Below are positions 1-51,326 of a DNA stretch of 51,326 nt, piece after piece. The translations under genes were made by a program, and so were the position numbers. Source of the stretch: Blastocatellia bacterium (GTDB taxonomy: Bacteria; Acidobacteriota; Blastocatellia; HR10; J050); the NCBI GenBank assembly GCA_025054955.1, contig JANWZE010000040.1, positions 1 to 51,326 of the forward strand. The letters are read 5' to 3'. Below the pieces are notes generated by a model. The model worked only from the letters and a program-made list of their open reading frames with translations. It had not been told where the DNA came from and searched no databases. Position 1 is the first letter of the stretch, and every line of letters begins with the position of its first letter.

Positions 1-596
1 AGCACATATAGGAATTCGCTACCCCGTGCGCCCGCCACTACATCCTGATGACCGTCAGCGTCGAAATCCCCTGCGCCCAGCAAGTCCGGCGCTTCACCAA
101 GCTCAAACACCCGCGCCTCCAGCAAAAACGGCGGCGCGTCCAAAAGCTGTGCCCCGCCCTGCGCCATCCCTGATCCATGACCGCGCGGCCAGAGCGATTC
201 CAGATTGCCTCGATGCAACGTAATGAGGCCACCACTTGGCCCCTCGTACCCGCAGATCACATCCGGCACGCCATCTTCATCAAAATCGGCCGAGGCCAAC
301 GCCGTCGGGCGCGCCTGATGATGTCCCAGCATTTGTCGCAGCCCAGCCGCGCCCTCATACACGGTCGGCACAACAAGGCTCCCCGTCAAATTGATATGCT
401 CCGTTTTAATGGCTCGTGTCGGCTGTAACTCTTCGCTTCCCCAGCCAGCCAATGCTGCCTGCTGCGTCGCAGCCTGCGTCGGCACAGACAGAAAACCCGC
501 CAGCCACCGCCCACCGGCTCCAAGCCAAAAGATCAATCCCACCAGCCAAACACACGTCATCATGTTTCGCCGATTTTTCAGACTGTCGTGTTTCAT
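1..596 (-). CDS. Exported FG-GAP/VCBS-repeat protein, 3' part cut off by window edge
   Basis: The reading frame is open from the ATG at 596 down to base 1, so only about the first 198 residues are visible. The N-terminus (MKHDSLKNRRN, then a hydrophobic run TCVWLVGLIFWLGAGG) looks like a signal peptide or membrane anchor. Two Asp-rich calcium-loop motifs of the FG-GAP/VCBS integrin-like propeller type follow: DFDEDGVPDVI near residue 101 and DFDADGHQDVV near residue 176. Such repeats form extracellular beta-propellers; no enzymatic role can be assigned. An AAGGAG Shine-Dalgarno (606-611) lies 9 bases before the chosen ATG. An in-frame ATG at 605 would overlap that site and is less likely. Gene presence is clear; function is open. 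Confidence 0.8.
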   Translation of the reverse strand, partial: MKHDSLKNRRNMMTCVWLVGLIFWLGAGGRWLAGFLSVPTQAATQQAALAGWGSEELQPTRAIKTEHINLTGSLVVPTVYEGAAGLRQMLGHHQARPTALASADFDEDGVPDVICGYEGPSGGLITLHRGNLESLWPRGHGSGMAQGGAQLLDAPPFLLEARVFELGEAPDLLGAGDFDADGHQDVVAGARGSEFLYV

Positions 597-860
597 CAGA
601 GTCATCTCCTTATCATGTGGTCTTTGGTTAAGGTTGTGATGGTGTTGCTCGTGCAGACCTCGTATGTGACGTACTTCGTCGGGCGGCGCAGCCCGTGGCA
701 GGCTGAGCTAACCAAGCGTGTGCGCGGTCAAGCCGTGCACAGGCCACCTCGGCGCAGCACCACTGCGCCAGGCCTTTTTGCAATGATACGTCCAGAGCGT
801 TCCACATCTGGCTACCTTCTGCGCGGGCCTCTGCCGACGCCCCCAGCTCAGATTCGTCTC

Positions 861-909
861 GAATCTGGCTCGGACGTCCCGCCGGTGGTCCATTCTCATG
901 CTTCGTGGC
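861..909 (-). repeat. Dispersed intergenic palindromic repeat, copy 1
   Basis: Read on the minus strand it begins GCCACGAAGCATGAGAATG and continues with a GC-rich palindromic core (CCGGCGGGACGTCCG), matching the copies at 8507 and 8586 in order and spacing. It is one of the more diverged copies. Confidence 0.55.
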
Positions 910-1003
910 CTGCATTAACCACACTGGCGATTCCTCAGAAAAACTCCCGTCACGAGGGCCCGCTTCACATCACCGATTTGGAATGTCAGACCCAAGGCGC
1001 AAC

Positions 1004-1031
1004 CCCGCCGGCTGGCCCGTTAGCCGGCGGG
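1004..1031 (-). terminator. Hairpin downstream of the beta-propeller/cytochrome gene
   Basis: CCCGCCGGCT pairs perfectly with AGCCGGCGGG across an 8-base loop (10-bp GC-rich stem). It begins about 20 bases beyond the stop codon at 1051. There is no clear U tract on either strand, so it may act as an RNA-stabilising 3' hairpin rather than a classic Rho-independent terminator. Confidence 0.4.
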
Positions 1032-1050
1032 ATTGAGAGCCTTGAGTTTT

Positions 1051-3315
1051 TCATGGATTGATCGGCGGCGTCCGCGCGTCAATCGAGAGGATAAAGCGGA
1101 TCAGTTTGCGTCGCTGTTCCGGATCATCCAGCAGATCAACGCCGGTGCCCGCGCTGCGATGTTCAACGTTATTCAATACCGCTTCGAGCGAATCCACAGC
1201 GCCCCCGTGCAAGAAGGTGCGCGGGAAGGCAAACAGCGAGAGTAATGAAGCAGGCGCAAAGCCGTCAGCGCCCAATGGCGGTGCTGCGTTGGCGCGCACT
1301 TCATTCTTGAGCGTTGGATCGAACGTGCCAACCCTGCGGAGCACGCCGACAAATTGTCCATTGCTCAGTTGATTAGCAGCCGGCGGCGGCGTGAAGTTTC
1401 GTATGGCTGATGTCCACTGTGGGCCGCCGTGGCACTGTTGACAATTATTGGCGCGAAAGATGCGCTCGCCTTCGATGACATCGGGATCGTTTTTGCGTAG
1501 CGGCGAGATTGGCGCGCGAATGCCAAACGCGATGAATGTCCGCATCGCATCCCAAGCGCCGACGCCGCGCACTTTCACCTGATTTCGGTTTCTATTAGCT
1601 GGCGCAAAGGCGTTGACATTGGGGTCCGGCGTGACGCCATCGGCCAGCACGATTAGTCCCTGGCCACCCGACACGTTTCGGATATTCAGTTCAAAGTCCT
1701 CTTCTTCATCAAAGATGGCTGACCAGTTGTAGAGCCGGTCTTGTTCGCGCTGCGGGTCGGTTTGGTCAAAGTCGGTGTGTTGAGGAATCGTGCGGCGGGG
1801 GCCGGCAGCGAAAATCCACACGACATTGTCGCTCAGACCAAACGGGTGACATGAAGCGCAACTGCCCCAGCCTTCCGACGACATGCGGCCAACAAGCGGC
1901 GTGGTCGTGCCGGGCGCCGGATCGAACTCGCCGACCGACGTGTTATACAGTTCCTTGCCGATGTGAATACGGTCTTCGAGCGTCCCTGGCTGCGGCAGGG
2001 CGGCTGAGCGAACTGTGGCGATGGCGGCCTCTGGTGTGCGCGTCAGATCAATGACAGTCACGTCGCGCGAGATGAAATTCATCACGTAAGCCCGCGTGTC
2101 AATCGAGTTGATGACGATACCACGTGGGTTCTTGCCGACCCTGATGTCGAGCACCCGGCCGGTGGCTGGATTGTTAACGACGGTGGGCGCGCCCGTAGTG
2201 GGATTGACCGAGATTTTAACTGCGATATTGCTGGCGGCGCTGACGACAAATCCTTCGTTCGTCCGATTCTTAAAGGCCATCGCCCACGGCTGTGTAATGA
2301 AGAGTTTTTCCAAGCCTGCTGGCTGGCGCGCCACAGCCAGGTGCATGTTGATGGTTTGCAAGGCATCGCGATTGGTGGCGCGGTCAAGAACGTGCAGCAA
2401 ACTTTGTGTATTGACGTTGAACCGAACCGGACCATTGGGCGAGGCGCCGGTGTTGGGCAGATAAGCGAAGTTGCCTTTGATGGCCACATTGTTCAATTGA
2501 TTAGGATAGGCGCCGGTGACGAAGGTGAATTGAGGCGGGTTGGCCGGCGCAATCCGATTGATGGCATCGCCGGCAGCGCGGAAGCCAGTGTCGGCAATCG
2601 GTTGCAACACCGCTGTGCTGACGATCGAGTCGGTGGTGGTAGACAGCACTGTGACCAGTGCGACTTTGCTGTCATCTTCGCCATCCAGTTTACCCACGGC
2701 ACGCGGCAACGAGAGAAATTGCGTGACGTAGACGGTTTCATCCAGATCATTGAAGTCACCGTTATTAGTGATCGCCAAACCACGCGGTTCCTGGCCAACA
2801 TTCTCAATTGTCCTGATGACCTGATTGGTGGCTGTATCAATGACGGAGACCGAGTTGGATCGCGAGTTGGTCACATAGAGCTTTCGCCCATTGGGCGTCA
2901 AGGCCAGCCCGTAGGGTTCTGTGCCTACTGGGATATTGGTGATCACGCGGCGGTTCACCACATTGATCACGGAAACCGTGCCGCTGACCGTGTTGGCCGC
3001 ATAGGCGCGCGTGCCGTTAGGCAATATAGCGACACCATTGGGTTCATCCTGCACAGGGATTTCCGCCAGGCGGGTCAACTCACCGGCACCCGGATTGACA
3101 TCAAAGAGCGATACGGTGTCATTGTCGGCATTGGCGACGACCAGCAGGCTATCGTCGGCGCTGAGGGCCAATGGTTGCGAAGACGTCGGCCCGGGAAAAC
3201 GAACAGCTTGCGCCTCAGTGCCGCCTCCCGGCAAATAAACCTTCAGGAGAGCAACGCCGACAGCGAGGCAAGCGGTGAGTTTCAAAAGGTTCATCCATTG
3301 TCGTGTCTGTTTCAT
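1051..3315 (-). CDS. Exported YVTN beta-propeller protein with two C-terminal haem c motifs
   Basis: The 754-aa protein starts with a signal peptide (MKQTRQWMNLLKLTACLAVG). Residues about 40-480 form YVTN/NHL-like blades, with recurring phrases such as GTRAYAANTVSGTVSVIN and GRKLYVTNSRSNSVSVID. The C-terminal third carries two CxxCH haem-attachment motifs, C486-A-S-C489-H490 and C625-Q-Q-C628-H629, spaced as in di-haem cytochrome c peroxidase/MauG-like proteins. It probably acts in the periplasm in electron transfer or peroxide chemistry; the substrate is unknown. The frame runs upstream to 3501, but ATG 3315 is chosen because AGGGAGGACC directly precedes it and the signal peptide starts there. 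The small gene at 3354-3563 ends 38 bases upstream and is probably co-transcribed. Confidence 0.85.
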   Translation of the reverse strand: MKQTRQWMNLLKLTACLAVGVALLKVYLPGGGTEAQAVRFPGPTSSQPLALSADDSLLVVANADNDTVSLFDVNPGAGELTRLAEIPVQDEPNGVAILPNGTRAYAANTVSGTVSVINVVNRRVITNIPVGTEPYGLALTPNGRKLYVTNSRSNSVSVIDTATNQVIRTIENVGQEPRGLAITNNGDFNDLDETVYVTQFLSLPRAVGKLDGEDDSKVALVTVLSTTTDSIVSTAVLQPIADTGFRAAGDAINRIAPANPPQFTFVTGAYPNQLNNVAIKGNFAYLPNTGASPNGPVRFNVNTQSLLHVLDRATNRDALQTINMHLAVARQPAGLEKLFITQPWAMAFKNRTNEGFVVSAASNIAVKISVNPTTGAPTVVNNPATGRVLDIRVGKNPRGIVINSIDTRAYVMNFISRDVTVIDLTRTPEAAIATVRSAALPQPGTLEDRIHIGKELYNTSVGEFDPAPGTTTPLVGRMSSEGWGSCASCHPFGLSDNVVWIFAAGPRRTIPQHTDFDQTDPQREQDRLYNWSAIFDEEEDFELNIRNVSGGQGLIVLADGVTPDPNVNAFAPANRNRNQVKVRGVGAWDAMRTFIAFGIRAPISPLRKNDPDVIEGERIFRANNCQQCHGGPQWTSAIRNFTPPPAANQLSNGQFVGVLRRVGTFDPTLKNEVRANAAPPLGADGFAPASLLSLFAFPRTFLHGGAVDSLEAVLNNVEHRSAGTGVDLLDDPEQRRKLIRFILSIDARTPPINP

Positions 3316-3353
3316 ACATGGTCCTCCCTTGATTGTTTTGGATGGTGAATCAA

Positions 3354-3563
3354 CTATGCTTGATGGGCATCGGTCCACTCCTCTTGCGCCAGTTTCGAGT
3401 TTTCCTCCTGCACCATCTCGCAGAAAAAGCCAAGCATCTCCTGTAACGAGTGGAAGTGCATGACGCGACCCGAACTGACGTGCTCCGAGCGTCCTTCCCA
3501 CTGTCCCTGTTGCAGGTCTGCGTCCGATTGAAATTGGAGAACAAACGCTCGGCGATTGGACAT
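3354..3563 (-). CDS. Small conserved-type hypothetical protein (69 aa)
   Basis: This short frame starts at ATG 3563 behind a near-perfect Shine-Dalgarno (AGGAGGAACGGCTG then ATG). It ends 38 bases before the beta-propeller/cytochrome gene, so the two likely form an operon. The protein (MSNRRAFVLQFQSDAD..., then HVSSGRVMHFHSLQEML) resembles a widespread class of small bacterial proteins with the pattern F-x-V-Q-x(n)-GRVEHV-x-SG-x(3)-F-x-S-x-EEL. Their function is unknown to me. The Shine-Dalgarno, spacing and the family-like pattern make it a real gene rather than a shadow. Confidence 0.65.
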   Translation of the reverse strand: MSNRRAFVLQFQSDADLQQGQWEGRSEHVSSGRVMHFHSLQEMLGFFCEMVQEENSKLAQEEWTDAHQA

Positions 3564-3723
3564 CAGCCGTTCCTCCTCAACTGGGTTGTTTGGCCTTCGT
3601 TAGTCATAAGCGTTAATGTTGGTCCACGTAACAATCGGGAGAATACCAACAATGGGGTTTGCAAGTCATAAAAGTCTGGTAGTAATTCGGTAAGATTTCG
3701 GTAAGTTGTAAGGATGAAAAAGG

Positions 3724-3880
3724 AGCCACCGAGGTCACAGAGGCCACCGAGTTCATCTTTGTCCTGTCTCCTCAAAAAAGCGGCACAGGGGTTCCCGCCT
3801 GTGGGGTTTTTCATCGTTTCTCTCGCGTCGTGGCTAACGACACGAACAACTCCTCTGTGTGCTCTGTGGCGTCGGTGGCT
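3724..3880. repeat. Imperfect long inverted repeat enclosing a palindromic repeat copy
   Basis: The left arm (3724-3764: agccaccgaggtcacagagg and on) and the complement of the right arm (3837-3880: agccaccgacgccacagagc and on) match imperfectly over about 40 bases. The centre (3781-3834) is a copy of the dispersed palindromic repeat whose core pairs CACAGG with CCTGTG. No gene is enclosed. Confidence 0.55.
3781..3834 (-). repeat. Dispersed intergenic palindromic repeat, copy 2
   Basis: On the minus strand it reads GCCACGACGCGAG, then GATGAAAAACCCCACAGG, then CGGGAACCCCTGTGCCG. The head is diverged but the palindromic core is well kept. Confidence 0.55.
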
Positions 3881-4215
3881 ATGTTCGGGAGAGACGAGGG
3901 GTCGAAGCCGGTGCCCCTTCGATTTGCTTTCTGCGTTGCTTCACGGCGTTGGGTCGTTGTGTTACAATGCCGCCTCGCGCTAGTTTGTCCAATTGGCATC
4001 CTATGCGGGCTTCAGGGATGCAAAATTGTTAGGGAGGCGCACTCAAGCGAGGGTTCAACATGGTATCCGTTAGGGCGTCAGCAAGGCACACCTTCTGAGT
4101 TAACGCGCCCGATGCGCTGATTGGTTGAGTCATCAGAAAGGCAGGCCCCTTGGCCTCTAAACGGTAGAGGTTCACTTCTTCCGATGTGACTGCTGCAGAC
4201 GTGATTTAACGGTTG

Positions 4216-7200
4216 ATGACCATTGACTCGCATCAAGACATGACACAACAGAAGGACGTCAAATTTGGTTCATTTCGGCTCAGCTTGGCCAATCAATGTC
4301 TGTGGCGGAACGATCAAGCGATTTCGTTAACGCCGAAGGCGTTTGCTGTGTTGTGTTATCTGGTCGAGCGGGCCGGACAGTTGGTTAGCAAAGATCAATT
4401 GCTCAACGCCGTCTGGCCTCAGACCTACGTGACGGACGCCGTGTTAAAGGTGTGTATTCGCGAGATTCGACAGGCGTTGGATGATGACGCCAGGAACCCT
4501 CAGTTTATCGAGACAGCGCATCGGCGCGGGTATCGGTTTATCGGGAAGGTCTTGACTGTAGAGTCGCGCGAGCCAACCAGGGACAAATCTGCGTTTGCCT
4601 CTTCATTTCAGCCTCCAACTTCCAAAGCGCACACAACGCCACTGGTCGGTCGAGAGGCAGAACTCAGGCAACTGCGCGAGTGGTTGCAACGCGCTTTGCG
4701 CGGCGAGCGACAGGTGATCTTCATCACCGGCGAGCCGGGCATCGGAAAGACTGCATTGATCGAAGCCTTTTTGGAGAGCCTGACGGACCTTCCAGGCGTC
4801 GCGGACGATCCTCCGTCAGTGTTGATTGCACGCGGCCAGTGCCTCGACCAATATGGTTCGGGCGAGGCTTACTTGCCCGTGTTAGACGTGCTTGGTCGGC
4901 TGTGTCGCGGGCCGGCACGTGAACTGTTAGTGGAATTGCTGCATCGTCATGCACCGACTTGGCTCGTACAGATGCCTTGGTTGATCAAAGAGAGCGAACG
5001 CGACGGCGTGGCGCGAGAAACGCTTGGCGCGACCCGCGAGCGGATGTTGCGCGAGCTGACGGAAACGATCGAGCAGCTCACGTTGGAGGCGCCTTTGGTG
5101 TTCGTGCTGGAGGATATGCACTGGAGCGATTATTCAACGCTCGATTTCATCACAGCGATGGCTCAACGGCGAGAGTACGCCCGGCTGATGGTGCTGGCCA
5201 CGTATCGCCCGGTGGAAATCATTTTGAGTGGACATCCGTTGAAAACCGTGAAACAGGAACTTGCGACCCACCGCCGGTGTCAAGAAATCGCGCTTGAATT
5301 CCTCACCCAGTCAGCCGTGACCGAATACCTGAAGGCTTGCTTGGGCGATGATGCCGTGGCGCATCAGGTAGCGCCGGTTGTGCATCAGCGGACCGATGGC
5401 AATCCGCTCTTCATGATCAGTATGGTGGACTACCTGCTGAGGCACGAGATGCTCGTCCGCGACGAGCATGGCTGGCACTGGAAAATGCCAATGGGCGAGA
5501 TTGAAACAGCAGTGCCTGACAGCATTCGTCAGATCATCGAAAAGCAAGTTGAGCGTCTTCCTGCCGATCAGCAGCAGGTACTAGAAGCGATGAGCATCGC
5601 CGGTATCGGCGTTGAGTTCTCCGCAGCGGCAGTGGCGGCCCTGCTGGAGGCAGATGTTGTTCAGGCTGAAGAGGCATGCGAAAAGCTGTCGCGCCGCCGC
5701 CAGTTCATTGAGGCCGTCGGCGTCAGTGAACTTCCTGATGGCACAGTCTGCGCGCGATATGGCTTCATTCATCAGCTTTATCAAAATGTGCTCTATGATC
5801 GGATTGCGCCGGCGCGTCGTAGTCGGATGCACCGCCAACTGGGGCTCGCCGGCGAGCGGATATTCGCCAATGATCCATCGGTGATTGCCGGCGAATTAGC
5901 CATGCACTTTGAGCGAGGGCGTGAAAAACGGCGGGCAATTCATTACTTGCAACAGGTGGCCGCCAAGGATGTGCAACGCTCGGCCAATCGCGAAGCGATC
6001 GCTTACCTGAGCCGGGCGTTAAAACTGGCCGAGCAACTGCCCGAGTCAGACAGGCCGATGGCGCGCCTTGAGCTGTTGGAGCAACGCGGTCGCGTCTACC
6101 GTTCAGTGGGCCAGATGAACAAAGCTGTGCAAGACTTCACAACGATGATGAGCTGCGCGCAAGAACTGGGGCGGGTAGACCGTCAGGTGTGGGCCTCGTT
6201 GCTGGCGGCCAGCGCCCAGTTCTGGATCAATCGCCAGCGGTGCTTACAAGCCGTTGATGAAGCTGCTGCGTTGAGTGAGCAGATTGAGGATGAGTTGCTG
6301 CGGGCGCACATGCGCGGCTATTGTGGGCATTGGAGCCTGAACCTGCGCGGCTGGCGCGACGAAGACGCGCAAGCGTTCATCGCCGGTGTGGCCGCAGCCC
6401 GTCAGGCCAACGAGCCTTCGTGGTTGACGCTGCACACGGCGCGTGAGAGCTATTTTGAATGCATGCGCTCGAATTACCTGGCTGCGAGCCGCGCGGCTGA
6501 GGCTGGCATGCAACTGGCGTTGCAATCAGGCGAGGCCTTTGATTACATGTTGGCCAAGTTCTTTGGCGCGTGGGGCCTGTTGCACAGCGGCCAGTGGGCT
6601 CGGATGAAAGCCTCGTTGCAGCGCGGTATCCAGATGGCCGAGCGTAACGGCCACACGGTGTGGGCGTGGTTATTCCGCGTGGCATTGGCGTGGTTGTATC
6701 AAGAGGCTTACGACTTTGAGCAGGCGCGAGCGTTATGTGAACCCGCGGCTCAATACGCCCGCAGCTCGCCGCAAGAGAGCGGACAATTACTCTTCAAAAG
6801 TTTGATCGTGTCCGGTCTGACCTATAATGGCCTCGAACAGTGGCAGCAGGCTTCAGCCTGCTTCGACGAAATCACGGCGCATCTGAGCAATGAGCGTTGG
6901 GTGATGGATTGGATTTTGAACGCGCCGTTGCACTACGGCCTGGCTGAGTGTCAGTTCCGGCAGGGTGACCTGGATCACGCGCAACATACAGCCGAACAAT
7001 TGTGCGAACTGGCCTCACTTGTGCCCGAACGAACCTATCTGGCGCTGGGCCATCGCCTCTTGGCTGACGTGGCCATGAGTCGGCGAGACTGGCATCAGGC
7101 CGAAGCGCAATTGACTTGCGCGTTGAGTGCGCTGAAAGCCGCATCGGCGCCGCTAGCTCAGTGGCGCGTTTACGCAACGGCCGCACGGTTCTATGAACAA

Positions 7201-7356
7201 CGGCGCTCACGGTCTAAGGCAAAATCCTATTGGGCACGGAGCGCGGCTGTGCTCCATCAGTTGGCCGATTCGCTCGATCAGGCTGATGGGCTGCGGCACA
7301 CATTCCTCAACCATCCCGCCGTGCAAGCCATTTTCCATAACGCTCAGCCTTCCTGA
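4216..7356 (+). CDS. Winged-helix transcriptional regulator with AAA ATPase and TPR-like C-terminal half
   Basis: The 1046-aa protein has three parts. Residues about 15-110 form an OmpR/CadC-type winged helix (SLTPKAFAVLCYLVERAGQ, then a DNA-binding segment ending HRRGYRFIG). Residues about 140-450 form an AAA/STAND-type ATPase with Walker A G172-EPGIGK-T179 and Walker B-like FVLED around E299-D300. The remaining ~550 residues are helical repeats of TPR/BTAD type. This layout is typical of large signal-responsive regulators; target and signal are unknown. The frame opens with TTG at 4213; ATG 4216 is chosen, though ATG 4240 is possible. No strong Shine-Dalgarno is visible. It stands alone, transcribed divergently from the operon on its left. 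Confidence 0.85.
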   Translation: MTIDSHQDMTQQKDVKFGSFRLSLANQCLWRNDQAISLTPKAFAVLCYLVERAGQLVSKDQLLNAVWPQTYVTDAVLKVCIREIRQALDDDARNPQFIETAHRRGYRFIGKVLTVESREPTRDKSAFASSFQPPTSKAHTTPLVGREAELRQLREWLQRALRGERQVIFITGEPGIGKTALIEAFLESLTDLPGVADDPPSVLIARGQCLDQYGSGEAYLPVLDVLGRLCRGPARELLVELLHRHAPTWLVQMPWLIKESERDGVARETLGATRERMLRELTETIEQLTLEAPLVFVLEDMHWSDYSTLDFITAMAQRREYARLMVLATYRPVEIILSGHPLKTVKQELATHRRCQEIALEFLTQSAVTEYLKACLGDDAVAHQVAPVVHQRTDGNPLFMISMVDYLLRHEMLVRDEHGWHWKMPMGEIETAVPDSIRQIIEKQVERLPADQQQVLEAMSIAGIGVEFSAAAVAALLEADVVQAEEACEKLSRRRQFIEAVGVSELPDGTVCARYGFIHQLYQNVLYDRIAPARRSRMHRQLGLAGERIFANDPSVIAGELAMHFERGREKRRAIHYLQQVAAKDVQRSANREAIAYLSRALKLAEQLPESDRPMARLELLEQRGRVYRSVGQMNKAVQDFTTMMSCAQELGRVDRQVWASLLAASAQFWINRQRCLQAVDEAAALSEQIEDELLRAHMRGYCGHWSLNLRGWRDEDAQAFIAGVAAARQANEPSWLTLHTARESYFECMRSNYLAASRAAEAGMQLALQSGEAFDYMLAKFFGAWGLLHSGQWARMKASLQRGIQMAERNGHTVWAWLFRVALAWLYQEAYDFEQARALCEPAAQYARSSPQESGQLLFKSLIVSGLTYNGLEQWQQASACFDEITAHLSNERWVMDWILNAPLHYGLAECQFRQGDLDHAQHTAEQLCELASLVPERTYLALGHRLLADVAMSRRDWHQAEAQLTCALSALKAASAPLAQWRVYATAARFYEQRRSRSKAKSYWARSAAVLHQLADSLDQADGLRHTFLNHPAVQAIFHNAQPS

Positions 7357-7737
7357 TGAAGTCTTTTGAGAAGCGGCCGGTGAGCAACCACAGCCAGAGC
7401 GCCGGTCGGTTGGCATCGTGCATTTTTGTGCGCGCGGCCATGAAAACCGGGGATGACGCCCTTCCAGACGTTGCACGTCGGGCTACCGGCTCAGGCACCG
7501 CTTGCGCAGCTCAGCAGAAAGGAGCGTAGCATGAGTAGGCAATACAAATGTGCATAGAAAATCGTTGACTGCCGTTTCGGCCGTTCTGTTGCTCTGCATG
7601 TCGCTTGTTCAAACACGACCTTTCTCCAGACTATTGGCCCCTGGCTCCTGACTCACATAGGGCCTTTCTTCGAACGATTGGTATATGCAGAATGGTTTTG
7701 TTAAGGCCTTTTCCTATACGCGCTATGATGTGATCCT
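7357..7737. other. Intergenic region with a possible dead gene start
   Basis: A good Shine-Dalgarno (AAAGGAG, 7519-7524 area) precedes ATG 7531, but that frame stops after 8 codons. In the next frame, GTG 7550 to TGA 7651 encodes 33 residues resembling a signal peptide (HRKSLTAVSAVLLLCMSLV). This may be the remnant of an exported-protein gene broken by a 1-base change. Nothing else is recognisable. Confidence 0.35.
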
Positions 7738-7968
7738 GTGAACGACGCAGCACGAAAGCATGATAAAGTGATGACACACCAGGAGCCCTGCATCGAACTT
7801 GATCCGGTCATCGAGGCTTACAAAAAGGACGTGGATCGCACGCTCATTCGCGAGAATCTCAAACTAACCGTTGAAGAGTGGTTCAAGAATTTGATGAATT
7901 TGCAGGCGTTCATCGAGCAATTGCGGTGCGCCGGCCAGGACTTGAAAAAACGTAATCACCAGGTTTGA
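7738..7968 (+). CDS. Small hypothetical protein upstream of a nucleotidyltransferase remnant (76 aa)
   Basis: The core (IELDPVIEAYKKDVDRTL, then LKLTVEEWFKNLMNLQAF) matches a pattern I know from small proteins encoded just before MNT-type nucleotidyltransferases; no biochemical role is established to my knowledge. The frame opens at GTG 7738; ATG 7771 is an alternative start that keeps the whole conserved core. Neither has a clear Shine-Dalgarno. Its usual partner follows immediately (7972-8438) but is broken, so this gene may be the surviving half of a two-gene unit. Confidence 0.55.
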   Translation: MNDAARKHDKVMTHQEPCIELDPVIEAYKKDVDRTLIRENLKLTVEEWFKNLMNLQAFIEQLRCAGQDLKKRNHQV

Positions 7969-7971
7969 TCA

Positions 7972-8438
7972 ATTGATCGCCTGGCAACGGCCAAGGTTGA
8001 ATTCATTATCGTCGGTGGCGCAGTGGCCGTAGCGCACGGCTCTGCCCGCTCAACTGAAGCTTTGGATATTGTCTATCGGCGAACGCTGGAGTGCGTCACG
8101 AGGCTGGTGCATGCGTTGGCTCCGCACCACCCATATCTACGCGGCGCGCCTCTGGGATTGCCCTTCGTATGGGACGAGAGGACGATTTGGAACGGCCTCA
8201 ATTTCACGCTGGTCACGTCGCTGGGAGCGATTGATTTGCTTGGCGAAATTACGGCTGGCGGCCGTTATGACGATTTGCCTCCCCATACAGTTGAACTCCA
8301 CTTGTTTGACTTAAAGGTTTATGTCTTGGCTTGGAACGTTTGATCTACGTGAAGCGCACGGCGGGTCGCCCGAAGGACTTCGAGGTGATTGCTGAGCTGG
8401 AAGCAATCTTGAAGGAGTGCCAACGTATGCCCCCGTAA
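7972..8438 (+). pseudogene. Frameshifted nucleotidyltransferase (MNT/AbiEii-like fold) remnant
   Basis: Reading from just after the previous stop gives a nucleotidyltransferase-like protein: VEFIIVGGAVAVAHGSAR (GG..A..HG motif), ALDIVYRR (metal-binding D-x-D region reduced), then GLNFTLVTSLGAIDLLGE. Three defects show decay. There is no ATG, GTG or TTG between the in-frame stop at 7966-7968 and codon 8023, which lies inside the conserved motif. The frame breaks near 8325, where KVYVLAWNV-stop appears, while the next frame continues with CLGLERLIYVKRTAGRPKDF and ends at TAA 8436-8438. One expected metal-binding Asp also seems replaced. A 1-base deletion explains the break. A sequencing error is the alternative. 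Confidence 0.7.
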
Positions 8439-8506
8439 TTTCTACAAAAGCCGTCGTGCGCACGCCACCGCTGTCCCGTTTATTCGGGGACTCGCTCATG
8501 AGCAGT

Positions 8507-8562
8507 AGCTCGCCACGAAGCATGAAAATGAATTACAGGCAGGAATGTCTGGGCCACATTCT
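8507..8562 (+). repeat. Dispersed palindromic repeat, copy 3
   Basis: Begins AGCTCGCCACGAAGCATG and ends GGGCCACATTCT. It is 56 bp long and differs from the copy at 8586 at about 3 positions. Confidence 0.85.
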
Positions 8563-8585
8563 GGTGGGAATCGCCTCGATGCAAC

Positions 8586-8641
8586 AGCTCGCCACGAAGC
8601 ATGAAAATGAATCACAGGCAGGCATGCCTGGGCCACATTCT
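8586..8641 (+). repeat. Dispersed palindromic repeat, copy 4
   Basis: Second 56-bp copy on the same strand, 79 bases after copy 3. Its core AGGCAGGCATGCCTG is a near-perfect palindrome. The tail runs CCACATTCTCAAG, as in the copy before the metalloprotease gene. Confidence 0.85.
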
Positions 8642-8782
8642 CAAGCAAGGCGCAATTGTTCAATCGCTGCCGAGCTTCAATAATCACCGTTGGACAATTG
8701 GTGAGTGAAAACGATAGAGCATGCAATACGCACAGCAAGCTGATTTGTATCGGCGCTCTGTGTGTCGTTCATTCACCATCCG

Positions 8783-10540
8783 CTAGCGCGCCACCACAGC
8801 CCGAATCAGGATATTGACCGGCGTCTGATTGCCGCGTCCATCAACCAACACCAGCGGACCTTGAAAACTCGCTCCATTGTTGACAGAGAAGTAAGCGCGC
8901 CGCCGTTGAATGCCGTTGGAATCAGCCGCGAAAGCGACACCGCCGGCGGGCGACGGCGCTTGGAATCCAACATAGAAATCCCCGCTGGTCAGGGTCGGGC
9001 CATTGTTGATCTGGTAATCAACGAACGCGCCGGCATTCGTCACACTGGGAATGGTGACCATTTGATCCACAGCCCGCTGCGGGTTATTGGGAGGTCGGCC
9101 TGAGCCGGTCGGATCGGTGAAAACAATCAGACGAACTTGCGAACCACTCGGATTAGGCAGACCTGCAAATGCCTCCCAGTAGAGGCGAACGGCTTGCAAC
9201 CGGGCAGGGTATCGCGTCGGCGTCAACCGATTGACGATCAACGCGCCATTAACGGAGACGGCCTGTTCGCTCGTGCCGTCGTCGGTGGATAACTCTTCGG
9301 TGGGATTGAACGTGGTTCTTAGGTGATAACCAAAAAAATCGAGCGCCAACCAATCATTCACAGTGAGCGTTTCTCGTTCACCGGGCGCAATGGTTGGGTC
9401 CATCACGCCGATAAATCGGCCGATGAGCGTGTTATCTTTCCAGTGACTCGCTTGATTACCATCGCCGCCTGAGCCATCGGGTCGGCCGGTCGAAAGGGGT
9501 ATCTCTTCGCCGCCAACAAAGAAGACGTGCTCGCCGCCAGCAGAAAGAATCCGCGCCGCGCCGGTGAATGAAGCCATCGTGACACCTGGCCGAAAACGGA
9601 ACAGGTCCCACACACTGAGAGCCAACGGAAACCGACGGTCAAGTTCTCGGTAGCCGGTGAGCGAGCTAAATCCTAAGGCGTGTCCGATCTCATGAATGGC
9701 AATGGCGTTGAAATCGAAGCGGCCTCGCTCGATACCGTTGTTGGGGTCCAGGTCGAATCTGAAATTGGAGTTGAAGCCAATGGCCGGCGGGTCGCCCAAT
9801 TGACTCTTCTCTCCGGCAGGATCAGCCACCGGCGGCAACAAGCCAAGCGCACGAAACACCGGCGAAGGCGCCATGACCGAATTGATGGAACCAATGTCAG
9901 CAGTCAACGCGCCGCTTGGCAATGCGCCGTAAATCAACGCTTCGTGTGTATCCGGTGTCCGTTGAATCAGCCGCGAACGCACCTCACCATAGTTGCCTGT
10001 GCGACCGATCATCTGTGGGTCTGTCGCGCCTAGAACGCCAGAAGGATACGTTTGCCCAAACCAGGTCGGTCCGTAATCCACATCAATGACCACTGTGATC
10101 GGTGTCTGCACGCGCTCTTCCCAAGCGGCTGCCGCGCGGATGAACGCTTCTCTGGCTTCGGGAAAACGGTCTAGTTGCGGCGTGCCGCGCAGGACAATCT
10201 TCAAGCCATCCTGCTGGTGGTAGAACCGGATTGGGCGAATTGGCATCACTGGGTAATCGGGGTCGCGCGACTTGACCATCGCGGCTTCTTCTGCCGTTGC
10301 TTCTCGGCAGACCAATTCTCCGTCCACCATGCGGCGCACATAGAGGCCAGCTTCAGCAATTCTGATCAGCGCCCGATCATACTCTGCCTCAGTTGATGCA
10401 ACTGGTCCTTTGGGAACCACAGGCGAAAGCGGAACGGCCAGCAACACCAGCGTTATAAGCATGAGGGTGATGCTTGAGCGGCGCAGATTCAGTGGAATGG
10501 GCTGACGCTGCTTCGCAGAAGGTCGTTGCTGCTTGATCAT
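8783..10540 (-). CDS. Secreted metzincin-like zinc metalloprotease
   Basis: The 585-aa precursor has a signal-anchor-like N-terminus (SSITLMLITLVLLAVPLS). The protease domain, about residues 90-400, carries H283-E-I-G-H287-A-L-G-F-S-S, the HExxHxxG zinc signature of metzincins. The position of the usual third His or Asp ligand is Ser293, so the third ligand must come from elsewhere or the enzyme is altered. The last ~150 residues form a beta-rich domain (VRLYWEAFAGLPNPSG) common to exported proteins of this type, perhaps for binding. AAGGAGG precedes ATG 10540 at ideal spacing. A copy of the dispersed repeat directly abuts this Shine-Dalgarno. Substrate unknown. Confidence 0.8.
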   Translation of the reverse strand: MIKQQRPSAKQRQPIPLNLRRSSITLMLITLVLLAVPLSPVVPKGPVASTEAEYDRALIRIAEAGLYVRRMVDGELVCREATAEEAAMVKSRDPDYPVMPIRPIRFYHQQDGLKIVLRGTPQLDRFPEAREAFIRAAAAWEERVQTPITVVIDVDYGPTWFGQTYPSGVLGATDPQMIGRTGNYGEVRSRLIQRTPDTHEALIYGALPSGALTADIGSINSVMAPSPVFRALGLLPPVADPAGEKSQLGDPPAIGFNSNFRFDLDPNNGIERGRFDFNAIAIHEIGHALGFSSLTGYRELDRRFPLALSVWDLFRFRPGVTMASFTGAARILSAGGEHVFFVGGEEIPLSTGRPDGSGGDGNQASHWKDNTLIGRFIGVMDPTIAPGERETLTVNDWLALDFFGYHLRTTFNPTEELSTDDGTSEQAVSVNGALIVNRLTPTRYPARLQAVRLYWEAFAGLPNPSGSQVRLIVFTDPTGSGRPPNNPQRAVDQMVTIPSVTNAGAFVDYQINNGPTLTSGDFYVGFQAPSPAGGVAFAADSNGIQRRRAYFSVNNGASFQGPLVLVDGRGNQTPVNILIRAVVAR

Positions 10541-10951
10541 CCGAGTCCTCCTTGAGAATGTGGCACAAGCGGGAACGCCTGTGCTCCATTTTCATTCTTC
10601 ATGGCGTGACATAGCATAAGGGCGATTCCTTGTTGATTAACTGCGCGACCAACGCAAGGCACGCGACAACAGAGACTCTTCAACAAGTGACAGGATGTTG
10701 GGGCAAATGCCATGCCATAAGGAGCCGAGCTTTTGCTCGTAACGAACGCTTGAGATCAAACAGCTTAGCCTGTCAGTGATGGCGGATGTTAGGAAGTCAG
10801 CGATAAACACATTTCAACGGCGCTGCAACGCGCGTTGCAGACGTGAAAAGAAGAGGCCAGCACTCACCCATCGGCTAAGTGTTGAGTACGCGCCGGTCTG
10901 TGATGCGCTGGCATCATCGCGCGCGGCGCATACACAAAGTGGAAACCATTT
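10541..10951. other. Intergenic region with repeat copy and a perfect 18-bp palindrome
   Basis: No gene is seen. It holds repeat copy 5 (10556-10605) and the perfect palindrome CTGCAACGCGCGTTGCAG at 10823-10840. The palindrome lies about 110 bases beyond the stop of the cupin gene and could be a 3' hairpin or a protein-binding site. Confidence 0.6.
10556..10605 (-). repeat. Dispersed palindromic repeat, copy 5, abutting a ribosome binding site
   Basis: On the minus strand it reads GCCATGAAGAATGAAAATG, then GAGCACAGGCG, then CGCTTGTGCCACATTC, followed at once by TCAAGGAGG, the Shine-Dalgarno of the metalloprotease gene. It therefore lies in the expected 5' leader of that gene. Confidence 0.8.
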
Positions 10952-11419
10952 CTATTGAACGCGCCCGTAATCATCCTGCAGCCGGATAATGTCATCTTCA
11001 CCGAAGTAGCTACCATATTGCACTTCGATGAAGGTCAACACATCCTGCCCGATGTTCTCAATGCGATGGGCTGTGCCAGCCGGCACGTCAATCGGTTCTC
11101 CGGCTTTGCGGATGAAGTCTTGTCCGTCCAACGTGACCTTGGCCGTCCCTCTGATAATGAACCAATGCTCGGAGCGTTTCGCATGCTTTTGGTAGCTGAG
11201 GCGTTGGCCCGGTCGCACCTCGATGCGTTTGACTTTATGCGTGTCTGCATCTTCAAGGACCCAGTAAGCGCCCCAGGGCCGCTCGTCGTAAAGATTGACT
11301 GCTTCATCGGCGCGCTTTAGCACAATCACTTCGACCGACTCGCCTTCTCGGAACGGGCTATCGGGCAATACGATTTTGCCTCCTGCTTCAACGGTCGCCT
11401 GACGCTTGATCGCTTGCAT
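10952..11419 (-). CDS. Cupin protein of mannose-6-phosphate isomerase type with an extra N-terminal segment
   Basis: The 155-aa protein has two parts. Residues about 45-150 are a cupin like the C-terminal isomerase domain of GDP-mannose pyrophosphorylase/phosphomannose isomerases (RPWGAYWVLED, then EVRPGQRLSYQKHAKRSEHW, then GEPIDVPAGTAHRIEN). The His and Glu metal ligands of the cupin motifs are present. The first ~40 residues (QAIKRQATVEAGGKIVLPD, then EGESVEVIVL) resemble small AbrB-like antitoxins. GGAGG in front of ATG 11419 sets the start; the open frame to 11452 is not needed. Possible role: sugar-phosphate isomerisation or sugar binding. Confidence 0.75.
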   Translation of the reverse strand: MQAIKRQATVEAGGKIVLPDSPFREGESVEVIVLKRADEAVNLYDERPWGAYWVLEDADTHKVKRIEVRPGQRLSYQKHAKRSEHWFIIRGTAKVTLDGQDFIRKAGEPIDVPAGTAHRIENIGQDVLTFIEVQYGSYFGEDDIIRLQDDYGRVQ

Positions 11420-11574
11420 AGTGCCTCCATGATGAATCTGACTCAAACCCACCGAACAAGTCTAGCCGACTTGCCATCGGCTGAAAAGCAAGGCGCGTTG
11501 GTTGCTTCGTCCTCATCCTGGCGTGTAAATCGTTGTAAAATCCCAGCCATTGCCTGGCAGCGTCGGTCAGGTGT

Positions 11575-11603
11575 TTGACCAGCACAGCTTGGCGCGTTAG
11601 ACT
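11575..11603 (+). promoter_or_regulatory. Sigma70-like promoter for the molybdenum hydroxylase cluster
   Basis: TTGACC (11575-11580), a 17-base spacer and TAGACT (11598-11603) give 5/6 and 4/6 matches to the consensus. It lies about 80 bases before the ATG at 11685, on the correct strand. Visual call only. Confidence 0.4.
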
Positions 11604-11684
11604 ATCGGCTCTGTTTTATGCCAAGCACCACACAGAAAGTTGAGCTACGTGCGCGCGTCGTGAGCGCAGCATGGGAGGTGAAGT

Positions 11685-12323
11685 ATGAAGCATGAGGATC
11701 AGCAGTCGCAGCAATCGGGCGCAAGCCTATCGCGTCGTGATTTTTTGAAAGTGTCAGGGCTTTCGTTGTCGGTCCCGCTTGTCATCGGCCATCGCACGAT
11801 CACCGTCGCCGGAGCTGAGGTTGTGCTGTACGGGCCTGGGAAAGTGCCCGTTTCGCTCACGGTGAACGGCAAGAAATACACAGCCGAGCTTGAGCCACGT
11901 GTGACGCTGTTGGAAGCGCTTCGTGACCACTTCGATTTGACCGGCGCCAAGCGCGTGTGCGACCGCGCCAGTTGCGGCGCCTGCACTGTTCTGATAGACG
12001 GCAAGCCAGTGTACGCCTGTTCAGTGCTGGCTATTGAAGCGCAAGGTCAGCCAATCACCACGGTTGAAGGATTGATGCAAGGCGAAGCGCTCCATCCGAT
12101 TCAACAGGCCTTTGTCGAAAATGACGCCCAACAGTGCGGATTCTGCACGCCGGGATTTGTCGTCGCTTGTCAGGCGCTACTGAATCAACATCCTAATCCG
12201 ACGCCGGAACAAATCCGACAGGGCTTGGGCGGCAACCTGTGCCGTTGTGGCACCTATGTCGGCGTGCAAGCCGCTCTGATGCAGGCTGCAAAAGCGCGCA
12301 AAGGAGGGCAAACCAATGGCTGA
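11685..12323 (+). CDS. Molybdenum hydroxylase [2Fe-2S] subunit with Tat signal (PaoA-like)
   Basis: The 212-aa protein begins with a twin-arginine signal (SRRDFLKVSGLSLSVPLVIG), so the complex is probably exported folded. The ferredoxin-type domain has C-x4-C-x2-C (CDRASCGAC) plus a fourth Cys. The helical second cluster domain has CGFC and CRC. These bind the two [2Fe-2S] centres of the xanthine oxidase family. Size, Tat signal and partners fit the E. coli periplasmic aldehyde oxidoreductase subunit PaoA. GGGAGGTG sets ATG 11685. The stop overlaps the next start by 8 bases. The actual substrate (aldehyde, N-heterocycle) cannot be read from the sequence. Confidence 0.9.
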   Translation: MKHEDQQSQQSGASLSRRDFLKVSGLSLSVPLVIGHRTITVAGAEVVLYGPGKVPVSLTVNGKKYTAELEPRVTLLEALRDHFDLTGAKRVCDRASCGACTVLIDGKPVYACSVLAIEAQGQPITTVEGLMQGEALHPIQQAFVENDAQQCGFCTPGFVVACQALLNQHPNPTPEQIRQGLGGNLCRCGTYVGVQAALMQAAKARKGGQTNG

Positions 12324-14463
12324 ATACAAATGGCCAGACGCCACTGAACGCACACTCATTGGGAAACGCATTTCGCGCGTAGACGGCCCGGCCAAAGTGT
12401 CGGGTCAGGCCAAATACACCTACGACCTGAACCGTCCCGGCATGCTTTATGGCAAAATCCTACACTGCCCGCACGCGCATGCCAAGATCATCAGCATTGA
12501 TACCAGCGCCGCCGAGAAGATGCCCGGCGTGCGAGCTGTGAAGGTGATTCAAGGGCCGGGTACAGAGATTTTCTGGGCGGGCAGTGAAATCGTCGCTGTC
12601 GCTGCTGTGGATGAGCCGACCGCGCGCGACGCCATCCGGGCAATCAAAGTTGAGTATGAGAAACTGCCTCACCTGGTCGAGGACACCAATCCGCAAGCTG
12701 CCGGTCAGATGGCCAGACCGACGGCAGAAGAGATCAAAGGCGAGCCGGACAGCGCGTTTCAACAAGCTGACGTCACGATCGAAGGAGAGTACGGCATGCC
12801 GATGATCACGCATTGCTGCCTGGAAGCGCACGGGTCGGTGGCCGAGTGGGAGAATGAAAACAACCTGCTGGTTCACATTTCGACGCAGGCTGTGTCGGCG
12901 ATTGCTGGACAGATGGCCGGACCGCTGCAAATTCCTGCTGGCAACATTCACGTGAAGCAAGAGCATATCGGCGGCGGGTTCGGCAGCAAATTCGCTGCTG
13001 ATCGCTGGGACATCGTCGCTGCGCAGCTTTCCAAGCTGGCCGGCGGACGACCTGTCAAGATGATGCTGGAGCGCGATGCTGAGCTGATGATCGCTGGGGC
13101 GCGCCCTTCATCCTATGCTCGCGTCAAAGTGGGCGCCAAACGTGATGGCACTGTGGTTGCCTGGCAATCGCAATCGTGGGGCAGCGGCGGCATGGGCGGC
13201 GGTGGCGCGCCGCCGTTGCCGTACATCTTCGACATTCCCAATCAACGCAAGCAACACACCGCCATCCAGAACAACGTCGGCAGCGCGCGAGCGTGGCGCG
13301 CGCCGGGGCATCCGCAAGCCTGTTTGATCACGATGGCGGCGCTCGACGACCTGGCCGCGCGCTTGAACATGAACCCGCTCGATTTCTTTCTCAAGAACAT
13401 CGAACTGACCGGAGTGCGAGCCAATCTCTATCGTGAGCAATTGCTGCTGGCTGCCGAATTAAGCGGATGGAGAAAGCACTGGCATCCGCGCGGCGACAAA
13501 TCGCCCGGCCCGATCAAACGTGGCCTGGGTCTTTCAATTCACACCTGGGGTGGACGCGGGCATGCTAGTGATTGTGATCTGACCATCTATCCTGACGGTT
13601 CTGTGGATGTCAAGATGGCTACACAAGACCTCGGCACCGGCACGCGCACGGTCATTGCCATCGTGGCGGCAGAGACGCTTGGGCTGCCGCTGGACCGAGT
13701 CCGGGTGATGATCGGGGACTCTCGTTTTCCTGTCTCTGGCGGCTCCGGCGGCAGCACGACCGTCGGCGGCGTGGCATCGTCAACGCGACGGGCGGCCCTC
13801 GATGCGCTCGATCAACTATTCGCCAAAGTCGCACCGGCGCTGGAGGCAACACCGGACCAACTGGAAGCCGTCGGCGGAACGGTTCGCGTCAAGAACAACC
13901 CAAGCCGCCAATTAAGCTGGGCGCAAGCGTGCGCCAAACTGGGCGGCATGCCGCTGACTGTCAGAGGCAAGAATCCCGGTCCGGGTAACCTGACCAATAG
14001 CGGCGTAGGGGGGGTGCAAATCGCCGACGTTTCCGTAGATGTGGAAACCGGCGTCGTCAAGATCAACAAGATGGTCGCTGTGCAAGATTGCGGCTTGATC
14101 ATTGATCTGAAGACGGCTGAGAGCCAATGCTACGGCGCGATGATTATGGGCATCAGCTACGCGCTCTATGAGGAGAAGATCATGGATCGTACCACAGGCC
14201 GCATGCTCAATCCGAACCTAGAATTTTACAAGCTGGCCGGCCTTGGCGACATCGGCGAGCTGGTCGTTCACATGATGACCGGACCGGAGCATGATGCACG
14301 CGGCGTCATCGGGCTGGGCGAGCCGCCGGTGGTTTCGCCGGGCGCGGCGATTTCCAATGCAGTGGCCAACGCTATAGGAATTCGCGTGCCCTATCTGCCG
14401 CTGACGCCTGAGCGTGTCTTGCAAGCGTTGGCCAACAAAGGAGGTGCCCATGCGCGCGTTTGA
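12316..14463 (+). CDS. Molybdopterin-binding catalytic subunit of a xanthine oxidase-family enzyme (PaoC-like)
   Basis: The 715-aa protein is the large subunit, COG1529 type. Visible motifs are GGGFGSKF around residue 217 (Moco-binding loop), the RAPGHPQA segment, GSGGSTTVGG and the C-terminal GLGEPPV with the expected catalytic Glu. It has no signal peptide and would be co-exported with the Tat-bearing small subunit. The start overlaps the previous gene by 8 bases and the end overlaps the FAD subunit by 14 bases, so translation is probably coupled. The gene order is small, large, medium; in E. coli paoABC the FAD subunit comes second. Confidence 0.9.
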   Translation: MAEYKWPDATERTLIGKRISRVDGPAKVSGQAKYTYDLNRPGMLYGKILHCPHAHAKIISIDTSAAEKMPGVRAVKVIQGPGTEIFWAGSEIVAVAAVDEPTARDAIRAIKVEYEKLPHLVEDTNPQAAGQMARPTAEEIKGEPDSAFQQADVTIEGEYGMPMITHCCLEAHGSVAEWENENNLLVHISTQAVSAIAGQMAGPLQIPAGNIHVKQEHIGGGFGSKFAADRWDIVAAQLSKLAGGRPVKMMLERDAELMIAGARPSSYARVKVGAKRDGTVVAWQSQSWGSGGMGGGGAPPLPYIFDIPNQRKQHTAIQNNVGSARAWRAPGHPQACLITMAALDDLAARLNMNPLDFFLKNIELTGVRANLYREQLLLAAELSGWRKHWHPRGDKSPGPIKRGLGLSIHTWGGRGHASDCDLTIYPDGSVDVKMATQDLGTGTRTVIAIVAAETLGLPLDRVRVMIGDSRFPVSGGSGGSTTVGGVASSTRRAALDALDQLFAKVAPALEATPDQLEAVGGTVRVKNNPSRQLSWAQACAKLGGMPLTVRGKNPGPGNLTNSGVGGVQIADVSVDVETGVVKINKMVAVQDCGLIIDLKTAESQCYGAMIMGISYALYEEKIMDRTTGRMLNPNLEFYKLAGLGDIGELVVHMMTGPEHDARGVIGLGEPPVVSPGAAISNAVANAIGIRVPYLPLTPERVLQALANKGGAHARV

Positions 14464-15439
14464 ATATGCCAGCCCAACAACGACACAACAAGCCGTGGCT
14501 CTGCTGGCCAGCCGCTGGGGCGAGACCGAAGTGCTGGCCGGCGGCACCGACCTATTGTCACTGATGAAGGATGACGTGGTAAGCCCAAAGCGGCTCGTCA
14601 ATATCAAACAGATTCGCGAGCTGCAGGGCATCACGTTCAATCCCAAGACCGGTCTGCGGCTGGGCGCGTTAGTGACCATCCAGCAAGTGCTCGACGATGC
14701 GCAGGTGCAACGACACTATCCGGCCCTGCATCAAGCCGCACAAGGCATTCATAGCCCACAAATCAGGAGCATGGGCACGGTCGGCGGCGATTTGTGCCAG
14801 CGGCCGCGGTGCTGGTATTATCGCGCTGGCTTTGGCTTGCTGGCGCAAGACAGCAGCGGTCAATCGCTCGTGCTGGCTGGCGACAATCGTTACCACGCGA
14901 TTCTGGGCAATGCCGGGCCGGCCTACTTCGTCAATCCGTCGAGTTTGGCGCCGCCGCTGATTGCACTGGGCGCTCGGCTGCGCATCTTCGGGCCAAAGGG
15001 CGCGCGCGAGCTGCCGCTGGAGAAGTTCTTCCTGATCCCACAATCGAACGCGCAACGCGAATATGATTTGCAACCCAATGAGATCGTGACCGACATCCTT
15101 GTGCCACCTGCTGGTGGTCCCAGTGCGACGTACGAAGTGCGGCAACGCGAAGCGTTAGACTGGCCGCTGGCCACGGCCTCCGTCGCTCTCCGGTTGAGTG
15201 GCAGCAAAATCCAATCGGCTCGCGTTGTCATGGGGCATGTCGCGCCTGTGCCGTGGGTCGCAGTGGAAGCCCAGCGCGCGCTGGCAGGAAAAACCATCAA
15301 TGAAGAGGTCGCGCAGGCGGCTGCTCGCGCTGCTGTGGCGACAGCCAAGGCCTTAAGCCATAACGGCTATAAAATTCAACTCGCGCAAGTCGCCGTCAAA
15401 CGGGCTATCATGCAAGCTGCTCGGGGAGGTGTCCGATGA
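14450..15439 (+). CDS. FAD-binding medium subunit of the molybdenum hydroxylase (CoxM/PaoB-like)
   Basis: The 329-aa protein (MRAFEYASPTTTQQAVALL...) has the FAD motif LAGGTDLL near the N-terminus and GTVGGDLCQRPRCWYYR in the middle, both typical of COG1319 subunits. It would pass electrons from the iron-sulfur subunit to an acceptor. ATG 14450 is chosen because AAAGGAGGTG precedes it; the open frame from 14414 is not needed. It overlaps the large subunit gene by 14 bases and the next small gene by 4 (ATGA). Confidence 0.9.
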   Translation: MRAFEYASPTTTQQAVALLASRWGETEVLAGGTDLLSLMKDDVVSPKRLVNIKQIRELQGITFNPKTGLRLGALVTIQQVLDDAQVQRHYPALHQAAQGIHSPQIRSMGTVGGDLCQRPRCWYYRAGFGLLAQDSSGQSLVLAGDNRYHAILGNAGPAYFVNPSSLAPPLIALGARLRIFGPKGARELPLEKFFLIPQSNAQREYDLQPNEIVTDILVPPAGGPSATYEVRQREALDWPLATASVALRLSGSKIQSARVVMGHVAPVPWVAVEAQRALAGKTINEEVAQAAARAAVATAKALSHNGYKIQLAQVAVKRAIMQAARGGVR

Positions 15440-15666
15440 TGACGGAAGCCGAACGTTTCAATATCCACCATCCGGCGTTGTGCCATTGCCTGCGCTGGAA
15501 AGGACAGTTCGTTCTCGCGGAAAGCGATCCAACGGTTCCTGCTTCTCATGACGGCCTCTTTTGGTGCCTCTACACTCAGACCTGCATCGGCCCAGATGGA
15601 CAGTTAGCCGAGCCGGCCAATTGTTCATCACCCAGCCGCGCATGCTATGGCACCGGGCGGGCATGA
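15436..15666 (+). CDS. Small cysteine-rich protein co-encoded with the molybdenum hydroxylase
   Basis: This 76-aa protein starts at ATG 15436 with a 4-base ATGA overlap with the FAD subunit and a GGGGAGG Shine-Dalgarno. It has six cysteines (CHC near residue 16, CLYTQTC, then two single Cys) and no membrane segment, so it could bind a metal or an iron-sulfur centre. I do not recognise a family with a known role. Its position suggests an accessory or electron-transfer function in the same complex, which is inference. No XdhC-type maturation factor is nearby. Confidence 0.65.
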   Translation: MMTEAERFNIHHPALCHCLRWKGQFVLAESDPTVPASHDGLFWCLYTQTCIGPDGQLAEPANCSSPSRACYGTGRA

Positions 15667-15768
15667 GAGAATGATTGCTGCACATTGCCAGATGAATAAG
15701 GCGAGCGAACCGACCGCTTGTTCATCATTCAGCGTTCGTCAGGCATTGTGCTGATTCATGGAGGAAAG

Positions 15769-16449
15769 ATGATGATGTCACGATTCAGTTTCATGCTTGG
15801 AATTGGCGTCATGCTGCTGACGCTTTCAACCGTCGCTCAAGCGCAACAGATTCGCGGTGATTATGTCGAGACGCGGAGCGCCGACGTGTATACCGGCGCC
15901 TGCGTGGCCAACGGAGAAGTCGGCCTCGTTGGCGATCAAGCCATCCTGGCGTGGCGCGTGCAACAAGGCGAGTGGAAAGGCGTTCGCCTCGATGGATTGA
16001 GCGTCGTTGGCGTCGTCAAGGCGAAGGCTACGTTGGGAGACCCGCACAGCAGCCCCTATCCGGCCAAAGCGGTCCTTATTGTGGACGAACGGGCAAGCGC
16101 CGAGCAGCGGACAGCGTTGGTCGGACTCGCCCAGGAACTCGCCGGTGATCTGTTGAAGAATGTTGTCCACACCGAAGTGGCGCCCATCCGCCTAGAGATG
16201 CGACACGACGACGGACACCACGCTCATGTCAGCCTGCGTGCCGGTCATCTGGCGGCCATCGAAACACGTACCATTGCCCACACTGATCATCTGTGCGGCA
16301 ATGAGGAAACGTACTACCCGCCGCTGGTCGCTTTGTGTCATGCGATGCCGGCTGTGGCTACACTCGATCAATACACCGGCCCGGCGCTGGGCGTATCCTG
16401 GACGTTACAGGGCAAGCGCAGCGCATTCGTCGGCAGCTTCTCGCGCTGA
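15769..16449 (+). CDS. Exported DUF1326-type protein
   Basis: The 226-aa product has a signal peptide (SRFSFMLGIGVMLLTLSTVAQAQ). The mature part (GDYVETRSADVYTGACVANGE) resembles DUF1326 proteins, whose function is not known to me. GGAGGAAAG precedes three consecutive in-frame ATGs (15769, 15772, 15775); the first is used. The frame is open to 15718 but the signal peptide supports the later start. It lies about 100 bases after the Cys-rich gene on the same strand. Confidence 0.75.
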   Translation: MMMSRFSFMLGIGVMLLTLSTVAQAQQIRGDYVETRSADVYTGACVANGEVGLVGDQAILAWRVQQGEWKGVRLDGLSVVGVVKAKATLGDPHSSPYPAKAVLIVDERASAEQRTALVGLAQELAGDLLKNVVHTEVAPIRLEMRHDDGHHAHVSLRAGHLAAIETRTIAHTDHLCGNEETYYPPLVALCHAMPAVATLDQYTGPALGVSWTLQGKRSAFVGSFSR

Positions 16450-16692
16450 CGAGCGGATAGAGAACAGTGGTCGGTAAACAGTGGTCAGTAGGTAATGGTT
16501 AGTGGTCAGTGAACAGTGGTCGGTGGAGAGTGAATCATCGAAAAGTGAGCAGTGGACAGCGGAGGGCTGCATGAGGTTGAACGATTGTCCACACTCTCCA
16601 CAGACCGCTTGCCACTGTTCACTGAACACGAACCACTGACCACCAACCACTTGCCACTGTCCACCAACCACTTCGCACTCTCCACTATTGCG
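16450..16692. repeat. Degenerate tandem repeat block folding into a large inverted repeat
   Basis: The left half repeats variants of CAGTGGTCAGTG. The right half repeats its complement (CCACTGACCACC and similar). A perfect 14-bp pair is TCAGTGAACAGTGG (16506-16519) with CCACTGTTCACTGA (16612-16625). RNA from this spacer could form a long hairpin between the DUF1326 gene and the next gene. Confidence 0.8.
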
Positions 16693-16709
16693 GTAACTGG
16701 AGGTATTTT

Positions 16710-17366
16710 ATGCTCAGTCAAATTCTCGCCATCATACTGCTCGCGCTGCCACTGACCACCGTGTGGGCTGGCGGCAAAGTTGAACCGATTGGCTCGTTCA
16801 CTGACGCGAGCGCATCTGAGTCGCTCCGCAGCGCGCTCAGTGAGCAAGGCTACCGCGTTTTTCTCGGCGACAATCAAGCTCTCTGCGATATTTGGTGGCG
16901 GAAAACCATCCCTACACAAGCCAAGGCTGATGTGCCTGGCGCAACCTACACTGAACTCGCCGAGTCAACCTTCGTCGGCGTTATATCACTGCTCAAACCC
17001 AGCGCCGATTATCGTGGGCAAACGCTTAAACCCGGCGCCTACACCATGCGTTACGCACTGCTACCGAACGACGGCAATCATCTTGGCGCTGCGCCCACTC
17101 GCGATTTCTTATTACTCATTCCAGTCGCTGCCGACCAGGCAGTTGATGCGCCGCTGAAATACGATGATCTTATGGCGCTGAGCAGAAAGGCCAGCGGGAC
17201 CACTCATCCAGCCTGTTTGAGCTTGGTCTCGGCTGAAGGCCAAAAGACGTTTCCTGCCGTTGTTGAAAGGGGGCACGGGCACGTTGCATTTGTTGCTACT
17301 TTGCAGGCAGCATCCAAGGCGCAATTTCCTATCGCGCTGATCGTCAAAGGCGTCGCCGAACAATAG
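16710..17366 (+). CDS. Exported protein of unknown function (218 aa)
   Basis: The N-terminus MLSQILAIILLALPLTTVWA is a clear signal peptide. The mature protein contains LKPGAYTMRYALLPNDG, which resembles segments of small exported beta-sandwich proteins (DUF2911-like); I cannot name a function. GGAGG at 16699-16703 precedes ATG 16710. It is separated from the DUF1326 gene only by the repeat block and could be in the same transcript. It is convergent with the alpha-2-macroglobulin gene. Confidence 0.75.
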   Translation: MLSQILAIILLALPLTTVWAGGKVEPIGSFTDASASESLRSALSEQGYRVFLGDNQALCDIWWRKTIPTQAKADVPGATYTELAESTFVGVISLLKPSADYRGQTLKPGAYTMRYALLPNDGNHLGAAPTRDFLLLIPVAADQAVDAPLKYDDLMALSRKASGTTHPACLSLVSAEGQKTFPAVVERGHGHVAFVATLQAASKAQFPIALIVKGVAEQ

Positions 17367-17509
17367 GCATTTGGACGCGCAAAAGCGCAATGCACGCGGG
17401 CAAAGGAAGAATGCGGAAAGAGAGCTTTTGGGGGAGCCGCTCGCCGTGCTTGCATTGAGCCTCTGCATCTGAATTGGCCAGCAGCGCCTCATGGGGCGAT
17501 GCGCATGCT

Positions 17510-17529
17510 GACTGAGGCGCAGCTCAGTC
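17510..17529. terminator. Short hairpin between convergent genes
   Basis: GACTGAG and CTCAGTC pair perfectly (7 bp, 6-base loop), followed on the plus strand by a weak T-rich stretch (AATCTATTT). It lies 4 bases beyond the stop codon of the alpha-2-macroglobulin gene and could serve either direction. Confidence 0.3.
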
Positions 17530-17533
17530 CAAT

Positions 17534-20500
17534 CTATTTCTGATCCTCCACGCGAATGCGCACCTCGGCGCTGTTGGCGCGTATCTCCGGCACATACATC
17601 GCATGAGCCAGCACCGGCAGCGCATGGAATTGACCTGGCACTTCGGCGCGCAAATCATAACGTATCTGCCACACGCCCTGCGGCAGCTTGTCAATAAACA
17701 AGGCGACTTTGCGGTCACGCAATTCCTGATAGACCCACCGACGCCGGCGCGTGTAATCGCTGACCGTTTGCCAGTCGCTGCTGACGGCTTGTTCTCGCGC
17801 GCCGGATGCTGCTTGCATCTGACGTTCGACAGCGCCCGACTTCAGCTCGTGCGCGTAGAGCTTTTCGCCGCTACGAATTTGCACAGCTTCCAGGCCGGCC
17901 GGCTTCAGGTCTTCAAACACGAGGTACTCGTAATCATTCTTCGCTTCGATGGTCATGACCACTTCGATGCGGTCGCCGCTTGTCACCGAGTCGCCGTCGC
18001 TGAGTGGCAGTCTGTCGTAGACATACCCTTTGAGCAATGTCGGGCGACCCACCAGCCTGTAGTATTGCCGGTTGACGAAAATCTCGTTGCCTGCCGGCGT
18101 GAGCGGTTCTTCCAAGCTGAAGAACTTTGCCTGCGCAGCAAAATAGATCGGCCCACGCCCGCTCTTGCGCAGGATGCGAATCTCGTTGGCGCCGTCACGG
18201 ATCAGTTCACGGTCAATGGCAAATTGACTCGGCGCGCTCAACGCATCCTCTGCCGTCAGTCGTCTGCTGGCAATCGAGCGACCGTTGACGAACAGCTCAT
18301 ATTCCAACGAGGGATTTAGTTCGCCGCTCTGGCGCAGGTACTCGCTGAGCGTGAGCACAACGATGGCCGTGTCGCGCGTGTTGCTCCACTGCGCGCCACG
18401 CCGGTTTTTCACCAGCCAGTTCATCACCGGCTCGATCAACTTATTCTGAGGATCAATGGCCAGCAAAGCGCGCAGCGCGAACGCTGTGGATTCGACGGCG
18501 CCGTCTGACCAACGCCAGTAGATGCCATCTCTGCCCCAATGAGCTGTGCCGATGACCGTGTCTTGCGCCGATTCTCCGCCGCGTTGAATGACCGAGGTAT
18601 CCGGTGCTCTGTCGAGTTTGACGCCATTTTCCAAATTCCTAACGAGCGTCCTTGCCCGATCGGCATACCCGAAATAGTGGGCGCTCAGGGCCAGCAGCGC
18701 GCGCGTATAAGCGTTGAGCCGGTCCCGGTTTGTCCAGAGATTTTCAAATGCCTTGGCCTGGAATTGACCGACGCCAGCCGGTCTGGATGAAACGTGATAA
18801 GCAGCCAGCGCATGGAGCATCCACGCTTGCATGTCGTACTGGTTTTCTTGCTCGACGATCTCTTTGATGAGATATTCTGCGCCGCGTTCGAGCGCACTCT
18901 CTTTGATGTTCATGCCGCCCTGGCGCGCGAGCGTCAATCCCCAAACGACATACGCGGTCATGAAATGATCGCTGTCGCCTTCCTTCCACCAGCCCCAGCC
19001 GCCATCGTTGTGCTGCATGTCGTAGAGCCGTTCCAGTCCCTTCTTGATCATGTCGTCCAGTTCCCGCAAATCCCGTTTGCCTTCGGGCTGCGTTTTCTGC
19101 GCGAATGATTGTTCAATGCCGCCAAAGATTTTCCCCATGACCACCTCCGGCTTGAGGCCAAGGTCATTGAGCGTTTTGGCACTGATGGCCACTGGCAGAA
19201 ATCGGCTCATCGTCTGTTCGGTGCAGCCGTATGGATAATCAATCAAGTACGGCAGCGCATCCAGCATCATCGCGGCCATACTGGGCGTTACCTGCACGGT
19301 CAGCGTGGTTGAGTCTGGTTTACGTTCCCTGGGAATATCGAGCCTCACAGTCACGTCATCACCGCGCGTTTTGCCTGAGCGGGCTACGAATTTTTCAATG
19401 CCATGTTCATAAGCGATGTAGGATTTTTCCATCGCATCGGCGTATTTTTGGCTACGCCCGGTGACCTTGATCGAGACTGCGCCGGCATTCAAGACTTTGA
19501 CGAGCCAATCCACGCGAGCTTCGCCATGAGCGGCAACTTTCACGCGCTGCGGCTGAGGCTGACGCGATACGGCATCGAGGACATTCACGGCGCTCCCGTT
19601 TATCTCCCACGATGTCGCCACCGTCATGTCTTCATCGGTGTTGTTGTTGATCACAGCCGAGAGCGTCACGTCATCCCCGACCACAAAGAACCGGGGCGCT
19701 TGCAACCGAACGATGAGAGGCTGCGTGGTGCGTGTCGTGCCCGAGGCGATGCCGAATTGATTTCCGCTCGTTGCGACGCGCGCCGTCGCTTTCCATGTCG
19801 TCGTCGAATCGGGGTACTTGACGTTCACTGTGGCTTGCCCATTTTGGTCCGTGATGACATCCGGCTGCCATACGACAGTCGCGCGAAAGTCGCTACGTAC
19901 CTGCACGGGCGGTTCTTCGCCCGGTGGCGGGGCTAGCATTGCCGTCGCTCTCGCCTCAGCCATGGTAGGCTCCACCACGAGCATCTCTTGCACAACACCC
20001 GCCTGTAACTCAGCGCTCTCTTTGCTAAGAACCAATCGCGCTGACGTATCACCGAGTACGCCGGCGGGGACGCGGGCCGCATCATATCGAGCAAGCTCGC
20101 CTTCTTCAGAGTCGCGGCGCGCCCACTCGTCAATCAAGTGCTTATCCTTGTCTTCGACCAGCTTGACATAGGATTTTTGTTGAAACGTGCTCTGTGTTTG
20201 AACGTACTGGCGGCGTTTCTCGCCATAGAAGTATTGTCGTGGGTCGCCGGCGTAGTCCTGCTGGATATAAAACACCGACTCATCCACCAAACTGAGCGCT
20301 ACCTCGGCGGCAACCGGTCGTCCCTGCTGATCGCGCGTTGTCACCGTCAACGTGCCTTCCTCGCGCGGCTGATACTCCTGGCGGTCGGACTTGACTTCCA
20401 CACTGAGGAAGTGCTCGACCGGCGGAACGATGACCTGCTCCACATCCATGAACAGGCGACGGTCGCTCACCATCGCTGCGCTCAGGAAGATATTGGGGAC

Positions 20501-23455
20501 GTGCTTCTGTTCAATCGGCACTTCGATCAGTTTGACCGTGCCGGTCAGATGAATGAGTTGATAGCTGTAGAGGTCTTCTCCTTCGATGCTGAACAGCACG
20601 TAGCGATCATTCGTCGGCGCGCTCAACATGACCGGCGCTTTCTGTCCCACGCGGAATGTGTCTTTGTCTACGATGATCTCTAAGCCGCCATGCCGGTAAC
20701 CAAGATCGGTCGAAGCGCTGGTGGCAACCCAAACGGTCGTATCAGCCTTGATCGCCGCGCCATCCTTATCTTTGCTGTTCCAGCTCACGCGATAGTAGCC
20801 TTCGCGTTCGGGCGTGAAGGTGAATTCGGCTTCGCCGTTGGGATCAGTCTTTACCAGTCGCGTCAGAATCTCGTCATATTGGTAGCCGCGGAATTTAGGT
20901 TGCCATGGCCGTTGGCCCGGTCGTTGCGGGGGTGGTGGAAAGATTTTGCTTGACTCGCGCAGCCGCCTGAGCTCATCGCCCTTGACTTCACGACCCATCG
21001 GATCAACCCAGATTTCGTACCAATACTCGCGCACCAGCTTGATCGTGCCTTCGGCTTGGACCGGTTGATTATTGGCATCGAGCGCCTTGACGTTGACGGT
21101 GACTTTGTCTTGTGGGCGATAGAGGTAATGTTTGGGATGAAGATAAACGTAATAGCTCTGGCGGGTCACGCGCACGGCGCCGGTGGCGATGATTTCGCGT
21201 CGGGAGGCATCGGTCACGCGCGCTTCGACACGGTACTCGAAATCTTGCTGTGCGCCGCGTGGCGTCTCAAATGTGAACGTCGCTTTGCCGAGCGCATCAG
21301 TCCTGAGCGTTTCGCGCTTCACGATTTGATTGTTTCTGCCATAGGAGCGGTACTCCGCCGACGCTTCATCATAGAACCATGGGAAGTCGCGTGGCGGTCG
21401 CCACCAGTGATAGAATGGCTCTTGGTAAACAAGCGCCTCAACGGTCGCATTGGCAACTGGGCCGCCGAAGTAGTACTCAACCTGGATGCTCACGTCAACT
21501 TTGTCACCCAGTTTGAACGATTTCCTTTTACCGTTCTCTTCCGGCGTGTGTACACTGACTTTGAACTCCGGCAGTTTGTATTCTTCCAGCCGAAACAACG
21601 TGGCATAGCCGATATGCTGCTGGCGACCTTCGTTCCAGAATGTGACCCGATATTCACCCAGCGGCATCGCCTCAGTCAACCGCAACGAACCCCAGGCGCT
21701 GCCAAACGCATTGAGCGTGGCTTTGCCCGCGTGCACTTTTGATCCACGCGGATCAATGATTTCAAACTCGATGGTTTGATTCGACGGCGTCGTATAGACC
21801 GAGCCGTTGTATTTCCGCGCGATGAACTTCCATTGCACCTCTTCATTGGGCCGATAGGCAGGCCGGTCGGTGAACGCATAAATGCGCCATGGCTGATGCT
21901 CGCGACTGCTCCGCGAGCTGTAACCGGCGCTGTAGGCTTGACGGTCACCGAGCGCCGCGCTGGCAAACAAATTCCTATAGTAGCTCGGGCTTAGCGACAC
22001 ATCGAAGACGGCGAGGCCGTTGCCATCCGTCTGTTTGGTTTGCTTGTGCCACCGAGGGCCTTCCTGCATTTCCCAGAGTGTGACCGTGCCGTTGGCGATG
22101 GGCGACCCGTCTAGTGCATTACAAAAGTAGACCAGCGCCTGCCGGCCTGAGGCCTTCACTACGACCGATACATCGGTGACAAGTATCAGCTCGCGCGCCG
22201 TGAGGCCGCCGCCTCTGGCCTCGATGACGTACGCGCTGGTTGGCAATTTGCTATCCAGGCGCATATTTTGCTGGCCGGGTTGATGATCGCCTTTGTCACC
22301 GGTCTCTTTGACCCATGTTTTGATTCTGGCACGGCCGCTCAGAGTGAGTTGCCCAAGCCAATTGGCATCATAACCGGACATTTGCACATCGCGCGTGAGA
22401 TCAATTTTGTAGATGGCTAGATCAATTCTTTTCACGTTGCGCCAACTCAAATGATACTGAATTTCCGAGTCAGGCAGAAAAATGTTGCTTACGCTCACGC
22501 CGAGCGATGGCCGCGTGATCTCTTCAATTTCGCGTCGCGCTTGATCGTAATAGCGCGTTTCCCCTTCGCGAAATTCGCGCGTCAGCCGACGCAATAGCGC
22601 CAGTGCCTTGATGAAGTCAGGTTCGTAGTTCAAGTGGCCGTCTTCTGCCTCCACAATGCGACCATAACTGGCCACCCATTCGGCGTAGTGATAGAGCGCG
22701 TCATCATACCAATCCGTTGCTTTTCCGCCTTTGAGCGCCGCTTCAAATTCTTCAGGGATGCGCCGGCGTTGTTCCCGAGTGCTGTGTTGGCGAAGCGTCA
22801 TGGCGATCAGATAATGCGCGTGCGCCTTGTCATTGTCAGTTTGAGCTATCTTCAAAGCATTTTCCAGAATCTCCAGCGGCACGGCGCTTCCGTAGTAGCC
22901 ATAGTAGTAGGGCTCGGCGTCGGGCGGCTTCGCCATTCGCCAAACCATGTTCAGATAGCGTTGCCGCGCCAGCGGGATGTCGCTAGAGCCGGCCCACCAA
23001 TCGAGCGCTTGTTGATAGTGGATCAACGCCCGGCTCCAGTTGCGCACCTGAGGTTGCGTCCACCAGAAATCGCCGAGCGATTCCTGCACCTCAGCCCAGA
23101 GACGGTCTTTCTCTTCGTCGCGTTGCACATCGCGAATCAACTTCTCCAGTTGCTCCCGCGCCTGGTCGCGTTTGGTCGAATCGGCGGTCTCTGTAGCCGC
23201 TTCTGATCGCCAGAGTGTATCGGCAAGGCGAAAATCAACCCACCGCGCTTCGTCTGGCGGCAGGCTCAGCGCGTCGGCTTTCATGTATAACTCGTGAGCT
23301 TGAGCGTAAGAGCCTTCAGCATAGCGTCGTTCGGCATCGGCTTTTAATCGCTCATACTCCGGCAACTGTGTGTCGGCAAGGCTATCTATCATAATCGAAC
23401 CCATCATCCCACAAAGGGAGAGTAGCGCAAGCGCTATAAGATTTTTCATGCTCAT
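17534..23455 (-). CDS. Bacterial alpha-2-macroglobulin family protein with thioester motif
   Basis: The 1973-aa protein begins with an export signal (MKNLIALALLSLCGMMGS); the Cys could be a weak lipobox. Residues about 30-320 are helical repeats (TPR-like). Macroglobulin MG domains follow, then the alpha-macroglobulin core with YGC1411-T-E-Q1414, the CxEQ thioester of protease-trapping macroglobulins. The thioester helical (TED) domain includes NDGGWGWW. The family is thought to trap attacking proteases in the periplasm. No penicillin-binding pbpC partner is adjacent. ATG 23455 or 23449 are both possible; neither has a strong Shine-Dalgarno. Confidence 0.9.
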   Translation of the reverse strand: MSMKNLIALALLSLCGMMGSIMIDSLADTQLPEYERLKADAERRYAEGSYAQAHELYMKADALSLPPDEARWVDFRLADTLWRSEAATETADSTKRDQAREQLEKLIRDVQRDEEKDRLWAEVQESLGDFWWTQPQVRNWSRALIHYQQALDWWAGSSDIPLARQRYLNMVWRMAKPPDAEPYYYGYYGSAVPLEILENALKIAQTDNDKAHAHYLIAMTLRQHSTREQRRRIPEEFEAALKGGKATDWYDDALYHYAEWVASYGRIVEAEDGHLNYEPDFIKALALLRRLTREFREGETRYYDQARREIEEITRPSLGVSVSNIFLPDSEIQYHLSWRNVKRIDLAIYKIDLTRDVQMSGYDANWLGQLTLSGRARIKTWVKETGDKGDHQPGQQNMRLDSKLPTSAYVIEARGGGLTARELILVTDVSVVVKASGRQALVYFCNALDGSPIANGTVTLWEMQEGPRWHKQTKQTDGNGLAVFDVSLSPSYYRNLFASAALGDRQAYSAGYSSRSSREHQPWRIYAFTDRPAYRPNEEVQWKFIARKYNGSVYTTPSNQTIEFEIIDPRGSKVHAGKATLNAFGSAWGSLRLTEAMPLGEYRVTFWNEGRQQHIGYATLFRLEEYKLPEFKVSVHTPEENGKRKSFKLGDKVDVSIQVEYYFGGPVANATVEALVYQEPFYHWWRPPRDFPWFYDEASAEYRSYGRNNQIVKRETLRTDALGKATFTFETPRGAQQDFEYRVEARVTDASRREIIATGAVRVTRQSYYVYLHPKHYLYRPQDKVTVNVKALDANNQPVQAEGTIKLVREYWYEIWVDPMGREVKGDELRRLRESSKIFPPPPQRPGQRPWQPKFRGYQYDEILTRLVKTDPNGEAEFTFTPEREGYYRVSWNSKDKDGAAIKADTTVWVATSASTDLGYRHGGLEIIVDKDTFRVGQKAPVMLSAPTNDRYVLFSIEGEDLYSYQLIHLTGTVKLIEVPIEQKHVPNIFLSAAMVSDRRLFMDVEQVIVPPVEHFLSVEVKSDRQEYQPREEGTLTVTTRDQQGRPVAAEVALSLVDESVFYIQQDYAGDPRQYFYGEKRRQYVQTQSTFQQKSYVKLVEDKDKHLIDEWARRDSEEGELARYDAARVPAGVLGDTSARLVLSKESAELQAGVVQEMLVVEPTMAEARATAMLAPPPGEEPPVQVRSDFRATVVWQPDVITDQNGQATVNVKYPDSTTTWKATARVATSGNQFGIASGTTRTTQPLIVRLQAPRFFVVGDDVTLSAVINNNTDEDMTVATSWEINGSAVNVLDAVSRQPQPQRVKVAAHGEARVDWLVKVLNAGAVSIKVTGRSQKYADAMEKSYIAYEHGIEKFVARSGKTRGDDVTVRLDIPRERKPDSTTLTVQVTPSMAAMMLDALPYLIDYPYGCTEQTMSRFLPVAISAKTLNDLGLKPEVVMGKIFGGIEQSFAQKTQPEGKRDLRELDDMIKKGLERLYDMQHNDGGWGWWKEGDSDHFMTAYVVWGLTLARQGGMNIKESALERGAEYLIKEIVEQENQYDMQAWMLHALAAYHVSSRPAGVGQFQAKAFENLWTNRDRLNAYTRALLALSAHYFGYADRARTLVRNLENGVKLDRAPDTSVIQRGGESAQDTVIGTAHWGRDGIYWRWSDGAVESTAFALRALLAIDPQNKLIEPVMNWLVKNRRGAQWSNTRDTAIVVLTLSEYLRQSGELNPSLEYELFVNGRSIASRRLTAEDALSAPSQFAIDRELIRDGANEIRILRKSGRGPIYFAAQAKFFSLEEPLTPAGNEIFVNRQYYRLVGRPTLLKGYVYDRLPLSDGDSVTSGDRIEVVMTIEAKNDYEYLVFEDLKPAGLEAVQIRSGEKLYAHELKSGAVERQMQAASGAREQAVSSDWQTVSDYTRRRRWVYQELRDRKVALFIDKLPQGVWQIRYDLRAEVPGQFHALPVLAHAMYVPEIRANSAEVRIRVEDQK

Positions 23456-23666
23456 ACTATATCATACCGTCCCGACCCGTGTAGTGTTGGCACGTCATTG
23501 AGACGCCGGACAGAAAAGGAAAGTTCCCCGACTTTATGCATGAAAAAGATTTTGCTTGTTTCAGAAATGAGCGCTAATGCGACAGCCGCGGCTTCAGCAA
23601 GCAAAAAAGCAGAGGCCGCTCAAAGCCGCTTGCAAGCATTGCAGGTTGCCGTATACTTCTGGCGAC

Positions 23667-24779
23667 ATGGTCAACCTGAATCGAACACTTGTGCCTGCCG
23701 CATGGATGTTCTATCTGGTCATCGTCTTTGAAATTCTCTACATGATCAGCCCCTTTGCGCTCTATTTCTATTCGGCCTACGGGCCGTGGCTGAACTTGTT
23801 TCACCACTCCGCGCAGACGGCATGGCTGACCGGTTTCTTCCTGCCGCACTTTTCTCAAACGACGAGTCCTGTGCTCAACCTTCTACCAAAATTGAGTGAC
23901 CCGCTTGTCTGGCTCGGCGCAGGGGTGTTCGCGCTGGGATTCGTGCAGATCTACGCAGCCAAAATCCTACGGCGCGGCGCCGTCACCGGCGGGCTATACA
24001 GATTCATCCGGCATCCGCAATACGCTGCGCTGGCCATCGTCGGGCTTGGCACGCTCATTCACTGGCCTCGGTTTCTGGTGCTCCTGATGTTTGTCACGAT
24101 GCTCTTCCTCTACTACTTCCTGGCGCGTCATGAGGAGGAGCGATGCGTGCAAAAATTCGGCGAAAGTTACCGCGCATATCAAGCGCAAACGGGCATGTTT
24201 TTCCCCGGCGGACTCTTCAAGCGTGCGCCGGCCGTTTTGCCGGCATCTGGTTGGCAGAGGCTGGTTGCTGCGCTAGCGCTTTACGCCGTGGTGCTTGTTG
24301 CCACAGTTGGCATTGCTCAATGGCTCCGCGATTACTCGCTCTCACGGGTTTCCACCCATTATGCCGACAATATGGCCATCATCTCGCCAGCGGTGCTCAC
24401 GCAGGATGAACTGGTGAAGGCAGCGCGGATCGCTCAAGACCACACTGAGACACAACGCGCGCTGGGCAGCGTTGGTCCAAACGCCAAGCTGCTGGTGTAC
24501 GTTGTCCCGATTGAATGGAAGCTGCCCGATATTCCAATGGAAACGACGCAAGGTGGGCATTACACGCCGGAGAATTTTGATCGCCGGTTTTACAAAGTGC
24601 TGTTTACCCGCGTGCGAACGCACGAGCCTGCTGCTGAAGGCAAAGAGATCATCACGCGCGCGTATGGTCGAGACCCCATCGTGCTGGTTAAGGTCAACGT
24701 TGAAGCAGGTCAAATCACCAGCATTGAAACGCCGCCGCCTCATGTGCGTTGGGGTGACATCCCGACACCGTTGTTTTAG
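23667..24779 (+). CDS. Membrane methyltransferase of the ICMT/PEMT-like family
   Basis: The 370-aa protein has several hydrophobic segments (WMFYLVIVFEILYMISPF, LVLLMFVTMLFLYYFLA and others). It carries the isoprenylcysteine carboxyl methyltransferase-like signature GGLYRFIRHPQYAA followed by HEEERCVQKFGESYRAY. Such enzymes use S-adenosylmethionine on lipid or prenyl-cysteine substrates; bacterial substrates are mostly unknown. A C-terminal soluble part of ~130 residues follows. The frame is open to 23577, but ATG 23667 starts a sensible membrane protein; no good Shine-Dalgarno is seen. It is divergent from the alpha-2-macroglobulin gene. Confidence 0.75.
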   Translation: MVNLNRTLVPAAWMFYLVIVFEILYMISPFALYFYSAYGPWLNLFHHSAQTAWLTGFFLPHFSQTTSPVLNLLPKLSDPLVWLGAGVFALGFVQIYAAKILRRGAVTGGLYRFIRHPQYAALAIVGLGTLIHWPRFLVLLMFVTMLFLYYFLARHEEERCVQKFGESYRAYQAQTGMFFPGGLFKRAPAVLPASGWQRLVAALALYAVVLVATVGIAQWLRDYSLSRVSTHYADNMAIISPAVLTQDELVKAARIAQDHTETQRALGSVGPNAKLLVYVVPIEWKLPDIPMETTQGGHYTPENFDRRFYKVLFTRVRTHEPAAEGKEIITRAYGRDPIVLVKVNVEAGQITSIETPPPHVRWGDIPTPLF

Positions 24780-24853
24780 GATTTTGCTAGCCAATCGCCT
24801 CTGCGCAATGGCACGCCATGAAACATAAAAACGTGGGAGCGCCCTTGCAACAG

Positions 24854-24920
24854 GAAATCCGAAATCCGAATATCGAAATCCGAAACGATTCGGATTCGGG
24901 ATTTCGTGCTTCGAATTTCC
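24854..24920. repeat. Inverted repeat built of GAAATCC units
   Basis: Three GAAATCCGAA-type units (24854-24885) are followed by the complementary TTCGGATT...GGATTTC units (24890-24920). The ~290-base region 24780-25072 otherwise holds no gene. An 11-bp inverted pair, TAGAGCGATTT (24972) and AAATCGCTCTA (25065), also occurs, its right arm covering the patatin stop codon. Confidence 0.7.
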
Positions 24921-25072
24921 CCGCGGGGGCAGGGCGTGCGCTCACAGGATGAACTCATTCGCAGACCGCACTAGAGCGATTTGTGAATGAGTTTACGCTG
25001 GGGCGCGCTTGCAGCGTGCATCAGCCGCAACAAGATGCAGGGCAACCAGGCTAAATGCAATTGAAAATCGCT

Positions 25073-26053
25073 CTAAAGTTCAAAAAATCGTTTGCCGGCC
25101 TCCGTTCGCATGACCTGCTCAGCACACTCTGCGCCTTGCCAGAATGTTTTCATGATGAGGCGATTGTCCCGGCAGAGCGTGCCGGCAGCGACTTTGCTCG
25201 TCGGCGCAATGATCAGCAGCTTGCCATCGTGGATTGCTTGCTGAATATCTGCTTGATCGTTCCACCGCTCCAGTCGCATCGTTGTTTTCCAGAGAACGCC
25301 GTCGGTTTCGGCGCTGATGGCGAGCGTCTTTTTGGCCTGCAAGCTCCGCGACAGCTCGGCGTAGGTTGTATCCGAAGGCAGATCAAGTGGCATCTTCAGC
25401 GTGAATCCGCCGTCTATCAGGTCCATGCCGTCATAGCGCAGCGGCAAGCCCATAGCCAGCGGAATCAGACACGACGCCATGATCGCCTGACGAAGGTTAT
25501 CGCAGCTCAGGCGGCGGATCAGTGGCGTGACCGTGGGAGGCCGGCTATCAAAAAAGACAGCGCGGTAGATGTAGCCATCGGCCAGGTATTTGATCGGCAG
25601 CTTGCGCGTCAACGATTGCCAGAACAGTCGTCGCATATCCCGGCGAGTGATCGGCCGGCCATCGTGGCGAGTGATCTGGGTTGTGCAGATGACCAAGCGT
25701 GTAGGATTTTGCTCGCTCAGGATGGACGCCATGGTTGAATCGTCCAGCACGTATTCGATCGAGTGCTTCAAGTGGGCGCGGAAATGACGGACGTGAAGGA
25801 ACCCTTGTTCTGATGGCGGCACAGCGGGTGGCGGCATACGCTCCGCGCCCCAATCAGTCCATCCCTTGAGGAACACATCCGGATTGCCTGTTGCCGCGTC
25901 AGCAGCCATGTAAGCGCCGACCGAGGAGCCGATGACGACATCAGGAAAACGCCCCAAGGATCGGGCCATTTTGGTGAGGGCATAGCCAACCCCGCCGAGC
26001 CATGCGCCACGGCCTGCTCCACCGGTATCGAAAACCCATTTACAACCAATCAT
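25073..26053 (-). CDS. Patatin-like phospholipase
   Basis: The 326-aa protein has the patatin catalytic features: the oxyanion-type loop GGAGRGAWLGGVGYAL, the nucleophile motif G42-S-S44-V-G46, and the Asp of the dyad in I-D214-G-G-F. No signal peptide is apparent, so it probably acts inside the cell as an acyl hydrolase on lipids. The Shine-Dalgarno before ATG 26053 is poor; the start is supported because the fold begins only a few residues later. It is on the same strand as the large exported protein upstream, separated by 171 bases with a duplicated segment. Confidence 0.85.
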   Translation of the reverse strand: MIGCKWVFDTGGAGRGAWLGGVGYALTKMARSLGRFPDVVIGSSVGAYMAADAATGNPDVFLKGWTDWGAERMPPPAVPPSEQGFLHVRHFRAHLKHSIEYVLDDSTMASILSEQNPTRLVICTTQITRHDGRPITRRDMRRLFWQSLTRKLPIKYLADGYIYRAVFFDSRPPTVTPLIRRLSCDNLRQAIMASCLIPLAMGLPLRYDGMDLIDGGFTLKMPLDLPSDTTYAELSRSLQAKKTLAISAETDGVLWKTTMRLERWNDQADIQQAIHDGKLLIIAPTSKVAAGTLCRDNRLIMKTFWQGAECAEQVMRTEAGKRFFEL

Positions 26054-26064
26054 TGTGTGCCGGA

Positions 26065-26155
26065 GCGCCCCTCAAGCGCACATCCGCTATCCTCAGGTCT
26101 GCGCGTCCGCGCGCCCCTCATGAGCGTGTCCGCTCTGATGTGTCTGCGCGTCAGC
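26065..26155. repeat. Imperfect tandem duplication of about 46 bp
   Basis: Two adjacent units (26065-26110 and 26111-26155) share GCGCCCCTCA, TCCGCT and TCTGCGCGTC in order. They lie between the large exported protein gene and the patatin gene. Confidence 0.55.
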
Positions 26156-26224
26156 TCGTCGCCAGTGGCAATCGCGCTCACCGGCGCAAATTCCTACGAC
26201 CTATGCACGCGCCCGCGCGCCTGC

Positions 26225-29200
26225 TCACAAACTGAGCGTCAGTCGAAAGACTTTAGTGTCGCCGCTGGGGATCGTTTGTGTCGTGCGAAGTTGTCCACCG
26301 CTCACGACAAACGGCGTGCTGGCGCCGGAGACAATCTCGACCAGTGTTGATGACGGCATTAGGTTCGCGCCGAGCGCGCCGAAATCAATGGTCAAGGTAT
26401 AGCTCTGAGTTGAACGCGTCGCATTGCGCACGGTGAAGTAGACGTAGCGGCTTGAGCCAACGACTTCCGGCCCGTAGCGCTCGACCCACACGGCATGATT
26501 ATCCGTCCACGCCTGTGTGACCGGCTCCCAGCCAGCGCGGGCAATCGTCTGGATGATTGGAATGTAATAGCGAAACAGATCACGGTCGCGTTCATAGAGC
26601 GCCGGCGTGCGCCAATAGATGCGCGACTGCCCATCGGCATCAATGCCGGCATCGAAGATGCTGGGGAAGAACGCATAAAAGAGACTGGCTTTGATGTAGG
26701 CTTCGACATCGTTGCGCGTCATCAGTTGGCGTGATCCGCCTTCCCACAAGTGCCATTGCATGAGGTTCGAGTTCGGCTTTTGATAGGAGAGCGTTCGTCG
26801 GAGATTAGCCCGCGTGTCGTCGTCAATGACGGCGATTTCGCTGCCCAGCACGTCCAGATGATGAGCGAAGAAGTTATAGGCGTCGAAAAAGACATTGCCC
26901 ATCAGCAAACGATTCTGCGCGTGCAATTGATTGGAGAGCCAGTCAACGAAGTCGTAGTGTGTCATGAAACCCAGCAGGACGGGTTGCTTGGTGTCGTACG
27001 AAAAAACTGGTGGATGATCGGCGACAGCCAGATGCTCGCGCCGATAGTTTTCCAGCGTTGACCAAGCCCAGCGCACATGCAGCGAATCCAGATATGCGCC
27101 TTCGACGTCGGTCTCAGTCGTATTGCCGCGACGATTCTGTTCAAAGCTAGGATTTGGCGCCAGATTTGCGCTGGCGCCGGCGGCGCGCAGTTCAACATCA
27201 TCGAACCAGACTTTGCCGACGCTCCGTTGCCAGATGGCGCCATAAAGGAAGACCTGTCGGGTGCGCGGGCTTGTGACAAAGCTGACCGACCGCCGTGTCC
27301 AATTATAAGTGCCGCGCGGCACGGTGATGTCGTGTTGCGTCCAGGGCAAGATCGGTTCGCCTTGCCCGTCCAGTTCGACGGCGAAGAAGCCAGCTCCAGC
27401 CACGCCGTCCAGCGCTTCAGCTTTGACCCACGCGCTCAGCGTGTAGCTCGTGTTGGGAGTGACCGAAATGGATTCGCTCTGCCAGTAGCCCGACGGTTTG
27501 TCTGTTGGCGCGGGCACGGCAATCTGGGCTGAACGGCTGCCACTGCGGCCAATGGAATCCCAGCGGCATTGCAGCCCGAACGTCCAATGATCAATGAAAT
27601 TCAATTGAGCGGCTTTCGCTAACGTGCGCCCCAGTTCATAGTCCCAGGCAATGCGACCGCGATTGGGTCCGGGCAGCTCCGGGTCAGGATTGGTCGGATA
27701 ATTTTGATAGTAGCCGGCAATGCCGGCGCCCCAGTAGTGCCAGAAGTGATCGGAGGCATCCAGATAATGCCGACCGGCGGCATCCCACGGCGCGGTGTTC
27801 AAGACGCTCTGCGCGACTTCCCGCAGCGGCGCGCCTTCCCATGTGCCGTTGCCTGAGGTGGCATCCTGTATCAGCGCGTTCATGCGCTCTTGATAGGAGG
27901 GCTTTTCTGGACTGACGCTAAAAAATCGCCACCAGCCCCACGGCTCCAGATATTGAAATGTCTGGATGTTGTGCAAGCTATCGGACAGCAGATGCAACTG
28001 CCCGTCTTGGTTAAACGCGAAGCGAAAATCTTCCACATTGGGAATCTTGGCAGGGTCTACGCCACCAATCCACAGGCCTTCCTGCTGAACACGCTTGGTG
28101 AAAAAGTGTGGAAAGATAGCATAGTACTTGGCTGCGGCGGCGCGGAAGCTCCAGGGCGAATCATATCGGTAGAGCACCAACGAGAAGGTCGCCCGACCGG
28201 GGCCAATCTTGGTGGTTGCCGGCGAGACAGCCAAGTCAAACGTCATTTGATATCCGCGCGCCTTTTCGTAGGTGGTGAATTGAATGCGCGGCACATCCAT
28301 CGGCACGGCGAGTGACAAACCGCCGGACGGGCCACTCAAGCTTGAAAACGGATAGCGTGAAACCGTGCCGCCGTAGGGAAGCAATTGCGTGTTTTCGTAG
28401 CGAATGCCATCTCGCACGGTGCGCCCATTGCGAATGTCATCACCCCAAATCCATCCGACAGCATCCATAGGCACGGTGAAGGAGATTTGCATGCCACGAT
28501 CAACTCCTCGCCGGTCTTGAATCTCACCGTCAATGCGCAGATGGTTGGAACGGGCTGTGTATGTGGCCGTGAAGTTCAGGCCGACGTTGGCCATGTTGGC
28601 GCGATGAACGAGCACATTGGCTGCGGGCTGCGTGACCGTGCCACTGAGCGCGATCTCAGGGTTTTCGCCGAGCGAGGCGCTCAAGTTGACATCATCAAGC
28701 CAGAGCGTGCCGTAGCCATAGAAGATATTGGCGTAGATGTACCCTTGACGACAATCGCTGCGGGTACGAAACACGCGGCGCAGTTGTCGCCACTCATACG
28801 TGCCGTGAGGAATGTCGAGCGCATGTTGGAGGATGCGATTGTTTTCCCCGCGCAGCACGTTGCCGGCGGCATCCAGCTCCACGAAGCGAATCGCTGGTTC
28901 AAATGAGCCGCCCACATCTTGCGCACGCACCCACACGCTGAAGTCATACGATGTGTCCGGCAGCAGCGGAAAGGTGGAAGACCTCAAATTGCTACTCAGT
29001 TGATCTACCGGCGGCGGCACGACCAAACGAACCGAGCGACGTCCGCTCCGATAGGTGCTGGAATCCCAGAGCCAATCGGGTCCGCCAAATGTCCAGTCCA
29101 TTGGCGCGTTCGATCCTTGTTCAAATCCTGGATTCGGTGCGCGATTGATGATCGTGCGGGAGACTTCCCGCAATCGAAATCCACCCAGGCCAGTGGCCAG

Positions 29201-29401
29201 CTCACTGGCGCCGAGGCGCACTGATTTGACCGCGCCGCTGCCATCGAGCGTGATGCTCAGCCCGTCGCCAGTGGTCAATGCGAAATCGGCGCTGGATGCC
29301 CAAGGAAACAACACGGTTGGTAACCACCACAACGTCACCATCAGCAAACACGCTGCCACAATAGCCACTACCACCTTGCCAATCACTGTCTGTTTTCTCA
29401 T
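26225..29401 (-). CDS. Large exported protein with two jelly-roll (CBM-like) domains
   Basis: The 1058-aa protein starts with a membrane anchor or signal (VIGKVVVAIVAACLLMVTLWWL). Two similar beta-sandwich domains can be seen: one near residues 85-230 (APNPGFEQGSNAPMDW to LWLDDVNL) and a second near 600-760 (NTSYTLSAWVKAEALDG to VWFDDVELRAAG, then APNPSFEQ). Such domains usually bind carbohydrate. Central and C-terminal parts (HYDFVDWLSNQLHAQNRLLMG, YWRTPALYERDRDLFRYY) look like a glycoside-hydrolase-type barrel, but no specific family or catalytic residues are claimed. ATG 29401 is chosen over upstream starts because of the signal and the GGGAGCAGGAG preceding it. Confidence 0.75.
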   Translation of the reverse strand: MRKQTVIGKVVVAIVAACLLMVTLWWLPTVLFPWASSADFALTTGDGLSITLDGSGAVKSVRLGASELATGLGGFRLREVSRTIINRAPNPGFEQGSNAPMDWTFGGPDWLWDSSTYRSGRRSVRLVVPPPVDQLSSNLRSSTFPLLPDTSYDFSVWVRAQDVGGSFEPAIRFVELDAAGNVLRGENNRILQHALDIPHGTYEWRQLRRVFRTRSDCRQGYIYANIFYGYGTLWLDDVNLSASLGENPEIALSGTVTQPAANVLVHRANMANVGLNFTATYTARSNHLRIDGEIQDRRGVDRGMQISFTVPMDAVGWIWGDDIRNGRTVRDGIRYENTQLLPYGGTVSRYPFSSLSGPSGGLSLAVPMDVPRIQFTTYEKARGYQMTFDLAVSPATTKIGPGRATFSLVLYRYDSPWSFRAAAAKYYAIFPHFFTKRVQQEGLWIGGVDPAKIPNVEDFRFAFNQDGQLHLLSDSLHNIQTFQYLEPWGWWRFFSVSPEKPSYQERMNALIQDATSGNGTWEGAPLREVAQSVLNTAPWDAAGRHYLDASDHFWHYWGAGIAGYYQNYPTNPDPELPGPNRGRIAWDYELGRTLAKAAQLNFIDHWTFGLQCRWDSIGRSGSRSAQIAVPAPTDKPSGYWQSESISVTPNTSYTLSAWVKAEALDGVAGAGFFAVELDGQGEPILPWTQHDITVPRGTYNWTRRSVSFVTSPRTRQVFLYGAIWQRSVGKVWFDDVELRAAGASANLAPNPSFEQNRRGNTTETDVEGAYLDSLHVRWAWSTLENYRREHLAVADHPPVFSYDTKQPVLLGFMTHYDFVDWLSNQLHAQNRLLMGNVFFDAYNFFAHHLDVLGSEIAVIDDDTRANLRRTLSYQKPNSNLMQWHLWEGGSRQLMTRNDVEAYIKASLFYAFFPSIFDAGIDADGQSRIYWRTPALYERDRDLFRYYIPIIQTIARAGWEPVTQAWTDNHAVWVERYGPEVVGSSRYVYFTVRNATRSTQSYTLTIDFGALGANLMPSSTLVEIVSGASTPFVVSGGQLRTTQTIPSGDTKVFRLTLSL

Positions 29402-29444
29402 GACTCCTGCTCCCACCGTTAGATTGACCCGATTGGGAGCCGGC

Positions 29445-29473
29445 ATTTTAACATAGATCAGGTCAATTTTTAA
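29445..29473 (-). promoter_or_regulatory. Sigma70-like promoter for the large exported protein
   Basis: On the minus strand TTAAAA (29473-29468), a 17-base spacer and TAAAAT (29450-29445) lie about 40 bases before ATG 29401. The -10 box matches 5/6. Visual call. Confidence 0.4.
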
Positions 29474-29602
29474 GCAGATGTTTCCGGCATGCTGATTGAG
29501 CTTGGACGTTGCGTCGTGAGCCAGCAACAGTCCGCCGCCAGTCGGGTGCCACCGAGCGCTTGCACGCTTCCGCGCCGGTGCCAGAGCCAACGACTTGCGC
29601 AA

Positions 29603-29631
29603 TGGACAAACCCTGATGAGGGCAATACAAT
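29603..29631 (+). promoter_or_regulatory. Strong sigma70-like promoter for the pyruvate dehydrogenase genes
   Basis: TGGACA (29603-29608), a 17-base spacer and TACAAT (29626-29631) match the consensus 5/6 each. The predicted transcript start is near 29638, giving a leader of about 23 bases that includes the GAGGAG Shine-Dalgarno of aceE. Confidence 0.55.
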
Positions 29632-29660
29632 TGGGGCCTTCAAGCGAGGAGTCAAATCTT

Positions 29661-32363
29661 ATGGTTAAGGGAATCAATCGTCGGGAGGAAGTAGACACGG
29701 ATGTAGCTGACGCTTCAGAGATCGAAGCATTTGAAACGCAGGAATGGATTGAGTCGCTCGATTACGTGCTGCAACACAGCGGGCCGGAACGGGTCAAGCG
29801 GCTGATCCAGCAACTGCAGTTTCATGCCCAACAAGCTGGCGTCGAGTTACCATTCACCGCTAATACACCCTACATCAACACTATTCCGGTAGAGAAGCAA
29901 CCTCCATTTCCCGGCAATCGCGAAATCGAACGACGCATCAAGAGCATCATCCGTTGGAATGCGATGGCTATGGTCGTGCGCGCCAACCGCGAAGAGAGCG
30001 GCATCGGCGGGCATATTTCGACCTATGCTTCAGCGGCCACGTTGTACGAAGTGGGATTCAATCATTTCTTTCGCGGTCCGGGAGAAGATCACGATGGCGA
30101 CCTGATCTACTTTCAAGGCCACGCTTCGCCGGGCATCTATGCGCGCGCTTATTTGGAAGGGCGATTGACCACCGAGCAACTGGAGAACTTCCGCAATGAG
30201 CTGAAGCCGGGCGGCGGACTGTCGTCCTATCCACACCCTTGGTTGATGCCGAATTTTTGGCAAGTGCCCACCGTCTCAATGGGACTGGCCCCGATCATGG
30301 CGATCTATCAAGCGCGCTTCAATCGCTATCTGGAAGATCGCGGATTGAAGAAAACATCCCATCAGAAAATCTGGGCGTTTCTCGGCGATGGAGAAACCGA
30401 CGAGCCGGAATCGCTCGGCGCCATCACGCTGGCCGCGCGGGAAAAACTGGACAATCTGATTTTCGTCATCAACTGTAATCTGCAACGACTCGACGGGCCA
30501 GTGCGCGGCAATGGCAAGATCATTCAGGAGCTGGAAGCCGCCTTCCGTGGCGCCGGTTGGAACGTGATCAAAGTGATCTGGGGAGATGATTGGGACCCGC
30601 TGCTGGCCAAAGATAAAGACGGCGTGCTGGTCAAACGCATGGGTGAGGTGGTGGACGGCGAATATCAAAAATACACCGTCGCTCCCGGCAGCTATATTCG
30701 CCAGCATTTCTTTGGCGCAGACCCACGATTGGCCGAGATGGTCAAGAATTACTCGGATGAACAACTGCGCAAGCTGCGCCGTGGCGGTCATGACCCAGAG
30801 AAGGTCTATGCTGCTTACAAAGCTGCCGTCGAGCACAAGGGCGCGCCAACCGTCATTCTGGCCAAGACGATCAAAGGCTACGGACTGGGCGAGAGCGGCG
30901 AAGGTAAAAACATCACACACCAGCAGAAAAAATTGAACGAAGAAGAACTGCGCGAATTTCGCTCGCGCTTCGGCATCCCTATTTCCGACGAGGATGTCGC
31001 CAACGCGCCGTTTTACCGACCGGACGACGACACGCCGGAGATGAAATACCTGCGCGAGTGCCGCGCTCGGCTCGGCGGGTATCTGCCCTCGCGGGTGGTC
31101 ACCTGTGAGCCGCTGCCGATGCCATCGGAAGAGATCTTTCATGAGTTTTACGCCGGCACTGAGGGGCGCGAAGTCTCCACCACGATGGTCTTCGTGCGAA
31201 TTCTTTCCAAGTTGCTTCGTGATCCGCAAATCGGCAAGCTGATTGTTCCGATTGTGCCAGACGAAGCGCGCACATTTGGCATGGAAGCGTTGTTTCGGCA
31301 GGTCGGCATCTACTCGCACGTCGGCCAGTTGTACGAACCGGTTGATGCTGACACACTGCTTTACTATCGCGAGTCAAAAGACGGGCAGATTCTCGAAGAA
31401 GGCATCACGGAAGCGGGTTCCATGTCGTCGTTCATCGCGGCCGGCACGGCCTATGCCACGCATGGCATCAACATGATTCCCTTCTTCGTTTACTATTCGA
31501 TGTTCGGATTGCAACGCATCGGCGACTTGGTCTGGGCAGCCGGCGACATGCGATGCAAAGGGTTTTTAGTCGGCGGCACATCGGGACGCACAACGCTGGC
31601 TGGCGAAGGATTGCAGCATCAGGACGGCAACAGTCACTTGCTTGCTTATCCGGTTCCGAACCTGATCGCTTATGATCCGGCCTATGCCTACGAGCTGGCC
31701 GTGATTATCCAAGATGGCATTCGCCGCATGTACGTTGAGCGGGAAGACATCTTTTACTACCTGACCATCATGAATGAGAATTATCCGCAGCCGCCGATGC
31801 CAGAAGGCGTGCGCGATGGCATTCTCAAAGGCATGTATAAATTCAAGCCGACGGCCAACCCAGCCGCGCCGTTGCGTGCTCAACTGCTGGGCAGTGGGGC
31901 CATCTTAAACGAGGTGGTGAAAGCCCAACAGATGCTTGAGCGATACGGCGTCGCCGCCGACGTTTGGAGCGTGACCAGTTACAAAGAACTCTATCGCAAC
32001 GGGCAAGCGGTTGAACGTTGGAATATGCTCCATCCTGGCCAGCCGCCTCGCGTGCCGTATATCACGCAGTGTTTGGCTAATGAACCCGGCGTGATTGTTG
32101 CTGCCACCGATTATGTCAAAGCCTTGCCCGGTTCCATCGCGCGGTGGACGCCCAAACCGCCGCTGTGCCTGGGCACGGACGGCTACGGGCGCAGCGATAG
32201 TCGCCGCGCGCTACGCGACTTCTTTGAGGTGGATGCGCGATTCATCACGCTGGCCACATTGTCGGAATTGATGCGCGAAAACAAACTCAAACCAGAGGTC
32301 GTTCAACAAGCGATCACTGAGATGGAGATCAATCCGGAGAAGGCTGACCCGATGATTTCATAA
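29661..32363 (+). CDS. aceE: Pyruvate dehydrogenase E1 component, homodimeric type
   Basis: The 900-aa protein matches the length and layout of homodimeric AceE (about 887 aa in E. coli), which decarboxylates pyruvate with thiamine diphosphate and acetylates the E2 lipoyl group. The TPP motif starts at G242-D-G-E245 and ends in VINCN. Further family signatures are GGHISTYASAATLYE, SYPHPWLMP and DGNSHLL. ATG 29661 follows GAGGAG at 29646-29651; upstream in-frame starts are not needed. E2 and E3 follow on the same strand, so the complex is encoded here in one cluster. Confidence 0.97.
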   Translation: MVKGINRREEVDTDVADASEIEAFETQEWIESLDYVLQHSGPERVKRLIQQLQFHAQQAGVELPFTANTPYINTIPVEKQPPFPGNREIERRIKSIIRWNAMAMVVRANREESGIGGHISTYASAATLYEVGFNHFFRGPGEDHDGDLIYFQGHASPGIYARAYLEGRLTTEQLENFRNELKPGGGLSSYPHPWLMPNFWQVPTVSMGLAPIMAIYQARFNRYLEDRGLKKTSHQKIWAFLGDGETDEPESLGAITLAAREKLDNLIFVINCNLQRLDGPVRGNGKIIQELEAAFRGAGWNVIKVIWGDDWDPLLAKDKDGVLVKRMGEVVDGEYQKYTVAPGSYIRQHFFGADPRLAEMVKNYSDEQLRKLRRGGHDPEKVYAAYKAAVEHKGAPTVILAKTIKGYGLGESGEGKNITHQQKKLNEEELREFRSRFGIPISDEDVANAPFYRPDDDTPEMKYLRECRARLGGYLPSRVVTCEPLPMPSEEIFHEFYAGTEGREVSTTMVFVRILSKLLRDPQIGKLIVPIVPDEARTFGMEALFRQVGIYSHVGQLYEPVDADTLLYYRESKDGQILEEGITEAGSMSSFIAAGTAYATHGINMIPFFVYYSMFGLQRIGDLVWAAGDMRCKGFLVGGTSGRTTLAGEGLQHQDGNSHLLAYPVPNLIAYDPAYAYELAVIIQDGIRRMYVEREDIFYYLTIMNENYPQPPMPEGVRDGILKGMYKFKPTANPAAPLRAQLLGSGAILNEVVKAQQMLERYGVAADVWSVTSYKELYRNGQAVERWNMLHPGQPPRVPYITQCLANEPGVIVAATDYVKALPGSIARWTPKPPLCLGTDGYGRSDSRRALRDFFEVDARFITLATLSELMRENKLKPEVVQQAITEMEINPEKADPMIS

Positions 32364-32371
32364 TCCTGATG

Positions 32372-32424
32372 CGTCATTGGTCATCTGTTCACCACCGGCA
32401 GGCAGCCAACGGACACCAATGACG
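32372..32424. repeat. Inverted repeat in the aceE-aceF spacer
   Basis: CGTCATTGGT (32372-32381) pairs perfectly with ACCAATGACG (32415-32424). A second half-copy, ACCAATGACC, follows. The transcript could form a hairpin here and alter E1:E2 stoichiometry. Confidence 0.55.
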
Positions 32425-32445
32425 AACGACCAATGACCAAGAACC

Positions 32446-33822
32446 ATGATGGCAAGCGAATTCAAATTACCGGAACTCGGCGAAAACATTGATTCTGGCG
32501 TGGTCACCAAGCTGTTGGTCTCGGTTGGCGACAAGATTGTCAAAGACCAGCCAGTGTTGGAGCTGGAAACTGACAAAGCGGTCATCGAAGTGCCCTCCGG
32601 CGTTAGCGGCGTTGTCACGCAGCTTTTCGTCAAAGAAGGAGAGAAAGCCACTGTGGGTCAGCTCATCCTAACCGTTGAGCCGACGTCGGCGCGACCGACG
32701 GCGGTGGCTGAGGTGGTCAAACAAGCGCCAGAACCAGTGCCGGTTGAAACGGAACAATCGGTCGGCAAGCGCGCGCGGCCTTCAACGGTCGTCACTGAAG
32801 AACGCATACCGACAGCGCCGCCGCGCCCGTTGCCACCCGAACCGACCCGTGCGCCGGCGGAAGCGAACGTGGTCTCACTGGTGCCGCGCGTAGAAGCATC
32901 GGCTGAGGCGCGGCCCGAACCGGCGCCGGCAGCACCATCGGTGCGCCGATTGGCACGTGAACTCGGCGTAGACATCAATCAGGTGACCGGGTCAGGGCCA
33001 GCCGGTCAAATCACCGTCGAAGATGTCAAACAATATGTGCGACAACTGATGACGGGCGGCGGCCTGCTGCGTCCTGTTGGCGCACCGACGCTCAGCGCTG
33101 TACCCGAGCATTCGCGGTGGGGTGAAATCGAACGCGTGCCGATGAGTAGCGTTCGCCGCAAAACGGCTGAACACATGGCGTCCGCTTGGGCCAACATCCC
33201 ACATGTGACCCAGCACGATCAAGCTGACATTACACAGTTGGAACAGCTCCGTCAGCAGTTCGCCGCCAGGGCGCAAGCAGCCGGCGGTAAACTGACCGTG
33301 ACGGCCATCTTGATGAAGGTGGTGGCCTCGGCGTTGAAGCTCTTTCCGCAGTTTAATGCGAGTCTGGATATGTCCCACCAGACGATTGTCTACAAGAAGT
33401 ACATTCACATCGGCGTCGCGGTGGATACAGACCGGGGACTGCTCGTGCCGGTCATCCGCGATGTTGACCGCAAGAATGTGATCGAATTATCGGTTGAATT
33501 GGCTGCCGCCGCAGAACGCGCCAGAACCAAGAAGACGACACTTGAGGAGATGCAGGGCGGCACCTTCACAATCACCAACCTGGGGGGTATCGGCGGCACG
33601 GCGTTTACCCCGATTGTGAATGAACCGGAAGTAGCCATTCTTGGCGTTGCGCGCGCGCGTATGCAACCAGTCTACATCAACGGGCAGTTTGAGCCACGGC
33701 TGATGCTCCCGCTGTCGCTCTCGTACGATCACCGGTTGATTGACGGCGCTGACGCAGCGCGATTCCTGCGCTGGATTGCGGAAGCCCTGGAGCAACCATT
33801 TGTATTGATGTTGGAGGGATGA
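32446..33822 (+). CDS. aceF: Dihydrolipoamide acetyltransferase (pyruvate dehydrogenase E2)
   Basis: The 458-aa protein has one N-terminal lipoyl domain with the lipoylated Lys44 in ETDKAVIEV. A Pro/Ala/Glu-rich linker (about 85-160), a peripheral subunit-binding domain from about residue 166 (VRRLARELGVDINQVTG) and a catalytic acetyltransferase domain follow. The active-site motif is SYDH429-RLID433-GADAA. It transfers the acetyl group to CoA and forms the core of the complex. Two adjacent ATGs (32446, 32449) could start it; no strong Shine-Dalgarno is visible. It lies 82 bases after aceE. Confidence 0.95.
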   Translation: MMASEFKLPELGENIDSGVVTKLLVSVGDKIVKDQPVLELETDKAVIEVPSGVSGVVTQLFVKEGEKATVGQLILTVEPTSARPTAVAEVVKQAPEPVPVETEQSVGKRARPSTVVTEERIPTAPPRPLPPEPTRAPAEANVVSLVPRVEASAEARPEPAPAAPSVRRLARELGVDINQVTGSGPAGQITVEDVKQYVRQLMTGGGLLRPVGAPTLSAVPEHSRWGEIERVPMSSVRRKTAEHMASAWANIPHVTQHDQADITQLEQLRQQFAARAQAAGGKLTVTAILMKVVASALKLFPQFNASLDMSHQTIVYKKYIHIGVAVDTDRGLLVPVIRDVDRKNVIELSVELAAAAERARTKKTTLEEMQGGTFTITNLGGIGGTAFTPIVNEPEVAILGVARARMQPVYINGQFEPRLMLPLSLSYDHRLIDGADAARFLRWIAEALEQPFVLMLEG

Positions 33823-33926
33823 GCCCGGAGCTAATGGGCGATTGAGGGTGGGTCGCTGAGTGGCCCTCGGCAATGTGAATATATCAGCAGATGCACAGAT
33901 GCGGCGGAAATGATGGGGATGGTCAA

Positions 33927-33976
33927 TCGGCTCTGAGTTGTGAATGATGACTCGGCTCTGAGTTGTGAATGATGAC
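33927..33976 (+). repeat. Perfect 25-bp tandem duplication
   Basis: The unit TCGGCTCTGAGTTGTGAATG plus ATGAC occurs twice in a row (33927-33951 and 33952-33976) in the 180-base spacer between aceF and lpdA, just before the lpdA ribosome binding site. Confidence 0.9.
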
Positions 33977-34002
33977 ATCGAGAGGAAGGATAGGTTTGAA
34001 CG

Positions 34003-35427
34003 ATGAGTGAACAAACACATTCAACGCAAGTGGTAGTTGTCGGTGGTGGACCGGGCGGTTATGCAGCGGCATTTATGGCGGCTGATTTGGGGTTGCAGGT
34101 CACGCTGGTTGATTTGGAAGTGAATCCTGGCGGCGTCTGTTTGTATCGTGGGTGCATTCCCTCGAAAGCCTTATTGCATGCTGCGCGGGTGTTGACTGAG
34201 GCGCAGGAGGCAGCGCATTGGGGCATTGAGTTCGGCAAACCCAGCATTGATCTGGACAAGCTGCGCGCCTGGAAAAACAGCGTCGTCCAGAAGCTGACAG
34301 GCGGTTTAGGTCAACTCTCCAAGCAACGGCGTGTGACGTTCATCCAGGGCCGCGCTACATTCCTGGATGCACATACGCTCCAGGTGGACACAAACGGCGC
34401 TCAGCAGCGGCTGAAATTCGAGCACGCGATTGTGGCCACCGGCTCGCGGCCGGCGACGATACCGAATCTTTCACTGGAAAGTCCTCGGGTGATGGATTCC
34501 ACCGTCGCTCTGGACTTACCCGACATTCCCAAAACGATGCTGGTCATCGGCGGCGGCTACATCGGGTTGGAACTGGGTACGGTCTATGCTGCATTGGGCA
34601 CGGAGGTGTCGGTTGTCGAGATGATGCCGGGGCTGCTGCCTGGCGCTGACCGCGATTTGGTCAACCCGTTGGCCAAACGCTTGCAAGGCATTTTCAAGTC
34701 CATCATGCTCAACACCACTGTGGTTGAGATGAAGGAAGAAAAGAAAGGCATCCGCGTCAGGTTCCAGGGCGCCGACGTGACCGAGCCAGAACAAGTCTTC
34801 GACAAGGTGCTGGTCTCGGTCGGGCGCAAGCCAAATTCCGACGGCCTTGGCCTAGAACGCACCAACGTGCAGATTGATGAGCGCGGTTTTATTCGCGTTG
34901 ATGGGCAACGTCGGACGGCAGAGCCGAGCATCTACGCCATCGGCGATGTTGTCGGCGAGCCGATGCTCGCGCATAAAGCCACTCATGAAGGGCGCGTGGC
35001 TGCTGAAGCGATTTCCGGGCGTCGTGTGCTCTTCGAGCCGATGGCCATCCCGGCCGTCGTGTTTACCGATCCGGAAATCGCCTGGTGCGGTCTGACCGAA
35101 ACACAAGCCAAGCAGGAGGGACGCGCGGTCAAAGTCGTCCGCTTCCCGTGGGCGGCTTCAGGCCGGGCGTTGACGTTAGATCGGCAAGAAGGCGTGACCA
35201 AATTAATCATTGATCCAGACTCCGAGTTGGTGTTGGGCGTTGGCATCACAGGGCCGGGCGCCGGCGAACTGATTTCCGAAGGCGCACTGGCCATTGAAAT
35301 GGGCGCACTGGCCGCCGACATCGGATTGACGATTCATCCCCATCCGACGCTCTCGGAAACAATCATGGAAGCGGCTGATGCATTTTATGGACACAGCACA
35401 CACATCTACCGACCGAAGCGCGATTGA
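34003..35427 (+). CDS. lpdA: Dihydrolipoamide dehydrogenase (E3)
   Basis: The 474-aa flavoprotein begins with the FAD Rossmann motif (VVVGGGPGGYAAAFMAADLG). The redox-active disulfide is GGVC46-LYRG-C51-IPSK. The NAD-binding motif VIGGGYIGLELG, the second FAD motif (SIYAIGDVVGEPMLAHKATHEG) and the C-terminal HPHPTLSE dimer/active-site motif follow. It reoxidises the lipoyl group of E2 and reduces NAD+. AGGAAGGA lies about 12 bases before ATG 34003. It completes the pyruvate dehydrogenase cluster. Confidence 0.96.
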   Translation: MSEQTHSTQVVVVGGGPGGYAAAFMAADLGLQVTLVDLEVNPGGVCLYRGCIPSKALLHAARVLTEAQEAAHWGIEFGKPSIDLDKLRAWKNSVVQKLTGGLGQLSKQRRVTFIQGRATFLDAHTLQVDTNGAQQRLKFEHAIVATGSRPATIPNLSLESPRVMDSTVALDLPDIPKTMLVIGGGYIGLELGTVYAALGTEVSVVEMMPGLLPGADRDLVNPLAKRLQGIFKSIMLNTTVVEMKEEKKGIRVRFQGADVTEPEQVFDKVLVSVGRKPNSDGLGLERTNVQIDERGFIRVDGQRRTAEPSIYAIGDVVGEPMLAHKATHEGRVAAEAISGRRVLFEPMAIPAVVFTDPEIAWCGLTETQAKQEGRAVKVVRFPWAASGRALTLDRQEGVTKLIIDPDSELVLGVGITGPGAGELISEGALAIEMGALAADIGLTIHPHPTLSETIMEAADAFYGHSTHIYRPKRD

Positions 35428-35511
35428 GGATCGCAGAAGTCGCCCATGTGTGCCTACGCCACAAACGATGAACATGAGCAGAACGCAGGTGCTGCGGGCC
35501 GAACGGATGCT

Positions 35512-35530
35512 CGCCGACGGGTAATCGGCG
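35512..35530 (+). terminator. Weak hairpin after the pyruvate dehydrogenase cluster
   Basis: CGCCGA pairs with TCGGCG across a 7-base loop, followed by TTAATCT. The stem is only 6 bp, so termination here is uncertain. Confidence 0.25.
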
Positions 35531-35596
35531 TTAATCTGCACGTCCGTGTCATCGGCGTTCGATTTTTCAAGAGGAATCACCCCTATGCGATTATTC

Positions 35597-35646
35597 GCCA
35601 CGAAGAATGAACATGTGGCACAGGCAGGCATGCCCGTGCCACATTC
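35597..35646 (+). repeat. Dispersed palindromic repeat, copy 6, abutting a ribosome binding site
   Basis: Reads GCCACGAAGAATGAACATG, then TGGCACAGGCAGGCATGCCC, then GTGCCACATTC, followed by ACAAGAGGAGG, the Shine-Dalgarno of the glutamate dehydrogenase gene. The arms GTGGCAC and GTGCCAC are perfect complements. Confidence 0.85.
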
Positions 35647-35660
35647 ACAAGAGGAGGCTT

Positions 35661-37079
35661 ATGGCAAAGCGAGAATTGACATTCTATGAAACTGTTCAGG
35701 CATTTTTCGACAAAGCAGCTCGGTTTACATCACATCCGCCGGGGCTGCTGGAGCAAATCAAGTATTGCAACAGTGTTTACCGTTTCAAGTTTCCTCTGAA
35801 GAAAGAGGATGGCAGCATTGAAATCATCGAAGCATATCGCGTTGAGCATAGCCATCATAAGCTGCCGGTCAAAGGTGGCATCCGTTACAGCGAGATGGTC
35901 AATGAAGATGAGGTTAAAGCGCTGGCGGCGTTGATGACCTACAAATGCGCGATTGTTGATCTACCCTATGGTGGCGCTAAAGGCGGCGTGAAAATCGAAC
36001 CACGCAACTACACGGTGGATCAGTTGGAGCGGATCACGCGGCGCTACACGGCTGAGTTGGCAAAGAAGAATTTCATTGGGCCGGGCGTGGACGTGCCGGC
36101 GCCCGATTATGGCACGGGGCCACGCGAGATGGCCTGGATTCTGGATACCTATTCGGCTCTCAATCCTGGTCAGATTGACGCGTCCGCCTGCGTCACCGGT
36201 AAACCGATTGCGCAGGGCGGCGTGCGTGGTCGCAATGAAGCCACCGGTCGCGGCGTGTTCTTCGGCATACGCACGGCGATGAGTCATACCGAGGACATGA
36301 AAAAAATCGGCCTCACGCCGGGCATTGCTGGCAAGCGCATCGTCGTTCAAGGTCTGGGCAACGTCGGCTATCATGCTGCGAAATTCCTTCAAGAGGCCGG
36401 CGGCATCATTGTGGCGCTAGCCGAATATGATGGCGCTATCTACAATCCCGACGGGCTAGATGTAGATGAGGTGCAGAAGCACCGTCGCGAAGCGCAGACC
36501 ATTTTGAATTTCCCCGGCGCCAAGAATTTTGCCAAGAATTCCGATGCGCTGGAATATGAATGCGACATCCTCGTGCCGGCTGCATTGGAACGACAAATCA
36601 CCGAAGAAAATGCGCCACGGATCAAAGCCAAGATTGTGGCCGAAGCCGCCAACGGACCAACGACCATAGGCGCTGAGGAGATTCTCAGTGAGCGGGGCAT
36701 CATGATCATTCCAGATATATACCTCAATGCTGGTGGCGTGACCGTCTCCTACTTTGAATGGTTGAAGAATCTGAGTCATGTTCGATTCGGTCGGTTGAGC
36801 AAACGGTTTGAGGAAGCCACTAACTTGGCCATCGCCAACGCGCTGGAGCGCGTCACCGGCAAGAGCCTGACGCCCGAAGAACGCAAGTTGATCACGCACG
36901 GCGCGGATGAAATTGATCTGGTCAATTCCGGCCTCGAAGAAACAATGATCACAGCCTACGAAACGATCCGCGACGAAATGCTGCAAACCAAAGGCATCCC
37001 TGACCTGCGCACAGCGGCATTCGTCAACGTCATCAACAAGATCGCTGTTTCGTACATGGAGCTGGGCATCTTTCCGTAA
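35661..37079 (+). CDS. gdhA: Glutamate dehydrogenase (Glu/Leu/Phe/Val family)
   Basis: The 472-aa protein has the substrate-binding segment [12 protein letters not shown], the catalytic Lys motif [10 protein letters not shown] and the NAD(P)-binding motif [12 protein letters not shown]. The C-terminal signature AEAANGPTT is present too. It interconverts glutamate and 2-oxoglutarate plus ammonia, linking nitrogen and carbon metabolism. The acidic residue after the Rossmann glycines (AEYDGA) hints at NAD preference, which is inference. ATG 35661 follows GAGGAGG; the longer open frame from 35607 runs through the repeat and is rejected. Confidence 0.95.
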
Positions 37080-37106
37080 GAACGTGACGGCCCCGAAGAC
37101 GCGCAG

Positions 37107-38660
<1,554 letters not shown>

Positions 38661-38675
38661 CCAGAAAGGGCAGCC

Positions 38676-39296
38676 ATGATCACAGCCATTTTGCTCGCTG
38701 CCGGCGAGTCGCGCCGCATGGGACAACTCAAACAGCTCTTGCCATTCGGCAGCAAGACCGTGATTGAAACGTGCCTCGATGCGCTCTTGGCCTCGAAGGC
38801 GGATCACGTCATGGTTGTGCTGGGACACCGCGCTGACGAGATTGGGCAGCGCCTTGAATCACTGCCGGTCACGCGCGTCATCAATCCAGACTACCGACAA
38901 GGCATGAGTAGCTCCGTCAAGGCCGGTGTGCGCCGGTTGCCGCCAGAGACGCAGGCGGTGATGATCGCTTTGGTTGATCAACCGCTGGTCCCCTCCAGCA
39001 TCATGGATGAGATCATGGATGCTTATCGCAGCGCGGACAAAAAGATCGTTGTTCCCGAATTTCAGGGCCGCAGTGGTCATCCGATTGTGATTGACCTCGC
39101 CTATCGCGACGAGATACTCGCCGTCAATCCTCAAGCTGGTTTACGTGAGCTGATCTATCGTCACTGGGATGACGTGCTCAAACTACCCGTCCAGACCGAG
39201 GCGGTCATTGACAATATGAACACGTGGGATGACTATCAACGCTTGCTCAGGAAGCAAGAAGCATTGAGCCAGGAAGCCATCGAAGGCAACCGATGA
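38676..39296 (+). CDS. MobA/MocA-like molybdenum cofactor nucleotidyltransferase
   Basis: The 206-aa protein starts with the nucleotide-binding motif LLAAGESRRMGQLKQLLPFG of the MobA-like family. VNPDYRQGMSSSVKAGV-type and DQPLVP motifs follow. It resembles MocA, which attaches CMP to molybdopterin to make the cytosine dinucleotide cofactor of xanthine oxidase-family enzymes. Such an enzyme (the PaoABC-like cluster at 11685-15439) lies in this window, so a maturation role is plausible although the genes are 23 kb apart. AAAGGGCAG precedes ATG 38676. It follows the phosphatase gene by 15 bases. Confidence 0.85.
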   Translation: MITAILLAAGESRRMGQLKQLLPFGSKTVIETCLDALLASKADHVMVVLGHRADEIGQRLESLPVTRVINPDYRQGMSSSVKAGVRRLPPETQAVMIALVDQPLVPSSIMDEIMDAYRSADKKIVVPEFQGRSGHPIVIDLAYRDEILAVNPQAGLRELIYRHWDDVLKLPVQTEAVIDNMNTWDDYQRLLRKQEALSQEAIEGNR

Positions 39297-39303
39297 GGGG
39301 GGT

Positions 39304-39411
39304 GTGTATCTTCCTGCTCTGCGCCCTCACTCAGCGGCGGAACAGTTGATTATTGAGACCGTGACGACGTGGCCGTGTATCTCCCTTCTCTGCGCCCTCA
39401 CTCACCGGCGG
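39304..39411. repeat. 37-bp direct repeat, one copy covering the end of the MFS gene
   Basis: Copies at 39304-39340 and 39375-39411 share GTGTATCT, then CTCTGCGCCCTCACTCA, then CGGCGG, with about four differences. The second copy contains the stop codon and last codons of the MFS gene, so the first looks like a duplicated gene end. Confidence 0.75.
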
Positions 39412-41014
39412 GCGCGACGGCCTCGCGCTTGATGGCCAGTTCGTGAGCTTTGCCTTTGGGTACAAGAAAGGCGCTGAGGAAGGCCAGTAGCGAAACAATC
39501 AAGCCAACCCAGAAGACGCCACCCAGCGCATCGGCTAACGCTGACTGAACGGCTGTCAGCACGGGCTGAGAGAGGTGAGCACGGGCCAGTGGATCAATGA
39601 GTGCATCGGGGTGTTCGAGCAGCCGCGCGATGTCCCCCGAATGGATTGTTGGCACTGAAGACAACGTCGCCTGATAGGCCCGCAGGCGATGGATCATGAC
39701 CGTGCCCATGATGGCCACAGCGATCATGCCGCCGATGATGCGGAAAAACGTGATCGCTGAGGTGGCGATGCCCATGTAGTGACGCGGCACAGAATTTTGC
39801 ACGGCGATGGTCATCGTCACCACCGAGAGTCCCATGCCGACGCCGATGAGAAACACGTCGGCGCAAATCAACGCCCACGGCGTCGTCGGATTAAGCCGTA
39901 CCAGCAACAGGAAACCCGCCACCAGTGAAATCATGCCGGTGATCACCAGCGGACGATATCCCACCCTGAGCAACAGCCGACTGCTGATGATGGAAAACGT
40001 GGTCCATCCAAATGTCAGTGGAATGAGCACCACGCCGGCTTTGGTGGCGCTTGTGCCGAGGACGCCTTGCACATACAGTGGAATAAACGACATCGTTCCA
40101 AACATGGCCATGCCGGCGAGAAACCCGTTGAGTGAGCCAGCAAAAAACAAGCGGTTTTCCTGCAGCAACGTCAGTGGAATGATCGGCTCTTGCGCCGCGC
40201 GTTCCCAGACGATGAATAAGACGAGCGCCACGGCGCTCGCCAGGAACATGCTGAGAATAGCCGGCGAGTTCCAGCTTTCGCCACGACCGCCTTTCATCAT
40301 CGCCAACAGCAGCAGCGTCATCGAGGCGGCAAAGCTGATGACGCCTTTGATGTCAAGCCGCGCTTGCTTTCCGATGGGCGGCTCCTTCAATGTCAGGCCG
40401 ATGATCGTGGCAGCCGCTAGACCAAATGGAACGTTGATGTAGAACACCCAGCGCCAAGAAATATGTTCCGTGATCAATCCACCAACGAGCGGTCCGATCA
40501 AACTGGCTACACCCCACACGCCGCTGAACAAACCTTGCATGCGTGACCGCTCAGCCAATGAGTAAATATCGCCGATGATCGTCAAGCCCAGCGGCACAAG
40601 CGCGCCGGCGCCCAGCCCTTGAATGGCCCGGCAGGTGATCAACTCGACCATCGAGCTTGCTTGCCCCGACAGCGCTGAACCGAGCATAAACAATCCGATG
40701 CCGATCAAATAAAATCGCCGCCGACCGTACAAATCGGAAAGCTTGCCCCAAACAGGCATCGTCACTGTGGAGGTCAGCAGATAGATCGAAAACACCCACG
40801 AATAGATGTCAATGCCACCCAGCCGCGCGACCACAGTCGGCATCGCTGTGCCGACGACTGTCCCTTCCAAGGCGCCGAGGAAAAGTCCTGTGATGACGCC
40901 GAGCGTTACCAATTTTCTTTGCACCGGCGGCAATTGAACCGGCGCTGTGAACATGGCAGAAGAGTCAGGAGCAGGTGTTGGCTCAGTCAGCGCAGCCGAC
41001 TCGTGCTTGGGCAT
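39398..41014 (-). CDS. MFS drug efflux transporter, DHA2 (EmrB/QacA) type
   Basis: The 538-aa protein has about 14 hydrophobic segments after a short polar N-terminus. It carries MFS motif A (GKLSDLYGRRR) in the loop after the second segment and the DHA2-type start LGALEGTVVGTAMPTV. ITEHISWRWVFYINVPFG is the classic motif of this family. It most likely exports drugs or metabolites by proton antiport. Start ATG 41014 has no strong Shine-Dalgarno. Convergent with the MocA-like gene. Confidence 0.92.
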   Translation of the reverse strand: MPKHESAALTEPTPAPDSSAMFTAPVQLPPVQRKLVTLGVITGLFLGALEGTVVGTAMPTVVARLGGIDIYSWVFSIYLLTSTVTMPVWGKLSDLYGRRRFYLIGIGLFMLGSALSGQASSMVELITCRAIQGLGAGALVPLGLTIIGDIYSLAERSRMQGLFSGVWGVASLIGPLVGGLITEHISWRWVFYINVPFGLAAATIIGLTLKEPPIGKQARLDIKGVISFAASMTLLLLAMMKGGRGESWNSPAILSMFLASAVALVLFIVWERAAQEPIIPLTLLQENRLFFAGSLNGFLAGMAMFGTMSFIPLYVQGVLGTSATKAGVVLIPLTFGWTTFSIISSRLLLRVGYRPLVITGMISLVAGFLLLVRLNPTTPWALICADVFLIGVGMGLSVVTMTIAVQNSVPRHYMGIATSAITFFRIIGGMIAVAIMGTVMIHRLRAYQATLSSVPTIHSGDIARLLEHPDALIDPLARAHLSQPVLTAVQSALADALGGVFWVGLIVSLLAFLSAFLVPKGKAHELAIKREAVAPAGE

Positions 41015-41130
41015 AATGATCTACATCTTTACAGGCTCAAACAGAATGCGACAGGCTAGTGGAAGAGCACAGAAAAGTCAAATAGGGCATCGGTGCATCT
41101 GTGCATGAACGGTAGTGTTTCTCACCTGTG

Positions 41131-41180
41131 GGAATGTGACGCAGGCGTCCCGCCTGTGAGCCATTTTCATGAGTGGTGGC
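41131..41180 (-). repeat. Dispersed palindromic repeat, copy 7
   Basis: On the minus strand it reads GCCACCACTCATGAAAATG, then CTCACAGGCGGGACGCCTG, then CGTCACATTCC. The core AGGCGggaCGCCT is palindromic. The tail keeps CACATTC. Confidence 0.75.
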
Positions 41181-41217
41181 GTGCCCTCACACATGGCCGA
41201 ACCTTCCCAACATTTTC

Positions 41218-41276
41218 GCCAACGGATGAAAGGTTCCAGCAGATAGAAGATCCGTTGGCATGTTTCATCCGTTGGC
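41218..41276. repeat. 14-bp perfect inverted repeat pair
   Basis: GCCAACGGATGAAA (41218-41231) is complementary to TTTCATCCGTTGGC (41263-41276). A partial third unit, ATCCGTTGGCA, lies between them. The type resembles dispersed repeats rather than a single operator. Confidence 0.75.
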
Positions 41277-41440
41277 AACCCCTTACTATCTCGTTTTTCT
41301 CGCCTCGTCACCGCCAACGTGAATACCTTCTGAATGCCCTCTTTGAAACTTTCACATTGAGGTTGCATGCTGCTGTAGCAACTCCGCTCTGCCGGTTGCA
41401 GCAGTGGACAGGTGGTCAGGTTGATGCTACGCTGCGGTGC

Positions 41441-41890
41441 ATGAGTCGAGCAAGCATGACGCAGCAGCCGGCTCACCTGACGTTAGGCCAGCGCGGCGAG
41501 CGGTTCGCTGTTGAATACTTGAAGCATCGCGAGGGTTACCGAATTGTCGCGCAAAACTTCTCTGTCCCGCTCGGACGCAATCGCCGCAACGTCGTGATCA
41601 CCGGCGAGATTGACATCGTGGCGTATGATGGTGAGACGTTGGTCTTTGTTGAAGTCAAGACGCGCTCGCAGGAGACGGTCGCCACGGCGGCATCGGCTTT
41701 GGATCGCCCCAAGCAGCGAACGCTCTCGCGCGCGGCGCGCGCTTATCGGCGACTGCTACACCTTGACGATGCTCCTTACCGTTATGATCTGGTGACCGTC
41801 GTGTTTGAGAATGAACGCTGTCCGACGATCACGCTTTATAAAGGCTACTTTCGCGAGCGCCCGATGCGCGAGCCATCAACGATCTGGTGA
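41441..41890 (+). CDS. YraN/UPF0102 family protein with restriction endonuclease-like fold
   Basis: The 149-aa protein shows the family pattern LGQRGERFAVEYL, then GEIDIVAYDGETLVFVEVKTR. The D-x(n)-ExK residues are those of the PD-(D/E)xK nuclease fold. The family is conserved in bacteria but its role is poorly defined; links to DNA repair or recombination have been suggested. Starts at 41441 or 41456 both fit; the open frame to 41093 is repeat DNA. The stop overlaps the next start (TGATG), so the two are translationally coupled. Confidence 0.85.
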   Translation: MSRASMTQQPAHLTLGQRGERFAVEYLKHREGYRIVAQNFSVPLGRNRRNVVITGEIDIVAYDGETLVFVEVKTRSQETVATAASALDRPKQRTLSRAARAYRRLLHLDDAPYRYDLVTVVFENERCPTITLYKGYFRERPMREPSTIW

Positions 41891-42501
41891 TGGACGGTCT
41901 GACCAAACTGCATGATGAATATCGTGAATGTCGTCGCTGCGAGTTATGGCGTTCGCGCCAGCAGATTGTGTTTGGCATTGGCCATCCGCAGGCGCGTGTG
42001 CTGCTGTTGGCTGAGCGTCCTGGTCGGCAAGATGATTTAACAGGCGTGCCTTTTTCCGGGCCATCGGGCGATTTGCTGCATCGGATTCTGACGGCGCCGC
42101 GTGTCGAGATTCCGCCGGCTGATGTTTACATCACAAACATGGTACTGTGTCGCGCGCCGGAAGATCGCTCCCCGCGCGCCGCAGAAATCGTCGCCTGTCG
42201 TGAGCGATTGCATCAACAAATTGCTCTGATCAATCCACAGTTGGTCGTTGCGATGGGTCGGTTGCCGATGATCTATTTTCTGGGCATCAACGGGAAGCTC
42301 GAACAGGTGCGGGGTTGGTACGAGACGCTGATTCGGGGTCAGCGTGTGCCGGTATTTCTGACGTTCAATCCGGCCAGCGCGCTGTACGGTCACGCGTGGC
42401 AGATCAAGCAAAAGAAGCGGCTGATGTATGAAGATTGGCAACAGATTGGCGCGCGCTACCGCGCCTTGCGACAAACGGAGAACGAAATGCTGGAAAAATA
42501 A
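41890..42501 (+). CDS. Divergent uracil-DNA glycosylase family 4-like protein with Fe-S cysteines
   Basis: The 203-aa protein is of COG1573 type. Four Cys ligands for a [4Fe-4S] cluster are C14, C17, C87 and C103, spaced as in family 4 enzymes. Motif 1 is changed: AERPGRQDD in place of GEAPGxxE. In motif 2, the usual His of HPSxLL is Asn160 (FNPASAL). So it may be a variant base-excision enzyme or one with altered substrate range; normal uracil removal should not be assumed. Its ATG overlaps the stop of the YraN-like gene, which supports a DNA-repair pairing. Confidence 0.75.
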   Translation: MDGLTKLHDEYRECRRCELWRSRQQIVFGIGHPQARVLLLAERPGRQDDLTGVPFSGPSGDLLHRILTAPRVEIPPADVYITNMVLCRAPEDRSPRAAEIVACRERLHQQIALINPQLVVAMGRLPMIYFLGINGKLEQVRGWYETLIRGQRVPVFLTFNPASALYGHAWQIKQKKRLMYEDWQQIGARYRALRQTENEMLEK

Positions 42502-42584
42502 CGGCCTCAGATAATGGTTGCTCACCGTCGGTGGTGGTATCAGTTCACAGCTCGGTGGTCGCTGCAAGCATTGGCTGATCGTTA

Positions 42585-45500
42585 ATGTCCATCGGTGAGG
42601 GACCTCAGTTCGTTCTGCATCGAGGGCTTCGTCCTTGCCAATGGTTCAATGTCAGCGATAACATATCCGCCCTCGTAGCGCGAATGGCCGTGAATAACTT
42701 TTTAACGCAGGTCGGGCGGCAGATTCTTTTGCCAGGGCACTTCGACGTCCCTGTTTTGCTCGAGGACGTGAGGGCGCTCGGTGGGGATGGTTCCGCGGGT
42801 TACGAATGCCGGGTCCGGCTGCCCGACGGCACTCTCGAGGAGGCGGTCATTTCGCCTGCTGAAGCGGCCACGCTGTTCGGCACGGACCAGGAAACGCCGA
42901 CCGCGATCAAACCCGCTGATGCGGAACGACTCCGACTCTTGATCGAGTCCGCGCGGATTCGCCTGGCCTACGCCCACGACCGCCAGTTCGCTGTGAGCCT
43001 CTCCGGCATCCGTACCCTCCCTCATCAGATCGAGGCCGTCTACCAGGCCATGTTACCGCAGCCTCGTCTCCGCTTTCTCCTCGCCGACGACCCGGGGGCG
43101 GGCAAGACGATCATGGCCGGCCTGCTGATCAAGGAGCTCAAGCTGCGAGAGGCCATCGAGCGCGTTCTCATCCTCTGTCCGGCCCCGCTCACGATTCAGT
43201 GGCAGGACGAAATGCTGCGGTGGTTCGGGGAGTCCTTCGACATCATCTTCTCCGCCGTGGACCAACAGCAGCTCACGAACCCGTGGCAGCGCTCCTCGCA
43301 GGTCATCTGCTCCATCGATTACGCAAAACAGGACGGTGTCCGCGAGCGCGTTTGGCAGCAGCACTGGGACCTCGTCGTACTGGATGAGGCGCACAAGTGC
43401 TCGGCGTACACCAAATCCTCCTCGGGACGCAGCGACGAGGTGGCGGAGACCAAGCGGTACCAGTTGGCCAAGCGCCTGTCCGAGTCGGCTGACCACGTGC
43501 TGCTGCTCACCGCCACCCCGCACCACGGGGACGAAGATCGGTTCGCCCACTTTGTTCGCCTGGTAGACCCGGATCTCTTCCCCGAGCCGCATCGTTTGGC
43601 CAGGGAGGCAACCGCGATTCGAAGAGAGGTGCTGAGACTTGGCAAGAACTCACCGTGGTGTTTGCGCCGTCTCAAGGAAGACCTTAAGGACCTGAACGGC
43701 AACCGCCTGTTTCCCGACCGGCACGCACGGACCGTGACGTTCCACCTCAACAGCGAGGAGTACGCGCTCTACAAGGCGGTCACGGCTTACATCAACCAGT
43801 TCATCCCTCAGCAGACGGGACAACGCAGGTCGTCGGCGGCGCTCACCCGCACCGTCCTCCAGCGCCGCCTGGTGAGTTCTACCTGCGCCATTCACGAATC
43901 CCTGAAGCGGCGCCTCAAGAAGCAGCAGGACCTGCTGGACGAACTGGAGGGACTTTCTCCGGCCCAGCGTGCCAAGTGCCTCGCCGCTCTCCAAGGACGT
44001 CTACCCGACGCCGAGCAGGAAGAGGACGACCTCGATGAGGAGGTCCGCGATCGGCTCGTCGACGAGTACACAGGGGCGCAGGAACTCGAACAACTTCGCG
44101 CGGAGATATCCCTCCTCAAAGATCTTGTCGAGCAGGCCCGCAGGGTGCGCGAACTGGCGAGCGACTCCAAGTTGGCCGCTTTGAAGAAGTGCCTCGGCCA
44201 AGCGCAGTTCATCGAACTCAAGGACGGACGAGGGAAACTGCTGCTCTTCACCGAGCACCGTGATACGCTCACCTACGTGCGCGATCACCTGGAGCGCTGG
44301 GGCTACACCACATGCGAAATCCACGGTGGGATGAACCCGCACGAGCGGAAGTGGGCGCAGGAGCGATTCCGAACAGCAGCCCAAATTTGTGTGGCGACGG
44401 AGGCGGCGGGCGAAGGCATCAACCTCCAGTTCTGCCACCTCATGATCAACTACGACATGCCGTGGAATCCCACGCGCCTGGAGCAACGCCTCGGCCGCAT
44501 CCACCGCATCGGCCAGGACAGGGACGTCTACGCCTTTAACTTCGTGGCTACCGACTCCGAAGACGGTCAACCCATCGTCGAGGGGCGCATCCTGCATCGT
44601 CTCCTTGAGAAGCTGGACAGGATGAACGAGGCTCTCGAGGGACGTGTGTTCGACGTGATCGGCGAGGTCTTGTCACTGAACGACGTCAACCTCCCCGACA
44701 TGCTGCGGGAAGCGGCCTACGATCCACGCCGGCTCGACGAGTACCTGGACCAGATCGACCGCATTGATCCGGGAAAGCTCAAGGAATACGAGGAGGCCAC
44801 GGGCATCGCGTTGGCGAGGAGCCACGTCGACTTCACGGGCTTTCAGCGCCGCAACCTGGAGGTGGAGGAGAAGCGGCTGATGCCCCGTTACGTGGAGACG
44901 CAGTTCATCGCGGCAGCCAAGGAGATCGGCCTTCGCGTGGAGCCGAGGGCAGACGGCCTCTGGCGCATCGAGCACGTCCTGGCTGACCTGCGCAGTGAGC
45001 GCCTCCGGTCGGTCCAGCGGCTGGGCAAGGCCGATCCTTCGTATCGCAAGGTCACGTTCCACAAGCACCACCTTGAGCAGTCTGCGCATCTGGACGCCGT
45101 CCTCATGGGGCCCGGTCATCCCCTCTACGCGGCGCTCGACGAGAAGCTTAACGAGAAGCTGTCGCCGCTCCAAGGAGGGATCGGGTTCTACGTGGACCCG
45201 ATGGCGACCGAGCCGTTTCGGCTTCACTTCTTCGAGATCACCATTCGCGGCAAGGATTCGAAGGGCAACGACGTCCCGCTGCACGGCGAGCTGGTGGCCG
45301 TCCGTGAACAGCACGGGCAGTTCGAGATCGTACCGGCCGACATCCTGCTCAATCTGCCGCCGCACCCGAATCCCCCATCCGCGGTCGAGCCCGTGGCCAT
45401 CCAGGCAGCGTCCGACTACCTGAAGAGCACCTACCAGCTCGAATGCCGCGCTCGTTGCCAGCACGAGCGGCAGCAGTTTGCCCGCATTTGCCGCGAATAT

Positions 45501-46208
45501 CTGGAGCGGTCTTTCGACGCCCGGATCAAGCGCGCCCAGGAGCGCGCCATGTCCCTTCTGGCGGAAGCATCGGCGAAGCCAGAGTTCAAGCTGGCAGCGG
45601 ATGAAGCCCGCAAGTACGTGGACGAGCTTCAGCGGCAGCGGCAGGAACGCCTAAACGGTCTCGGCAAGCTCGAAGTGGCCCGCACCGGACCCGTGCGTCA
45701 CATTGCCACAGCCATCGTCTTGGCGCCCGGCGTCGAAACGGAACTTCAGCTTGCGGATCTTTTGGACGAGCCGGACCCCGACATGCGGAGGAAAAGCGAG
45801 CTCGCCGCCGAGGACCTGGTCGTGGCCGCGCTCAAGGAGGAGGGTTTCCCCGAGGACCGCATCGAGCGCGTCGGACACCTGAAGCTCGGCTTTGACATCC
45901 GTGCGCATCGCATTGCAGACCCGGCGACCGGCGAGGTCCTGGTCAAGCGCGTCGAGGTCAAGGGCCGGGCGCGCGGCCAGGCCGTGCGGCTGACCACCAA
46001 CGAATGGTATAAAGCACAACAGTTGGCCGACACCTACTGGCTCTATGTGGTGTGGGACCCGCTGGGGCCGGAGCCCGAGCTCGTGCGCATCCAGAACCCG
46101 GCGGCGCGGCTGGACCATGCCAAGCGCGAGATCGTCGCTGCCCGGTTTTTCGAGATTCCGGCGGAGGCAATCGAAAGCACAGTTGAGGCTCAGAAATGGG
46201 GAGCATAG
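42585..46208 (+). CDS. SNF2-family helicase with C-terminal DUF3883 nuclease-like domain
   Basis: The 1207-aa protein is a two-domain superfamily 2 helicase. Motif I is PGAGK174-T, motif II D267-E-A-H270, motif III LLTATPHHGD. The second RecA-like domain has ATEAAGEGINLQF and the motif VI segment Q634-RLGRIHRIGQ. A long coiled-coil-rich insert (about 430-560) precedes motif IV. The C-terminus is DUF3883-like with D1104...E1124-V-K1126, a PD-(D/E)xK-type arrangement. Relatives of this kind occur in BREX (BrxHII) and DISARM (DrmD) loci and in COG0553 helicases next to COG1743 methylases. It probably translocates on DNA. ATG 42585 lacks a good Shine-Dalgarno; ATG 42684 is an alternative. It heads the operon. 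Confidence 0.9.
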   Translation: MSIGEGPQFVLHRGLRPCQWFNVSDNISALVARMAVNNFLTQVGRQILLPGHFDVPVLLEDVRALGGDGSAGYECRVRLPDGTLEEAVISPAEAATLFGTDQETPTAIKPADAERLRLLIESARIRLAYAHDRQFAVSLSGIRTLPHQIEAVYQAMLPQPRLRFLLADDPGAGKTIMAGLLIKELKLREAIERVLILCPAPLTIQWQDEMLRWFGESFDIIFSAVDQQQLTNPWQRSSQVICSIDYAKQDGVRERVWQQHWDLVVLDEAHKCSAYTKSSSGRSDEVAETKRYQLAKRLSESADHVLLLTATPHHGDEDRFAHFVRLVDPDLFPEPHRLAREATAIRREVLRLGKNSPWCLRRLKEDLKDLNGNRLFPDRHARTVTFHLNSEEYALYKAVTAYINQFIPQQTGQRRSSAALTRTVLQRRLVSSTCAIHESLKRRLKKQQDLLDELEGLSPAQRAKCLAALQGRLPDAEQEEDDLDEEVRDRLVDEYTGAQELEQLRAEISLLKDLVEQARRVRELASDSKLAALKKCLGQAQFIELKDGRGKLLLFTEHRDTLTYVRDHLERWGYTTCEIHGGMNPHERKWAQERFRTAAQICVATEAAGEGINLQFCHLMINYDMPWNPTRLEQRLGRIHRIGQDRDVYAFNFVATDSEDGQPIVEGRILHRLLEKLDRMNEALEGRVFDVIGEVLSLNDVNLPDMLREAAYDPRRLDEYLDQIDRIDPGKLKEYEEATGIALARSHVDFTGFQRRNLEVEEKRLMPRYVETQFIAAAKEIGLRVEPRADGLWRIEHVLADLRSERLRSVQRLGKADPSYRKVTFHKHHLEQSAHLDAVLMGPGHPLYAALDEKLNEKLSPLQGGIGFYVDPMATEPFRLHFFEITIRGKDSKGNDVPLHGELVAVREQHGQFEIVPADILLNLPPHPNPPSAVEPVAIQAASDYLKSTYQLECRARCQHERQQFARICREYLERSFDARIKRAQERAMSLLAEASAKPEFKLAADEARKYVDELQRQRQERLNGLGKLEVARTGPVRHIATAIVLAPGVETELQLADLLDEPDPDMRRKSELAAEDLVVAALKEEGFPEDRIERVGHLKLGFDIRAHRIADPATGEVLVKRVEVKGRARGQAVRLTTNEWYKAQQLADTYWLYVVWDPLGPEPELVRIQNPAARLDHAKREIVAARFFEIPAEAIESTVEAQKWGA

Positions 46209-46211
46209 ATC

Positions 46212-46802
46212 GTGACACGCCAAGAGTTGAGCGAATTGCACTACATCGCGCACATGAACAACGTGCCCTCAATCCTTCGCCTCGGCATTTTGTCGAACAA
46301 GATGTGCTCCAAAGTTGCGCACACTTCGGTAGCGATGCAGGAAGTTCAAGACCGGAGGGCAAAGGTGGCTGTGCCCGGGGGGCGGAGATTGCACGAGTAC
46401 GTCAACCTCTACATCTGCGCCAGGAACCCGATGCTCTACAAGCTTCGAGGACAACATCTGGACTTGTGCGTGCTGCGAGTCAGCACCGACGTGTTGGACC
46501 TCCCTGGGACAGTCGTGACGGACGCAAATGCGTCGAGCAACTACGTCCGCTTTGCAGCGGCGCCAGCCGGGTTGAGCATCGTGGACCGCGATTTGACTTT
46601 CGCAGACGATTGGCGCGACCAGGATCCGATCCAGTACTTCCGCAAGAAATCGGCCAAGTGCGCCGAGGTCCTGGTTCCCGACAGGGTAGGTCCGAGGTTC
46701 ATTCTGGGTGCATACGTGTCGTGCCCAGAGGCTATGAACCGCATGAATGGCCTGAATACTGGAATCAACCTGATCCTCAATGCTAACATGTTCTTCAGGT
46801 AG
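46212..46802 (+). CDS. darT: DarT-like DNA ADP-ribosyltransferase toxin (DUF4433), first copy
   Basis: The 196-aa protein shows the DUF4433 pattern: LHYIAHMNNVPSILRLGILS at the N-terminus, LHEYVNLYICARNPMLY, VVTDANASS, and KCAE152-VLVPD with the expected catalytic Glu. Arg48/49 sits where an NAD-contacting Arg is expected. DarT enzymes transfer ADP-ribose from NAD+ to single-stranded DNA, and DarTG pairs can abort phage infection; both are established for the family. The start is GTG 46212, 8 bases after GGGGAG, with a 3-base gap from the helicase stop. The DarG-like antitoxin gene starts 10 bases after its stop. Confidence 0.88.
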   Translation: MTRQELSELHYIAHMNNVPSILRLGILSNKMCSKVAHTSVAMQEVQDRRAKVAVPGGRRLHEYVNLYICARNPMLYKLRGQHLDLCVLRVSTDVLDLPGTVVTDANASSNYVRFAAAPAGLSIVDRDLTFADDWRDQDPIQYFRKKSAKCAEVLVPDRVGPRFILGAYVSCPEAMNRMNGLNTGINLILNANMFFR

Positions 46803-46812
46803 GGAGGGAAGG

Positions 46813-47934
46813 ATGGTAAAGGTTGTCATTGGTGACATCTTTCAGTCCAGGGCGCAGACCTTGGTAAACACGGTCAACACCGTTGGCGTCATGGGCAAGG
46901 GGATTGCACTCGAATTTAAGAAGCGATTCCCGGACATGTACGACGACTATGTGCGACGCTGCGAGGCTGGTCAGGTCAAGCTTGGGCAGCCTTACCTTTA
47001 TCGGCGGCTTTTGCCGCCGTGGATACTGAACTTTCCCACGAAAGATCACTGGCGGTCGGTCTCAAGACTTCAGGACATCGTGCGTGGGCTCCGTTACCTG
47101 GAGCGCCATTATAGGAAGTGGGGGATTACATCCCTGGCGGTTCCGCCGCTTGGATGCGGACAGGGCCAGCTTGAATGGCATGTAGTAGGTCCAACGCTAT
47201 ACCGGCACCTTAAGCGTCTGAACATTCCCGTCGAGCTATACGCCCCGCATGGGACTCCCCACGAGGAATTACAACCTACCTTTCTTGAGCAGACGCCCGT
47301 GGAAGCCCCACCTGATGGCCATCCAGAAAGCCGTATGAAGTCAGCCTGGGTGGCACTTGTGAAGATTTTGGATGAGATTGAGCGGGAACGCTATCACTAC
47401 CCCATTGGGAGGACTTCGTTCCAGAAGATCGCATACTTTGCTACTGAGTTGGGGATCCCTACAGGGCTTTCGTACCGACGTGGTAGCTACGGTCCCTATG
47501 CGCCGGAGCTTAAGGCTTTGATCACTCGACTCATCAACAACGGGCTCATCCGCGAAGAGCGCCTCGGACAGATGTTCACCGTCAAGCCCGGCCCGACGTT
47601 CAAGGATGCATGCCGGGCCTACAACAGCGAGCTAGCGACGTGGAAGGACGCGATTGAGGCCATCGCGGACCTGTTCATGCGGATGCGCACTCAACAGGCG
47701 GAGCTGGCGGCGACGGTGTACTTTGTGGCAAAGGAGCTCACTTCCAAGACGACGAGTACGCCCAGCGAATCGGATGTGCTGGTCGAAGTGATGATGTGGA
47801 AGCAGAAGAGGCATCCCCCCCTCGAAGAGACAGACGTGGCGGCCACTATTCGAATCCTCAGCATGCTGAGCTGGCTGAAGGTAAAGCCGAGCGCCGACCT
47901 GCCAGTGAGCGAGGAGGCCTTACTCGATGTTTGA
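46813..47934 (+). CDS. darG: DarG-like macrodomain antitoxin (DNA ADP-ribosyl glycohydrolase)
   Basis: The 373-aa protein has an N-terminal macrodomain (about 1-150) with GDIFQSRAQTLVNTVN22, GVMGKGIALEFKKRFP, NFPTK77 (the Lys expected to be catalytic) and PPLGCGQGQLEW. It should remove ADP-ribose from DNA. The C-terminal half (about 185-373) contains GRTSFQKIAYFATELGIP and RRGSYGPYAPEL, similar to YwgA/SocA-like modules and to the toxin-binding half of long DarG proteins. AGGGAGGGA precedes ATG 46813; the longer frame from 46780 would overlap the toxin gene. It overlaps the next gene by 8 bases. It is the only antitoxin seen for two DarT-like proteins. Confidence 0.9.
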   Translation: MVKVVIGDIFQSRAQTLVNTVNTVGVMGKGIALEFKKRFPDMYDDYVRRCEAGQVKLGQPYLYRRLLPPWILNFPTKDHWRSVSRLQDIVRGLRYLERHYRKWGITSLAVPPLGCGQGQLEWHVVGPTLYRHLKRLNIPVELYAPHGTPHEELQPTFLEQTPVEAPPDGHPESRMKSAWVALVKILDEIERERYHYPIGRTSFQKIAYFATELGIPTGLSYRRGSYGPYAPELKALITRLINNGLIREERLGQMFTVKPGPTFKDACRAYNSELATWKDAIEAIADLFMRMRTQQAELAATVYFVAKELTSKTTSTPSESDVLVEVMMWKQKRHPPLEETDVAATIRILSMLSWLKVKPSADLPVSEEALLDV

Positions 47935-48556
47935 TGGAAGCAACTTATTCTACATGGCCCCGATGCTGAATGCGCCTTACATTGCGCAATACGGCATTAT
48001 GTCATTTAACACGCTAAGATCACACCCTGAGCTCGCCAAGGTCAGTGGCTCTATTGCACATCCCTTTGTCAACGCGCGCAGGCACGGACGTCTTGTCGGC
48101 CACAGGTCCCTGCACGATTACGTGCCGCTCTATTGGGTCACACATACGCCCATGCAATATGTGGTGACTATCCGGGACCGTCGGTTGCCGCAGCAGGATT
48201 TAGTATTCTTTCTGTTCGACGCTCGACTGATACTCCAGTTGCCTGGCGTGTGGACAACTGATGGTAACGCGGCATCCAGTGAGACCCGGTTCTACGAGGG
48301 GACGGGCGCACTGACGCATTTAGACTGGGGAATCCTGAACACGCCTAATTGCTTCAGCAAAGAGTACAAAAGACGCAAGTGCGCGGAGGTCCTCGTACCC
48401 GACATGATTACGAGGGAACTCATAAACAGCATAGCGGTTTACAACCAACAAGCAGCCAATAACCTAATCGAAGCTGTGACGGTGATTACCCAATCATCGG
48501 CTCTTATCCAGTGGGCTCGCGATAGGGTGATCCCGAGACCAGAGTTCTATTATTGA
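47927..48556 (+). CDS. Second, divergent DarT-like protein (DUF4433)
   Basis: The 209-aa protein keeps the main DUF4433 segments: LHDYVPLYWVTHTPMQY, TTDGNAASSETRF and KCAE154-VLVPD with the catalytic Glu. Arg51/52 sits at the expected NAD-binding place. The N-terminus differs: LFYMAPMLN stands where the first copy has LHYIAHMNN, so both His residues (10 and 14) are replaced by Phe8 and Pro12. It may have changed NAD binding, different target DNA, or be a regulator without activity. The start overlaps darG by 8 bases; GAGGAGG precedes ATG 47927. Its codons are less GC-rich than those of the flanking helicase and methylase genes. Confidence 0.82.
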   Translation: MFDGSNLFYMAPMLNAPYIAQYGIMSFNTLRSHPELAKVSGSIAHPFVNARRHGRLVGHRSLHDYVPLYWVTHTPMQYVVTIRDRRLPQQDLVFFLFDARLILQLPGVWTTDGNAASSETRFYEGTGALTHLDWGILNTPNCFSKEYKRRKCAEVLVPDMITRELINSIAVYNQQAANNLIEAVTVITQSSALIQWARDRVIPRPEFYY

Positions 48557-48573
48557 GACTGGGGAATGTCTTA

Positions 48574-51326
48574 ATGAACGACCGCAGGCTCATCGAGGAC
48601 TATCTGCCCATCGAGGCCATCAGCGCGGAGGCCTCGCGGGAAAAGTCCGTCCGCAGGGGGCACATTTCGACGCTGCACCTATGGTGGGCGCGGCGGCCTC
48701 TGGTGGCCTCCCGGGCAGCGGTGTACGGGGCGCTGGTCCCGGCGAGCCGGTTCCGCCCGGCGAACGGGCCCGAGGAGAAGCGGGAGAGCCTCGGCCGCGC
48801 GAACGCGGCGAAGTTCGTGGAGCGGCTCTGCCAGTACCCGGGCTCGCCGCAGGCCATCGCCGAGGCTCAGAAGCACATCCTCGAGGCCCATGCGGAGCGG
48901 CTGTCGAGGGAAACCGGCAGGCGGGTGACGGTCGAGGACATCGCCGGAGGGCGCGCGCCGAGACCCAGGGTGCTGGACATGTTCGCGGGCGGCGGCGCGA
49001 TCCCGCTCGAGGCGCTGCGGCTCGGCTGCGAGGCCTATGCGCTCGATCTGAACCCCGTCGCGCACATCATCGAACTCTGCACGCTGGTCTACCCGCAGAA
49101 ATATGGGAAGGCCGATCCGGACGCGCGAGGCATGACCGGCCCGAAGAACGCGAGGGGCGAGACCGCCTGGGGCGGCCTCGCCGATGAGGTCCGCTACTGG
49201 GGCGAATGGGTGCTGAAGAAGGTCAAGGCGGAGATCGGCGACCTGTATCCGCCAGTCCCCGATCCGCCAGCGAAGGGGGCCGAGCCGCTCCGGCAGGCGG
49301 ACATGTGGCAAGCCAAGGAGGACGTCCCGCCCGGCTTTCTCGTGCCGGTTGCCTACCTCTGGACGCGCACGGTGCGGTGCAAGAACCCGGCGTGCGGGGC
49401 GACGGCGCCGCTCGTGCGGCAGACCTGGCTCTGCAAGAAGAAGGACCGCTATGTGGCGCTGCGCATGATCACGCCGAAGAATGAGAAGCGTGTGCGCTTC
49501 GAGGTGGTGGAGAGCGCGACCGAAAAGGGGCTCGGCTTCGACCCGGCGGCGTTTTCGAAGGGCGGCAACGCCACCTGCCCTTTCTGCGGCACGGTGGCCG
49601 ATATCGACTACGTGAAAGAGGAAGGCTGGCAAGGTCGCATGGGCAAGCAGATGATGGCCCTCGTGTGCACCCGCCCGGGCCAGAGGGGGAAGACGTATCT
49701 CTCAGCGGATGATTACCCGCCATTCCGGCCCGACGACGACGCGATTCGAAACCGCATCGAGGCTCTCTGCGAGCGCACCGGGCTGACGGTACCCAACGAG
49801 CCGATTGCTAATCTGGCATTGGATTGCCGCGACAACTCTTTAGGGATCACGGTTCGACCTTACGGCGTGCGAACATGGGGCGACCTCTTCACCCCCCGCC
49901 AGCTGCACTGCCTGCTGACTTTCGCCGCGGCGGTGCGGGACGCGCAGGCGGAGATGGCGCGGGCGGGCCTCGACGCGGAGCGGGCGAAGGCGGTGGGGAC
50001 ATATTTGGGGGTCTTGGTGGACAAGATTTCGACGAGATCCAACAGTCTGTGTCCTTGGGACAGTAAAAAGATACTGACGGTGCAGTGTTTCGGGCGGCAA
50101 GCACTGCCGATGTTGTGGGATTTTGCCGAGTCTAACCCGTTGGCACACGCTTCCGGGGCCTACCAAGAGGCGGTTGACGGTGTTGTGCGGGCAGTCGCGA
50201 GTTCTGAATTGATCGCGATACCGGCTTTAGTCCTCCGCGGCTCGGCCACCGCGCTCCCCTGGCCCGGCGCCACGTTCGACGCCGTCGTCACCGACCCGCC
50301 CTACTACGACAACGTCCCCTACGCCGACCTCTCGGACTTCTTCTACGTCTGGCTGAAGCGCACCATCGGCCATCTTTATCCGGAACACTTCGCCACTGAG
50401 GGGACGCCCAAGAAGCAGGAAGCGGTCGCGGATGCGGTCCGGCACGGCGGCAGCAAAGAGAAGGCCCGGGCCGCCTACGAGCAGATGATGGCGCAGGCCT
50501 TTGCCGAGGCGAACCGGGTCCTCAAACCCGGCGGCGCGATGGTCGTGGTCTATGCCCACAAGACCACTCTGGGGTGGTCCACGCTCGTCGATGCTCTGCG
50601 GCAGGCGGGCTTTACCGTGACCGAGGCCTGGCCACTGGACACCGAGGGCTACCGGCTAAGGGCACTGAATTCGGCCGCCCTCGCCTCAAGCATCTTCCTC
50701 GTCGCACGCAAACGTGGCGCGAGCGACATGAGCAGCGCAACCGTCCCGGTTGCGGACGCTGGCAAGGTTGCGGACGCTGGCAAGCCAGAGGCTTCTTCCA
50801 CCTTGACAGAAGAATCGCAAGCCAGAGGCTTGCGCTACTTTGGCTCCTACGAAGACGAGGTTCGCCCGGAGCTGGAGACAATTGTCCGCGAGCGCGTGGA
50901 CTCTCTCTGGAAGATGGGGATAACGGGCGCCGACCTCGTCATCGCCGCTGTGGGAGCAGGCCTCCGAGCCTACACGCGCTTCTCCCGCGTCGAGTACGCC
51001 AACGGCGAGGAGGTCCCGGCCGGGAAGTTCCTCGCCGAGGTGGAGGGGGTTGTCCTCGAGACGCTGCTGGAGAAGATCTTCGGGATGCCGGGAAGCGGTG
51101 TGGCCGCCGTGGACGGGCCGAGCCGCTTCTATGTGCTCTGGCGCTACGCCTATAGGGCGGCCGAGATGGACGCGGGCGAGGCGATCGTCTTCACCTACGG
51201 GCAGCACGTGGAACTCGACGGCCCGAAGGGCCTCTCGGCCGGACGCCACGCCCTGGTCGAGAACAAGAAGGGAAAGTACCGGCTGCGCGATTTCACCGAG
51301 CGGGGCCACGAGGAGAAGCTCGGCAT
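48574..51326 (+). CDS. DUF1156/COG1743 adenine-specific DNA methyltransferase (PglX-like), 3' end beyond window
   Basis: The frame is open from ATG 48574 to the window end (about 917 codons, no stop). The N-terminus is a classic DUF1156 (RLIEDYLPIEAISAEASREK, then GHISTLHLWWARRP). The S-adenosylmethionine motif is F137-AGGGAIPLEALRLG and the catalytic motif is D574-PPY577-YDNVPYADLSDFFY. Between them are zinc-ribbon-like Cys pairs (CKNPACGA, CPFCGT). Such enzymes, often with SNF2 helicases and DUF499 ATPases, are linked to phage defence; BREX type 3 PglXI is a relative. It starts 17 bases after the second DarT gene with only a weak Shine-Dalgarno. A repeat insert lies in frame at 50748-50834. 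Confidence 0.92.
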   Translation, partial: MNDRRLIEDYLPIEAISAEASREKSVRRGHISTLHLWWARRPLVASRAAVYGALVPASRFRPANGPEEKRESLGRANAAKFVERLCQYPGSPQAIAEAQKHILEAHAERLSRETGRRVTVEDIAGGRAPRPRVLDMFAGGGAIPLEALRLGCEAYALDLNPVAHIIELCTLVYPQKYGKADPDARGMTGPKNARGETAWGGLADEVRYWGEWVLKKVKAEIGDLYPPVPDPPAKGAEPLRQADMWQAKEDVPPGFLVPVAYLWTRTVRCKNPACGATAPLVRQTWLCKKKDRYVALRMITPKNEKRVRFEVVESATEKGLGFDPAAFSKGGNATCPFCGTVADIDYVKEEGWQGRMGKQMMALVCTRPGQRGKTYLSADDYPPFRPDDDAIRNRIEALCERTGLTVPNEPIANLALDCRDNSLGITVRPYGVRTWGDLFTPRQLHCLLTFAAAVRDAQAEMARAGLDAERAKAVGTYLGVLVDKISTRSNSLCPWDSKKILTVQCFGRQALPMLWDFAESNPLAHASGAYQEAVDGVVRAVASSELIAIPALVLRGSATALPWPGATFDAVVTDPPYYDNVPYADLSDFFYVWLKRTIGHLYPEHFATEGTPKKQEAVADAVRHGGSKEKARAAYEQMMAQAFAEANRVLKPGGAMVVVYAHKTTLGWSTLVDALRQAGFTVTEAWPLDTEGYRLRALNSAALASSIFLVARKRGASDMSSATVPVADAGKVADAGKPEASSTLTEESQARGLRYFGSYEDEVRPELETIVRERVDSLWKMGITGADLVIAAVGAGLRAYTRFSRVEYANGEEVPAGKFLAEVEGVVLETLLEKIFGMPGSGVAAVDGPSRFYVLWRYAYRAAEMDAGEAIVFTYGQHVELDGPKGLSAGRHALVENKKGKYRLRDFTERGHEEKLG
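50748..50834 (+). repeat. In-frame repeat and palindrome insert inside the methylase gene
   Basis: An 18-bp unit GGTTGCGGACGCTGGCAA occurs twice in tandem (50748-50765, 50766-50783). It is followed by CAAGCCAGAGGCTTC (50781-50795) and the perfect palindrome CGCAAGCC-AGA-GGCTTGCG (50816-50834). The frame stays open and encodes VADAGKVADAGKPEA and ESQARGLR in a linker after the catalytic domain. Confidence 0.85.

What the first reader, a model, noticed from the sequence alone, without database searches (positions are those of the whole stretch)
10541..10605. Repeat tail runs straight into the metalloprotease Shine-Dalgarno
Read on the gene strand, the repeat ends CCACATTC and is followed by TCAAGGAGG and the ATG. 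The glutamate dehydrogenase gene shows the same design (next finding). The repeat may bring a ribosome binding site with it, or its hairpin may control translation.
Basis: partly seen in the sequence, partly recalled or inferred. Interest (0 to 1): 0.5.

Follow-up and report, generated by a model that had tools for sequence, protein, structure and literature searches.

The report
Mobile-like repeats inserted at ribosome-binding sites
A family of small hairpin repeats in a Blastocatellia-type bacterium sits exactly at the ribosome-binding sites of some genes, and comparison with relatives suggests that the repeats insert there without destroying the site, which is an unusual target for such DNA.

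Summary
In detail: on the gene strand the repeat ends CCACATTC-TCAAGGAGG-ACTCGG-ATG before the HExxH protease, and the glutamate dehydrogenase (GDH) copy has the same layout. It is not chance: in the 500 kb I held, 195 of 238 repeat tails carry RGGR within 9 nt (random intergenic positions 6.4%), and 28 of the 114 tails that do not run into another repeat meet a gene start 7-24 nt on (random 4.0%). But the repeat does not bring a ribosome-binding site to a gene that lacked one: for four genes with the repeat at their start, orthologs in two relatives (8 of 8) have an RGGA Shine-Dalgarno and no repeat detected. At threonine aldolase 738 nt of repeats separate a conserved upstream block from the Shine-Dalgarno. 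The repeat is modular, most units bounded by RGGAR, in arrays of up to seven. Best reading: non-autonomous palindromic elements that insert at RGGAR sites, Shine-Dalgarno sites included, and leave RGGAR at the 3' junction, so the ribosome site survives and arrays grow. Hairpin control is unsupported (predicted accessibility unchanged). A coupled leader ORF appeared in one test and did not replicate. No transposase was found.

The parts
10627..10632 (-). left boundary, CAAGGA (RGGA plus prefix) directly before the element body
   Evidence: matches the right-boundary CAAGGA at 10549-10554
10555..10626 (-). element body of the protease copy, type A left half with hairpin (H) right half
   Evidence: model R1 hit 10547-10635, 89.6 bits
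10563..10584 (-). hairpin GCACAGGCG-TTCC-CGCTTGTGC of the right half
10547..10553 (-). AAGGAGG, right boundary of the repeat and Shine-Dalgarno of the protease gene
   Evidence: 6-nt spacer to ATG
10537..10617 (-). mini-ORF (27 codons with stop) from the element's own SD-ATG; its TGA overlaps the protease ATG (ATGA)
   Evidence: coupling not established
8783..10540 (-). downstream gene: predicted zinc metalloprotease (HEIGHALGF), 585 aa
   Evidence: no Pfam hit
35568..35655 (+). second gene-adjacent copy, flanked by the 8-bp direct repeat CAAGAGGA (35568-35575, 35648-35655)
35436..35480 (+). degenerate type A left half further upstream of GDH
35661..37079 (+). downstream gene: glutamate dehydrogenase
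8482..8649 (+). two tandem type A copies, tail pointing at the 3' end of the protease gene; no start codon follows
41123..41210 (-). diverged type A copy, not directly followed by a start
852..940 (-). diverged type A copy, not directly followed by a start
   Evidence: 48.5 bits
3768..3854 (-). type B copy, AGGAG-TTGTTCGTG ... CTTTTTT-GAGGAG

Best explanation
The repeat is a copy of a modular, non-autonomous palindromic insertion element of Blastocatellia (Acidobacteriota). Most units are bounded on both sides by RGGAR, in the order RGGA-[left half: TYRYYCATG, stem 1, GCCaCGAANGATGAAAATG]-[variable hairpin domain closed by GAAAATG/CATTTTC]-CAN-RGGAR. Units insert next to RGGAR on one strand. 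A gene's Shine-Dalgarno is such a site, so the element lands between promoter and start codon, pointing at the gene. RGGAR is present again at the 3' junction, so the gene keeps a Shine-Dalgarno at the old spacing and the junction can take further units, which gives arrays. SHOWN: RGGR at most tails; excess of gene starts; modular arrays; stem-1 covariation; the same left half with other right halves in relatives; orthologs with a Shine-Dalgarno and no detected repeat. INFERRED: that the step was insertion rather than loss, that RGGAR is the recognised target, and that the insertion is enzyme-driven.
For: Census: RGGR within 9 nt of 195 of 238 tails against 6.4%; gene start after 28 of 114 terminal tails against 4.0% (p=9e-15). 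Both nulls are drawn from intergenic DNA that includes the repeats. Modularity and RGGAR junctions; 91 of 146 clusters hold 2-7 units and 0 of 146 lie inside a called gene. Empty sites: GDH, glpX, threonine aldolase and symporter orthologs (79-90% identity) in G001 and G002 have RGGA 4-7 nt before the start and no A-type unit within 400 nt (8 of 8; for L240 only about 80 nt of upstream DNA is held). GDH orthologs in two more distant genomes, read by eye, also show none. Threonine aldolase: block TGCTTGACGC...AACCCGATACTTTT at -815..-782 here and -77..-44 in relatives (score 36 and 34, shuffled maximum 25 and 27), and GGAGTGA before the ATG is shared. Structure: stem 1 paired in 82% of cells, double changes 38, against maxima of 81.5% and 31 in 500 shuffles. 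Relatives: head RGGR in 28 of 37 anchors (random 21%), tail arm plus RGGR in 23 of 37 (random 7%).
Against: No transposase tied to the element: two Y1 (IS200-like) genes in the genome, neither flanked by these units. No target duplication beyond RGGA is convincing (per-position p 0.01-0.77 outside RGGA). 26 of 86 tails that meet neither gene nor module lack RGGR. At three of the four loci only protein identity and the start site anchor the comparison. Insertion polarity rests on two genomes of one genus plus, for GDH, two more distant ones. No within-species occupied/empty pair was available. Gene calls are from a simple codon score.
Confidence: 0.68

Rival explanations
1. The element supplies the ribosome-binding site: genes captured a repeat whose built-in RGGAR became their Shine-Dalgarno.
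For: RGGR is present at tails with no gene (60 of 86), so the core is carried or left by the element. Among terminal AGGAG tails 14 of 28 are gene Shine-Dalgarno sites against 41 of 182 free intergenic AGGAG sites (Fisher p=0.003), more than plain target sampling predicts.
Against: 8 of 8 repeat-free orthologs already have RGGA before the same start; in threonine aldolase the bases after AGGAG are shared with relatives.
Confidence: 0.12
2. The repeat is a regulatory leader: its stem-loops, or a mini-ORF read from its own SD-ATG and ending at the gene start, control translation of the downstream gene by coupling.
For: Conserved RGGR-N5-9-RTG in 26 of 37 anchors of relatives (random 3%). In 18 own-genome copies the mini-ORF stops within 15 nt of the gene start in 15, permuted pairings mean 8.7, 0 of 2000 as high. 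In the protease copy stop and start overlap as ATGA.
Against: With a wider sample 15 of 33 against 11.9 expected, p=0.07 (several rows there use a doubtful start inside the hairpin). In relatives 1 of 13. Mini-ORF frame changes with loop length and ATG position. SD accessibility unchanged. Most copies precede no gene, and the orthologs examined lack the element.
Confidence: 0.15
3. Ordinary RAYT-mobilised REP palindromes that happen to lie next to Shine-Dalgarno sites.
For: Palindromic, more than 100 copies, intergenic; RAYT-type Y1 genes exist in the genome.
Against: The Y1 genes are flanked by other repeats: GTAG-CCAGACGTGAAACGTCTGG (10 copies in L118 around the C135 gene) and GGGAACGCAGGCGTCTCGCCTGC (C75). 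These units are longer, bounded at both ends by RGGAR, and their gene-start excess is on one side only.
Confidence: 0.15

Closest known systems
REP elements with GTAG or CGTC tags (Di Nocera et al. 2013, PMC3733652; abstract and passages read)
   Same: short palindromic, high-copy, extragenic repeats with a short unpaired tag at an end; composite arrays; plausibly non-autonomous
   Different: boundary is RGGAR at both ends, not GTAG/CGTC; units of about 60-130 nt with two hairpins; placed at gene starts above chance, whereas the paper's abstract reports REPs predominantly downstream of coding regions; no dedicated transposase seen
Bacterial MITE-like repeats such as ERIC, YPAL and RUP (review PMC2229807; passages read)
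   Same: small dispersed non-autonomous units with secondary structure, some transcribed with neighbouring genes
   Different: no terminal inverted repeats seen; no clear target duplication beyond RGGA; a Shine-Dalgarno insertion site is not described in the passages read
TAACTGA direct repeats of Beggiatoaceae (MacGregor 2015, PMC4679880; abstract and section list read)
   Same: sets of repeats placed within nucleotides of many start codons
   Different: 7-nt units without a hairpin module; a section heading says canonical ribosome sites are rare there, the opposite of this case
IS200/IS605 ends (recalled, not from a call)
   Same: directional insertion next to a short target on one strand, subterminal hairpins, target-like sequence at the other end
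   Different: no TnpA associated; the element carries no gene

Membership tests
GTAG/CGTC-tagged REP | unpaired GTAG or CGTC tag at one end of a 20-40 bp palindrome | tested here: not met
   copies read in register: boundaries are RGGAR, unit length about 60-130 nt
GTAG/CGTC-tagged REP | GTAG type: RAYT gene flanked by the same repeat | tested here: not met
   both Y1 genes of the genome are flanked by other palindromes
MITE | terminal inverted repeats | tested here: not met
   head ATCGCC and tail CATTYTCAN are not complementary in the alignment; hairpins are internal
MITE | target-site duplication | tested here: inconclusive
   RGGA on both sides; prefix identity only weakly above shuffles; window copies share CAAGGA and CAAGAGGA
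MITE | occupied and empty sites between related genomes | tested here: met
   four genes, two relatives, 8 of 8 repeat-free with SD; genus-level, not strain-level
Riboswitch or known structured leader RNA | match to an Rfam family | tested here: not met
   0 matches at gathering score in the window, 0 at E<=1 in six loci
Riboswitch or known structured leader RNA | conserved structure by covariation | tested here: met
   stem 1; stem 2 pairs 6-7 of 7 in 113 of 210 copies against 43 of 1065 shuffled
IS200/IS605-derived element | mobilised by a Y1 transposase acting on its ends | not testable with these tools
   needs an activity assay or an autonomous copy

The most novel reading that the evidence does not exclude
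A family of mobile palindromes uses the Shine-Dalgarno core itself as its insertion site and rebuilds it on insertion. Each jump leaves the gene translatable, offers a fresh target for the next unit, and turns 5' leaders into growing arrays that carry their own SD-ATG mini-ORFs coupled to the host gene.
Probability: 0.3. Interest if true: 0.75.

Novelty: new variant of a known kind. Interest (0 to 1): 0.5.

Why it matters
Insertion between promoter and start codon is normally harmful. A repeat family that targets RGGAR and leaves RGGAR behind would be a way for selfish DNA to enter the most sensitive part of a gene without silencing it, and would give bacteria a renewable source of 5' leader sequence. 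It also warns annotators: these repeats can end contigs and offer false start codons, since most left halves have their own SD-ATG.

Tried and rejected
Peptide-coding repeat: the left half plus hairpin is often open from its ATG, but the frame changes with loop length (11 or 12 nt) and between ATG positions, so no conserved peptide. Mini-ORF coupling: 15 of 18 in a first sample, 15 of 33 with p=0.07 in a wider sample, 1 of 13 in relatives; kept as a rival only. SD occlusion by the hairpin: no difference. Target duplication beyond RGGA: weak. Known RNA family: none. Transposase of this element: not found. A scan of GTDB contigs with a strict left-half pattern found nothing; a looser one found two contigs of one Blastocatellia MAG, and the tool says that records near the window may be left out. 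A promoter scan did not flag the conserved block upstream of threonine aldolase, so 'promoter-like' is by eye. The protease search in relatives gave matches of 53-58% over part of the protein; I did not compare their upstream DNA. Two further ortholog searches gave nothing usable: a C9 protein, 40% only, and a C143 protein, no match. Rows dropped: one search left out copies without a recognised left half; searches used 137 copies with a recognised head and tail RGGR; one search dropped 48 of 286 left halves without a recognised right half or flank; one search used 18 of the 23 copies (start at most 20 nt after the tail); one search used 13 of its 18 gene-adjacent copies in the count.

Full report
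What was checked. The finding says that the repeat upstream of the metalloprotease ends CCACATTC and runs into TCAAGGAGG and the ATG. The sequence shows exactly that on the minus strand (10563 to 10538), with a 6-nt spacer ACTCGG. The ORF (8783-10540) carries HEIGHALGF, a zinc-protease motif read from the sequence; no Pfam family matched. The GDH copy has the same layout.

How the repeat looks. The window is contig C40 of a 4.69-Mb, 152-contig genome. A covariance model from 24 copies found at least 150 copies in it (the tool scores only the best 150). Printed in gene-strand register, the copies are mosaics. Left halves: type A (RGGA-ATCGCCC-ATG-stem-GCCACGAAGNATGAAAATG) and type B (RGGAG-TTGTTC-ATG-stem-CCCAGAAACGATGAAAA). 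Right halves: H (hairpin CACAGGCGGGAACGCCTGTG, then CCACATTCT or CCACTTTTT), T (GGTTATTTTC), K (a longer TTTCGTG-rich hairpin). Other repeat families often follow at the same RGGAR junction. In the 500 kb held, 146 clusters contain 333 left halves; 91 clusters have two to seven; none lies inside a called gene. Stem 1 covaries (82% of cells paired and 38 double changes, shuffle maxima 81.5% and 31 of 500), and the right-half domain is closed by a GAAAATG/CATTTTC-type stem just upstream of the tail RGGA.

Is the adjacency more than chance? One search is the final census: 286 left halves, 238 with a recognised right half and flank. Of these, 124 run into another module, 28 into a gene start 7-24 nt on, 86 into neither. 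RGGR lies within 9 nt of the tail in 107 of 124, 28 of 28 and 60 of 86. Random intergenic positions give 6.4% for RGGR and 4.0% for a gene start (these null positions include the repeats themselves). Head ends, read outward, gave 5 of 215 gene starts. Part of the gene excess is simply that RGGAR sites are often Shine-Dalgarno sites: 41 of 182 repeat-free intergenic AGGAG sites precede a start, against 14 of 28 terminal AGGAG tails (Fisher p=0.003).

Does the repeat bring the ribosome site? I compared four genes that carry the repeat at their start with their orthologs in two relatives of the same family (79-90% identity). All eight orthologous starts have RGGA 4-7 nt before the ATG, and no A-type unit was found within 400 nt (for L240 only about 80 nt of upstream DNA is held). 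GDH orthologs in two further genomes of the order, read by eye, also show none. For threonine aldolase both sides of the site are anchored: a block TGCTTGACGC...AACCCGATACTTTT ends 44 nt before the ATG in relatives and 782 nt before it here, with GGAGTGA before the ATG in both. The 738 nt of difference are these modules and others. This fits insertion at, or directly beside, an existing Shine-Dalgarno, inside the likely 5' leader. Loss in the relatives is less likely but not excluded.

How it may work. The element appears to enter next to RGGAR with a fixed orientation, and RGGAR is found again at its 3' junction. Either the element carries RGGAR at its 3' end, or RGGA is a short duplicated target. 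Head prefixes in unique DNA vary while tail prefixes are conserved (CAN), which favours the first; the prefix correlation test is weak. The two gene-adjacent window copies happen to be flanked by CAAGGA and CAAGAGGA direct repeats. Either way the gene keeps its Shine-Dalgarno and the junction can take more units. These steps are inferred.

What is not supported. Predicted accessibility of the Shine-Dalgarno and start codon does not differ between 23 repeat-bearing and 99 other genes. The mini-ORF from the element's own SD-ATG ends within 15 nt of the gene start in 15 of 18 cases (0 of 2000 permutations as high); a wider sample gave 15 of 33 (p=0.07) and relatives 1 of 13. I do not claim coupling.

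Relatives and novelty. The same left half with different right-half hairpins occurs in other genomes of the order: head RGGR in 28 of 37 anchors and tail arm with RGGR in 23 of 37, against 21% and 7% at random positions. One relative is a named Blastocatellia MAG (JALSQX01). Six paper searches listed no description of such a family; the library holds only open-licence papers and the searches were by word. The closest kinds are tagged REPs (PMC3733652) and MITE-like repeats (PMC2229807); a defining feature of each was tested and not met. I file it as a new variant of small palindromic mobile-like repeats, with the Shine-Dalgarno core as junction as the unusual part.

Limits. Gene calls come from a codon score trained on the window; about 11% of the genome was held, mostly chosen for its repeats; the genome is a draft of contigs.

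Noticed in passing
L118:300-1720 (G000:C135): A 148-aa Y1/IS200-like transposase lies between arrays of GTAGCCAGACGTGNAACGTCTGG (seven copies before it in direct, three after it in reverse orientation): it looks like a GTAG-tagged REP family with its RAYT, separate from the repeat studied here.
   Followed up: partly
L144:1600-2300 (G000:C75:22100-22800): A second Y1 domain sits in frame inside a long ORF that looks like a DNA methyltransferase, between copies of GGGA(A/G)CGCAGGCGTCTCGC(C/T)TGC; the right copy reads as GNAGVSPA: a REP-flanked transposase apparently fused into a gene without breaking the frame.
   Followed up: no
window 41218-41276: A palindrome GCCAACGGATGAAAGGTTCC.../...TTTCATCCGTTGGC near the 41123 copy resembles the right-half hairpin of the element in G006, a genome of another family of the order.
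   Followed up: no
window 16452-16664: Degenerate tandem and inverted copies of GTGGTCAGTGAACAGTGGTC between two called genes.
   Followed up: no
L011, L030, L043 and others: Further repeat families (CATGCGTTTTGGAGTGCGGCGG..., AAAGCGCCGTCGCCGCTT..., GTCGGGCGGCCACGGCGAG...) often begin directly after RGGAG and alternate with the A and B units, so the RGGAR junction may be shared by unrelated palindromes.
   Followed up: partly
L164:925-1014 (G005:C54): One strong copy (65 bits) with an H-like hairpin in a genome of another family that has only two matches in all; possible transfer between lineages.
   Followed up: no
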